DNA of 64,000 bases from Micractinium sp. NFX-FRZ (Eukaryota > Chlorophyta > Trebouxiophyceae > Chlorellales > Chlorellaceae): contig JAPTJF010000109.1 in assembly GCA_029339195.1 (NCBI GenBank), positions 1-64,000 of the forward strand, in the 5' to 3' direction. Below the pieces are notes generated by a model. It searched no databases. It worked only from the letters and a program-made list of their open reading frames with translations, and was not told the origin of the DNA. The translations under genes and the position numbers were made by a program. How positions within the stretch are numbered: position 1 is the stretch's first letter; the number at the start of each line of letters is the position of its first letter. Positions 1-64,000 of this stretch are shown piece by piece.

Positions 1-127
1 AAAATGACTCTACCAGGCCGGCAGTGGTGCCTGTGTAAAAATGACTCTACCAGGCCGGCAGTGGTGCCTGTGTAAAACTGACTCTACCAGGCCCGGAGCA
101 GCATGCCGGTGGGTGCCTGTGTAAAAC
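1..127 (-). repeat. Tandem copies of tRNA-Arg 3' end
   Basis: Three units of about 36-50 bases each begin with the same dozen bases that form the 3' end of the adjacent tRNA (GACTCTACCAGG on the plus strand, the acceptor and outer T-arm strand). Each unit continues with a shared spacer ending GTGCCTGTGT and an A-run. The fourth, complete occurrence is the tRNA itself. The copies lack the rest of the tRNA, so they cannot be functional tRNAs. They look like a local tandem duplication of the gene edge plus its 3' flank. Confidence 0.85.
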
Positions 128-200
128 TGACTCTACCAGGGATCGAACCTGGAATCTTCGATTCCGTAGACCGACGCCTTATCCATTGGGCCATAGAGCC
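128..200 (-). tRNA. tRNA-Arg (anticodon ACG)
   Basis: Read on the minus strand, the 73 bases fold as a cloverleaf. The acceptor stem is GGCTCTA with TAGAGTC (one G-T pair). The D arm contains AATGGATAA. The five-pair anticodon stem closes loop CTACGGA, with anticodon ACG at plus positions 165-167. The T arm has loop GTTCGATCC. The discriminator base is A. The first anticodon A would be inosine and read CGU/CGC/CGA, a major arginine tRNA of GC-rich genomes. Position 32 of the loop is C. No intron is seen and CCA is not encoded. Confidence 0.95.
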
Positions 201-1527
201 GAGCTTGAATCGCAGATGGGTTGGAGATCCGAAACGCTAGTATTGAGGCACTCATTGCCACGTCATGCCACGTCAGCAAAGAGGCAAACAAAATTCCGCC
301 GTCGCCTGGTCCCGTTGCTTCTCAGTTTGCCAAGTATGATTAAGTTATGCAGAAGCGCGCAACAGCGGTAGCGATGATCGCTCGGAGCGCTCTCGGGCTT
401 TCACGGCCTCGGGCTTTCACGCTCGACCGCCGGCACGTTGTAGACTTGGGTTTCATGCGCCCCTCGCCGACCAGATCCAGCGGAGCTGCGGTCTCTTTAG
501 GGGCGGGGCGCGATTTACTAGGTAGGACGGGCGTGGCGGCCGGTCCCTCCGGCGACCGCCGCCAGCCCAGCCCAGGGGCCCAAGTTTGTCCCTTTCTCTT
601 GGCTCCACAGCCTCCTACCGCCGCCTCTCGGCGGCAGCCCTAATGCTGTCGTATGCACCCCCCTTACTAAAGTGCATCGCGGCTCCGTCGTGTTCAGTGA
701 GCGCAGCGGGTGGCGGCGCTGGCCGCTTCAGCTGCGGCGCCAAGTCGCAATTCGAGCTCCCCTGCCCGTCCATATGCAAAAAGGCCTTGCTCCCCACTCT
801 ATTCCCACAACAATGACCCTTCCCTTCCTCCCTCCCCTCGTTCGACCCGCCCTCCCCCATCCTTTCCGCAGCAGTTTCTGGGTGGACCCTCTCATCTGTT
901 CTGTGTTGCTCACCTGCTGGCAGTTTGGTCGACGGTGTGCATGCAAGCTCAAGCTCAAGCTCCGGCTCCATCCCCGGCATGCTCCCTCCTCCTCCACTGC
1001 CTGCCAGCTCTCGGCTTGCCTGTTCCTGTGGGGTGCATGCTTGCATTCAGCGCTTGCATGTACCTTGGGTGCGTGTAGTACCACAGTGCATGGAGTGCCT
1101 CAAAGCACAGACGGCCCCAGGAACAAGAGCCCGCCGGCTACCACCACCACTTTTGGGCGTGCCTTGCCGCCCAGACTTGTCGCCGCCATCACCGCATCAG
1201 CAGCGGCCCCCCTCGTTGCCCCGCTGCCCAAGCCCGCCACGGTGCACGGCCCCTGTGTCTGCCCATGTTGTCTGTCGGCGCAAATTCAGGTATCGGACTT
1301 ACTGCGAACCAGGAACGCGCCAAAGAACAATGGTGGGGTAAACGCAGGCTGCGCAAGGTTCGCTGGCGCCGTCGAGGGCCGCCCGCCCACCGCAGCGTGG
1401 CACAGCAGGTGTCGGCCCGCGCTTTTCGCCCGCGGTTTTCGCACGCATATCACATCTTTGGGATTGCTTTGTATTGTACGACTGCTCAGCATTCACAAAA
1501 GGCGCTTGCACGGCGCTCGGCCGTCGC
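201..1527. other. Intergenic/5' region, no gene recognised
   Basis: The region is GC-rich. It has overlapping open frames on both strands that show no family similarity and no agreement with splice signals. It probably holds the promoter and 5' UTR of the THADA-like gene and the 5' flank of the tRNA. No convincing TATA box was seen. Confidence 0.5.
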
Positions 1528-4500
1528 ATGGCGACCAAACTCAAGAAGCAGCAGAAGAAGAAGAGATGGGAGGGGACGGGCCTGTGTTTTCCCGATCTTT
1601 TGCGGCGCGAGGTGATGCGCAATGGAGTGCCGGCCTGGTCGTTTCCTGCATGCCTGGTTTTTTTGGCGCATTCTAGCGCCCCAGCGGTGCGAAGCGGGGA
1701 ACATGTACAGCGGAATGCTTTGATTGCGGCATGCAGCCATCGCGCCGCGCTGGATCCCTGCCGCCTGCCGCCGCTGCCTGCCGCCGCCGCCGCCGCCATC
1801 GCGGCCCCTCCCATGCGTCGTGCGCCCGTCTCACCAACCTTGTGGTGTCCTGCCTCTGCTGACTGTCCCCAGGTGGCGGGCCTCGCAGCTGAGGATGCGT
1901 CGCAGGAGGGGCCTCAGGCACCTCCCTCCCCAGAATTGCGCCGCTTTGCCACGCTGCTGCTGGCGCTTGTGAGCAAGGGCAGCACATATGCAGGTGAGGG
2001 CAGTGCAGCAGCTGACAGGGACCACTGGCAACACCTGCGCCGCTGCTCGTGCGCTGCTGGTCCTGCCCTGCGTTGATGCCACTCTTCACCCGCCCAGTCC
2101 CCTGCCGCTGCCCCGCCCAATCAACCGGCGGTGTTGCCCAACCTTTTGCAGAGCTGCTGTCGTGCGTGACATGTGCACCGGAATGTTTGAACTTTGGTGA
2201 GTTTCTATCTATCAATCAACCACACATGTTCCTCGGATGCTGCTGCAGAAATCGAGGCTCTCAAGCCTCTGTGCGCTTTTGTCGCCGAGTGGGCAAGCGG
2301 GGGCGAAAAGGCCCAGGCGGGCAGCGGCGGCAGTCCAGAGGACCCGCGGCGACAAGCGGAGCTGCTGCGTGCACAGGCGCTGCTGGCCCACTTGCTGCTG
2401 CTGCCCAACAGCCGGCCCCTTCACAAGCAGCTGCTGTCGGGCCTGCGGCCGCTGCTGGAGGGGCAGCAGCGCCAGCTGGCAGCAGGGGAGGTGGAGCTCC
2501 AGCACACGTTTGCGGGCATGGCGGCTGCAGGCATAGCTGAGCTGGCGAGTGCTGAACTGGCGGCAGCGGGGCAGCTGGAGCGCCAGCCCGGCGGTGGCGC
2601 CAGCGGCAGCACCGGCGCCAGCAGCAACGCACTGCTGCTGGGCTCTGCACTGTCCTCTCTGGTCGCCAATGCCGCCTGCAAGGCAGCGCTGCTGTGCTGC
2701 GCTGCGCCCGCTGTGGCGGCGATGGCAGCTGGCGTCCGAGCCGTGCTCCTGCAGGCCGGTGGGGCAGCGGCGGCAGGAGCGGGGCAGGCAGCGGGCAGCG
2801 CAGAGGAGGGTGCTGCAGCGGCCGACGGGGCTGCATACATCACACCTACGGTCATGGAGGGGCTGCAAGACAGCAGTGAGTGCTGCTGCTGCTGCCTGCT
2901 CCTGCCTGCATGGCATAGCGCATGCTGTGCCAGCTCCTGCCGGTTGGCACGTGTGCGTGCCTTCGCATCTCCCCCGTCAGCCCGAATGGCGTGCCTGCCT
3001 GCCCAGCCTGCTCTGCCTGCTTCTCCCTGCCAGCAGGTGCACCCTCCACCCTGCCCCTACCACCTGCCTGCCCTGCCCGCCTGCTCGCAGTCTCGTCCCT
3101 CTACTTCGTCCTCTCGCTCTTTGGCCGGCAGATGCTGGAGCAGCAGCCAGAGGCGGGGGCTGCCGCAGTGTTGGCGGCAGGAGAGACGCTGCTGCTGGCG
3201 CTGCAGGGCCAGGCTCTGGTGCGGGAGTCACTTGCCTCGGCAGCTGTCGCGCTACATGCAGCCGCCGTGCTGCCGGCGGCGCAGCCGGCTGCGGTGGCGC
3301 GCTGCATCGCTCAGGGATTGATGCTGCCGGCAGCAGCTGGTGCCGCCGCCGGCAGCGGGCAGCAGGGGCAGCAGGGGCAGCAGCCAGGCGAGGACCTCAG
3401 CAATGGCAGCAGGCACCTGCACTTGCTGCTGCCTGGAGAGGCGGACCGGGCTGCGTCTGCAGCCGCGGCAGCAGCAGCCGTGGCAGAAGCCACCCCTGTG
3501 GGGCTGCTTGATGCGCACTTGAGGCAGCGGGGCACCGGGCTGGCTGCAGAGCTGCAGCGCCTCTCCCCCCTCAACCGCGTGTGCGCCATCAGAGGTACAA
3601 TTTAGGGCGCAGGGCTCTGGAAGATGTCCAGTTGCACTCCTCAATTGTGCTGCCGCAGCGCTGCAGGCTGTATGGGCAGGCGGGCAGGCTGCCGGGTTTC
3701 TTGGGTGCGGCGGCGAGGGTGCAGCAGCAGCAGGCGGGGCAGTTAAAACAGCAAGCAATACAGAGTGATTCCCATGAGCATCCCCACCTCCACGCCGCCC
3801 CTGCCTGCCCACGCCCGCAGGTCTGCTAGCTGCCATGCCTGCTGAGGTGGCGTGTGCCCCTCTGCTGGCGGTGCCCTCCGACGGCAGCAGTGCCCAGCAG
3901 CAGCCCTGGCTGCTTCTGGTGGACGGAGCGCTGCCCGCCATTGCTGCCGCCATTCAGGTGCGCGGCACCAGCACGGCGCATGCTGTGATGTCCACTGTGC
4001 ATGTGCGCCTGTTGGCGCTCGGGCCTGGATGGGCGCCTGCTGCAGGCCCCGCTCGCTTCTCTGCCTGCCTCCCCGTCTCCCCTCCCTTGTAGGCCTCCCC
4101 ACCCTCCCTCCCACCTTCTCCCCTTTCCTCTTGCAGACCACAACCGACGAGCACTTTCGCTTCCACGCGTTTTCCACCCTCACCGTCTGCCTGGAGCGCG
4201 TGCGCAACCAGCAGCAGCAGGCTGCGCAGCAGCAGGGCGAGGCGGGGGCAGAGGCAGAGGCAGAGGCGCACGATGAGATGGAGGCAGCAGAGGTGGCGCC
4301 GAATGAGCCGGTCGCGCTGCCGCTGCTGGACCGGCAGCGCCAGGCACTGCTGCTGCACCTGCTGTGGCAGGGGTTCGAGGTGCGCTGCGCTGCGCCGTGC
4401 TGCGAGTGGCCATCTGCCTCGTGCCATGCGCAGCGGGCAGCAGCCGTGGCATGCCATGGCACCGACCTGGCCTGCACTGCCCGGCAGCACACTTGTTGCA

Positions 4501-7500
4501 AGCTCGCTGCTGCCCAGGTAGTGCCCGCCCGTGCACCAATGCACCCATGCGCCCCTCCCCTCCATCCCGCCCGCAGGCGCCGCTCAGCCAGACGCTGCAG
4601 AGGGTGCATGTGGCCTTTGAGTGCCTCCTGGACATCATCCAACTGCAGCAGCAGGAGCTGGCTGGGCACCAGCTTCCACCTATGCAGCCAGGCGGCGGCA
4701 GCGGCAGCGACGGCGGCAGCAGCGGCAGCAGCCAGTCTGTGCTGCTGGGCATCGCAGCAGACGTCCTGTCTTTGGGTGAGTGAGCCGTTCAGCCCGACAG
4801 GGCGGCTGGCATTGCAGCTGGAGGGTTTGGTTATAAGTGGAGTGTGCACGCCGTGCATGCTGCTCCGCCTGCCACACTAGGGTCTCCAATCCACGGGTGC
4901 ACCCTGGGGGAGCAGCACTGGCAGGGGCGGGACCTTAAGGTCCCAGGGCCCCACTGTTCAACCTGCCTGCCCGCCCATCATCTGCCCCTGCAGACGCCAG
5001 CCGGAAGGGCCGCTACGCTCCGCTGACCGCCCTGGTGCCACGGGTGGGGGCCCGCCAGCTGCTGGGGCTGCAGCCCGGGCTGGTGGCAGGCTGCCTCGCG
5101 TCGATGGCTCAGCACCTCATTTCCAGCGCTGTGGCTGGCACCCTGCTGGCACTGATCGCCCAGCTGCAAAGGGAGGACCAGGCGCAGCAGGCGCAGCAGG
5201 CGCAGCAGGCAGCGGATGTCCAGGCAGCGGACGGCGGCGACTGGCGGCGGTGGTGGCTTCCGCCGCTGGTGGCTGCGCTGTGCCAGGGCACGGAGCAGCA
5301 GCGGGACAACCTGGCGGCACACCTGCTGCCTCAGCTGCTGTCGCAAGACCCGCCAGCGCTGGGCCTGCTGCTGCAGCAGCTGCTGCCTGGCGGAAGCAGC
5401 ACGGCCAGTCACCCCGAGGGCGCGGCGGCGGCGTGCCTGGCGGTGCTTAAAGCGGCGCGCAAGCAGCAGCTTCTGGCGGAGCTGCATGCGCTGCCTGTGG
5501 CAGGCCTGGATGCAGCAGCCCTGCCCAGCGCGCTGCTAGCGGCCGTGCGCAGCAGCAGCGAGGGAGTACGGTGAGCGAGTGAGGGAGGGAGGGAGGGCAG
5601 GCGCTGCTGGCCTGCCTGCCTGCTGGCTTGCTGGCCAGGCCACCCTTGCCTTGTCCAGGGAGGCAATCCTGCTGCACTTGCCACCAGCAGCAACCCTGGT
5701 CGATTACTCTCGCCTTTGTCATGGGCACCCCTGCTCACGCCCGCTGCCCCTCGTGCGCCTGCACGCCTGCTTGCTTGCTCATGTGCCTCCCTTGCTCTTG
5801 TGCCTCCCTTGCGCCGCCTCCCCGCAGGGTGGACGCCCTCACGCTGGTGTGCTGCAACCCACGCACCACCGTGCTGCCCACTGAACTGGAACTGTCAGTG
5901 GCAGCAGAGGCGGTGCGCCTGACGCTCAGGCAAGCAAGAATAACAGTCAGGCTGGCTGCGCTTGCCGCTAATCTGCTAGAGGCATGATGATTTGCTTGAC
6001 ACGCCCAGACGCGCCAGGGGCCTGGCTGCAACAGAAGTCTGGCTGCAACAGGAGCCTGGCTGGGCGCCAACCTGCGTCGGCACCCATCCCCCGCCCCTGC
6101 GCCCCCTCCCTCCCTGCCTGGCTGATAGTACAACAGCACCAGTTACAGAAGCGCCTCTCTGCCTGGCCCCCCTGCCTGCCCCCCTGCCTGCAGGTGCCCC
6201 AACAGCTCCCTCAAGCACAAGTTCCTGGGGCCCATGGGGCGCCTGCTGATGCGCATGCGCGCCTCCGTGGGCGCAAAGGTGTCTCGTGACCGGCGGGGCA
6301 CAGCAGCCACAGCAGAGGGTGCGCCCGCCCGCCCGCCGCCCGTCTGCCTGCCTGCCTGCCTGCCGTGCCTCGCTTGTGCTAGCTCATGCCTGCTGCTCAG
6401 GCACCACCCTTGGCATGCATGTGTCCCATCCCTCGGCCCACTCACCGACACAGCCCCTGCCTCCACCTGCCCATGCCTGCGCCGCCCTGCCGTCTGCAGC
6501 ACTGGCCGTGCAGCAGCGCTGGCTGCACTGGTTTGGGCGCACGCTCATGGACAGCCTGTACCCAGGTAGGGGGAGGGAGCTGCTGCTGAGCTGGCGGTGC
6601 CATGCTGGCGCTGCTGACTCTTTTCTGGCATTGTGGCCAACTCACGGCCACGCTCCACCGAGCCCTGCGCACAACACGGCCGCCACTCTCACGCTTTTGA
6701 TTGGCCTTCCTGCTCTCCCACATCAGTGGTGGATTTCTTCTTCTTCTCCCCGACATGGGCGCAGGCGCCACCCACGAGCGCTCCTTCTTGGCGCTGGAGC
6801 TGCTGCACCTGCTGCTGGAGTCGTTTGGTGACCTACTGAACCCAGCGCTGGTGAGGGGGCTGCATGGAGGAGCGGAGGAGAAGCCAGGAGGAAGCTGCAT
6901 CACACGATGTTAAAATGCGGAGGCGGCAGGCAGGCAGCACATGCGGCACACGGGAGGAGAAAGGGAGGCACGCAGGGGCAGTTCAAGCTGCTGGGGCGCC
7001 AGGGAGCCACACACACTTGCCATGCACAATGTTGTTTGAAGCTCCGGCTCATGCGCCCACACCGCTGCTGCTGGTACCCTGCTGGTACTGCTGTGCAGGG
7101 ACCTCCCTCCTGGACCAAGGACGTGGCCCTTCTCCCTCGAGAGCGCTTTGACGCTTTCGGCCCACACTTCTGCACCCAGGGCACCGTGCAGCTGCTGATA
7201 GGTGGAGGGCTGCCTTTTGCAGGCTTGTTTATGTGGTTGGTTAACAAGCAGAGTGCATGTGGGGGTGGCAGGGGTGGAGAACCACGCACGTACAGGCCAT
7301 CTGGGAGGTCGACCACCAATAGACAGGTTGGGTATCGGCAGCCGTCCTGCCCGCCCGTGCCCCACATGGGCCAAGGGCCTTGACGGTGCTTGCGCTGGCG
7401 GCTAGCAAGCACAGCGGGTGCACATGGCGCAGACTTCCTGGCTGCGCAGCGGGCAGTGGGCCGAGCCGCACACCCCTTACATGCAGCCCATCCCACCCAT

Positions 7501-10500
7501 GCCTACTCCACCGCTGACAGCCCCTCAACCCCTGCCTTGCCCCGCCCTGCCGCCCCTGCCGCAGCTGCCGCGCTGGACAGCTGGGAGCGCCTGCGCGAGG
7601 CGGCAGCCAGCGTGCTGCTGCGCCTGCCCACCCCGCTGCCCGGCCTCGACTCCCCACAGGCGCTGCAGCCGCTGCTGACCTGTGTGCTGCGCCTGGCCGC
7701 CTGCCCACGCGGCCGCGAGGCCGACGCCGGCGCCCAGCTGCTCCTGCTGCTGCTCCGAAAGTATGGCGGCGGCCAGGGCGCCGGCCACGGCGGCTGCTGC
7801 TGGCGGCTGGATCTTGCCAGAGGCACCCTGGAGGCCCCTCCGCCACCTCTTCAGCCGTTGCCTGCAGCCGCCGCCGCTGAAAAGCCTGCTGCTGGGGCTG
7901 GCGTGCAGCAGGCGCAGCAGCAAGCACAGCAGGCACAGCAGGCGCAGCAGCATGCAGAGCAGCAGCAGGCGGCGCGGGAGCAGCAGGCGGCGGCGCTCTG
8001 GTGCTTCCTCGGCAGCGGCTGCGATCTGCTGGAGCAGCGTGTGCAGCTGGCGCAGGGCGACATGCTGGCGGCCTGCCGGGGCGGCCTGGCGCAGGGTGTG
8101 ATGCTGACGCTGCGGTGAGCCTCCCCTGGTCTGCCAGAGAGCGGGCAGGGCTCAGGATGGAGCTGCGTGAGCGAGGACAGACCCGCCTGCCTGCTTGCAT
8201 GCATGTGTGCATGGTGCCTTTGCTGCCCTGCCTGCCCAGCTCGGGGCAGGCGGACTCGCTCGGCGGAGTGGCTTGGCGGCGACGCGTAACAGCGCGGCAC
8301 TCTCAACTCCTCTATTTGGCACCGCCCCTCGATTTCTCCCGCTTCATCTCACGCCCCGGCCCGCCTGCCCCGTCCTCTCCCCCAACAGATACTCCATCCC
8401 TCACATCCCTTGGAAGCGGCTGGCAGAGGAGCAGGGGCGGGCCCCCGGGGGGCGCGACTGGCGCCAGCTGGTGGGGCGCCTGCTGGACCTGATTTACGCT
8501 GTGGGAGACCTCACGCTGCCCGTGCTCAGCAAGCCTCAGGTGGGTGTGGGCGCTACAAGCGTGTGCAGCAGAGCATGTGGAGGGAGCGTGCGACAGGTCT
8601 GGGCTGGCCGGCATGGGCTCAATTGGTGCTGGGGCATTGCTGAACGCTAGAACTGCCATGCACGCTGGTCGATCACACGTGGCTGTGCTGAGCAATGGGC
8701 CGGCTGCACGGGTGGGTGGGGTGGGGTGGGAGGTCGTGCCAGCAGTGCCTGCGAGGCCCACCACCCCCACTCAAACATGCTTTATCACGATCCTGCAGGA
8801 CCAGAACATGGATGCTGCTGACGTGGACGCCGATGACATGGCGCTGGATGAGCTGGAGGATGCTGACATGGCAGGAGCCGACGGCGGCGGAGCCGACGTG
8901 CTGGGGCCGCGTGCGCAGGTGGGGCCTGCCGTGCTGGGTATTGCCAAGCTTCCGGCATGCTCGCAACGCTGTGCCATTGTAAGCAAGCTGCTCTTTGATG
9001 CACTTTTGTGGGGCCAGCAACACGGGCCCTGCCCTGCTCTGCACTTCCCACTTGCACCGTCCTGCTGCCTCCCGCCCGGTCTTGCCCCTTTTCCGTCTGC
9101 TCCAAACAGGGAACCAGCTTCCCTGTGAAATTCACCATCCAGCCAAAATGCACGAGAACAGAAACAACATGCAGCCCCCCCTTGTGACACCACCCCTCCT
9201 CGTACCTGTCCTCTCCCCTCTCAGATTATCATGACGGGCTGCTGGCAGAGCAGCAAGGAGTGTGGGCTGCTGCTGGGGGCGCTGGCACGCGCGCTACCCC
9301 TGGAAGGTGAGCGGGCACCAGCCGGGGGTCGCCTGTCAGGTGGCCTGCCGGCCTGCCTGCTTGCTGCCAGCACGACCGCCCACCTACCCGCCCGCACGGG
9401 GATATAGCACACTCCTGGGCATTCATGCGGTGCACGTACGCTGTGCAGAGCCTGCTGCCTGCTGCCTGCCCCCGCCTGCATCCTCCCTTTGATCTGCCTG
9501 CAGCCGTTGCCGTGCTGCTGTCAGTCGCCCAGCTGCCGTGCCTGGCCGCCCACCTCACCCTCTGCTTCTTGGGTGTTCGAACCTGCCTGCAGGCCCCACC
9601 GCCTTGCTGTCGGTCCCCCAGCTATCGCGCATGGCAGATTACTTCACACACTCCCTGTGCGCCCTCAAGCACAACGGGTCAGTGGACAAGACGCAGCAGG
9701 GGTTCACCGCCCTGTGCGAGCGGCTGCTGAAGCAGGCAGACCCGGCGCTGCGCGGCCTGCCCCAGCGCTGCCTCTCCCAGCTGCTGGCGTTTGCACGCCG
9801 CCCGGGGCAGGGGCGCTCCGACATCGTGCGACGCTCAGGTGGGCGGGCCGGGGCTCGGCTGACGCTCTGCCTGTGTGCTTGAGCTGTGCAACAGGCCTGC
9901 CCCTTACGCCGTGGCCATGTGCTGCCTATGTGTTTTGCCTCTGCCTCCTACGGTGCCCATACATGTGTTGCCGTCTGCGGCAATGTGTCTTGCCACCTTC
10001 CTTGCAGCTGGCTTGCCCGCTGCGGAGGTCACCACTCCGTCGCTTCTCTCTTGCTCCGTGTCCCTCTCATCCGTCCACCTGTTGCCCACCCCTGCCTGCT
10101 CCCTGCCTCATTCCCTGCAGCGGGGCTGCCCTGTCGCCGTGGCTGCCATCTCTTTTCACCAGCATCTTGCCTCAACGCTCGACCCGCGCCTCCCTGCCCT
10201 ACTTCCTCTTGAAACCCATCCAACCTCCTGCTTGCCCCCCATGCAGCGGGGCTGCCCTTTGCCGTGGTGGCCATCTTCTTTGCCGAGCCGGAGGGCAGCC
10301 AGAAGGCGCTGCTGCACCGGGGGATGGGGGAGCTGCTGGGGGATGCGGGCAACAGCGGCCTGCAGTCCTGGCCCAGGTGCGTGTACATGCCCTTGAAATG
10401 GGTACACTTCTCGTGCACTGCTGTTGGCTCATCTATAGTGTGATGCAGGCAACACCGGCCTGCCTGCAGTCCTGGCCCAGGTGGGTGCTGCCTTGTGTGT

Positions 10501-13500
10501 GTATTTGTGGGTGTGTTGTACGCATTGCGCCAGTGGAGGTCACGGGGGCTGGGAGATGTGCTGGGGTGCTGGGGGATGCGGGCAACAGCGGCCTGCAGTC
10601 CTGGCCCAGGTGCGTGTACATGCCCTTGAAATGGGTACGTTTCTTGTGCACTGCTGTTGGTTCATGTGTATTGTGGGGCAACGGGGGAACTGCTGGGGTG
10701 ATGCAGGCGACAGCGGCCTGGGATCCTGGCACAGGCAGGTGTCTCCTTGTACACCCCGCTGTCCTGCTTGTTTGGCCAGCAATATCAACTCAAGGCAGTC
10801 CTGCTGACTTGCGCCCAGCCCCTCCCTGCTTGCTTGCCCTGTGGTGCGCGCCTGTACGCGCGGGCAACAGGGCCGCCCCGTGCCTTACGCTACCTGTGGG
10901 CCCTCCCTGCCCCACACCCCTGCTGCTGATGCACGTTCACATGACCATCTCCTCATGCAGGGTGCACGCCCTGAACTGCCTGCGGGCCGCGTTCCAGGAC
11001 GCCAACCTGGCGGTCGACACGTCAGCCTACCTGGCGCCAGGCATGCAGACCGCCATTCTGGGGATGGCGGCGCCGCAGTGGGAGGTGGGTGTGCATGCGG
11101 GGAGGTCTCTTCTGCGCTATGAGACGTGTGCGCCGGCGGGGGCGACAATGGGAACGGCAGGGCACTTGCTGCGCGCGGGAGAAGTGCAGTGCAGGTTGGG
11201 GTGTGGCAAGGGGCAGGAGGGGCAAATGTGATGACTTGGACTGGTACAGGCAGCCTGGGCGCCCCCTCTGCCTGCTGCAGCCCTCAGCGCTCGCCCGCTA
11301 GCAACCTCGACTCTGCTTGCACGCATCTCCCTGTCTCTGCAGGTGCGCAACGCCGCCTCGCTGGCGTACGCAGCGCTTCTGGTGCGGGTGCTGGGCTTCA
11401 GGAACCATGCCGGCAAGGTAGGCTGTCCGGTGGGTGTGCGGGCAGAGGGCGGCGCGTGTGGGAGGGCATGCGGGCAGATGGGCGCCCACTGGGCACCCAC
11501 TGGGCACCCACTGGCAGGGCATGCACATGCCCCAGGTGGTGGGTCCCGTGCGCATGGCGCCTGTGCAGATGTATCGCTGCGCTGCGCCCAAGCTATTATG
11601 CTCCGTGAACCTCCTGATTAACTGCACCTGTGCGGCCGCGCACCTGCCGCCCCCCGCCATGCCCAGTTCCAGCACCAACACCCACCGCGATCCTCTGCAC
11701 CAACCCGTCCTCCCACACCTTGCATAACATATAATCATCCATCCACCCATCCACTCGGCCACTCCCCACCACACACACACACGTGCGCCCTGCAGGGCAC
11801 CGTGGCGGCCAAGCGCGCCCCCACAGCCGCCGACTTCTTCGCCCGCCACCCGCAGCTGCACCCATTTCTGCTACAGCAGCTGGCAGCCGCTACGGCCAGC
11901 CTGGAGGGCACTGGCGCCGGCAGCAGCAGCAGCGGCGGTGGCGCCAGCGGCAGCGGCACCGCCAGTGGCAGCGGCAGCAGTGGGCTGCACCCCAGCCTCT
12001 TCCCTGTGCTTGTCCTGCTCTCCCGCCTGCGCCCCTCCCGCCACAACAAGCTGAGCGGCGGCACCGGCAGCAGTACGCTGGCAGAACAGCAGCTGTCGCC
12101 CGCGCCCTTCGCGCGCCTGCTACAGCGCTGCGCGGTGGCGCCGGCGGCGGCGGTGCGCCAGCTGGCTGCGACAGCGCTCCCCCCGCTGCTGCCGCCGGAG
12201 CAGCAGCCGGCAGCGGCGGCCGCTCTGGCAGCCTCTGTGCGCGATGCAGTGGCTGCTGCTGCCGCTGGCACGGGCCGGCGGCCCTCGTTCAATGGCCTGC
12301 ATGGACAGCTTCTGCAGCTCCGGGCGCTGCTGGAAGCGGCAGCACATGAGGCAGCAGACCCAGCTCCGGCAGCGGCGCTGCTGGCGGCCGTTGTCGCGCT
12401 GCTGGCAGAGTGCGCGGACGCCGCCTGCTGCCTGGGCGGCGGCAGCCGGCTGCCTGCAGCTGTCAGTCTGGAGTACGTTCGGACAGCAGCCGCGGTTGCA
12501 GCCCTGCTGCCAAGCATCCAGCAGCAGCAGCAGCAGGGGGGACCGTTGGGCGAGGCAGCAGCGGCGACGACCGCCTGGCTCGAGGCGGTGCGGCAGCGGT
12601 GCTGGCAGGCTGTGGAAAGGTGCGCTGCCTGGGGCGGTATGGGGGTTGCTGTATACCGCTGTGCTTCTGCTCACCATTCACACAGACGGGGCGCCCACCT
12701 AGTCCTCGCAGCAGCGCACACGTGGCGGGGAGCGCATGCTGAGGGTGCTGCCGCTGTGCCCGCTGACCTCCTACCCTCGCTCCCTGGCCTCACGGCTCCC
12801 CGCCCTATGGCCCCCTGCCGGCCTGCCATGCAGGTCGGCAAGCGCCGAGCCTCCCCGTGACTTTTGCAGCCCCATGCTGAGCTGTGCCTACAAGCACGCC
12901 ACGCAGCTCTGCTTCTCCCTGCTGCTCAGCGGGCAGCAGGGGGAGCAGCAGGGGGGGCAGCATGTCGACGGCACGAGCAGCAGCGGCAGCGACGGGTGCG
13001 GCCTGGTGCTGCAGCAGCTGGCTGTGGCCCTGGGCAGCCGGATGTATGAAGTGCGGTGTGCTGCCCTCAAGATGCTGCTGAGGCATGTCCAGCGGACGCA
13101 GGGGCAGCAGCATGGCGGCGCATGGCAGGCAGACGGCCGCCTGCGGCAGCTGCTGCAGGAGAGGCTGGCGGGGGAGCCGCACCACAAGGCTCAGCGCCGG
13201 CTGCTGCACCTGCTGGCCATCCTGCCGACGGCAGAGGCAGGTGCAATGGCGGACCCGACAACAGCAGCAGACGCCACGTCAGCGGCACCAGCAGCAGCAG
13301 CGGCACCAGCAGCGGCACCAGCAGCGGCTGGGCCAGGGGAGGAGTGTGCAGAATATGCTGCGATGGTGCGGCGAGCCAGTGCCGCAGTCGACAGCCAAGT
13401 GAAGCAGCACGCGGTGCGCTGCTTGGGCCCGCTACTGCGGCGGCAGCTTCAGCGTGGCAGCGGTGGGCCTGCCGCTGCCGCCGCCGCCGGGCAGCTGCTG

Positions 13501-14775
13501 CAGCTGGCGCTGGAGTGTGGGCTGCCCGCTCAGCTTTCTGAGCTGCGCTTGGCAGCAGCAGATGCGCTGGCTACCTCGGGCCTGCTCCTGTTGGACCCTC
13601 ACCAGTCAGAGGAAGCTGCCCGGGCAGCTGCCGACAGCTGGGCGGCCCTGCTGCCGCTACTTGAGGATGAGGAGGAGGAGGTGCGGCAGGCGGCCTGTGC
13701 AGCGGCTGCCGCCGCGCTGGCAGCCATGGAGGCCGGAAGCAGCGGCAGCGGCAGCGGCAGCGCCGGCCCAGGCGCCGCTGCCGCCGAGCCGGCAGCACCT
13801 TCCGAGGAGCGGGTCCTGCGCAGGCTGTTCCCAGCGCTGGCCGCCCGCTTTGGGCCGCACCCCGCCCTGCTGGCCCTCCTCTGCCGCCTCTGCTGCCCCG
13901 CCGCCGCGGCCGCAGCTGGCAGCGGGGGTGCAGCGGCGGCGGCGGCAGCGGTGGATGCCAAGATCTTTGATCGTGAGCCGGACAACATGCATGGGGAGCC
14001 GCTGCTGCTGGCACAGGTGGGGCCCCACAAGAAAGGACCTTGGGAGGGGCGCGCGGATACTGTTTGGACGCTTTCTTGACATGCATGCCTTTGAGGCGCT
14101 GCCATGCATACGGGTCTCTGCCACATGCAACTGCATGGGGAGCCGCTGCTACTGTTGCGTTGCCGGTTCACAAGGAGCCGCTGCTGCCTGTGGCAAGTGG
14201 TCGGTGGGCGAGTGTTGCGGTGCTCCTGCCAGTGATGCGCCTGCCCTGAGTGCACCTTTGGACGCAAACACAACGCTGGCCAAGAAGTGAGCTTGCAAGT
14301 GCATCTTCTGCTCACTCTCCCCATGCAGCTGGCGGCGCAGTCCCTGGCACACCTGCTGCCTCGGGTGGCGGGTGGCAGCGCAGAGTGCGACGCGGTGCAG
14401 GCGTGGGGGCGTGCAGCCTTGCGGCAGCTGCAGCAGCTGGCGCCCGCCTTGGGCCAGGCTGGCACCGCAGCAGCGGCAGCGCGGCCAGAGGAGGGAGTGC
14501 TGACTCCCTCCCTCCAGCACTTTTCAGACGCCTATTGCGCCTGGCTGGCGCTCTGGGCAGCGGCGGGCCTGCCGGGCAGCTGGGGCGGCAGCGACGGCGG
14601 CATGGCTGCTGCGGTGGCGGCGCTTGGTGCTGAGCTGGCGGGCGTGCCGGCAGCTGCCAGCATGGCGCCGCAGCTGACGGCAGCAGCGACCGCAGCGGTG
14701 GCCAGCTGGGCGCGGCAGGGTGCGGCAGGGATGGCGAGCAACGCACCCAGCGAGGCTTTGCTCTTCCTGCTGTGA
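1528..14775 (+). CDS. THADA: THADA / Trm732-like tRNA methylation factor (DUF2428)
   Basis: Large armadillo-like protein of about 2,278 residues in 24 exons: 1528-1611, 1873-1993, 2249-2875, 3091-3594, 3821-3957, 4137-4379, 4577-4775, 4994-5570, 5828-5929, 6194-6285, 6500-6565, 6765-6850, 7099-7201, 7565-8114, 8389-8539, 8799-8918, 9225-9306, 9593-9838, 10247-10376, 10961-11084, 11343-11417, 11796-12619, 12870-14016, 14329-14775. The frame closes if exon 10 ends at 6285, the least certain junction. The start MATKLKKQQKKKRWEG resembles the basic N terminus of plant THADA proteins. Family signatures include PLSQTLQRVH, IIMTGCWQS, KHNGSVDKTQQGFTALC, RRSAGLPFAVVAIFFAEPEG, VHALNCLRAAFQDANL, VRNAASLAYAALLVRVLGF and HPSLFPVLVLLSRLRPS. 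Known: the yeast orthologue Trm732 partners Trm7 for 2'-O-methylation of tRNA position 32. Low-complexity Gly/Ser/Ala/Gln inserts are algal additions. Intron 9 uses a GC donor. Several introns contain echoes of exon edges. Confidence 0.92.
9497..9631 (+). repeat. Echo of exon 18 5' edge in THADA-like intron 17
   Basis: A CTGCAG acceptor followed by about 35 bases at 9500-9540 is a diverged copy of the true acceptor and start of exon 18 at 9587-9631. The shared core is GCTGTCRGTCSCCCAGCT. The upstream copy would encode AVAVLLSVAQLP against GPTALLSVPQLS. It is a decayed tandem duplicate or cryptic acceptor. Confidence 0.7.
10112..10290 (+). repeat. Echo of exon 19 5' edge in THADA-like intron 18
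   Basis: The true acceptor and exon start (about 10242-10290, GCAGCGGGGCTGCCCT...) has a close copy at 10112-10160, beginning CTGCAGCGGGGCTGCCCT and then diverging. A weaker trace begins near 10003 (TTGCAGCTGGCTTGCCC). The copies are spaced about 110-130 bases apart. Confidence 0.7.
10335..10745 (+). repeat. Four tandem copies of exon 19 3' edge and donor
   Basis: The last bases of exon 19 with its donor (10345-10400) recur in the following intron at about 10445, 10575 and 10705. Each copy carries GACAGCGG/GCAACAGCGG, CTGCAGTCCTGG and a CCCAGGTG-type donor. Copies 1 and 3 are near identical for about 100 bases, including the intronic stretch CATGCCCTTGAAATGGGTAC. The unit is 100-130 bases. 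Confidence 0.85.
13990..14150 (+). repeat. Echo of exon 23 3' edge
   Basis: GCATGGGGAGCCGCTGCT near the end of exon 23 (13990-14007) recurs exactly at 14133-14150 in the next intron. A shorter AGGAGCCGCTGCTGCC follows at about 14173. Confidence 0.7.
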
Positions 14776-14838
14776 GGTGCTTTGTGTGGAAAGCTGAGAC
14801 GCCCCACTCCACTCGGCATATGCCCACCGAATGCCTCT

Positions 14839-14843
14839 TGTAA
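14839..14843 (+). terminator. Probable poly(A) signal of THADA-like gene
   Basis: TGTAA, the usual green-algal poly(A) signal, lies 64 bases after the stop codon at 14773-14775. Confidence 0.55.
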
Positions 14844-16290
14844 TGCACACCCACGGGGTGCAGCTCACCCGCTTCTATCCAGTGAGCAGGCAGATGTGGG
14901 CGCTGTGCAGGCGCTGTGGCCCCCGCAGGCGGCAGGGCGGCGGCTGCGGGCAGGCACCAATCTGCGGGCAGGCACCAATCTCTCAGGCTGACCCAAATGC
15001 CCCGCATGCATGTGGTGCGATACACGAGAGGTATTCGCGCGCACTAGCTAGACGGGTCCGGCTCGGCGCTGGCCGTGGCAAACTCGCCTCCGAACCGATG
15101 GCCACAACTCAAACGACTGGATTGAAGCTCGCGGCCCCTTCAGCGAATTGACACAGGTGTGTAATGTCTTATCCAGCGGGCCGAATGCAGGCAGCTTGCA
15201 GTACTTTGCTGTGTGCAGCCGCCCGACGGCATTCACCTGGCTGGCGTCACGGTGGCAGGGTCCAGCCAACCGCTGGAGCCAACCGCTGCGGCCCGGTGGT
15301 GCCAGCCTTGCAAGGCACACCAGGGCCAGTATGAATCATCCGCCACTTTACTAGCCATGATACCTCGGGCATTCCGGCTGGTATCTCAAAAGTGTCATGC
15401 AGAGCTCTGTGCCAGGCGGGGTACGGCAGGGGTACAGTGTTCCGCCCAACCATCCAGTGCCGCTGTTTGCAGAGTGGACGGCCGGTAGGGCGTGGGACAT
15501 ACGTATTCAAAGTTGACATGCATTTTTCACGCATGGTGGGGATGTCACACTTCCTGGTCCCGGGTTCCTCCCAAACCCAGCTCCGCAACGGGCGGGCTTT
15601 TGGCCACCCCTCCGTTGCAAACCGCAATGGCTGAAACTGCCCTTTTAAACACACACAGGCTTGCATGCGGCATCTGTACGGAGTTCTCCTGCTGCCAACC
15701 TGTACCCTGTTTGGGGCAGCAACAGTGCAGCCTGTGTCTGCGCCACAGTACCACCGCTGTGGCTGCCCGGGGCACCCTACCGCAGCGGCCCGGTGCAGCA
15801 AGGTTCCAAGGCAAAGTCGGGTTTATCGGCGTCGCCCTCCAGGTTATCTGCCTTCTCAAGGCCTCCACTGTGCTCCGCTACTGCACCCCGCTTTTGTGAG
15901 CCCAATCTATATATTGGCCACATGCCACGGCCGCCAACGCGGGGCCGATGCGTGGCAAAGTGCCCTTCCACGTGTATCGAAGCATTCCCGTGGTCCCTGG
16001 AATGGATACGAGGCGCCAAACGCGGCGGCGGCCACCGAGGCGTGCCTGCTGTGGGGCCGGGTGGAAAGTATCCCGCCGCTCCTCTTGAAACGCCAGAGTT
16101 GTCTGCAGAGGCATCTTCCCCCTTCCCTCCTCACCCTCGTCACTTTCGGGCACATACCGGCATCTTAGAAGCCTTCCGCTTGCCTCAAAGGGCCCTGGTA
16201 GGATCTGGCCTGGAAGGCAACTTGGCAAAGGCGCGCCAAGGCACCCCCAGGCAGCCCCTTCCACCCCCAGACACCTCTCCAGCAGCAGCA
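14844..16290. other. Intergenic, no gene recognised
   Basis: About 1.4 kb of somewhat lower GC. It contains a 16-base direct repeat (GCGGGCAGGCACCAAT) at about 14945-14980. No open frame here resembles a known family or joins through splice sites. The end is presumably the promoter and 5' UTR of the gene starting at 16291. Confidence 0.5.
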
Positions 16291-17382
16291 ATGGCCGTAT
16301 CAAGCGCCGCCGCGTGCAAGGTGAGCCTGCCCACCAAGCGGCATGCTTTGAAACGTCGGGCCCATGCCGCCGCCGCCACACCGCGCAGTCTTGCCCCGCT
16401 CTTGCAGCCACAAAACGCGTCGCACCCCTCGGCTGGACGGTGCCTTACCCCGCAACGCCGCCTGCTTCACCCCCACCCTCCCCCCTGCAGGCCGCCGTCG
16501 TGCTGCTGGTGCTCGCCGCCGTCGCCGCCCCCGCCGCAGCCACGCCAGGCTATTACTATGGCAGCCGCCGCCTGAGCTCGGTCTCTGGGGCAGGCTCCTA
16601 TGGGTACTATGGCGGCCACCGCCGCCTGGCCGGCGCTGATGCCACCGAGGCCAACCCCGCCGCAGCCGTCACCCCCATGCTGCTGGCGGGCGCCCGCCGC
16701 CTCTTTGGCGCATGGGAGCCCAGCTCTGTGCCGCTGCCCTCCCGCCTGGCTGCCGCCTCCGTGGGCCGCACCCTGGCTGGATACTACGCGGTGAGTGGGG
16801 AGGAAGGGCCTGGCTGAAGGGCGCTTGGTTGGGGCTTGTGGGGCGGGGGCTGTGTGGAGGGAGTGCACATCATATGTGCCCCATCGAAGCTGCGGCCCCA
16901 CCAGCCAGTCTGCCATGCCTGTCAGCCAGCGTGCCCTACGGTCGGCTAGGTCCATGCAATGCCATGCTGCTGATGTGCCCGCCAGGCCTGCCATCCGCCT
17001 CAGCAAAGAGCCTTGCTTGTGCCGTGCCCCGCCGCCTCATCTTCCCCCTCCCCCTCCCCCGCCCCCCTTCCCCCGCCTGCAGCCCTCTTATGGCACCCGC
17101 CGCCTGAGCTCTGTGCCCCAGTACTACTATGGCTCTTCCACCCGCCGCCTGATGAGCGCCTCCTCCACTTCCGGCCGCACCCTCGCGTCGTACTATTACG
17201 CCTCCTCTGGCCGTAAGCTCCAGTCTGTGGGCCGCAGCCTGAGCTCGTACTATTACGGCGGCTCCTCCCGCCGCCTGCAGTCGGCTGGCCGCAGCCTGAG
17301 CTCGTACTATTACGGCAGCTCTGCCCGCCGCCTGCAGTCTGCCGGCCGCACGCTGAGCTCGTACTATTACGGCTCACGCTAA
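16291..17382 (+). CDS. Secreted Tyr/Arg/Ser-rich repeat protein, unknown
   Basis: Three exons, 16291-16320, 16491-16790 and 17083-17382, all phase 0, encode 209 residues. A short N-terminal exon (MAVSSAAACK) joins a hydrophobic stretch, AAVVLLVLAAVAAPAAA, followed by TPG. Together they form a clear signal peptide with likely cleavage after AAA. The mature protein starts YYYGSRRLSS. Exon 3 carries at least four units close to GRxLSSYYYGSSxRRLQSA. Earlier, looser units are YYGHRRLAG and GARRLFG. The product is strongly basic and tyrosine-rich with no cysteine after the leader. I do not recognise the family. The composition suggests an extracellular matrix or cell-wall protein that could be cross-linked through tyrosine. 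RRL sites could also be processing sites for repeated peptides. Function is inference only; the gene model is solid. Confidence 0.85.
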
Positions 17383-18645
17383 GCGGGCGCCCCCCGCGCG
17401 CGCGCGCGCACTCACCCCCCCTTTTACATGCGCGCGCGGCGCCGCGGCGCCACTCCCTTGCGCTGCCCTCCATCCTCTCTCGTCTCGTTGCCCCACTTGC
17501 CTTTGTTTCATTTCGCTCGCACCACGCCCCATGGGATTGCTCCGGGATTCTTGCCAGGGGGGCACTGTGCATGGCCCACGCCCCCCCTGATGACGGACGG
17601 CTGTGGCCCCGCGCCCCACCCCTCCCCTCAGCCGTAGATCGTTTCTCACTAGACCGCCTATCGCTGCCGATTTCTCAACATCGACATTCTTCCCCGCTCT
17701 CACTTTAGGGCAACCATGCCCCTCGCACTCCCCCCCTGCCACGCCTGCCGGCTGGCCCCCTACCCCTCGTCCCTGAAAACCCAACGGTGTGCCCGCACGT
17801 GGCCCCGCCCTCTGCCCTGCCCTGCCAAGCGACACGATAATGGCGGGCGGCCGCCCAGCACTGTTTGACCTGGCCGCTCCGGTCTCCCGTCTCTGCATGC
17901 TTCCCCACCATGAAAGGATGGCTTGGCACGACTTCGTTGAAACCCAACTGACCACGTTCCCACCCCTCCCCGTCTGCGTACGTTTCTCTCTCCTTGCCCC
18001 GATCGCTTGCTATACCTGTCGACGTTGTAACAACAACTCTCGAGAGGTTGCAGACCATACACCACACCATGGGGCCAGGGCAGGTGGGCTTGGGCTGTGC
18101 CAGATGACGTGTGTGTGAAAGTGGATGCTGAGATGCGACTTTAAGATGGCAGAGTACTGCCATGCGCTTGTAAGAGCGTGGAGAGCAGGCCAGGGCCACT
18201 CCCTGACGACGCACAGACGGGGGTTGCTAGCGCGCAGCGGGAGCAGCGGCGGTGGGCAGGGCAGCCAGCTGTGCAGGAGGTTGCAGAGGCTTGAATCAGG
18301 CCAGGGTAGGGGGTCTTGAGCCCTGCTCTGCCAAGACCCCACTGTGTGCTCCCTCTGGGTGGCCTGTCTCGTCTGTTTGCGCCCAGGGGGCTGTTCCAGG
18401 TGCCGCCTGTGCGTGCCCGTGACCGCCGCCGCGGGCGCCCGCGTGGCGCCGTGGTGTGGGCCCATGGGGGGAGACTGCAGGGCTCCTTGCCCGTTGCGAT
18501 CGCTCCGAGGCCCCTATCCATCAACTTCCGCCCTTTTCGTGCCGCTCCGGCCCCAGCTCTCTGCGCAGCCATCGGGGTTCTGCTCCTCGCAGTCAGCGGC
18601 ACGGAAGCGCGTTTGAAGGCGTAGGCGGACGTAAAGGAAGCAGCC
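17383..18645 (+). other. 3' UTR of the repeat-protein gene and V-ATPase E promoter
   Basis: A 15-base alternating CG tract (17395-17409), followed by a second GC-rich hairpin-prone stretch (17430-17451), lies just after the stop. TGTAA at 18026-18030 is the probable poly(A) signal, giving a roughly 650-base 3' UTR. The remainder to 18645 should hold the promoter and 5' UTR of the V-ATPase gene. No further gene was seen. Confidence 0.5.
18026..18030 (+). terminator. Probable poly(A) signal of the repeat-protein gene
   Basis: TGTAA in GACGTTGTAACAAC, the first good match downstream of the stop at 17380-17382. Confidence 0.45.
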
Positions 18646-21600
18646 ATGAACGACACGGAGGTGAGGGGACGTCCGATCGCCAAACCTGCCCGAGACCTAG
18701 CGCGCTGACCTGCGTCTGGAGCGCCATCCGCTCTTCCACTGGGTCCGGGCAGCGCGGCAGATGCTTGAAACGGGTGGCCAGCGGCCGGCACCCGCATTGC
18801 CCCAGCCCCGCCAGCGCGCCACCCTAGCTCGCCCAGGCTTGTGGCCGTGACCCCGCGCTCCGGGACCGATCACAAGGCAGTACTAGAGCAGCAGCACTAG
18901 AGCAGCGAGCTGGAAGACCGCAGCCGCCCACACCCAGCCGTGCGCGGCACAGGGCGGGGGCGGCGGCACTTGCTGCCGCACCACCCGCCGCCCTCTGGCG
19001 GGGGCAGCTTGCTTGTCAGTCTCGCCCGTGCCTTGAGCCCCCTCGGTGCGCATCCTGTGTTGCAGGTCTCAAAGACCATCAGCCAGATGGTCATGTGAGT
19101 GTGGGCCCTGCCGGTGTCCGGCTGTGTGGAGGGCAATTGAGAGTGACGCAGCTGGCAACTGCTCGCTTGCCACCCGACAGCTACGCCAGCCACTGTAGCC
19201 GGCCGCGCAGCTGCTGCCCACCGCTCGCGCTGCACCTGTGTTCGCCGCCCCAAGCCTTTGCTGCGCTCACACCCCGCTCTCCCAAGGCACTCGGCAGCAC
19301 CCACCGCTTGCAGCGCCACCCCACCACCCTCAACCGCACCCTGCCGCCGCCCCGGTCAACTTGGCCGTGCAGGTTCATCCGGCAGGAGGCTGAGGAGAAG
19401 GCCGCCGAGATTGGTGAGCCTAGCGGTGGTACAACAGCTCCGCATGCAGCCTGGCATGCATCCGCTGTGGCATTGTAGGACGTGTTGGTGTCGTTCTCAC
19501 CGCTTCCCCGGGCACGTCCGTACATGCAAGAACGTCTGCAGAGGAGGAGCTCGGCACCACGCTTGCCTGGTGTAGCACCCTCTTTTCACACCATCAAGCT
19601 TTGTTTGTTGATGAATACCAGACGGCAAGCGAGCCTCATCTGCCCCTGCAGCCGTGCCTGCGGCGGAGGAGCTGGGCATCACCAAGCTGCCCAAAGTCAT
19701 ACAGGGGGAACCCCTCGATTGACAGCCTGTAATTGTCACCCCGTGCAAGGCATGTCTGCTGATGAGGAGCTGAACATCACCAAGCTGCCCAATCATACAA
19801 GGGGGAAATGCTCAAGCTGAAATAATGTTGGCTGCCACCCCCCCTGCAGGCGTGTCTGCCGAGGAGGAGTTCAACATGACCAAGCTGGCCGAGCTTTACA
19901 GCGAATGTATTTTTGAAACCAAATGTCAACTGCCACCCCCCTGCAGGCGTGTCTGCCGAGGAGGAGTTCAACATCACCAAGCTGCAGCTGCTGGAGGCGG
20001 AGAAGGCGCGGGTGCGCAAGGACTTTGAGCGGCGGGAGGGGACGATCGAGGTGAAGAAGAAGGTGAGCAGCAGAAGGCTGGAACACGGAGGGAGGGAAGG
20101 AGCGGTTCAGGGTTGCAGGGCGCGGGGGTGGGGTCGGACAAGGAGTATAAGCAACAATGGGGTGGACTGCTGAGGTGCAGCGACAGGTGAGAAGCAAAGG
20201 CAGGAGGGAGGGAGGGAAGAACGGGAGGATGTGGGGTGGGCTGTGAGCTTGCGCACAGCACTTGGAGTGGCGGAGGGGGCGCGTAGGGTGACTGAAAGGG
20301 GAGGAAGGAGCAGGGTGTCTGCATGTTTTTTTCCGTCCCACGCACTCCTCTGCCCTCCCTCATCCCCCCTCCTAGCTGTCTTCAAGCGCACCACCCAATG
20401 CTTCAGGCATGATCCCGCAAGGGGGGCACTCTGAGCAGCTCCCTTCCTCCTTGCCACCCCTCAGTTGTTTCAACCGAATCCCATGCAAAGTTATGTAACC
20501 CAAGCAACCGACCTGCAGGTGGAGTACTCCAAGCAGCCTCCTATGTCCTCGCCTGTCTTTCAACACACCTGTTGCTCCATCACATCACTGCGCCCTGCAG
20601 GTGGAGTACTCCAAGCAGCTGAACGAGTCGCGCATCAAGGTGCTGGGGGCGCGGGAGGAGGCGGTGCAGGCGCTGCTGCACGAGGCGTTCTCGGGGCTGG
20701 CGGCGCTGTCCAAGGACCAGGGGGCCTACAAGAGCCTGCTCACCGACCTGCTGGTGCAGGTGAGCTGGCACCCGCTGTGTGCCGAGGATAGCACTGTGTG
20801 CCGAGGACAGCACAGTGTGGGAAGGCAGGGAAGGGCATGCACTGTGTGCTGTCCGCAGCACACACACTGGATGGTTTCCGGCAGGGCGCGGGCGCGGCGT
20901 GGCAAGGGACGGCAAAGTGCACAGAGTGGGTGCCGGCAGGGCGTGGCCGGAACGTGGTGAGGCGCGGTGCAGCGGGCAGCCCCTCCATACGCCCCTCACT
21001 GACCCTCGCCTCCCGCATGAGCGTCGACCCACCTCTCCCCACATGTTTCCATGTTCCCATCTATCCTATGACCACCACCACCCCCGCCCTGCAGGCGCTG
21101 TACAAGCTGCAAGAGCCCAAGGCGGTGGTGCGCTGCCGCCAGGTGGACGTGGCGCTGGTCAAGGATGCCATGTCAGGAGTGCAGGTGGGCTGGGGGGTTA
21201 TCGTGGGCTAGGGGGGTGTCTCTGAACCACTTTTTCTAGCATTCTCGTGAAGCACACAACGATTTAAAACGTCATGAGGTGGAATGGTCAGGGTGGGGTG
21301 GGGTGGCACCAGATGCACGCGTCGCTGGTGCACAACTTTCCTCCTGCTTCAACATCGTTCCTCTCTTGTGAGGTCCATTTCGAGCAGGTGTGCCGCAGTG
21401 TGCCACCCGCACCGCTGCAGCTGCTGTGCGCCATTCGCACCTCACAAACCAGCACCCTTTGTCCCCCCCGCAGGCCAAGTACAAGCAGGCGTTTGGCAGC
21501 GCGGCGCCAGAGATGGAGCTTGATATGGCGCACCCGCTGCCGCCGCCGCCCAAGGCGGGCACCCACACGCACGACGACGAGTTTCAGTCCTGGTGAGGCT

Positions 21601-22173
21601 GGTGGGGCTGCATTTTGTCAGAGGAGGGGCGTGGGTTGCCTGCTGCGGGTTGAGGTGTACGTTTGTGTGTGTGGGGGTGCTCTTTGCTGGTTGACTGTGG
21701 GGTGCTTAAGCGGCAAATTGAGGGGAGGGCGGCGTCGTGGTGTCCGGCGCCGCCGGCACGGCTGGGTTCCCCGCCCAGTGCTGCCCAATGCCCTCGCGTG
21801 CATCAGTGCAACGCGCCCTGGTGCAAGTTTCGTGCACGCAACTGCAGAGACGGTGCCGCTGTGGCAACCAGCACGACAATCCATGCCTTTTGCCCTTGCA
21901 CCATATCCACCCTCTGCTTGCCTCGCCCTTCCCTCTGCCGCTGCGGCAGGTGCTGGCCATCGCAGCAATCCCATGCATCGAACCCACTCTGAACCACTGC
22001 TGCCTGCCCCGCCTTCCCCCCGCCCCTGCAGCTGCGGCGGCGTGGTGGTGACCAGCGCGGACGGCAAGATTGTGTGCTCCAACACCCTGGACGACCGGCT
22101 GCGCATCACGTACCAGGGCAACCTGCCTGCGATCCGCACCCTGCTCTTCGGCATGCCCCAGCTGGCCATCTGA
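18646..22173 (+). CDS. VHA-E: V-type H+-ATPase subunit E
   Basis: Eight exons, 18646-18660, 19066-19094, 19373-19413, 19947-20062, 20601-20759, 21095-21184, 21474-21592 and 22032-22173, encode 236 residues and close in frame. Subunit E forms the peripheral stalk of the V1 sector and holds the catalytic A3B3 head against rotation. Visible family features: the N-terminal helix FIRQEAEEKAAEI-VSAEEEFNITKLQLLE and the coiled-coil region EYSKQLNESRIKVLGAREEA, typical of eukaryotic E subunits. The C-terminal globular part includes GGVVVTSADGKIVCSNTLD and ends DRLRITYQGNLPAIRTLLFG. Length is normal (about 220-240). The insert PLPPPPKAGTHTHDDEF before the last exon is unusual. Exons 4 and 5 are preceded by duplicate copies of their own 5' edges, so alternative acceptor use is possible. 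Confidence 0.96.
19641..19985 (+). repeat. Four tandem copies of exon 4 5' edge (V-ATPase E)
   Basis: The real exon 4 start (19941-19985, acceptor CTGCAG then GCGTGTCTGCCGAGGAGGAG) is preceded by copies at 19842-19887 (nearly identical), 19743-19787 and 19645-19690 (more diverged). Spacing is about 100 bases. Each carries the GAGGAG...AACATCACCAAGCTG core and a GCAG or GCAAG acceptor-like edge. Divergence rises with distance from the used exon. Confidence 0.9.
20513..20618 (+). repeat. Duplicate of exon 5 5' edge (V-ATPase E)
   Basis: Acceptor CTGCAG plus GTGGAGTACTCCAAGCAG occurs at 20513-20536 and again, identically, at the used exon start 20595-20618. The upstream copy runs into a different sequence. 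Splicing there would put that sequence in the mRNA. Confidence 0.85.
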
Positions 22174-22555
22174 GCTTGCCTGCTTGACAATGTAGCCACC
22201 CGCATGCGGTGCTGCACACAGCCCGAGCTGCCTAGCAGCTGCACGGGGTCCACCCGGGGCGGTGGCAGCCTGCAGCGCTGAGCGCGGCTGGCTGCATGTG
22301 CTGCCTCCCGCCTGGCCCCGCCCGACCCCCGGTCCCTTCTCCCCTCCCACCCAGCACTTGTGTAGTATCAGCAGCCTCGCATCCGTGACTGCACTTCTTG
22401 CTTTCTGCTCTTTGCTCGCCCAGCCGTGTCCCTGCCAACCCGCCCTACCGTTTTGCCCGGCGCCTGTCCTCCGCTTCCGTCTCTCCTCACTCTCGACAAG
22501 ACAAATCTGGGGCCACTGCACCCCCCATGTGCTCGCTGCGCCCTGTGCGCTCTCT

Positions 22556-22560
22556 TGTAA
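22556..22560 (+). terminator. Probable poly(A) signal of V-ATPase E
   Basis: TGTAA in CTCTTGTAACAG, 383 bases after the stop at 22171-22173. Confidence 0.55.
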
Positions 22561-23062
22561 CAGCAGCCAGAATGCTAACAAACCTACGACTGCAGCGAGT
22601 TAAGTAATCGCCTGAGGATGCTCCGGGTTCAAAATAATTTGGTCAAATGGTGGGAAGAACTGATCGTACAGTGGTGTGGTCGCCTGTCGCCCTCCCTGCC
22701 TGTTCGCTCAGCCTCTACAGCGTGCCAATTTCCCGCTCCCTGGCTGACAGCCCCGCTGCTGCCTGGCGGCCAGAAGCACAAGCTCCACCCCCGCTCCGCA
22801 GCTTGCCTCCTGACATGCTGAAGGGGGCCGAGTGAACCAGGCTATCTGCCCACGCCGTCTGTGCATCTGCCCGGCCGAGCGCTGCGGGCGCTCGCTCTGC
22901 TCCCGCCTGTATCATCGCTGGTGAGGAGGCGGGCAGGCACCCTGCTCGCGCCCTCTCCTCTTCTGCAGCCTCTGAAGGGAAGACAGGCGGTCACACCTCC
23001 TCGCTCCCCCGACTGCAGAGGCCCTCACGCCGCACCCATCTCTTCATGCCTGCTCCGCCTCC
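22561..23062. other. Convergent intergenic region
   Basis: Lies between the V-ATPase E 3' end and the 3' end of the minus-strand methyltransferase. No TGTAA on the minus strand was found here, so the methyltransferase poly(A) site is not located. No gene was recognised. Confidence 0.4.
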
Positions 23063-26000
23063 TCATGCCTTCTCCACCTCTGCATAGCTGTAGAAGGCCA
23101 GGATAGGCGGCACCTCGCCCTCCCCCTCCACCCACTGCTCGTGCGGCAGCTGCGCCGCTGCCATCTGCCGCGGCGACCACAGCCTGCAGGGAAAGGGGTG
23201 TGCAGGGGCGGTGATGAGCGCTCCTGCCTGGCCCTACACAAGCCTCAACAACTGCTGCACATGAGCCTCCACTGTGCACACACTGAAGACCTGTTGGCAC
23301 AAAGCCCCTTGCCTCTGCCCACTTGCAAGCTGGCCAGCTGCTAGTGGAGGGTTGCGCACACCGCACCTCCATCCACCCCTCCACCCACACGGCTGCACCT
23401 AAGCCCACCACACGTGTACGCCCTGCTGCCCAGAGCCCCACCTGGCCAGCTGCCAGTTGAGGGGCAAGAGGTAGTCCTCCATCCACTCCCGCTCGGGCAC
23501 CAGCCCAGATATGAAGTCCTCCCCCTTGCCCGCCACGCTCTGCAAGGTGCAGGCCGAGTGTTGGGGAGGCGGGGAGCAGGAGGTTGACAGCAACCAAAGC
23601 ACATGCAACATGCATGGCATGATGTGGCCACAGCCGGCGAGGCAGCGCGTAGCAAACGGCATTTGTGGTGACTTGAGAGGAGCAGCAGCAGGCAGCAGCT
23701 TGCCTCTGCACAGGCGGTGTATCCTGGGTAGACGACGTGTCCCTCCAGGGCGTCTGCAGCAGGAGATGGGAGAGGGCAGGGTTGAGGAGGTGGGCACGGT
23801 TTATAGCGGCCACAAGCAGCACGCCGAGCACTGCATGGTGGCAGAGCAGTGATGCGTGCATCGCTGGCCTCTGGGTGCCTCCACCAGTCCCCTGCCCTCC
23901 CCCGTCCTCGCTGGTTCTGCCCTGCCCTCCCCCCTCCCCCCCCTCAACCCACCTGCGTGCAGGAAGTCGAAGAGCAGGCGGCTGCCGGGGGCTGCCAGGT
24001 CCGCCACTGAGCCAATCAGGGCGGCCACTGCGGCCTGCGGGGAGGCGGAAACGCCGAGGCAGGGGCAGTGAGGTAGCTTGAGGGAGACGGGGGTGGTGTA
24101 GGGCGGCACTGGAGGGGTGGCCGGAGGGGGAGGGAGGCGTGCGGGCACCCCCCTACACAAGCCTACGAATGCAGAATCAAAACCCAGATCCTTGCGTCAG
24201 GCAGGTGGTGGATGCTTCAACAAAAAGGCGGTGCTGCACGTAAAGGAACCAAACATCACCCCGCAGAACAGGCAAACGGGTTGAAGCCATCTCCTTACGT
24301 CTGGCAGGTAGTAGATGAGGCCCTCACAAGTGAAGAGCGTCTTCTGTGACCGGTCAAAGCCGGTGCCCGCCAGCGCCTCGCTCAGCGTGACACGCGATAG
24401 ATCAGCAGCCACGTAGACGGGGCGGGGCAGCTCCTCGGGCCCGGGCAGGCACGCCCTGCCCAAACAGGGGGCGGCACAGCAGTGTTAATAATGAAGTAAA
24501 TACAGACAGCTCATTGTGGGGGGAGAAGGGCGGGAAGCAGACAAGAGGGGAGATGGTGGGCAACGCCAGAGCACAGAACAAGCAGACCAGAACAAATCGA
24601 TTGCTTCTCATCTCCCAGACCTCAACCCTGAGCCCTGCACCGCCTCACTTGACCAGCTCCTGCTTGCGCTTGCTGGCGGAAGGCAGGTCGACCTCAAAGA
24701 ACTGCGGCGGGGCAGGGGCAGTGCGAGTGGGTGTGAGGTTTTTCAGCGGTGGTTGGGATGATGCGCAGGTGCAGTCACATGTATGTGTGAGGTTGGTGAA
24801 AAAGATTGGCGGGACTGGGAGGGGGACAGGGGAGCAGAGATTCGTTGCGCTCAGCGGGAGTCCAACGGGCACCCCCCGGCAGGTGCATCTGTCTCTGGAA
24901 CTCCAGCTGCCATGCCAGTTGGCTGGGTCCCTGTCCCCTCACATCCTCCCAACCTCCCGCCCCCCTGCCATCCCAACCCTTACTGAGCATCCACCCCCGC
25001 CGCACCTGCACCCCCGGCCGGCAGAAGCGGTAGGCTCGCGTGTCGTAGCCGGCTGCAATGCACACCACCTGGGTGGTGCCAGAGTCCAGTGCCTGCTCAG
25101 GGGAGGGGAGGAAGTTGAGGAGGCATGGGTTGGGGAGCGGCTGTTGTTGTGTGATGAGAGCCTGAGTGCACGGTAAAGTCTAGAATGGGGAATGCGTGCG
25201 GGGCATGGAAGACGTGTGGGCACGGGGGCGGTGTACTGGGCCCGCCGGGCTTTGTGCAGGGGCAGCTCATGGACCGCAGCCGCAGCTGCCAATATAAGGT
25301 AGCTAACGGCCTGCCCCCTGCCTGCTCATCGCCTCACGGTGCAAGAATACTTCCACAAACCCTTCACCCCAGCCCAACTTCCGGGCTATAGGGCGGCTCA
25401 CGCGAGCTGCTCACTCACCGCCTTCAGGGCTGCGTCCAGCCACTTGGTGCGAGCGTCCACAAAGTTGCAGACGCCGGGCACCCCGATGGACGGGCTCTCC
25501 ACGTGGCGCTGCAAGGCGCGGGAGGGGAGAAGAGCAGGGCGTGGCAGGGGGGGAGGCTGGGTGCGTTGCTGGCAGCGCAAAGAAGCGGGTTTGACCAGCG
25601 AGAATGCACGCGGGCAGGCAGGCAGGCAGGCAGTTGTCAGGGCAGGGATCGAGAGCGGTGTGCCCTTGCTGCAGCAGCTGCCGCTGCTGGCCGTGTGCAC
25701 TTGCGGGCGCTCCCTCTCCCCGCCTCACCCTCGTGAGGGAGGTCATGCTGGGGAAGGAGCGCTGCACCCAGGAGCGCACAGGCATCAGCCTGTCCCTGCA
25801 GCGTGGTCGGGGAGGTTGCGGGACGTGGGTGCAGCATTAGCGCGTGATGCCCACCATGCAGCTGGGACAAACATAATTGGAAAGAAGTAAGGCTAGTAAG
25901 GCTGCACACAGATCCGTGCGGCCGGGCAGGCACGCAGCGGAGGCGCCAAGCAGAGAAGGGAGGCAGTGGGTGAGCCACGCCCGGCAACAATCACACCCCC

Positions 26001-26648
26001 ACCTGAACAGGGGCGCGATGTAGTCCTCGTTTGCGTTGGGACGGCACAGGTCTCGATTGAGCTGCAGAGGGAGGCAGGAGCAGGCAGCAGAGGGAGGCAG
26101 CAGGGCAGCTTGCGTGACGGTGACGCCTGTGGGTGTGCAGACAGCTGCAGCTCACTTGCATGAAAACCCTCGCTGCCGCAAGTTTTGGCTGCAACACCCG
26201 GCACATGCTGGCTGCAGCCCCTGACCAAACGCTTGCGTGTAAGGACTCACTGTCCGGAACAGCAGCATCTGCAGGGAGGAGTAGGCAAGTTCGGGGAAGG
26301 AGGAGGTCAGCAGTGCACAGTGATTGGTGTGTTGCACCGCATCCCGAGGCGCCGCTGCACATGGTGCCCGCCGCCGTGCAGGAGGGCGGCGGGGCATACC
26401 CATCCCTTGCCCTCTGGTGCTGCTGTGGCATCCAACCCGCCACTCACGTTGACGTTGGTCTTGGAGAAGTGGCTGGAGAGGGCTTTGAAGCCTCGGGCCA
26501 TGTAGGACAGCTGGGGGCCAGGCGGCAGCGGCGGCGCTGCTGCCGCCGCATGCTTGGCGACGGGCGACGGCCCGCGCTGCAGCGTGCCGCCCTCCTCCAA
26601 CGCCGGTGGCTGCACCGGCTCTGGGCTGACCCGCTTGCTGCCGTCCAT
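23063..26648 (-). CDS. LCM/TIGR00027-type SAM-dependent methyltransferase
   Basis: Twelve exons on the minus strand, 5' to 3': 26648-26448, 26268-26251 (18 bases), 26061-26003, 25795-25729, 25508-25419, 25092-25006, 24701-24649, 24455-24299, 24034-23953, 23753-23704, 23539-23442, 23183-23063. They give 360 residues and close in frame. Motifs match the leucine carboxyl methyltransferase/TIGR00027 superfamily. FVDARTKWLD is followed by SAM-binding motif I, VVCIAAGYDTRAYRF (usual form VxxLGxGxDTRxxRL), and the acidic FFEVDLP. The helix VTLSEALAGTGFD leads to TLFTCEGLIYYL, and LAAPGSRLLFDF comes next. The C terminus is LAFYSYAEVEKA. Substrate is unknown: PP2A, small molecules and natural products are all known in this superfamily. 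Intron 10 appears to use a GC donor. The N-terminal 40 residues are Ala/Pro-rich with no clear targeting signal. The gene is divergent with its paralogue at 27030. Confidence 0.85.
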
Positions 26649-27029
26649 AGTGTGCGCCTCGGAAACTGGGAGGCGCCTGCAGGTGGCGGTGCCCTCGGGA
26701 GCTGAGCGGCCTCTGCGGGGTCGGCGGAGCTAGCGAGGGTTACAATGATCGGCCGAGCTCTACAACAACAGCCTCCAAACAGCATGGGGGGTGCAACAGT
26801 GCAAGCGCTGGAACGAGGCTGCCGCTGCCTCGGGCAACGCCGCGCAGCTGACGAGGCGGCTGCCTTGGAGAGGGTGGGTGCAAAGGCCCACCTGTCTCTC
26901 TTTGCGCCGCGTTGCAGAAGACATGTACACACCGTTTGCACACTATTGAATCGCGCACGCACCGCCTCAAGCCCAGCAACCAGCTACAACTGCCCCCCCT
27001 CCTGCAGCGGTGCAGAGCATTTGGCAGCC
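26649..27029. promoter_or_regulatory. Shared divergent promoter region of the methyltransferase pair
   Basis: Only 381 bases separate the two start codons, so both promoters and 5' UTRs must lie here or overlap the genes. A long plus-strand frame continues upstream from 27030 to 26745. The 27030 ATG was chosen because the frame upstream looks non-coding and the neighbour would otherwise have almost no promoter. Confidence 0.5.
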
Positions 27030-30000
27030 ATGGCGCCGGCACAGGCCCCTGTCGAGGCACCTGCCAAGCTGCGCCTGTTCACCACATTCGCAGAGAAGCC
27101 GGCGGCCGCAGGCCAAGGCAGTGCTGGCAGCGCAGGAGTGGGCACAAGCCCATGCGCGACTGCCGCCGCTGCCGCCGCTGCCGGCAGCCACCCGTGGGGC
27201 CCCCATTTCTTTTGGACCTCCCAGCTCGATCTCAGCCAGACCTCCCTGCTGCTGCACTGCATCGCCAGCGGCGGTAGCAGCGGCGGCAGCGAGCTAGCAG
27301 GCTTTGATCGCAGCGGCAAGGACAGCGGGGACAGCAGCATAGCAGGCCAGGACTGCTTGGCGCCGGCGCTAGCGGAGCAGCTCGTCCCCCGCTGGTGGGC
27401 CCTCACGCACCTGCTGCCCTTCTGGCGCTGGCAGCTGCAGGTGAACAAGCCAGGAGGGAGGGTTCAAGGGGAGGGGTGCATGGTATGGCAGCAGCGGGGG
27501 AACTGACGCGGCCAGCACACGACTCCCTTGCAGCCCGGCATCACGGGCCTGTGCCCACTCAACTTCCCTGCTCCTGAGCACGCCTCGTGCCATGCCCTCT
27601 GCTGCTCCTCCCCGCACCCACAGGCGCTGCTAGAGTCCCCATGCCTGGGGGTTCCCGGCATCGTGCGCTACACCGCGGCACGCAGCGCCTGGCTGGCCTC
27701 TCAGATCCAGCTGTGCATCGATGCCGACGGCTGCAGGTGGGGCTGGGTGCACCACGGGTGAGACGGAGCTTGCAAAGTGGAGGAGCTTACCCCCTTAGCT
27801 TAGCGCCAAACCCTGCTGCTGACCTGGCTACTTTCTCTGCACACCCGCTGCATCTGCAGGCAGGTTGTTGTGCTGCGATCGGGGCTGGGCACGCTGGCGC
27901 ACAGGCTGGCGCAGCCTGGGGTGAAGGTGCGCAGCAGCGCGGGCGAAGAGGCGTGCACGCGCTGCTGGGCGAGCTGGGCGGCAGTGGATGCCGGAGGTCC
28001 GTGCCTCTTCAAGTTTCCCATGTGTCAGTGACACGGAACAACAACACATCAATGAGCGATTTTCATAAGAGTCGCAGCGCAAATTCTTCTCCTTCACCAC
28101 CGCAGTTCTTTGAAGTGGACAGCCTGGCAGAGGTGCGGCGCAAGAAGGCGGCCCTGGATGCCGTGCTGCCAGGCTGGCGCCATGCGGCGCAGCGCCCGCG
28201 CTTTGTGGAAGGCGAGCAGGGCGGGGCAGGGCGGGCAAGCGGGGCGGGTTCATGGTGACAGGCAGAGGACTCTGCACGCGATGATATGCAGGAACAGGTG
28301 GCCAAGATGTGTGGGCAAACGGGACTGATTGTGCGGCATGAGTGAGAAGGGCTGTGCTTGGCTGTTGCCCTGCCACTGGCTCCACCAACAGCACCATGGC
28401 GTACTGTCCCTGCACCCTTGCATGCACAGAGCCAATACCAACCCAGCCCCCACGCCTGCCTCCCAACCCTGCCGCCTGCAGTCGACCTGCTGGCGGGCTC
28501 ACGAGACCTCGTGACCCACCTCACAGCTGCCGGTTTCGACCCCACCCGCCGCTGCGTGGTGGTGGCAGAGGGCCTGCTGCCCTACCTGTCGGCGGAGCAG
28601 GGCACCGCTCTTCTTGCCGACCTGTCGGCGCTGTCGGCCCCGGGCAGCCGCCTGCTCTTCGACTTTTTGCACGCAGGTGGGTTGAAGGAGGGGCGCGGTG
28701 GGGCGGGGCAGGGCAGGGGCAGGGCAGGGGCAGGGGAGGGGGCAGGAGAGGACAGGCAGCATTAGCCGAGATGCAAGGGTGACGTTTGGTAGGAAGGGCA
28801 TGTGATGTGTGGCCAGCGGAGGGCCAGGGGGCAGGTGGTGCAGGGAGGGGCTTGCGCTTTGTGCGACCTGCCGGGGGCACAGCTGTGAAGTGCACATCCA
28901 CACAGTTCTTTGAAGCATCCTCTTGTTCACTTGTTTGGCTCTAACCCACACTGGCCACCGTACCCCCACTTCTCGCCCCTCTCCTGCAGACGCGCTTGAG
29001 CCGGCCGGCGCCGACCTGCCCGGGTATGCCAGCCTGGCGGCGGCTGTCGCCAACAAGGGCGCCGCCCTGCGCAGCGGCCTGAAGCCAGCCTTCTCTGGTG
29101 AGTGGGCAGTGGGGGGAGAGCCAGCTTGTGGTGGGAGGCCTGAAAGTGAGGGTCGCTGAAGTTTGGTGTGGTCTGGGGCAGCACATTTGCATGCATGGGG
29201 TATTTGATCAGTTGGAAACGGGCAGGCAGGCCAGAGGAGAATTCTCGTGTTGCAGGTGCCACCGTGCAGCAGCGCCGGTGCCATTTTCCAGCCAGTATGA
29301 CAAATCTGACAAAAGCAGCTGAGGCCTGTGTGCCTCCCCTCCTTCCCCGCAGCTCTGGTGCGCCACCTTCAGCCGCATCACTTCCGAATGGCTGCGCTGC
29401 TGCCCCCGCATGAAGTAGCGCGCCTGTCGCAGCAGCAACAGGCTGGTGTGCCCATGGCCGGCACCCCTGCTGGCAAGGCAGCAGCAGCAGGCAAGGCAGA
29501 GGGCGCTAGCGCTGGTAGCAATGCACTGCCATATGTCCCAGCCTACTTCAGCTTTGCATTAGCTGTGAGGCAGGACATGCGTCTGCTGGAGATGAGTAGG
29601 CACGCTGACGTGGCGCCCGCGGGGGATGCTGACGTCAGCAGCCTCTCCTCCTGGGTCACCGGATCGGCTCTTCTGGGAAGCCCCAGCTGCTTCCTGCAGA
29701 CTCTGGCCCACCTCTTTGGCTGGCGTTGGGGCAGCAGCAGCGCCGCCATCACTGCACACGACAGCAGCAGCACCACCACCACCAGCACAAGGGGCACTGC
29801 AAGCAGCAGCAGCAGCAGCACAGGAGGCCACGCCAGCGTGCAGGCACCCCTGGATGCCCCGGCCCAGCCTCCCGCCGGGCCGATGCAGCCGGCGCCGGCG
29901 CGCCAGCAGTCGGCGGAGTGGACGCTGGCAGCTGTGCAGCCTGCAGCACTCACTCACAGCGCTGGCTCAGAGCCAGCAGCAGCATTTCAGGAGGGCGGCA

Positions 30001-30293
30001 GTGCAGCAGCAGGGCTGGGCGACTCTGGGCTTGAGAGGGCCGTCTCAATTGCAGCTCTGCCGCTGAGCTGGGGCGGCAGACGGAGCTCCAGTGGCAGCGC
30101 AGAGCAGCAGCAGGGGCAGCAGCAGAGGCAGCAGCAGGACGGCGGGCACCTGCACCCACCGCCGACGTTCGCTCGCAGCGTGGGCGCTGGCAGCACGGCG
30201 CAGCAACCTGAGGCGGTGGCACCCGCACCGCCAGTGCAGCACGGCGCGTGTTTTGGGCAGGCATGGGGCATGCTCTTGCCATCATTCTTTTGA
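27030..30293 (+). CDS. LCM-type methyltransferase paralogue, degraded SAM motif
   Basis: Seven exons, 27030-27440, 27624-27736, 27860-27926, 28106-28211, 28482-28676, 28990-29097 and 29353-30293, encode 646 residues. It shares with its divergent neighbour ESPxxGVPG, FFEVD, an AAGFDPTRR...VVAEGLLPYL block and APGSRLLFDFLHADALE, and has introns at the same position on both sides of DALE. Motif I reads VVVLRSGLGTLAHRL. The acidic D and the TR of GxDTR are lost, so SAM binding is doubtful. About 310 residues of Ser/Gln/Ala-rich sequence follow the domain and end GMLLPSFF. The intron after RFVE appears to use a GC donor (AAG|GCGAGC) and restores the family motif RFVEVDLLAGSRDL. Likely a diverged, possibly non-catalytic duplicate; function unknown. 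Confidence 0.82.
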
Positions 30294-30675
30294 CCTTGGA
30301 GAACCGGTGACCACTATTTCCCAAGTTCATAACAGTGTTTGCTTTTACACACACACACACACACACACAAATACAAACGATTGACTATGCACCCTGTTAG
30401 TGAGGCAGTACATTAATGTAGCAGAGATTTGTTTTCCCACACACCAGGCGAGCAAGCAGGCGCGGGCAAGGGCGTCCGGGGGGTAGTGTCAGAGCAAGCT
30501 GTCGTACAAGAATATGTCAAGGCAAGACTGTGTCTGGCTGCGCAGCGTGGTCTTCCCAGTCAGCATGTGCTGCAGTGGCATGGCAGCTGGCTGGCTGCAC
30601 CAGCCTGGCTGTCCAACCTCGCCCACGCATCATCAAAACAGACGTGTGCCTCTCGTCGAGTGCCCGCCCACCCCG
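30294..30675. other. Convergent 3' region of the methyltransferase and CHI-like genes
   Basis: Holds an AC dinucleotide run (30347-30369) and the minus-strand poly(A) signal at 30345-30349. No plus-strand TGTAA was seen, so the 3' UTRs of the two genes may overlap. Confidence 0.45.
30345..30349 (-). terminator. Probable poly(A) signal of CHI-like gene
   Basis: TTACA on the plus strand is TGTAA on the minus strand, 327 bases after the stop of the minus-strand gene. It sits at the edge of the AC run. Confidence 0.45.
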
Positions 30676-32826
30676 TCAGGCGCCCAGGGCCGGCACCGCT
30701 GCCAGCCATGCCGCGCGCGCCTCAGGCGCGGGTGAGTTGGGTGAGAGGTAGAGCTCCCAGAGGGCCTGTCCCAGGCGGGGGGAGGCGACTGTGAGGCCTG
30801 GCTGCGCCTGGGAGAAGGGCTCTGCCGCGCTGGGCGGGCGCAGGCAGACGTCGGTGGGGCCGTCTGCGGCGGCAGGCAGGCACGCACGGCGTGGGGGAAG
30901 GGCGTGTCAGGCGGCATGGTGCCAGCTGCTTGGGTAGGGATGGTGCCCAGACGTGTGGGCGAGCTAGCCAGGCAGTGCGGGTGACCGGGTGCTCGCTGAT
31001 CTCCTTTGGGGACCGTTGGGCAGCGCGGCATCGGCTTGCGCGCAACGCCCACCGAGCACAGCACACCCAGCACGCGCACGACAGCGCTTGCCCACCCGCC
31101 CGCCCCTCCTGCTGCCCACCTTTGCGCCACAGCAGCGTCACCTCCGTCCCCGCATCCAGGTGGGGCCCGTCTTTGAAGAAGGAAGAGAACTCGTCCACCA
31201 CGCTCTCGTTGCCGCTGCATGGCAAGGTCGGAAGTGGGGCGGTGGAGCAGCGGTGGGACCGGTGGGCAAGCAAACCAGTCTGCCCAGCGCGCTGGTGCGA
31301 GGCAGCCCACGTGCCAGCCACTGTATGTGTACATGAGGACTCCCCCATCCCGCCCCAGTCAGTATCCCCCTCGCTTACGCGCAACCGCTGCCCAGCCCAG
31401 CACAAAGGGGCCGCCTCATGGTGTGCTGCCCCCCTCTTGACACACACCGATGAGCATCCCACCGGGTGGCCGCCCTCTGCACCCACGGGTGCCTTCCACC
31501 AGCAGCTGGCACCCCTCCCACCTCATGATGGGCCGCAGGTTCTCGTCCAGAGCGCCGCTGAACTGGCTGCCGCTCACCCCCCGCACCAGGTGCATCTGTG
31601 GCGAGCCAAACAGGGGGGTTGAGGGCAATGAGGACATAAGGCAGTGTTTGGTTGGGATGGGGCGGCATACGTGCTCGGGTGCATGCGTGCATGCAGGGGC
31701 ACGTGGGGGAGAGGCCAGTCAGGGTCAAGGGGAGCCTGCTGGGCATGGCATGCAGGCAATGGAGGGCGGCGGGTCCCGCGCCCGGACTTGGACCGTGCCT
31801 GGAGCAGGCGCACACCTGCCCACCCGAGGGTGCCAATGCATCCACCCACGCCTGCTCGCCCACCTGCAGCGCCTTGTCAAAGGCCCCGTTCTTCAGCACA
31901 TCCAGGGCTGCTGCCTCGGATTCCGGCCGGCGCTCTTGCCGGTCGGCGGCGCCTGCGCCCTCTGGAACGAGCAGGGGCGCGGGGCACGGTTGGCAGGTGA
32001 GGGTATCAAGGGCAGCATGCCATACGGGCTGGCTGGCTTGCTGACTGGCTGGCGCTGCTGGGATAGTAAGCGGCTCATGTGATGCTGCTTCGAGGTGCCG
32101 CTCTGGGGTGCCAGGCTCGGTATGCCAGCGTGCTGCAGCAAGCTTTGGCAGCTGTCAGCGCCACTTGGGCACCCACCCCGGCCCTCACCTGCATCCACAT
32201 ACATGGCCACAGCATACACCTGCACAGCACAACATGCACAGCACAGCATGGCACAGCTTTGAGTATCATGACACACTTTGTGGCAGCAGAGGCGATCCAC
32301 TTCAATCCAGAACCAGTGCCAGCACGCCTGCACAGCAGGGCAGCGAGGGATGCACAGCGCGGCACGATCAACACGGACCGTGGTGGCTTGTGCACCAGGC
32401 AGGCAGCGCTGGGGGGGGCACAGGTGCAGCAGCAACATCAGGGGTGGCTGGTGCGCACCCGTGCTGAGCCCCCACCGCTGGCAGCCGCTCCCAGTGCTTG
32501 CACCCTGGCCGCCCTGCCCGGCGGCACCCCTCAAGCGCCCGCCCCACTGTCAACTGTAGTCACCTTGATAGAGAGGAAGCCGACCTTCTTGATGCGTGCC
32601 CCGGCACCCAGGCAGCGCAGCGGGCCGCCGTGCCTGCAGCGGGCGGGGCGCAGGCGGGGCCAAGCGGGCGCGGCGTTGGGCGGTGCGCTCTGCTTGGAAC
32701 GCTCCCAGAGATGGTAGGCACACGCTGGCCAGGCCGGTCCCAGCCGCCCAACTGCCTGCCTCACCAGTACTGCTGCACCAGAGGGAAGGACACCCCCGTC
32801 ACGGGGTCGGTGACTGTGTCCCCCAT
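30676..32826 (-). CDS. Chalcone isomerase-like (fatty-acid-binding CHI fold) protein
   Basis: Seven minus-strand exons, 32826-32765, 32633-32564, 32219-32189, 31961-31864, 31595-31522, 31214-31120 and 30863-30676, encode 205 residues and close in frame. Order of motifs follows the CHI family. The start is MGDTVTDPVTGVSFP, followed by LGAGARIKKVGFLSIKVYAVAMYVD. Next come the LVRGVSGSQFSGALDENLRP helix and FSSFFKDGPHLDAGTEVTLLW. The C terminus is LGQALWELYLSPNSPAPEARAAWL. The RIKKVGF...VYAVAMYV block matches CHI-fold proteins that bind fatty acids (FAP type) more than true flavonoid enzymes, and green algae usually lack classical flavonoid CHI. No transit peptide is apparent in this model. A role in plastid or cytosolic fatty-acid metabolism is inference. 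Confidence 0.85.
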
Positions 32827-33763
32827 CTAGGGGCGTCCGAATGAACTACTGCTAGGAGCGCAGACGCCGCCGCTGCCACTACCGCCGCCACTACCAGTGG
32901 ACAGGAAGTCAGGTGCGGTGGACAACAGGCGTGCCGTCCCTGTTCCCAGACGTTCCAGGGAGCTGGGGCCTCAAGTGGGGCGGCGGGCGGGCGAGTGCGA
33001 TGTGCACCTCACGCCGTGCGGTCTACCTCACGCCGTGCGGTCTCCCCAGTAACTGTCCGGTGGACGGGCGCGTGCTATGGAATTGGTCAAGCAGTGAACC
33101 CAAAGACGGTACCCTAGGTTGGCGAGCTCCTGCCACTGTCCGGGACTTGGAGCAAATCGCAGCAGAACGCAGCAGGCGGGCGAGGTCTCGTGCAGTGCAG
33201 GTGTCTTCTGGTGGATCAATCCGGTTCCACACGGTGCAGTGGCCGCTCACACACGGGATGCGCGAGCAAGCAATCATTACCGACTACCGGCGGCGTGCAG
33301 CGGAACACCGCCGCCTGCCCTGCCCTCTGCACTGGCGGACAGATGCATTGCAGTGCGCAACTAGTCGACAGAACACCAGGTGGTCATGAATTTGGCACTA
33401 CTCTGCCGCTCAAAATGCAACTTCGGCAAGGTTGTAGACCGGCAGGCAGGCAGCAGCCACGGCGCCCATCACAGAGGGGGCATTCGGTTACAATGGGGCA
33501 AAAAAGTGGCCAGGGGCACAACCGTGCCTGCTCAGGCACGCAGGTGTTCGTGGCGCAAGGGACAACTGGGCCGGCTTACAACAGTGGTACTAACCCCATA
33601 CTGCCCATACAGGTTGAGGAGGAGTGGCTGGCAGCGACTGCTGTGTGCTCCCTGCTGCTGCCGCAGCTGCGGGCTCCTACCAACAAGCAGCCGGGGCGCC
33701 AGACAACCCTCTTGCCAGCACCTGCGGAGCGCTTTCCAACATCGGGCGGCGGTGGGCGGCCCC
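32827..33763. other. Region between CHI-like start and lyase 3' end
   Basis: Both neighbours are on the minus strand. The lyase 3' UTR should run down to the TGTAA complement at 33488-33492. The rest is the CHI-like promoter. A 19-base unit ending GCGGTCTACCT is duplicated at 33009-33046. No gene was recognised. Confidence 0.45.
33488..33492 (-). terminator. Probable poly(A) signal of ureidoglycolate lyase gene
   Basis: TTACA on the plus strand (TGTAA on minus) 272 bases after the lyase stop codon. Confidence 0.5.
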
Positions 33764-35701
33764 TCAATCCACGACCTGGAAGGCGAGGCCCTGCTGGCGC
33801 CCGTAGTCGTGCGTGTTGTGGTCCACCACGTTTGTGTCGCACAGCTCCAGGTTGTAAAAGTCGGCGGAGGGGGCGTCAAAGAGGGGGCCTGCAGGCGGGG
33901 GCAGTTGCCCGAGAGTGGTGGGCGGACGGGGCATCAAGGAATGGCCGTGCGTGGGGACAGGTTCACAGTTTTGGCAGGTGGCGGGAGCATCAGGCAGGGG
34001 CAGGCAGCCAAGGCCTGGGCCTGGCCGTCGCCAAGAAAGCCACGCTCCGCCCGCCGCCCCTGGCCCCCCGCCCCTCGTCCCCACATCCCTGGCCCCCAAC
34101 CCCGCCCCCGCTGTCCCCCCAGCCAGAAGCCGCTCACCCGCGTGCCACGTGCCGGCGTGCATCTTGACAAACACGCCGTGCGGGATGCGGAAGGCGGTCA
34201 GGTCTGCCTCCCGCGGGTACGCTTCGACCGACAGGGTGGGGCGCGCCACCACGAGGAACCAGGGGCTGGCGGGCTGCATGTGCGTGAGAGGGAGGGGACA
34301 CGGCCCCAGTTGGGGATAAGCCCCAGTTGGGGATAAGGGTTGCCCCAGTTGGGGCTAAGAGTTGCCCCCAGTTGGGTCTAAGAGTTGCTCCAGTTGGGGA
34401 TAATGGTGGGGCGGGCAACCACGAGGAACCAGCACGGGCTGGCAGGCTGTCAAAAGGAAGGGGGGCGAGCAGTGGGGGCAGGGCAGGCTGTACTCAACGC
34501 CGGGGAGGGGCGGGTCGGGGTGGAGCGAAAGGCTGATCAGGGTGGGGAGACGCGGGTCGGGACGTGCACACTTGACGGCTGCTGATGCTGGCAGGCTGCC
34601 CTTGCGCCCGCCCTCCACCCACCTGCAGCCCTCCCAGGCACTGCGTGACCTTGGAGTGGTAGGTGATGCGCTCAAACGTGCGCCCACGCGCCGGGAGCCG
34701 CATGATGTAGAACCTGCGCAGGCGTGCAGTGCATGCGCACACAGTCGTTCAATGAGGTGTGCCGTGCATGGCACACACAACTTGTCAGTGAAGGCTGCAG
34801 CAAAGGTTTGAGTGATGAGCACATGTGTGCTCCCTACAAGCCCCAGTCCTATCCCCTGTTGGACGCACACAGACGCCCGACAGCAGTGCATGCACTGGCT
34901 TGCGGCTGCTCCTGTTGCAGGCAAATTGAAGGGTTGAAGAGGTAGGGTTCATGCATTCGATCCCCAGTGTGGCTGCCCATGGCTCACATCCAGCCCAGCC
35001 GCTGTGGCCGCCCAAGGCGGATGCAAAAGACAGAGAGCAAATGTGGACACAAGCACAGGGCTTGGCTCAATGCAAGACACCAGCACAGCGACTGGCTCCA
35101 TGCAAAGACATCGGCACATCGAATGGAGCAATGCGAGTGATCTGCACATCTAACGGATCGAGGCAAGACATTCAGCACAGAAAAACCTGGCTCAACACAG
35201 GACATCAGCACAGCGGGCGGCTCACCGTGGCTGCCCCTGGCTCAGGTCCAGCTGCGCATCCTCCCCATCAAACTGCTTGCCGTCATCGGTGGCGCCAATC
35301 AGCTGCGGGCAGGCGGGCAGGCAGAGAGGTGGGGCGGCGAGAGCGCTTTAAGTTTGGGCAGGCCGGGAGGCAGGGGGGCAGGTGGGATGCTCGGCAGCAG
35401 GTAGCAATAGGCTGGGGCACCAGGGACGCTGCAGGAATGACGCCATGCGCGACACCAGCGGCCTCATTATTTTGGTCAGGTGGAAACTTGATCACTCGCT
35501 GGGGCGGGGCAGGCGGCAGGGGCAGCGAAAGTGCAGTGAAATTAGCAGGCAAAGGCAGGGGTGGCCAAGTGGGCCGCCTACCTGTCCAAACGGCTTGAAG
35601 TTTTCCTCTGTGATGTCCACCGCCTTCAGCTGCACAAGTGTGCGAGGCGCCTGCTCCTGCTCGCCTGCTGCCGCCGCTGCTGCCGCCACTGCCGCCGCCA
35701 T
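33764..35701 (-). CDS. Ureidoglycolate lyase (AllA/PF04115 family)
   Basis: Five minus-strand exons, 35701-35582, 35302-35226, 34713-34623, 34273-34138 and 33888-33764, encode 182 residues and close in frame. The family releases urea and glyoxylate from ureidoglycolate, the last step of allantoin/purine breakdown. Signatures: LVQLKAVDITEENFKPFGQLIG at the start, FYIMRLPARGRTFERITYHSKVTQCLG, and the active-site-type block FRIPHGVFVKMHAGTWHAG. The end, FYNLELCDTNVVDHNTHDY, has the conserved DTN. The start chosen (35701, MAAAVAAAAA) gives the usual family length. An in-frame ATG at 35884 would add about 61 basic, Ser/Ala-rich residues that could be an organelle transit peptide. Divergent from the CAO gene. 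Introns 1 and 3 carry tandem repeats. Confidence 0.9.
34225..34450 (-). repeat. Echo of lyase exon 4 edge plus GTTGGGG tandem repeat
   Basis: The 5' edge of exon 4 with its acceptor (34225-34276 on the plus strand: GCCACCACGAGGAACCAG...GGCTGGCGGGCTGC) recurs at about 34397-34450 as GCAACCACGAGGAACCAG...GGCTGGCAGGCTG. Between them (34300-34402) lie five copies of a 20-30-base unit built on CCCCAGTTGGGGATAAG. Each unit contains a short palindrome, CCCCAGTTGGGG. Confidence 0.8.
35050..35225 (-). repeat. Degenerate tandem repeat in lyase intron 1
   Basis: About five imperfect units of 30-40 bases. The plus strand of each contains a GGCTC-AATGCAAGACA-CAGCACAGCG core. The last unit abuts the start of exon 2 at 35226. 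Confidence 0.6.
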
Positions 35702-36140
35702 GTGCTGCCGCCGCTGTTGTTGGCGCCTTGGAGGTGCTGCGTGCTGGGATCTAGCCGCGCTGCTGGAGGCCTTTTTTACTCCAGGGTAAGCTTGCAAGCG
35801 CGCTGCTGTGTGTTGGAGGGGTTCTGCTCTGCCATGGGTTCCGCTGCAGCGTGGGGCATGCAGTGCAGCTGTCGCAGCCATCATATAGTGCGGTATTCGC
35901 GATCCAAATACCGACAGCCGAGAAAGAGTGCAGTGCTTGATGCAGGCAGGCAAAGCAGGCGAAGCACAATGGTGCAGATATACCCAAGATCGGCGAGCCC
36001 GGACGCAGTTGTGCACGCTTACACGTCTGCACACTTCCTTGCGCACCCATCTGGTTTGCGCACACATCTGGTTCCTTCTGCCCCACCCCATCTGCTGTCA
36101 ACACCTCCGCACGTCTTGAGCAGCCAGGGTTGACGGGAGC
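35702..36140. promoter_or_regulatory. Divergent promoter region, lyase and CAO genes
   Basis: 439 bases separate the lyase start (35701) and the CAO start (36141). If the lyase begins at 35884 instead, only about 256 bases remain. No clear TATA box was seen. Confidence 0.5.
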
Positions 36141-39100
36141 ATGTCGGCAGCGGTGTCGGCGCCGGCCAACGGCCTGCGGGCCGCGCCGGCTGCAGTGGCC
36201 ACCCGCCGGCCGCGCTGGCACGTGCGGGGCGTGCTCTGCCGCAGCGCAGCCGGCCAGGCGGGAGAGCAGCAGCTGGAGGCGGCCGCACCTGCAGCCTCAG
36301 CGACAGCCACCGCCACTCCCATGGAGGTGCTGCGGAACGACCTGCATTATATTGAGGAGCTGGACTTGGCGGCCAGGGAGGCACACGACGAGGTGCGCAG
36401 CCGCCGCTGGCAGGGGAGGGTTTGAGGTGATTAAAAGAATCAGCGGCTGCCATGAAGCTGCTTTGAATGGCGCCCTTGCATTGCTCTGCGTCTTGCTTGC
36501 CATCATAGCTCGTTGAGTGTGGCACTGTTGGGCTTGGTGCTGGCCTGGGCTGAGCTGCCGCCCGTCCAGCGGCGTCGTGGGCATCCACGCTGCACCATGG
36601 TACGCGGCGCAACAGTCTGATGCCTCTCTGCGCACCCGACCTCCTTCAGCGCGCTTGCCATCTATAGCCTTTGCTTTTGCTCTTTCAGCAGCCACAAATC
36701 TCTTACTAACTAAAGTAAACCACGCTGGATGCGCTGCAGGTGGTGGCGGTGCTGAACCCGATTGCGGGGGAGGCGATGACGCGGCAGCTGGAGGAGCAGA
36801 TTGCGGGGATGCAGCGGGAGCTGGCGGTGGCGCACACGCAGGTGGGGCGCTGTGGCATGGCGATGGCGCGGTGCAGTTGGGTGTGCTGCTTGCGTGGCAC
36901 GGCCGGCTGCAACTGCAAACTGCTTTGCAAGTTCGGCGTGCAGACGCACGAACGTGCGCCTGGGGGCAGGGCTGCAATCGTTGGACAAAGCAGACGTGGG
37001 AGTCGTGCCGGCACGATGCACAGCGCGTCGACAGCGTTGCGTGCTCTCCCTAGCTGCAGCCACCGCCCTGGCAAACCACCCCCTGGCCCCCTGTTTTGTC
37101 TCCCGCAGATCCACCGGTCTGAGGAGCGCCTGCGCGACAGCGTGCAGCACTTGACTGAGCTGGAGGGCAGCGTGCGGGCAACATTTAGCAGCGACAGCGA
37201 CGCCAGCCTGACCGCCGCCCGGTGGGGCAACGGCCCCGCCGCGCCCGCCAGTGCGAGCGGCAGCAGCAGCAGCAGCGTGGGAGTGGGCGCAGCACAGGCG
37301 GCCGTTGTGCCCGCGCCCGTGCCGGCGCGGCAGCGGCGGCAGCAGCGGCAGCAGCAGCAGGGGCGCCCGGGGCGGGACAGCAGCCTGCGCAGCTCCCTCT
37401 CCATCCCTGATCAGCTCAAGGACTTTTGGTTCCCAGTCGAGTTCTCTGCCGCCCTGGTGAAGGACAAGATGGTGCCTTTCGAGCTGTTTGGACAGGTGGG
37501 CGGGTTGGTGGGTGGGTGGGCGAGGGAGGGAGGGGATACGCAGGCAGTTCTGGGTGAGGAGTGCGGGGGCTGCAGCACGAATGGCTTGCGAGGTGAGTTG
37601 CGTGTGCACGCAATGGCTGGTGCCTGTGCCTGGCGCGACATGCTCCCCGTTCACTACCATGCTGTGCTCCCTTCCACCAGCGCCCGGCATGGTGCCATTG
37701 CCGCACCCAGCCCAGCGGGCCTGTCGCTCACAGGCCTCACCGCTCCTGGCATCCCCTGGCCTGCTGGCACCCGCCCCCCTGCCACCCTGCTCCTTCCTGC
37801 CCCCTTTGCTGCTTGTAAGAGACCTCTCGTGACAGTTCTGTGCACTCACTATGCCATCCAACTTCTTGCCCCTATCCCTCCTTGCACCCCTCTCCAGATG
37901 TGGGTGGTGTTCCGGGACGAGAGCGGCGCGGCGGCCTGCGTGCACGACGAGTGCGCGCACCGCGCGTGCCCCCTGTCCCTTGGCACCGTGGTGGAGGGGC
38001 GGGTGCAGTGCCCCTACCATGGGTGGGAGTACGACCGGGAGGGGGACTGCACCAAGATGCCCTCCACAGCCTTCTGCAAGGTGCGCTGGGAGCCACCTGG
38101 GGGGCGCTGGCCAGCTCTTGCGGCCCGCTGGCGGGCTGGGGGCCACATGGGGGGCACTGGCCAGCTCCTGTGGCCCGCTGGCTGGCTGGGGGGCTGGGGC
38201 TGGGGGTATTGGGCTGGGGGGGGCGACCGCGCCAAGGTGCTGTTTGCTCAGACTGTGCAGGGTGTGTTGAGGGGGGGCAGCAGCGTGGTAAGTGGTAAGT
38301 GTGCGTGCAGCGGTGCAGCTGGCTGGGTGGGGTGACAGCAACAGGTGGCAGCAAGGGCGGGGTGTGGACCGGGCGGCACGGCGGCACCTCAAAGGCGTCA
38401 ACCGGCATGGTCGCCAGGGTGGCACCGACTTGGTCTAGCTTACATGCCGCCCCATATTGCTGCCTGCCGCAGGGTATCAAGGTCGATGCTCTGCCGGTGG
38501 TGGAGGCCGATGGGCTCGTGTGGGTGTGGCCCGGCACGCCAGAGGCGCTGGCGGCGGCCGGCCCGCCTCCCTCCTCGCTGGCGGCGCCCCCACCGGGCTT
38601 CCAGGTGCGCCCTGCCCCCCCTGCTTGCCACAGTATGTTTCAGAGGGCAAGCTTGGGGGGAGGAAGGGCCACGGGTGCGGCTGCCCACCGTGCTTGCTCC
38701 GTGTTACCAGCCTCTGTGCACTGAAGCTGAAACGCACACACGCCAAGCCACGCACTGCCTCGTGGTCGGTGCTGGGTGTGCCCGCGGGACGCATCAGAGC
38801 TCCCCGCATGCACACAGCCACCAGCCATACCATACACTCACTCCCCCGCCTCTCCGCCCCGGCTTGGTGCACTTTGCTGACGTGGCACACACACCCCGCC
38901 TTGCTGACGTGGCGCACACACCCCGCCTTGCTGACGTGGCGCACACACACCCCGCCTTGCTGACGTGGCACACACGCCCCGCCTTGCTGACGTGGCAGGT
39001 GCATGCCGAGCTGGTGCTGGATGTGCCTGTGGAGCACGGCCTGCTGCTGGAGAACCTGCTGGACCTGGCCCATGCACCCTTCACACACACCACCACCTTT

Positions 39101-41209
39101 GCCAAGGGCTGGCCCGTGCCAGGTGGGTGCGGGCATGAGCGCACGCGTAGCGGCTGGGCGGGCGCCGGGAAGTTGAGGAGGAATGCATGAAATTGCTGGG
39201 CAGCAGGACGGACGGGTGGCCGGCAGCTGCCTGCCAGCAGGCGCTGGCAGCCAGCTGCTGTGCGCAGCTGGGCAGTCCCGCAGCCGGCTTGCCGCCGGTG
39301 CCAGCATTTGCTGCCCTCGCCCTCCCCTGCCCTGCCATACCTCTGTGTACTGTTGCGCACTCGACTTGTCTCAGGCTCCCCCTGCTCTCCCCGCCCCCCC
39401 CTCCCCCCCGGCCTTCATCCCTCCCTGCAGATGTGGTGCGCTTCAACGCTGCGCAGCTGCTGGGGGGCAACTGGGAGCCGTACCCAATTGACATGGAGTT
39501 TGGCCCTCCCTGCATGGTGCTCAGCACAATAGGTGCGTGCGGGGCGGTGAGAGGCGTGTGGAGGGGAAGGCGTGTGGAGGGGAGGGCTGGCAAACAGGAG
39601 CAGGCGCTTATTCGGCAGGAATCTGCACACCGGCTGCCAGACCAAAACTGCGCGCCGGCGCCGCCCACACCCCCATCTCATGCCGCTGCCGCCGCCGTCC
39701 CCGCCCGCCGCCTCAACACGTGCAGGCCTCACCTCTCCCGGCAAGATAGAGCGGGGCGCCCGCGCCGCCAGCTGCAAGAACCACCTGCACCAGCTGCACG
39801 TGTGCCTGCCCAGCAGCGAGGGTGAGGGGCTGCCAGCAGGCAGCAGGCACAGCATGAGTGTACCATGCACGGCAGGGGCAGCTTGGGCACATTTTTAACG
39901 TTTCACAGAGGCAGACGGGGGTTGAGCTTGCACAAGCGTGCAGTTGTTGTTGTTTGTGCTGATTTACCGATCTTTGTGGTCAAGCGCCTGCACAACCGCC
40001 AAGTGCTCACCCCGCGCGCGCCTGCTGCACCGCATGCCTTTCGTCCCTGCATGCCTGACGTGGCACTCGTCATCTGCTGGCCCGGCAGGCCCCACCCGCC
40101 TGCTGTACCACACACTTCTTGCCTCCCTGCATTTGCGACATGAAACCCACCATGCATGCATGCTCCTGGCCGCCTGGTCACCCTGCAGGCCGCACCCGCC
40201 TGCTGTACCGCATGTCCCTCGACTTCCTCCACTGGACCAAGGCAGTGCCCGGCATCGACAAATTTTGGAGCAACATCGCGGGGCAGGTGGGCTTGGGCGT
40301 GCGCTGTGGGCATGTGCTCGAGGTGTGGGAATGCATTTGGAGCCTCGCGACAACAGCGTACATGCAACTGCCCCTCTCTGCACGTACTGGGGCGATGTGT
40401 TTGTTGTTGATGTCAATAAAAAGAAAGCGAGCATGCTATGTATGTGTGTTTAACCATGCCTACTCTTCCTTAATTGCAGGTGCTGGGCGAGGACTTGGTG
40501 CTGGTGCAGGGGCAGCAGGACCGCATGGCACGCGGCGCCGGTGAGTAGCGGGCCGCCTGCCTCCTGCCCTGCCCTGCACTGCACCGCACCGCATTGCAGT
40601 TTTGTGTGCTGTCCTGTGCAGGCAGCCTCGCCCGCTGCGCCCTCCTTCCTTGCGTTGCTCAGCACCCCTGTCCGCCCCTGCCCGCTCGCCTCGGCCCACC
40701 GCCGCTCCCGACCGCTGTGGGTGCGCCCCTCAGTGCTGGTCCCGCTGCTGTGATCGCTATAACACTGAGCAGCACCCTGCGCGTCCCCCGCCCTGCAGAT
40801 GTGTGGGCCAACCCTGTGTCGTATGACAAGCTTGGCGTGCGCTACCGCCGGTGGCGCAACTCAGGTGTGTGCCCGCGGCTTCCACGCGCGGGCAGGGCCG
40901 GCGGGGGTGAAGCATGTGAGGGCTGGGGCGGCGCACGGCAGCCCGGCCTGCTGGCTGCGTTCGTGCTGGGCAGCACAACAGCACGCCTTCAGGCACGGAG
41001 TGCCAGCCCATGCGCCGTGCATACACCCGCCCTTCCCACTGTCTCGTCCCGACTTGCTGGCTCACTCCCTTGCGTGTTTGTGCTCGCCCATGCGCCCCCT
41101 CTGCCCCGCAGTGGCGTCGGGCGACCCCGCCGAGCGCCAGCAGGCCGAGGCAGGCCTGCGGCCGATGAGCGCTGGCGAGGTGTTCACGCCAGAAAGCGCT
41201 GACGCCTGA
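36141..41209 (+). CDS. CAO: Chlorophyll(ide) a oxygenase
   Basis: Twelve exons, 36141-36392, 36740-36841, 37109-37495, 37898-38080, 38473-38604, 38999-39122, 39431-39532, 39726-39821, 40189-40286, 40480-40540, 40799-40864 and 41112-41209, encode 566 residues and close in frame. CAO oxidises the C7 methyl group of chlorophyll(ide) a to formyl to make chlorophyll b. It is a plastid Rieske non-haem iron monooxygenase. Order: about 60 Ala/Arg-rich residues (transit peptide), then an N-terminal regulatory segment with a helix of coiled-coil character ([20 protein letters not shown]). A Gln/Ser-rich linker follows, then [22 protein letters not shown]. The Rieske centre has ligands near C266, H268, C285 and H288 (CAHRACPL...CPYHGWEY). 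The mononuclear iron site is [12 protein letters not shown] (N371, D374, H377, H382). Later come [12 protein letters not shown] and the C-terminal YRRWRN. Intron 5 holds a minisatellite, and intron 8 holds echoes of exon 9. Confidence 0.97.
38874..38998 (+). repeat. Five-copy minisatellite at the CAO intron 5 acceptor
   Basis: Five 25-29-base units of TTGCTGACGTGGCRCACACACCCCGCC type. The last unit ends directly in the acceptor GTGGCAG before exon 6 at 38999. Every unit carries TGACGTGGC, which matches the bZIP ACGTG core. Confidence 0.85.
40021..40230 (+). repeat. Echoes of CAO exon 9 5' edge
   Basis: The used exon start (40183-40230: CTGCAGGCCGCACCCGCCTGCTGTACCGC and on) is preceded by a close copy at 40085-40130 (GGCAGGCCCCACCCGCCTGCTGTACC) and a weaker one at 40021-40050 (CCTGCTGCACCGCATGCC). 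Spacing is about 70-100 bases. Confidence 0.8.
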
Positions 41210-41938
41210 CGGCCGTTTGCTTGCTTGCACGCGTGCATGTTGACAGTGGGGCGCTGCTGGGTGCGGCAGGGGCACTCCCCTCCCCGCACCTCCACCTCCG
41301 CTGGTTTAGAGTCGATTCATCATCCACCCCTTGCCTTCCACCCCCTCCCCCTCTGCACCTCGTTTTTTCCGCCTAGCGCGCGTGCAGCCGCACGATTGCG
41401 TAATGTACTGTTTTGCCTGGGCGCGCGCCGCCCAGCCTGGGCCCCGCCCACCTTGCCACGAGAAGATCAAACGGCCCTGTTTGTCTGGCCAGGCCTTGCA
41501 CCCTGCTAGTCCGTCCAGACGCTCGGCCCCACTCCCCACCTGCTCAGCCTTCTGCTGCCTCTGCATCTGGCCCTTCGGCGCCCCCTCAGCTTGCATCCTG
41601 CCTCCGTCATCCCTCCTGCAACAGCTCAGCTCCTGCCTTTCGTGTCTGCCCAGTTCTTTCCTCCGATTAATATCCCCAATCCAATGAATGCCACACCCCA
41701 ACACTGAAGTTTGATGATGCATCTGATTGCAAAGTTCTGGCGTGTCCCCCGAAGAATGTGTAAAGAACAGAGGACAGCCGGCCGGGGGAGGCCAGCAGGC
41801 ACCCCTGCTGATGTCAACATCACTTTCCACTCCAAGGCTGGTGACGAACCGAAACCGTTTGCTGACGGTCTACATCCCTACTCGTGTGTCTTAGTTTGCC
41901 ACTGCCTTCCAGCCTCGTCCAGCCTGATCCGAGGCAGC
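41210..41938. other. CAO 3' UTR and promoter of next gene
   Basis: Runs from the CAO stop to the next start. A TGTAA at 41759-41763 would give a roughly 550-base CAO 3' UTR. That leaves about 175 bases of promoter and 5' UTR before 41939. No other gene was seen. Confidence 0.5.
41759..41763 (+). terminator. Probable poly(A) signal of CAO
   Basis: TGTAA in GAATGTGTAAAG, the first match after the CAO stop. Confidence 0.5.
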
Positions 41939-44206
41939 ATGCTAGCCAGAAGGCTCAGGCCCGAGCGCCTGCTGCCAGTGTTGGCAGGCGGCACTGGCGG
42001 CCTGGGCTGCAGCCGTGGGTTTGCAGCAGATGGCTCGTCCAAGGCAAGCATGGCGCATTCTAGCCGTCCTGCTCGCATCCTGGGCGCCTGAGGCTCACCC
42101 GGGCGGCCTATTATGGAAGTCAAGCCGCGTCAGGCCCCGCCCAGGTCGCACGCAGTCCTGACGCAGTCCGACATAGCCTGCTGCTTCGTTGCCTTCATCC
42201 GAGGCTCCAATGGGCGCTCCCTTTGCGTAGGGTGTGTTGGGCGCGGCTGCCGAGGCGGTGCAAGGCGCGCTGCGCCAGGCGGCGGAGACTGTGACGGGAG
42301 GCACAGGTGGGTGCGGCAGGCACAGGTGGGTGCGGCGGTCCTAGGTGCCGGAAGGATCGCGCTGTCAAGCTTGCCCCTGCTGGTGCAGTGCATCCCAGCT
42401 GCAGGCGCCTGCCAGCCGGAGAGCTGGCAGCAGATGGGCCATGAGCACCGGCATTCAAAGGAGTCTTGGGCAGCAGGCGAGGCGGTGGGCCTGATCATGC
42501 AGGCGGGCGCCCTAGGCCCTGCCTGACAGCCAATGACCCCTGCCAGCTCTGCGTGCCCATGCTTGTGCCTTTGGGTGCAGGTGGGCTGCCTACAGAGGAC
42601 CTGTCTTCCAAGCTGCAGGACGACGAATACCCAGACAGGTGCACCTCTCGGCGGGCAGGCAGGGCTCGGGCGGGGCGGGCGGCCGGCCAGCATGGGGCGT
42701 CCAGCGGCTTGGAAGACATGGCTGTGAGGGGTCAGGTGACCTGGGGGCAGGCACATGGAGTGCTCCAGCGCTGGAGGTGTGAGCTGGGAAGGCAGTTCAC
42801 TGCCGGCTGCTTTTCATAGCACTTGTGTCCCCGTGCGCCATGCGCCCTGCCCGCCACCTCCCATCCCCCCACCTTGCCCGATCCTTCCCTTCCAATTCGA
42901 TGCCACTGATGCTCCCATCCCAGCCCCAGGCCTGTCCACCCACACTTGCCTGCCCCCGCGCCCTCTGCAGCGGCGAGTGGGTGGAGCCTGGGTCAAAGGA
43001 GGCTCAGCCGGCGGGGGCCTACCTCTTCACAGGTGTGAGACTACAATGAGGGGAGGGTGGCAGGCAGGCAGGCAGCTGCGGGCATACCTTGTGCTAGCTG
43101 CTAGGTGCCCACCGCTTTTTCTCTCCTAGCTGAGCTGGCGGGCTTAGGTGGACGCCACCTAAGCCCGCCACTCAGTGGGCACAAGCCTGAGCGGGACGGC
43201 TGCATGCCGTGCCATGCCACTGAATTCAGCCTTGCTTGTGCTCTTTTCCGGTGTGTGTATGCATGCACTGGCCCCGGCCAGCCCCCCCGGAGGGTGAGTG
43301 GATTGCACTGCCATGCTCATGGGACGGTATGCATGTGCCCCGTGCAGAGGATGAGATGAGGCATGTGGGGGAGGGCAACGAGGGCGGGCGCAGCCTGGAG
43401 GCACGCGCCCTGCAGTCCGACCAGCGCTACGCCGACGAATACCCCGACAGGTGCGCTGTGCCTGCTGTGCCGTGCTGGGCCATAGTGTGCCTGCTGGGCC
43501 GTGCTGGGCCTTGCTGGGCCTGCAGTCCGACCAGCGCCCCGCTGACGAGTCCCCTGACATTCGGCCCCCTTCTGCCCGCCCAGCTGCACATGGGTGCCTG
43601 CTCGTCTGCCTGCCAAGCCAGCCTGCCAGCCACAACCCGACGCTCCGCTCCCCTCGACCTCTGTGCCTGCATTCGGCCCCGCCTCCACCGCAGTGGCGAG
43701 TGGGTTGTGGTGCCGACGCCTGGCGGCACCGGAATCGCCAAATGGGTCCGCTGGAAGTGAGGAGGCGCCGCTGTGCATGCTGCTTCCCATCCCCTTTTGA
43801 CTTGCTCCCTCCCTCCTCGCCGGGGCTGTCGGCCCAGTGCTGCGACCCCTGCTGGCCCTGCTTGCAATCGCTGGCACGGCCCATGCTTTCCTGCGCACAC
43901 CGATTGCTGCAGCCAGCCCCGCGCCTCACTGTGGTACCGTTTGGACTGTCAGTCCCTGGCTCATACGTTGCATGCCGACTGGGCAGCCCCCATCGCTGGG
44001 GACCTTCATGTCCACTGCCCATCCCTCCCCATTCACATGGTGCATGCTGACTGGGCAGCACCCTTGCTGAGCCCTGTCCCTGCCCCTGCCATGGCTCATG
44101 GGCCCAACTGTGTCCACCGCTGCCGTTCCCCTCGGGCCTGTGCAGGCAGGAGGCCGACGAGTCGATGCATGGCGGGGAGCCCGAGGCCGGCATTGTGATC
44201 GACTGA
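41939..44206 (+). CDS. Small mitochondrial-type protein with duplicated EYPDRSGEW module
   Basis: Seven exons, 41939-42043, 42231-42306, 42581-42638, 42971-43032, 43348-43450, 43694-43756 and 44146-44206, encode 175 residues and close in frame. The N terminus MLARRLRPERLLPV...SRGFAADGSSK looks like a mitochondrial presequence with a typical RGFA processing site. A helix-forming stretch, GAAAEAVQGALRQAAETV, follows. The module DDEYPDRSGEWVEPG is then repeated as ADEYPDRSGEWVVVPTPGG. An intron interrupts both copies at the same base of the arginine/serine junction, so an exon pair was duplicated. The protein ends in an acidic tail, EADESMHGGEPEAGIVID. Hydrophilic composition is LEA-like, but I do not recognise the family. 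The first intron appears to use a GC donor (AAG|GCAAGC). An alternative 3' end would stop at 43758-43760 without the last splice. Confidence 0.7.
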
Positions 44207-46864
44207 AGAGCGTGGTGCTGGGGAGGTGCCTCACACAGGCACGCTCCGCCCCGCCTGGAGTTCTGGCGGTGGAAGCTCTGTTCCTGTCAGGCTGGGCATT
44301 GCGCCCTCTGTGCCTGGAACCTGTGCCAGGGGCCGGCCATCCATGCTGGGAATGCACTGTCCTTCTGTTTGCATGCAGTGTTGACCATCCTTCTGCTTTC
44401 CTCCGCGGGCCCTCCTTTCAATGCTTCTGCTTGTGCGCCCCTTTTGTGTCGCCAGCAGCACTGCTGCATCCCTTTGCCAAGGCTGGCCATGGGCTGGCTG
44501 GCCCGACGGGCGGTGTGCTTGCCCGGCGGGTCGAAGCGAGGACAGCAGAGGGCTAGCCGCTTGCCAGGGAGGACAGGCCGGGACAGGAGAGGCAGCAGAG
44601 GGGAGGTGCACCTAGCTGGTGGCCCTCAGCTGCTGGCAGGGAGCCCGCCCTCGGGTCAGCAGGCGCGCGGCCCGCAGGCCCGCAGAGAGCAGCTTGCGCA
44701 TGTGCTCACTTTGCCATGCTAGATTGCCGGCAGCAGCGGTGGGCTGCCATCCCTGCAAGCCGCCTTTGGGTTGGTGCCATGCTGGTGCAGCGGCTGCACG
44801 CATGCACAGGCATCACGAGTGCTGCTGGCTGCCAGGTGCGCACCAGGTGCATACGATGCTGTGGCGCCGTGGTGGTGGCATTCGTTGCACCGATGAGCGG
44901 CCACTGCCCAGCACTACGACCAGGCAGGCTAGGTGTCTATGCCTTCAGGTGCCGCCCCATGCGGAGAAACTCAAGTTGCATGCAGTCTGCCACTGCCAAA
45001 TGGAAACACGATGTGCGCTGGCATCCGTTGCCGCCAAGCTGTGGCGGCCGCTGCCAACAGATCATTCACTTTGCAGGCGTTGCCGGTGCATTCAGCAGCC
45101 AGCAGCGCATCGTGTTTGGTGATTGCAGGTCGCTGGCTGGCTGCTGCTGGCGCTGCTGCCTTTTCCTGCTGGCGCTGCTGGCGATGTGTCTGCTGACGCC
45201 CCAAGTGCAGGGCGGGGCCGGGCGGCGCCGGCCCGGGCGGCAGGCGGCGGACGGGTCAAGGAGGCGGCGGATCAGAGGAGAGCCTCGATCTCCGGGCATG
45301 CATGACCGGATGCGGCAGCCGCAAGCTGCTCGAGCGTGGTCAGCGGCTTTGCGGGCGGCAGGCGGCAAACTTGGCAACAGGGGGTCATTGCAGGATGAAC
45401 TGCAGCGACCCCCAAACAGCGACAGAGCTGCGACGAAGCAACTTAAACCGCGAGGTGTCCGAGGTGGCATGCATGGCCATATGGTGGTGGCAGCAACGGG
45501 GACCGCCGCCGGCAGGCGGTGCACCTTGCCGCTGCACAGCGCCCCACGTCGCGGGACATTTTCCCGCCTGAGGCATGTTTCAGTGCTCACGCGTAGGAGG
45601 CAAAACGGCAGTGGCAGGCAGCAGGCGCAGGTGCAGCACCTCTGGATAGACCCTCTGATGCACAACACCGCCATGTACTGCCGATCCTGGCAGTGCTGCT
45701 TCAAGCAGCAAGTTGGCCTGGGCGGTGCGGCGACGCTTATGCACAGCAGTGCACCCACGCAGCGTTCTGGAGCATAGCTTGATTCCGCAATCAGTGGAGC
45801 GTAATGTCAGCGCTGCTAGCAATGTCAAAGCGTGCGTGCCTGGCGTTCACAGTCATTAACGCCAGCTTGCTTGTTTGTGTTTACAGTCCGTTTCTCCGCA
45901 ATGAAACTTGCGATACAGACCCCCAAGAGGCAGCTTGGGCTGGGGGGAAAAGATGCATAAACAGGGGTAGGAAGAGGTTGCTGTACATATGAGCTGGGGC
46001 TCATGCACGTGCACCCGGCCGGCAGTGAGGATGGGATGATCATGAGCACCCTTGGTCAAACAATCAATTACATTTCAAGTCCACGGGGAGCCAGCAACGG
46101 TGTCATGAGACAGGGTGGGGGGAGAGTGTGTCGAAATGAAGTTTGCAGCAAAGAAAATGGAAAATTGCGATGCGGGCGCTAGCGCTGGCCAACTGCGTGG
46201 TGACTTGGTGGCGGAGCAGGTCGCCATGCCGGGCAAAGCAGGGGGCAGTGCTCACAGCGGCTCAACCTATAAACCGGGTGGTCAGCTATCTTTTGCAGCA
46301 GTGGCGAGGAGCTTCAGGCGGCTGCACCTCAGCTGAGGAGGGTGGGCTGGGCCCGCTCAGGCGCGCTGTGCCTGCTGGCGCTGGCGCAAAGGGTGGCAGG
46401 CCTTCAGGTCCCATCCTGGCGCAGGTTTGCTGCGGTTGCGCTCTTAGAAGGACGCTATAATGGTAACTGTGAATGGGTAAGGCCCTGGCTTAAGCAGGAA
46501 TTGCTCTTCGGAGGGGCCACTTCAGTCCAAAACTCGGCCGTTCTGGACCTGCTCGACCGGCAGTCCAGTCCAGTTCCGCGGTCCAGAATGCGTCATGAAT
46601 GGGCCTTCTACCTTCGTGCGCTCTAAGTTTGCACAGCCGCAGGAACGAGCGCACCGGCCGGCTGATCCATCTGGCAGCTAACCAGGAGCAAGTTTGGCCA
46701 CACAGTCTTGCACCAGGGCCGCTCTGCAAGCCTGATCCCTGCGTCTCAGCGCAGCGGCCGAGTGCAAGCCCTGCCGCACCAGTGCAGTGCAGCCCAAGCC
46801 AGAGGTAGTGGCCCTTGCCGCCACCCCGACCGACTGACGGCGCAGCACGCGGCGGCAGCTAGCG
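44207..46864. other. No confident gene; possible minus-strand terminal exon
   Basis: 2.6 kb with no recognised gene. A minus-strand frame, 45388 to 45272, encodes 38 residues ending KPLTTLEQLAAAASGHACPE plus IEALL and then stop. It looks compositionally protein-like and may be the last exon of an unresolved minus-strand gene, but no upstream exons could be joined. Upstream exons of the next plus-strand gene may also lie here, for example an ATG frame from 46136. TATAAA occurs at 46268-46273. Confidence 0.3.
45865..45919. repeat. 55-base dispersed repeat, copy 1
   Basis: Starts GCTTGCTTGTTTGTGTTTAC and ends CTTGCGATACAGA. It is identical over 55 bases to 49554-49608, 3.7 kb away in the same orientation. 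This copy lies outside recognised genes. It includes TTTACAG, an acceptor-like edge. Confidence 0.9.
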
Positions 46865-49800
46865 ATGGGTGAGCTGCCGTATCGGACCTTCGTGTCTCTC
46901 CTGCCACATCATCTGTATGCACACCACCAGAATTACATGCACGGCAGGGCAACGTCTTTACTCTCCAGCCTCTGCCCCCCTCTGGGTGCTGCAGGGGCAG
47001 GCACCGCGGGCGGGGATGTGTCCTGGCAACCGCTCCAGGTCCGGATTGAAGACCTCGAGCTGCGGGCATCGCTCAGAGACTGTGGGGTGACGCAGGCAAG
47101 CTGGGGTGGGGGACAAGCAACAGGTGCTAGAAACAGGCTGGGGGCTCTGCACCCTTCCAGGGTACGTGCATGGAAACTGAATTCACGAACTGGCACATAA
47201 GCTTGCAGCCCGGGCACAGCCCCCACTGCCAACAGAGGAGTGAGTGGGAGCTACTAGTGTCGTACAGTGCCTTGCAATCAGGGCTCTGCACGACAGCACA
47301 TGCGTGCAAACGCTCGCTAACGGATGACCCCTTGAATGTCCCTTGTACGACCCCTCTTGTGTGCCCCTTGCCTGCAGACGTACGAGGCCCTGTGGCAGGG
47401 GCACACGCGCGTGGTGGTAGAGATGCTGGCAGGGGGGGTTGGCACCACAACAGGCCCGGACCTAGCTGTGGCAGAGCCCCCGCCCAGCTTCACTGCCGCC
47501 GTGCACGAGGTGGGCCAAGGTTTCGTCCTCTGCAGCGGGGGTATCCGTGTGGGAAGGGAGACTGCAGAGGGGTGGGAGGCCCATTCATGAGTCCTGCTGG
47601 CTCCATGGCCTTGAATGTAACAGTGATGATGAATGATGACGACCATTTGGGGCAAACCCTAGTGCAGAGCGCACGCAGGATACCCTGCATGGTTGCCGGC
47701 GTCCAAGCACATGCCTTTCAGCTGCCTCCCCCGCCTTATGCCGCTGCCCCTACCATGCTGCTGCAGATTGCGTCCCTGCGGCACCCCAACCTGTGCCTCT
47801 TCCTGGGATACTGCTCATCCCCGCCCGCCATCATGACCGGTGCGCACGCCGCCCCCACCAGGAGCGGGAGAAGAGAATAGTCTCTGTTGGGCGCAGGTTC
47901 AGGAAACCAGCGGAAGGGTGGACCCCCACGGCAGGGGCACCTCCTCTGGCAACCCACCCCAGCCAGGCCTCAACAGCGGGTGCCAAGCGCCGATCTTTGC
48001 CATGCCTGACGCAGCTCAGTAGCAAGCTGTGCAATCTCATGATGGGCTGGCCAGCAGCTGCAAACCAACCCAGACAGTGTGCAGACGTATCACGGGCCGT
48101 GCCCCCCACCTGTGCGTGCAGACTTTTGTGAGGAGCGGGGCACGCTGTCCGATGTGCTGCACCGGGCCAGGAGCGACGGCGCAGAGGGGGCGGAGCTGAG
48201 CTGGCGGCGCCGCCTGGGCATGGTGAGCGAGCGCGCTGCCCTGCGCCTGCATGCTTGCCATGGGGTATGAACCACATGATTCGTCTCCGTCTTGTAGAGC
48301 ATTCACGTGCACGCGAACCCACTCCCGAGGAACCCTGTAGGCTAGCTACCTGCTCCAGGCCTGCCTCCCTCATCTGCAAAACGATTCCAGTCACCTTGAG
48401 AATGCTTCTGCGCCCCATGGCGCTTGTGTGCAGGCACTGGACGCAGCCAGGGGCATCCTGTACTTGCACAGCCAGGCGCCGCCTGTGCTGTGCCACACCC
48501 TGAGCTCCCGCAGCCTCCTGGTCGACGCGGCCTGGAGGGTCAAGGCACGTACCCCGCCAGGGATCCGCCCAGATCCGCCTGCACCCGTGCTGCTCTGCCC
48601 TCCTGCTGCCCAGCACGCATGCCTACCCCGCCTGCCCTGCCTGCCCCCAGGTGGCCAGGGCCTGCGCAAGCATTACGTATTCCCCCCTAATGCATTCCCC
48701 ACTTGCCTGCAGGTCGGCAGCTGCCTGTGCAGCAGGCTGGCGGGGCAGCGAGGGGCGGAGCTTATAGAGCTGTCTGACCCACGCTGGCAGGTGGGTGCAG
48801 CTGCGGTGGTGGTCTGCCACGCCCCAAAGCAGCCGCTGCCCTCCGGGCCGTGTACCACACTGCAGCAGGGGCGGCGTCGCGCTAAACTTGCTGGCATGTT
48901 TGGCTCGCCGTCTTCTTTCTGTGTCGGAATGTGCGACACAGACCGCTCTTTGGGAAGCGCCCTGCCCTTCTGCAACGGGTGCTGCAGCCCTGCCCTGTGA
49001 AGTCCACCCAGGGGTGCCTGCCCATCTCCCCCAAGAAACCCACGAACCTCTTTTCCCCCGCCCTCACCCCCCGCCCCCCTTGCTGCCTGTCCTAGGCACC
49101 CGAGGTGGCCCAACAGGGCGCCTCCTCCGCCGCAGGCGACGTCTTTGGTTTGGGGATGGTGCTGTACGAGGTGAGGCCTGGCGCAGCAGGCTCAGCAGCA
49201 GTCCGACCGTCCCTGCTACGTGTCTCACGACCGCGACGATGCACCCTGCTATCCTCCCACAAAATCGACCCTCTCACTTTCACTCACTGCCGGGTCTGCT
49301 GGCTGCAGCTGCTGACGTGGCGTTCCCCCTGGGTAGAGGAGCACCCTGACATAGCGAGGAGTTTGCTGGCCGCAGGCCGCCGTCCCGCCGTGCCGGCCAC
49401 ACCAGACCTGCCCGGCGCCGAGACGCCGCAGGTGGGCGGGCGGGCATCGCAGGTTTCGAAGAGCCGTCTGGCAGGGGTGTTGGCAGCAGGAGCAAGCATT
49501 TGTCACATTCGGTGTAAGCTGCGGGGCGCACACTTGGGATTGGCGCGGTCACTGCTTGCTTGTTTGTGTTTACAGTCCGTTTCTCCGCAATGAAACTTGC
49601 GATACAGAGCACGTTGGAGGTGCCAGCGGGACGCCGGGATGCAGGGAGGCTTTCTTAAGAGCCACGTGACCCTCCCCATCCATTCATCCTGTCCTCCTGT
49701 CCCCGCATGCATCTGGCTCCCCCTTGCCCTGCCCCGGGCTTACACAGCCGCCAGCCCCCACCAACCCTCCCCCTGCCCTCCCCAGTTTGCTGGGCTGGAC

Positions 49801-50687
49801 GCCTACGTGGCGTTGATGCAACGCTGCTGGGAGCAGGACCCGGCAGACAGGCCCGCCATCAGCGACGTGTTCTCAGATCTCAGGTGGGACATCCTCCCAG
49901 CTGTCCATTCCCAGCATGAGCTTAACTCAAGATTCAAGGCGCACAGACTGCGCGTGATCCCGGGATGGGGGTGGGCCGCCGCTTCCACGTGGCAATAATT
50001 TACCTGCACCCAGTTGCGTGTCCCTCTGTATGGGCGTACCGCGCCACCCAATGCATGCCCAGACTGGTCACACCTTCCCATGTCACGCTGTGCTGTGCTG
50101 TGCCGTGCTGTGATCAACTGTGCTGTCCCCTCCCGACGCCCGCTCTGTGCCCGCCGCTGCTGCAGTGCGCTGCTCGCCAGCACCGCCGCTGAGCAGCCGC
50201 CCTCGCCGCCGTCCCCGCCGACCCTCAAAGCCTGCATGGTTTGTAAGACAGTGGCCGAGCTGCTGGCGCTGCTGCCCTGCGCCCACCGCGTGGCCTGCTC
50301 TGACTGCGCCGCACACCTGTCGAGCGCTGCCCAGCGGTGCCCGGTCTGCAGCAACCAGGTGCGTGCAGGGGGTATGGTAGCGGACTGGTGCGTACTGGTG
50401 CCTTTGGCTCAACTTCCTGCTGGCTTTTTCCGAGAACGCCCCCACGCCCTCGGGCTGTAATGTTCTTCTGCCTCTGCGTGCAAGGGAGCGCGTGCAGGGG
50501 AGCGCACGCATGCGTTGTGCAGGGGGCGGTGCACGCTGTGCCTGCTGTGCATGCGCCTGGCCGCCGATGCCTGCGAAACTCCTGACAGCAAAGCACGCCC
50601 CGCCTCACTGGGCGCCTGTCTCTTGCTGAGCACGCGTGTTTCCCAATGGTGCAGGTGTCTGGTGCCATTCGAATCTTTGACTGCTGA
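46865..50687 (+). CDS. Pseudokinase-RING finger protein
   Basis: Exons 46865-47095 (5' end uncertain), 47378-47509, 47767-47839, 48122-48222, 48434-48544, 48713-48790, 49096-49170, 49309-49431, 49786-49883, 50166-50358 and 50655-50687 give 415 residues in frame. The fold follows TKL-type kinases: LRHPNLCLFLGY, SWRRRLGMALDAARGILYLH, WRVKV, APEV, GDVFGLGMVLYELLTWRSPW and MQRCWEQDPADRP. Catalytic residues are gone. The VAxK lysine is E (VVVEML), the C-helix Glu is Ala, HRDLKxxN reads CHTLSSRS, and DFG reads SCL. A C3HC4 RING follows (CMVCKTV...PCAHRVACSDC...CPVC), with tail VSGAIRIFDC. RING fingers usually recruit E2 ubiquitin enzymes, so a ligase guided by a pseudokinase is inferred. Two introns appear GC-AG. 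The first exon may really begin at 46995 behind an acceptor, with upstream exons unresolved. Confidence 0.8.
47886..47950. repeat. Dispersed imperfect repeat, copy A
   Basis: About 65 bases (GGAAACCAGCGGAAGGGTGG core, then ACCCCCACGGCAGGGGC) in an intron of the pseudokinase gene match 61449-61513 at roughly 80% by eye. Confidence 0.6.
49554..49608. repeat. 55-base dispersed repeat, copy 2
   Basis: Exact match to 45865-45919, here inside intron 8 of the plus-strand pseudokinase-RING gene. Confidence 0.9.
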
Positions 50688-50716
50688 GCTCTGACCCTCA
50701 TGTGCCAGCCCTGCTG

Positions 50717-50760
50717 AGCCTTCCACTCGAGTGGAAGGCTTGTGACGAGCTCGTCACAAG
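50717..50760. repeat. Two back-to-back perfect palindromes
   Basis: 50717-50740 is a perfect 24-base palindrome with half site AGCCTTCCACTC (centre on an XhoI-type CTCGAG). 50739-50760 is a perfect 22-base palindrome with half site CTTGTGACGAG (centre GAGCTC). They overlap by two bases and begin 30 bases after the stop codon of the plus-strand gene. In RNA they would form two adjacent hairpins. Confidence 0.95.
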
Positions 50761-51282
50761 ACAATGAATGCTGCGGAGCTCGTGCACTCTGAAACTCAAA
50801 CTCGGAGCGCACCCTGCGGCGTAGACACCACGCAGTGTCATCAGCAAGGGCTGCCGGGCATGCGGAACGCCCCACTGTGGCACCGGCGCCAGCACCAGCA
50901 CCCACCGCCCCCTTACCCATAGCAGCAGGCGACACACGGGGCTTCCACCACAGATCAGCAGTAGTACCTCTGCCTGCCGCCCTCGTGATATTGTCTATCT
51001 GTGTATAAGTTTGACCTTCGAGGCCCATGCCTGGCACTTTCACGCATACACAGGCACCAAGACCTACATAAGGGGTGACGCCTTCCCACCTGCAGGAAGG
51101 CACCAGAGCCATCCCACCCTTGCATGCTGCTGCCTTCATTCGATTCGCACTGCAATCTTTGCCACTGCGTTCCATCCCATTCCATGCGCACGTCCTCACG
51201 CCGCAGCTGAAGCCCATCTTCAAGAACTACCACATATGGTGGTGCCTCCTTTGAATTGCCACCCACATTTACACACCCACAT

Positions 51283-51287
51283 TTACA
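51283..51287 (-). terminator. Probable poly(A) signal of the SBP-ankyrin-pseudokinase-RING gene
   Basis: TTACA on plus (TGTAA on minus). A second copy lies 14 bases further on at 51269-51273. Either gives a 3' UTR of about 540 bases. Confidence 0.45.
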
Positions 51288-51820
51288 CCAAACAGTTGCA
51301 CCGTAGTGTCATACGGCTGTGCCGTACGACCCTTTGTCGTCAAGTAATAAGTAATAATGTCAAGGATGCAAAAAAAATGGAAAGAGCAGCATGGAATCGG
51401 TGGGGCGGAATGCTCCTGCTTGTCAGGCATCTATGTTGTGAAGCGTCTGGATCAACGGCGGTACGTAGTAAGGGGCATGGCACGAAATGGAAAGAGCAGC
51501 ATGGGACCTGGGGGACGGGAGCGGAACCGCCAAGAGGGAGCGGGCATGGAGCAGTGCCACGCTTGAGGCGGGGCGCAGGGCTGTGGCAGCATGAGTGAGG
51601 CACAGAGGTGTACACCGAGAGCAGGTGGCCTATCGCGCATTGCCGCACCCGTTTATTCGTGTGGTAGCAGTGTCGAAACGTGTCCCGTCCGTCGACGGGC
51701 GGCCAAGCGCCAGCGCAGCGATGTGCGTCTCCTGTTTATCTCGCTTCTCTTGTCAGCGCAGGCAGGGGGGCGAACTCGCGGGTCGCGGCGCCGCCAAAAA
51801 CATGGTGTACAGGTTGCTTC

Positions 51821-54800
51821 TTAGCAGTCGTAAATCTTGATGCTGGCCGTCGCCTGCAGCCACATAGCAGCGTGAAGTTGGGGGAGCCGCGAGATGAAAC
51901 ACGCTGCGCTTGGGAGGCAGCGCGGCAGAGCGCCAGCACCTGCCTGCCTTGTGGGCCGCCGCTTCCTGTGTGCGCCAGCAGGCGCTGCGCGGGAGGCCAC
52001 TTAAAAATGCAGAAGCTGGCGCGGCAGGCTGCAGAGTCTGCAGAGCCCAGGCACGGCAGAGGCTAGCCAGCCATAGGTCAGAAGCCGGCGCGCCTCATTG
52101 CTGCCCTCGCCCCAGCTTCCCAGCCTGGCCCGCACTGAGGCAAAGCATGGCACCCACCTTGGCCCGGCAGATGGGGCACAGCTTGGCCCCAGCCAGCAGA
52201 TCCTCAGCGCACGCCTCGCACACAGCGCGGTGGGCGCAGGGCAGCAGCGCCACCAGGGCAGGAGCCTCCTCCCAGCAGATGCAGCACTCCCGCCGCCCCC
52301 GCACGGACGTGGACGCGGGCACCGACGGCGCGGGCGGGGGCGCGGGCGCGGGCGGGGCCGGTGGCGGATCTGTGGCGGCGCTGTACAGCAGAGACCTGCG
52401 GGGGGAGGGAGGCGAGGAGAGGCGCACGGCAGGGCGCAGTTGTGTGCTGCACAGGTTTTAGTTCTGTGACCACAGGCCACGCACAAAGGCCGTAGCTGGC
52501 GTGCTGCATGGAGCGGAGGTCTGCAGAGGCACGGTTGCGTTGGCAGCTGCCCTCTGGCGTGGCGCGGGGCCGCCCCGAAGAACGTGCCCCGCACTCGCAG
52601 AGGGTCATAACACACAGCGGTGTGGGGAGAGGGGCAGGCACCTGAGTTCGGGCACGATTGACTGGAAGGTGGGCCTGGCTGCCGGGTCCTGGTCCCAGCA
52701 GCGCTGCATCAGCGCCAAGTAGGCGTCCAGCCCAGCAAACTGGGGAGGGGGGGGACGTGGGGGAGGGCAAGCAGGGGAGGGAAGGGTAAGTACGGTGCAT
52801 GTGGCAAGGGCAGTGGTTGAAGGGATGATGACCCATGGAGCCGCCTGGGTCAGGGCCCGCCTGGGGAAGTGTGCCCCGCCCTGCCTGCCCCATTCAGAAG
52901 TGCCGCAGTAAAGCGCAACAGTGTGGCAGCAGGCGCCACAGCCAAAAACCAGTATCTGCATACCCCTGTCCCCCCCACTGTCCAACCCAAAAGAAGAGGA
53001 GTCGACCCATCACTGGCTGGCACTCACCAGCGGCGTGTCGGCGCCCGGCAGCTCACGCAGTGCGGGCACCTCGGGGCGTCCGCCCGACATGGCAGCGCCG
53101 GCCACCCGCCACAGATGCTGCCCCTCCCAAGGCGTGGCCCATGTCAGCAGCTGCAGGCATTCACACAGTTGCACGGTGTGGTGAGTTGCAAGGTTGAATG
53201 CTCGAGGTGCACAGCAGTGGTTGGTTGTTGGAATGCCCTCCAAGGGGGTGGGCCCACACCGGCGCCTGCAGGGCATTGCTACACAAAACCCAGATGCGCT
53301 GCGGGCCTTGCAGGGTCAGCCTGCCGCAGGCGCAGATGAATGACTACGCTGCTGCCATGGTGCAGCACTGTGGGTGCTGGCAACCTGTGCTATGTGTCGT
53401 GAAATGCGTGCTGTGGTCATGCAATCCATGCAGCTGTCAAAACTCGCAATGCAGCCACGCCAGTGACACACACAAAAACACCACAGCCAGCGGCAGCGGC
53501 ACTGACCGCGTAGAGCACCATGGCAAAGGCGTAGACGTCGCCGGCGGGGGAGAGGGCGTGGTCTGACAGGACTTCCGGCGCCTGCCCGGGGGCGGGGGAA
53601 GCAGGGGAAGGGGGTGGGCATTCAGCTGGAGTTGGTGCGTGCAAAGCAACGAGCAGCCGGTGCAGCCGGGGGCCGGTGAGGGCGGGTGAAACAGGCGGGC
53701 AAGCAGGCAGGCAGGGTGGGCAGGCGAATGGGCGGGCAGGCAGGCAGGGTGGGCAGGCGAATGGGCAGGCAGGCAGGCAGGGTGGGCAGGCGGCCAGTGA
53801 GGGTGGGCAAAACAGGCAGGCAGGCAGGCAGGCAAGGCCGCATTGCGCTGGGTGTCACACAATGGAGCGGGAGGCGGGCTTGGCTGGCCCACCTGCCAGC
53901 GTGGGTTGGGGCTGAGCCTGTCTGAGGCAGGCAGCATGCCCAGCAGCCGGCTGTTCAGGCTGCTCTCAACCTGCGCAGGCGAGCGGGTGGGCACGGGGCG
54001 AGACAGGTGAGCTGCCAAAATGTGAATTTGTACATTGAGAGGGAGGCGTGGCGCAGGAACAACAAGGGCGTCGGCCAGCCAAGGCATGGGACCCTGCTGA
54101 AGGGGCCGCGCGGAGAGAGGTTGCGGCGCCAAGGGCTGACTTGGCAGGCAGGCAGGCAGGCAGGCAGGAGTAAGGGAAAGTCAACATCGACAGACTGTCG
54201 CGAACAAAGCTGTCCCAAGTTTGATTCAAACTTTCAGGCAGCAGGCGGGCGGGCAGACAGGAAGGCAAAGGGGGGGGGGAGGCAGGCGTGTGGGCAGGAC
54301 TGGAGGGCAGCGCCGGGCACCTTCACGCGCCACGCGCTGTCCACCAGCAGTGAGGAGGTGGAGAGGTCTCGATACACGATGGGAGGCGACTGGCTGTGCA
54401 GGTACAGCAGGCCCCGGGCTGCGTCTGCTGCCTGCAGGAGCGGGGGGTCAGGTACGCCACAGACTGCCCGTCAGGTTCCAGTCACACTGGTTGGCATCCA
54501 CAAACTGCGCTACAGGTGCCCCTACGATGAGCAGGGGGGTGCTGCTTTGGCGCGCAGCCCAGGCAGGCGCTGCAGCGTGGTTGGGCCGTCACACCAGGCT
54601 TGCAGCAGGCAACACAGGTTGCAGTGCGCAGGATGCGCTAGCCAGCCTGCGCATGTGGCATGTGGCAAAGCATGTGTCGAGTGCAGGGCTCGAGGGGGAG
54701 GCGCGCGCTCACCATGTCGAGGCGCCGCCGCCAGCTCAGCGCCACGCCGTCTGGGCCGCCGCCCTGCGCCCGGCGCAGCACATCCGCCAGCGTGCCCCGC

Positions 54801-57800
54801 TCCTCACAGAATTCTGCGCAGGTGGCGCCCGCCGCGGGTGGTGGAGGCGCGTCAGCCAGGCGGCAGCCGGCATCCATTCATTTGTTGAGCAAGCAATTCA
54901 AGCAATCGATCCATCACTCAAAGCAGGCTGGCTGGAGGCGCACCTGTGACCAGAGCGGGCGGCGAGGCACAGAAGCCCAGGAAGAGCCCCAGGTTTGGGT
55001 GGCGCATGGAGGCAATCTGCAAGGGAACGAAACAGCCAGAGGAGGAAATTGAATAAGAGGAAGCTGTACACACCAACCCCAAGGCTGATCTGGCGCATCA
55101 GGGCAGTGTGTGACACCAAATGCACCAAAGCAAACAGACCTGGGTGCTGAACCGAGGTGGCACGTAGCATGCACGGCGCAGCCGGTGCACATTGCCACGC
55201 ACGGCGGGTGTGCGCAGGGTGTTGCGGGGCAGAAGGGTCGCTAGAGGCGCCGCTCTCCGGGCACTGCAGGCCTCCCTGCCACGCCTACACCCCCGCCTAT
55301 ACCCCCCACCGCTCCAGCCAGCCTGCCGCCCACCCCGCCACCCCCCGCACCTCTTGCACCGCCGCCTCTATGTGTGAGCGTGAGGCCAGGCTGGAGGCGC
55401 CAGAGTCAGACAGAGTCTCCACAACCACGGAGGTGTGCCCCTGCCACACGCCCTTCACACTCTGCAGCGCAGGCGGAGCACACACACACATGCACAGTTG
55501 AGCTGCTGCAAGGGCTGCGAGGGACGAGGCTTTCAAGTCTGCTCAAGCTTGCAATCGCTGCTGAGGTGCGGGCCCACCAAACGACCTGCAGGCTGTGCAG
55601 CACATCACACCATGGCCACACGGCAGCAGCTTGCAATCGCTGCTGAGGTGCGGGCCCGCCAAACGACCTGCAGGCTGTGCAGCACATCACACCATGGCCA
55701 CACGGCAGCAGCAGCGCAGCATGGGCACAGCATGCACGGGGCATGAGAGTGCATGCACCCGCCTTGACTTTGTTTGCGGCGGCACAAGGGGAGCCGCACG
55801 GACTTTGCAACAGGCAAGTACAGCCCGTCCCACGCTCGACACTGCTTTTGTGCACAGGGACGGCTGCCAGCACTTGCCCTCCCCTGCTGGCCACTTGCCT
55901 TGGTGGTGGCGGTATCCCGCAGCGCCGCCCCCAATGCAATCTCCGAAAACAGGATCTCCGCCGGGTGCACCATGCTGCCTGCACGGTCAGGAAAGAGGGA
56001 AGAGGCATTGAGGGAGGGGGCGCAGTGGTGCAGGGCACCGGCGCACCGCAACGCAGCCGACGGCGCTGCAGCATGGCATGGTGCAGCACAGCGCAGCGCA
56101 GCGCAGCATAGCACAGCACAGCGCAGGCACAGCACAGCGGGCTTCACCTGCGTGCCGCACTTCCTCTGGAGCTGGCACAGCTGCCGTCTGCTGGCTGCGG
56201 GCAGGTGCTGGAGTGCTGCCGGTGCCGGCCCCTGCCCCAGCTGGCAGCAGCAGGCTCTTCATCAAAGCCTCCACTTCTAGCTCGCCCTCTTCAGCAACTG
56301 CACTGCCACCCTCTGCATGTCCACTGCCCACGCTGTCCACGTCTAGATGCTGCTGTATGCATCCAGCAGACGCAACATGGGTGAGGGCGACCCGTGGTTG
56401 CAGCTGCTGCTGCTGATGATGATGATGTTCCTGCTGCTGCTGCACTGCTGTACCCGCTGCCAGTGCCTGCTGCTGCTGCACTGCTGCTGCGGCTGCCACT
56501 GCCTGCTGCCATGCATCGGCTGCTGCCGGTGCCTGCTGCTGCTGCTGCCATGCATCGGCTGCCGCCGGCGCCGGCGCCTGCTGTTGCTGCTGCTGCTGCT
56601 GCTCTGCACCAGCTGCTGGCAAGACATGCTGCGCGTCTCGAGCAACCGCGCCCGCCTGCCCTGCTGGTTGAAGAAGTGGTGCTGCCTGCTGCGCTGATTG
56701 AAGTGCTGCTGACGACGCCTCAGGTTGCTCCACATGCCCTGCCCTTGCATGCGCCTGCTGCTCTGTACCACCTGCTGCAACCACCAACTTCGCAGCATGA
56801 CCAGACTCCTCTGGCGCCACCGGCCGCTGCTGCTGCTGCTGCTCTGCTGCATAGGCATCAGCCGCTGGCGGCGTCGGCTGGTCGCCAGGCTGGTCTGGCG
56901 CTGCGGCCGCGGCTGCCTGCTGCCGCCGCTCCTTCTGCCGCTGCTTCTTGGCTGCTTTGGCGGCAGCCCTCTCCTGCTGCTGCTGCCTCAGCAGCTCCTC
57001 TTCTTCCAGAAGCTGGGTGGCAGCTGCCTCAGCTGCCTGAACCTCTTCAACTGTGGGATCAGGGTGCGCCGGGAGCGGCTGCTTCGAGCGCTGCCTCCTG
57101 CCTGCACGCACGGCAAGGAGATGGGCCAGGGGTGGGCGCGCAGCCAGGGGGTGAGAAGCTGTCACACAGGCAGGCGGGACGTGTGCACGCCCCCACAGTA
57201 CAAGGCCCAGCAGCACGGCCAGCAGCACAGCACGCTTGGGAAGGCACGCAGCTGCCCCCGGTTTGGGTGGCAAGCGCACCTGCAGAGCTGACGTCGGGGC
57301 TGCGCGCCCGGGCCAGCGAGACCTCTGGAGCAGACGCCACACCGCTGGTGCGCAGCAGGCTGCTGGCCAGCTTGGCATCCGGGGTGGCGCCCAGCGGCGA
57401 TGCAGCCGCCAGCAGGGCGTCCGCAAAAGCGCGGTGCCCGCTGGCCGTGGCCAGCTGCAGCGCGGTCTCCCCGCCCGCGGTGCGCGCAGCGCGGTTGGCG
57501 CCGGCGCGCAGCAGCGCCAGACCGCAGGCCGCATGGCCGTGCGCCGCCGCCACATGCAGCGCCGTCTGCCCGCTGCCGTTCGCCGCTTCCAGCTCTGCCC
57601 CCGCCGCCACCAGCACGTCCAGGCATGCCTGGTGGCCCTTCTGCACCGCCAGGTGCAGCGGGGTGCGGCCGCCGCGCCGCACCGGGGACACCGCCGCGCC
57701 GGCCGCCAGCAGCGTGCGCACCACGGGCGCGTGCCCGTTGGCCGCTGCCAGGTGCAGCGCTGTGCTGCTGATGCTGTCGGCGACATTCAGATCGGCTCCC

Positions 57801-60126
57801 GCAGCTATCAAGGCCACCACGCATGCCAGCTGTCCCCGGGCGGCCGCCAGCAGCAGGGGTGTGCGGCCATCTCGGTCCAGCGGCGATGTCGACGCGCCGC
57901 CGGCCAGCAGCGCCGCCACGCAGTCAGCATGCCCGCCCCAGGCGGCCAGGTGCAGGGCGGTGGTGCCGCTGCGGTTGGCCAGACCGGGGGAAGCCCCTGC
58001 TGCCAGCAGCACGCCCAGGCAGGCGGTGTGGCCATCGGCGGCGGCGTGATGCACAGCCGTGCTCCCCTGCTGCTCCGCCGCGTCCGGGCTGGCCCCGGCA
58101 GCCAGCAGCAGCTCTGCGCACTCCCTGTGGCTGTTCCAAGCCGCGTGCAGCAGCGCGGTGCGCCCAAAGCTGTCGCGAGCGTCCAGGCTGGCGCCGGCGG
58201 CCACCAGGGCGCGCACACAGCCGACGTGGCCTGCTGCCGCCGCGTGCTGCAGCGCCCGCCCGCCGCGGCTGTCGGTGGCGTCCGGGCTTGCGCCAGCAGC
58301 GAGCAGAGCTTTGATGCGTCCCGTGTGCCCGCCGACGGCCGCCAGGCAGAGCGCGGTGGCGCTGCTTGCGCCGCCGCCGCTGGGTGCCTCCACATCTGCG
58401 CAGCAGCGGAGGGAGGGGAGGAGGGGGCAGGGAGGCCCCATCAGACCAGGAGCGCCCAGAAGGCTGGAATGGAAAACGCCCTCTGGCAGGCAGGTGGGCA
58501 GGCAAAGGGCGGGGCCGGGCAGGAGGGCGGGAAGGCAAAGGGCAGGGCGGGGCAGGCAGGCGGGCAAGCAGGCAGGCGAAGGGCAGAGCAGGGCAGGCAG
58601 GGCGGGCAGGCAGGCAGGCAGGCAGGCAGGCAAAGGGCAGGGCAGGGCAGGGCAGGTGGGCAAGCAAGCAGGATACTTGGGAGCAGCTTGCCTGGTGCAG
58701 CCTTGGGGCGCGTGGCCAGGGGGTGCGGCGGCTGGTCTGCCTGCACAGGGGCAGCAGGGGTGGGACACAAAGGTGGAGACAGCACGATTGCCAGGCGGAC
58801 TGGCACATGCAGGGCGTGCCACAGCGACGGAAGATATACAGAAATACATGCATGTATATGTAGGGGAAAGGTGGGGAAGTGTTCCAGCCAGTGAGGCCTC
58901 CACAGGGGCTGAGCCAACAGAGCCCCCACTCTCAGGGTGCGACCCTTGGGAGGACGGCACTGGGCGCCCCACCAGCAGCAGCAACTCGGGCTGGGGGCGC
59001 AGGCAGGCGCCAACAACAGGCAGTGGCGGCGGCGGCGGCGGCGGGGGGAGAGACGCGCGGCGGCAGCAGACGTGCTCGCGTGCGCTGGCGCCCGGGGCGG
59101 CAGCGCACCTTGCCCAGCGTCGAGCCAGCGCTCGACACCTTGCTGTCTGAACTGCTTGTGCCCACACTGTAGCTGCTGTATGTGCTGCTCATCGATGAAA
59201 CATCAGTGAGGGTGAGCACAGACTGGTGGTCGCTGTGGGCAGTGGCGAGCGAGTGGTGAGTGGGGCCCGCCGCCCCGCCGCCCGCAGCCGCACACCCGCC
59301 GCCAGCACGCCCCTGCAGCCAACAAGCACACAGGGCGGGTGGGTGGTGGGTGGCCAAGCGGCGGCGGCACGCGGGAGTGGCGCAGCGGTGGAATGGCAGC
59401 CCTGTCCTGCATGAAAGGCAGCATCCAGAGTGCAACTTTACCTGGAGATGCGTCAGCTGCCGAGCCTCCTCCCCCTCCTCCTGCTGCTGACCCTGCTGCG
59501 CTGCGTGCTGCTGCCGTACGCACGGCTGCTGCGCCGCCAGCTGGTGCGGCGGCCCTGCTGCAGCAGTACTGGCTGTGGCGGCAGTGCTCCTCCGACATGT
59601 GTGCCTCCCAGCATCAAAATCGTCCACTGGGTGCAGCCCGCTGCACGCTGTGCAATAGCGCTGCCGCCTGCCGCCCGTCAGCACCTCCTGTGCCCCCATG
59701 TGGACGCTGCATATGTGGTGCAGGGGCGTGGGGACGTCCCGCGTGCAGCCGTCCACCTGCAAGAGCAATACACAGTGTTGGCATCAAAACTAGACTGTCC
59801 AAAACAATACCGGATGTGGCCTCGCGCTGGCTGCGCCGCTAGTGCAGTGCACGTGAGGCGGCGGCGGACAGAACCACCCGGCTGACTGCATGGGCTGTGC
59901 ATGCGTCATGGTGCCAGCCTGCCGCACTCGAGGTGCAGTGAGCCTGCCCAGCCCTCACCTGGCACGTCCGCTCCTTGCCGCTGCGGCGGGCCGCCCACAA
60001 CGGACCGCCACTGGCGGCAGCATCTGTAGGGCCGCTGGCACCCAGGGTTGACGCTCGACCGCTTCCGGTGTCTTTGCCAACCACCTGCAAGGTGAGCGAG
60101 CAGGGAACGTTGTGTGCTGGGCGCAC
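51821..60126 (-). CDS. SBP-ankyrin-pseudokinase-RING fusion protein
   Basis: Sixteen minus-strand exons: 60126-59959, 59756-59442, 59312-59114, 58395-57280, 57101-56148, 55978-55899, 55461-55351, 55016-54944, 54813-54713, 54431-54321, 53970-53893, 53581-53507, 53150-53028, 52739-52642, 52395-52158, 51853-51821. They give 1,290 residues, in frame throughout. Order: SBP zinc domain, with all eight ligands (C55, C60, C72, H75, C91, C94, H98, C110); about eleven ankyrin repeats (228-599, TALHLAAxxGHxxxVxxLLAAGA type); a Gln/Ala-rich, partly charged region (600-917); a pseudokinase (918-1200); a C3HC4 RING (CCICWEE...PCAHRAVCEAC...CPIC) and tail ATASIKIYDC. Kinase residues: lysine replaced by E, YRDLSTSS for HRDLKxxN, ESS for DFG. 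SBP plus ankyrin also occurs in plant SPL1/12/14-type factors; the kinase-RING extension is the oddity. The weakest joints are the start codon and the exon 3-4 splice, which needs a GC donor (TGG|GCAAGG). It could be two genes. Confidence 0.7.
53690..53830 (-). repeat. GGCA-rich minisatellite in intron
   Basis: Three to four units of about 32 bases (plus strand GGGCAGGCAGGCAGGGTGGGCAGG core) in an intron of the minus-strand gene. Confidence 0.75.
55546..55710 (-). repeat. 82-base tandem duplication in intron
   Basis: Two copies of an 82-base unit, starting at 55546 and 55628 (AGCTTGCAATCGCTGCTGAG and on), are almost identical; one base differs (CCCACC versus CCCGCC). They lie between the exons ending at 55899 and 55461 of the minus-strand gene, so the duplication looks recent. 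Confidence 0.9.
58490..58680 (-). repeat. GGCAGGC/AAAGGGCAGGGC minisatellite
   Basis: Irregular units of 30-40 bases in the intron between the SBP-side exons and the ankyrin exon. On the coding strand this is a CCTGCC-rich pyrimidine tract, as in most introns of the window. Confidence 0.7.
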
Positions 60127-61448
60127 CGACGGCGCCCGTCATGACGCAGCTCGCCTGACGCTCTAAACGCGCTGTTGCCTGGATGAATCGAACATGCTAC
60201 TCACCCTGGAGAACCAGGACGGCATAGCTCCTCACACCAAGCCGAGGGGTCCTCCGTCCATTTCGCCCGTCCTGAAATAACGCAAAGTGGCACACAAAAC
60301 AAGCAAAGCTGTCTTTAGGAAGTCGAGGCGCCAGGGGGAGCGCAGGCCGGGCAGGTTCAATTTGTTGGGCCAGTTTCAGGCCCAGGCCGCCGCGCATGCG
60401 GAAGCGGCGGGGAATGGGGCTGCAGCTGCACAGTACGGAGCGCAGCATGTGCCGCCTGCTTTCGGTTTTCTCCCTCACATACACGTCTGGAACAAGGTAT
60501 GCCCCCCCAAATGTCACAGGCCAGTGAAGCGCCAAACTTAGCCACCCCTGGGCACCCCGCACTGGCCCTGCTGTACTGCGCCTGTCAGAGTGCAAGCGGT
60601 CCGCTTCTGGTGCCCTCCAAGTCACCAACATGTTGTGTGTACACCCCTGGAGTTCTCCCACATACAGTAAGCATCTGCGTTCAGGGTGGGGGATTATCAT
60701 GCCACAGCAGCACTCCCTGGCAAAGTTGGGGAGGCAGCCGTGGGTCAGCCACCGCTCGAACTCAAGCCCCTCTCAAGCTGCCGGGTGCAGCATCAACATG
60801 TCTCACACAGCAATGCACGGCAACCTGTGTTCTTGTGTCATGCAATTGGCGTGGCATCGTGACGAGAGGGACACATCCTGTGTGCGACACAGGGGCACTA
60901 ACAGGCTGCATCAAGGGACTAGATGCCGACTTTTACGGGTCCGTTGTTGGAGCAAGCAGCCGAGCAAGTGAGGACAGTGAGGAGTTATTTTAAAGGCATG
61001 GGTCTCAGACAGACGGGAGGGCTGACAGACAGTTTGAAAGAAGTGGCGCGACAAACAATCACAGGCAGTGCCCCGCTGCAACAAGGAGCACTGGCAGTCG
61101 GACGGGCCAGAAAGAAGAGTTGTGGAAGAGAGAAGTTGAACCAGAAGAGAAAAGGCAAAGCTGCCATTCTTGGCAGGGATTGGGGTGGGGGCAAGAGGTG
61201 CAATTAGAAATCAAGCGGGGGAAGACATGTGCACGCACGCGCATGGAGGCAGCCATTGAAGGGCCAATCAACCTGCACTTGAACAGCACACTCCTGGTGA
61301 GCAAGGGGCCTTGGAGGGTGCGGCACGAGGGAGAGGCGCTGAGGGAGCCGTGAGGCATCAAGGGCCTATCATGTTGCAGGCACCGCAGTTTCAGCATGCG
61401 TGGGAGAATGCCGTGGGGAGAAAAGCAGCAGCAGAAGAAGAATACGCT

Positions 61449-61513
61449 CTTGGGCGTGGGTTGAGGAAACCAGCAGAGGTGTGGACCCCCATGGCGGGGG
61501 CCTGCTCTGCTGG
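61449..61513. repeat. Dispersed imperfect repeat, copy B
   Basis: Matches 47886-47950 (shared GAGGAAACCAGC/AGGAAACCAGC and GTGGACCCCCA cores). Here it is outside any recognised gene. Confidence 0.6.
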
Positions 61514-61941
61514 CTACTGCCGTGGGGGCCCCGGGGTGCAGGCGGTGGGGCAAGGCACCGGGAGCAACAGCGGCATGGGTGCTGTACGCCGAACTAATAT
61601 CAGGGAATGGGGTGCAGAAGAGGGCATTGCTGGTCGGTAAGCAGGGTACCCGGTGCAAGAGTGCAGGAGTGCAGGAGTGCAGGAGTGCAGTTGAGGGGGG
61701 TGCAGCGCGGGCCAGCAGCACGGCCTCACTTCTCATGTGATACACGGAGCCAGGCGGGACGACGGCAACAAGGGGCCACATGAATGTGGGTCAAGTGCAG
61801 GCAACAAAAGCGGGGCAATAGTAGGCGGCTCAAAAGAAAGGCGGTAGGGCAGGCGTTGGGGGGCTGGCGTTTGGTGCGGCAGCCCAGAATGGAGCAGAGA
61901 AGGCGCTAGGGCGGGAGCGTGGCGCGGATGCGGGCACAGCT

Positions 61942-61946
61942 TTACA
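61942..61946 (-). terminator. Probable poly(A) signal of the last minus-strand gene
   Basis: TTACA on plus (TGTAA on minus) about 215 bases after the stop codon at 62162-62164. Confidence 0.45.
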
Positions 61947-62161
61947 TGCTATGCGATATGCGGGAAGAGGGATGCACGCTGGCAACTCTTTGTTGCCGAG
62001 CGGTGCAACCCACGGAGCCGGGCCGGCACAGCCACCCGCTCGGCTGACCTGCCCAGCCGAAAGAAAAAGGGGGGGCAGCCCCGCTGGCGCTGGCGCTGGC
62101 GCTGGCGCCGGCGCTCCTTCTGCAGCCGCCAAAGCACAGCGGTGCGCGACTTCAGTGCGGC

Positions 62162-63749
62162 TCAGCCGTCGGCAAACAGGCTGTCCAGCATGCTGGCAAA
62201 CTCCTCGTCACTCAAGGGCTCCTCGCTGCCCATGGGAGGGAGCCCCGCCCACGGCATGAGCAGCTGCAAGTCGTCGTCAGCGGCGGCGCTGGCGGGGCCG
62301 GTACTGGGCTGAGGGGCCAGAGGCAGGCCGACACTGCCCTGGGAGAAGAGGCTGGGGCTCAGGCTGCCCCCACGGTCCAGGTCGAGCAGCGGGCTGTGGG
62401 GCAGGGAGGGGAGGGGTGGCGGGGCGCGGAGAGGGTGTGGGGGCGTGCAGAACGGGCTACCAAAGAGCAGGGTCATGTGTCAGCTCCGAGCCAAAGATGG
62501 GCCCGCCTGCTGAGGTGGTAGGCTGGCAGGTGGCACACGCAGGCCAGCAGGCAGGCATGTGGGAGACGTATGCCGGCAGGCGGGCGGGACCACCACCCAG
62601 GCACGGCTGTAGGCATGTGAACAGCCATTCAATCAGGCAGGAGACAGGCTGTGGGGGCGAGCGGCGGGCGTGAGCTTCAGCACGCGCCGCACCTGGCTTG
62701 GCGAGCTGACCGGGGGCTGGCCGCAGTGGCGCCGCAGCCCCAGGAGGACCGGCTGTGGTGGGTGTCGAAGCTGCCAGCAGGTGCCGTCAGGGTGTCACTG
62801 GTGCAGCCGCCGCTGCTCTCTTCGCTGGCCGCGCAGGACAGGAACCAGTTCAAGTTGGTCGGCAGGCGTGGAGGGGGGCTCAGGCTGCAGGCACGGGAGG
62901 GCGGTGGGCGAGACGTGTGTGTGAGCTGACAGCGGGAGCGACGACGGTGAGATGAGGAGGATGGTCGCATGTTTGTGAGACCGTCGGCGACAGATGGCAT
63001 GCCGCCCACGCCCGCCGTGCGCGCCTGCCGGAACACCGTGCCCTGGGCCGTGGAGGCGTCCCACCTCCAGTGCCCAGGCGCACACAGGCAAGCCAGGGAA
63101 GGCGGCGCTAGCCCCGTCCTCTGCTTGGGAGATGGCAGGAGCCCCCGAGTCTCCCTGGCTTCACTCCATGCAGGCTTCCTCCACTCACGCCCTGGGGCCT
63201 GCAACTGCTCCTCCCTCTGCTGCCCCTTCCCTGCCCTGCTGCGCTTGCTCGGCTTACCCGGCAGGCATGCCAATGAGAACGTTGGAGCCACCCGCGTCCA
63301 TGGCGCTGAAGGAGGGGTCGGCGCCAGCGGGGGGCTGGGTTGCGCCAGCGGGGGCGTTGGGGTCCAGGGAGCTTCAGAGGGGCAGGGAGCAGGTGGGAAG
63401 GGGTCAAGCCGTGGGGGCGGGAGGGCGGACGCGTGCACTCACCGGCAGGGTGGCAGCCTCCAGCCTGGGGCGATCGCTGCTGAACTTCTACAAAGAAGCT
63501 TACAGCTTGCCCGCTCCCAAGCGGAGCGGACGCCGCTGAGCTTAAGAGAGTAACAACCCCCACGTGCTTGTGCTGAAAGCGAGGAGCGCTCACCTGCCGC
63601 CCAGGATGTCGGTGATGCTGCCGTGCGTGCCCCCGCAAGGGCCGCCGCCGGAGCCGGCAGAGTCTCCGCTGCAGGCTGGAGAGTCCTTGCTTGAGTCCTT
63701 GCTGGTGAACACCCCCGAGGTGCGGGCAGGATGCCTGGGCGGCGAGATA
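62162..63749 (-). CDS. Unknown Ser/Gly-rich acidic protein, partial gene
   Basis: 3' part of a minus-strand gene that probably continues past the window edge. Supported exons are 63749-63594, 63371-63258, 63064 to about 62960 (donor unresolved), 62884-62693, and about 62457-62162 with the stop at 62162-62164. Readable segments: SGVFTSKDSSKDSPACSGDS, GSITDILGGSSLDPNAPAG, MDAGGSNVLIGMPAGWDAS, TAGVGGMPSVADGLTNMR, LPTNLNWFLSCAASEESSGG and the C-terminal SEEPLSDEEFASMLDSLFAD. The low-complexity, acidic, serine-rich make-up with short hydrophobic patches resembles a transcriptional activation region. No DNA-binding or catalytic domain is visible. I do not recognise the family. Phases agree across the first two splices listed. 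Confidence 0.5.
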
Positions 63750-64000
63750 CTGCAGGGGCGGGGCGGCGGCGGTCAAGCCCATCAGTGGGGGCAGGTGGGG
63801 GCACAGCAGGGCCAGCAGGCGTCTGTGCTGGCAAGGGCGCCAGCTGCGGCAGCCAGGCACGGCTCTGGCCGGCACACAAACCGGCACACAGCACAGCTTG
63901 CATCCAGCCTGCCAGCTGGCACAGCACGGCGCACCGCAGCGCAGCATGGAAAGCGTGGCAGCACGGCGTGCATGGGCAGCGCAGCACACTGCCCCAGTGC
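63750..64000. other. Probable intron or upstream part of the last gene
   Basis: No exon could be supported here. Open frames on the minus strand are composition-driven. Confidence 0.3.

Follow-up and report, generated by a model that had tools for sequence, protein, structure and literature searches.

The analyzed window, a 64-kb stretch of an assembly of 66 Mb in 838 contigs, carries on its minus strand a predicted gene of 18 exons (60225–51821) encoding a protein of 1301 aa. A single open frame runs through an SBP domain, ankyrin repeats, a Q/A-rich linker, a TKL pseudokinase, a C3HC4 RING, and an aromatic tail, in this order. The sequence-only reading of this DNA had likewise joined all of the domains in one frame, and that part was retained, whereas its 16 exons beginning at 60126 were replaced in the revised model by 18 exons starting at 60225 (MPSWFSR). 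The Pfam and PDB searches reported below were made with an earlier 1306-aa version of the protein, which differs from the 1301-aa model at exon 5 only, or with parts of it.

Exon 1 (60205–60225) contains the start codon and encodes MPSWFSR, exon 2 (59959–60084) ends with the first cysteine of the SBP domain (C48), and exon 3 (59442–59756) encodes its remaining part, with ligands C53 to C103, which is matched by Pfam SBP and by the solved structure of SPL4 (1ul4). These are followed by a Ser-rich linker (exon 4, 59109–59312), a 49-nt exon with a GC donor (exon 5, 58692–58740), the ankyrin repeats (exon 6, 57280–58395), and a basic stretch with the Q/A-rich linker, all in open frame (exon 7, 56148–57101). 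The kinase fold begins in exon 8 (55899–55978), which has its own in-frame ATG at 55973 and a GC donor at the same position as in a paralog in the window. The pseudokinase continues through exons 9–12 (55461–55351, 55016–54944, 54813–54713, and 54431–54321) and exons 13–16 (53970–53893, 53581–53507, 53150–53028, and 52739–52642), spanning 52642–55461 in total. The end of the kinase, a Pro-rich spacer, and the C3HC4 RING are encoded by exon 17 (52158–52395), and the C-terminal tail ATASIKIYDC with the stop codon by exon 18 (51821–51853); the window paralog also has a last exon of 33 nt. Downstream of the gene, two TGTAA motifs on the minus strand (51269–51287) are weak evidence for a possible poly(A) signal; no TGTAA was found in the window after the stop codon of the paralog.

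Splice sites were scored with weight matrices derived from 41 introns in the pseudokinase–RING parts of four genes, 10 of these introns being from the SBP gene itself, and were ranked among all candidates at the locus (1791 donors and 526 acceptors). The seven introns on the SBP and ankyrin side lie outside this training set. From the donor of exon 1 to the acceptor of exon 8, their donors rank 13, 1, 62, 6, 213, 8, and 28, and their acceptors rank 2, 6, 13, 8, 10, 7, and 3. The donor ranked 213 (58677, exon 5) was rejected and replaced by a frame-keeping GC donor 15 nt upstream, which ranks 17. The direct join 59114/58395, initially proposed between the SBP and ankyrin parts, had to be abandoned: its donor ranks 376 of 1791, and a better score is obtained with the donor at 59109, the 49-nt exon (58740–58692), and then the acceptor at 58395. 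GC-AG introns are common in these genes, with 6 of 34 introns in the models of three relatives (the window paralog and the genes on contigs C266 and C441) and 2 of 17 in the SBP–RING gene. The exact extent of exon 7 in the model is uncertain, because every run of the gene finder described below placed extra introns within it.

The SBP domain scores 57.9 bits in Pfam (cut-off 27) and matches SPL4 (1ul4) with an E-value of 4.9e-12. It has two zinc sites (C3H and C2HC), and the eight ligands attributed to it from the start were all counted on the 1301-aa sequence (C48, C53, C65, H68, C84, C87, H91, and C103). The loop of the first finger, between the second and third cysteines, is 11 residues long, as compared with 16 in SPL4. 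Aligned with SPL4 and SPL5, the domain has the YHRR part deleted and the K replaced, and little of the terminal basic NLS block is left beyond RR. Basic residues of the first finger are named as the likely base readers of SBP domains in a published study, which also reports that most of them are missing from CRR1 of Chlamydomonas reinhardtii and that DNA binding by CRR1 is weaker (PMC10796333). Since the first finger lacks the residues thought to read DNA, sequence-specific DNA binding by this SBP domain is doubtful. The reading of the protein as a transcription factor is thus weak, given the shortened first finger, the loss of the basic base-reading residues, and the largely missing NLS block. 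A basic stretch in exon 7, KKQRQKERR, could serve as a nuclear-import signal.

The domain is also divergent from the other SBP sequences of the genome, recovering as a protein query only itself and one exon on contig C48 (35% identity). In the assembly, 92 SBP exon matches form 64 loci on 41 contigs when grouped at a chosen distance of 1.5 kb. The family is large, with at least three loci on each of contigs C30, C35, C36, C48, C5, and C274. Assembly scans scored 150 of 580 ankyrin candidates, giving at least 177 matches, and 112 of 215 kinase candidates; among the matches listed, no other SBP match lies within 10 kb of an ankyrin, kinase, or RING match on the same strand. If the 64 loci were scattered at random over both strands of the 66-Mb assembly, about 0.004 of them would be expected to fall in the 2-kb regions upstream of four genes of this kind.

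The ankyrin repeats and the Q-rich linker of the sequence-only reading were both recovered in frame, the former with 201 bits for Pfam Ank_2 over five stretches and the latter as residues 616–930, which include 81 A and 59 Q. The kinase fold matches Pfam PK_Tyr_Ser-Thr with 94.3 bits, and its best relative of solved structure is CTR1 (3ppz, E-value 3.5e-33), which makes it a TKL kinase match. In the motifs, the beta-3 Lys is replaced by E970, HRD reads Y1070-R-D1072, the Lys and Asn of the catalytic loop are replaced by S1074 and S1077, and DFG is replaced by S1090-S-L (SSL); APE, DVYxF, and CW-x(6)-RP are retained. Among the residues that characterize active TKL kinases (beta-3 Lys, HRD Asp, catalytic Asn, and DFG Asp), the HRD Asp alone is present. 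The earlier description of a kinase fold without catalytic residues therefore holds for the beta-3 Lys, the catalytic Asn, and DFG but not for the HRD Asp (D1072). Because the beta-3 Lys, the Lys and Asn of the catalytic loop, and DFG are all replaced, the kinase part is classified by sequence as a pseudokinase. The HRD motif is degenerate in three relatives as well (CHT, RRG, and HGS), although the C266 and C441 genes retain the beta-3 Lys.

The C3HC4 RING, also as first described, has all eight ligands (C1249, C1252, C1265, H1267, C1271, C1274, C1285, and C1288) and scores 44.2 bits for Pfam zf-C3HC4_3. Its relatives of solved structure are MEX3C (2.3e-6), BIRC3 (7.8e-6), BIRC2, BIRC7, and XIAP, and the XIAP chains align to residues 15–69 of the 71-residue query, reaching the tail. 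Directly after the last RING cysteine stands R1289, at the position of the linchpin Arg of active RINGs. In IAP RINGs, an aromatic residue of the tail serves dimerization. As the aromatic tail of the predicted protein aligns with that of XIAP, its RING is expected to be active and paired. The C-terminal ending IKIYDC resembles those of the relatives in the genome, including the genes on C266, C441, and C493 (IRIFDC, FRIFNC, FRVYSS, and LVIFDC).

Four relatives of the gene were modeled in the same assembly. The window paralog (46865–50687, plus strand) is a convergent pseudokinase–RING gene of 12 exons and 373 aa with 48.9% identity; its start is uncertain, because the gene finder replaced the first exon by spurious 5′ ones. 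No ankyrin match was found on its strand in the window at an E-value of 0.001, and an SBP match was likewise not found for it. The two genes face each other tail to tail across approximately 1.1 kb, an arrangement such as an inverted duplication would leave, with SBP and ankyrin parts in one of them only. Upstream of the paralog, the gene finder described below predicts a further plus-strand gene (41939–44206, seven or eight exons). The C266 gene (12476–17499) encodes ankyrin repeats, a pseudokinase, and a RING, starts with MGNCAS, includes a GC donor, and shows 41.1% identity in its kinase–RING part. On C441 (28389–25656), the model covers the pseudokinase–RING part of a gene; the nearest same-strand ankyrin match, among the matches listed, lies about 9 kb upstream. 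The C493 gene (23067–24491) combines ankyrin repeats with a RING in three exons, starting with MGCKAS and ending with SLVIFDC. Contigs C18, C468, and C596 hold additional ankyrin matches with a RING match nearby on the same strand.

Ten introns of the kinase–RING part of the SBP gene could be compared with those of the relatives by alignment. The same place and phase were found for all ten in the window paralog, nine in the C441 gene, and six in the C266 gene, which on these alignments is more agreement than chance would give. By their sequences, the pseudokinase–RING genes form a small family in this genome. Since relatives of the pseudokinase–RING (window and C441), ankyrin–pseudokinase–RING (C266), and ankyrin–RING (C493) types all occur without an SBP domain, the novelty appears to be the SBP front. 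The whole architecture had previously been seen as one invention, a view that these relatives do not support: the ankyrin, pseudokinase, and RING parts belong to the genome's own family, and the SBP end alone is new.

The preferred reading, which we consider probable, is that a single gene at this locus encodes a RING E3 ubiquitin ligase, approximately 1301 aa long, which belongs to the local ankyrin/pseudokinase/RING family and acquired an SBP domain at the N-terminal end. It was examined with a small home-made gene finder, whose codon and splice models come from three related genes only (31 introns, 1535 codons). Eighteen unforced runs with varied costs were made in two batches of nine, one setting being common to both. 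The whole gene from SBP to RING was predicted as a single gene in 7 of these runs. A cut inside the kinase domain, which is contradicted by homology, was also made in 7 of the 18 (four of nine and three of nine), exon 7 was split, and a 6-nt exon at 53265 was added in several runs; for these reasons the gene finder is a rough tool. A setting with an intron cost of 4 bits (four runs) over-fragmented the exons and was therefore excluded from the evidence. In two control runs on the plus strand, the gene upstream of the window paralog was kept separate, and 11 of the 12 exons of the paralog, itself a member of the training set, were recovered.

The junction between the ankyrin and kinase parts is where a boundary between two genes would most plausibly fall, and we regard such an arrangement as unlikely. 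Under it, the Q-rich exon or the sequence immediately following it would hold the end of an SBP–ankyrin protein, and the pseudokinase–RING part would be a gene of its own, with its start at the ATG at 56262 or 55973. If exon 7 is left unspliced, its frame reaches a stop at 55987; in 8 of the 18 unforced runs, ATG 56262 within exon 7 was taken as the start of a second gene; as little as 7–16 bits are lost when a break is imposed at 56050 or 55985; an in-frame ATG is present in exon 8 itself; and the convergent window paralog is a pseudokinase–RING gene with no ankyrin match found. Yet the 56148/55978 join was used in all 18 unforced runs, with an acceptor ranked 3 of 526, and the two genes would have to overlap or lie about 80 nt apart. 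When genes had to be separated by 200 nt or more, the ankyrin exon stayed in one gene with kinase exon 8 in six of six runs (one whole gene in four, and a cut inside the kinase domain in two). The C266 gene, moreover, is predicted as one gene with ankyrin repeats and pseudokinase–RING, its kinase exon being entered in phase 1 as in the SBP gene; held out of training, it came out as a single gene in three of three settings and lost 12–28 bits in forced splits, although its exon details vary between settings and its last exon was lost in one. The ankyrin–RING gene on C493 was likewise kept whole in three of three settings, with forced splits costing 19–26 bits. Finally, no TGTAA occurs on the strand of the gene from 61946 to 51287, which is weak evidence because only about 2.5 would be expected within the gene.

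A boundary on the other side of the ankyrin repeats seems very improbable. It would separate a short SBP gene (exons 1–4, stop at 58932) from an ankyrin–pseudokinase–RING gene like that on C266, starting at ATG 58441; the in-frame stop and start both exist, and C266 carries just such an SBP-less gene, with no SBP match on its contig. Against this, all 18 unforced runs spliced SBP through exon 5 to the ankyrin exon, the splice sites involved rank high (donor 59109, rank 6; acceptors 58740 and 58395, ranks 8 and 10), and separating the two parts by force at 58600 or 58560 lowered the score by 27–43 bits, including a charge of 10 bits for the extra gene. Since the ankyrin exon shared a gene with kinase exon 8 in 10 of 18 unforced runs, as opposed to 18 of 18 for the SBP–ankyrin join, the latter is the firmer of the two in these models. 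About as improbable, in our estimate, is a decaying gene in which the degenerate SBP and kinase domains are functionless leftovers. The loss of the SBP basic residues and of kinase motifs fits such decay, as does the lack of a full-length relative in protein searches of limited scope, but the frame stays open for 3.9 kb across 18 exons, every RING ligand is kept together with the tail, and the kinase retains APE, DVYxF, and CW-x(6)-RP.

Outside this genome, protein searches revealed no full-length relative from SBP to RING within the limits set by word matching and candidate numbers, and none of the 30 candidates obtained with the SBP region as query was significant. The closest named proteins to the kinase part, among the scored candidates, are from Chlorella and Micractinium. 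With a kinase–RING query restricted to proteins of 718–2285 aa, 16 matches were obtained from 7989 scored candidates, none of them with a RING among its precomputed domains. A profile of four kinase–RING parts gave 137 matches from 7997 scored candidates; among the best 120 of these 137, a RING is present in the precomputed domains of one protein only (P0020). This uncharacterized protein of 325 aa (source ‘lgn’) is encoded by an uninterrupted ORF on a contig of 1145 bases, and its TKL kinase is followed by a C3HC4_3 RING in the same chain, as in the SBP gene. It differs in its intact HRDLKSPN, catalytic Asn, and DFG, begins inside the N lobe of the kinase, has no ankyrin or SBP match, and carries the tail GSTDCPTG in place of an IYDC-like ending. 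Judging from this sequence, the kinase–RING pairing is not confined to the genome analyzed, and the pseudokinase condition is probably a derived one. A Chlorella ohadii protein of 651 aa (P0017, COHA_001129) has two tandem TKL kinase domains, the first with a catalytic loop that looks degenerate by eye. No relative was found among viral contigs (24 pattern matches) or prokaryote contigs (26). Among the open-licence papers listed in literature searches, no title or abstract start describes the combination of SBP, ankyrin, pseudokinase, and RING; the initial claim that no described protein has this domain order agrees with the results of both the protein and the literature searches, within their limited scope.

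Several known systems share parts of this architecture. In KEEP ON GOING (KEG), the domain order is RING-kinase-ankyrin-HERC2, whereas the order here is SBP-ankyrin-pseudokinase-RING with the RING at the C terminus, and no match to HERC2-like repeats or to any further Pfam domain was found in the predicted protein up to an E-value of 0.1. KEG is described as an E3 ligase with RING, kinase, ankyrin, and HERC2-like repeats that ubiquitinates transcription factors, and its kinase is called catalytic (PMC5385374). The XB3-like ligases (XB3, XBAT, and XBOS) share ankyrin repeats and a C3HC4 RING with the predicted protein, as does the C493 gene. Proteins of this type consist of ankyrin and RING parts, and a survey reports none in Chlamydomonas or Volvox (PMC3596331), although the C493 gene is XB3-like in layout. 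The SBP-to-RING protein was not assigned to this group, since a pseudokinase intervenes between ankyrin repeats and RING and an SBP domain stands in front, both absent from XB3-like ligases as described. Sequence kinship is shared with the CTR1/Raf-like TKL kinases, but here the catalytic motifs are lost and a RING is attached. Plant SPL Group 3 proteins and CRR1 likewise have an SBP domain with all eight ligands, and ankyrin repeats are ascribed to Group 3 in the same study that treats CRR1 (PMC10796333); the predicted protein differs from them in its long ankyrin block, its pseudokinase and RING, and its poverty in basic residues and NLS. By its domains, it can be described as a known kind of E3 carrying a new front domain.

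The protein is most likely an SBP-tethered E3 ligase, as judged from its domain content. The SBP zinc fingers, acting as a tether or a sensor, would keep the ligase in the nucleus, bound to DNA or to a partner. Substrates would be selected and held by the ankyrin repeats, the pseudokinase may work as a non-catalytic switch, gate, or dock, and the RING, paired through its tail, would pass ubiquitin from an E2 to the bound regulator or to the ligase itself. The N termini of the C266 and C493 proteins (MGNCAS and MGCKAS) follow the pattern MGxxxS, a myristoylation-like start, whereas the fusion gene has MPSWFSR and then the SBP domain; exchanging a membrane-anchor-like N terminus for SBP may have moved the ligase from the membrane to the nucleus. 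We tentatively suggest, as a possibility less likely than its converse, that a membrane-anchored ankyrin–pseudokinase–RING ligase was turned into a nuclear, chromatin-tethered, promoter-directed single-chain E3 with the dead kinase as a sensor, to which the zinc fingers may add sensing of copper or zinc. Metal sensing by this SBP domain is possible by analogy with CRR1, for which displacement of zinc by copper in the SBP fingers is proposed in two papers (PMC4158090, PMC6600651).

If this reading is correct, a DNA-binding-type domain and the RING of a ubiquitin ligase occur on the same polypeptide, separated by a pseudokinase, an arrangement that would lend itself naturally to signal-gated turnover of regulators at selected promoters. 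A ready set for comparison is also present in the assembly, with ankyrin and RING, pseudokinase and RING, all three together, and the three with SBP added, in which each step of domain gain could be tested.
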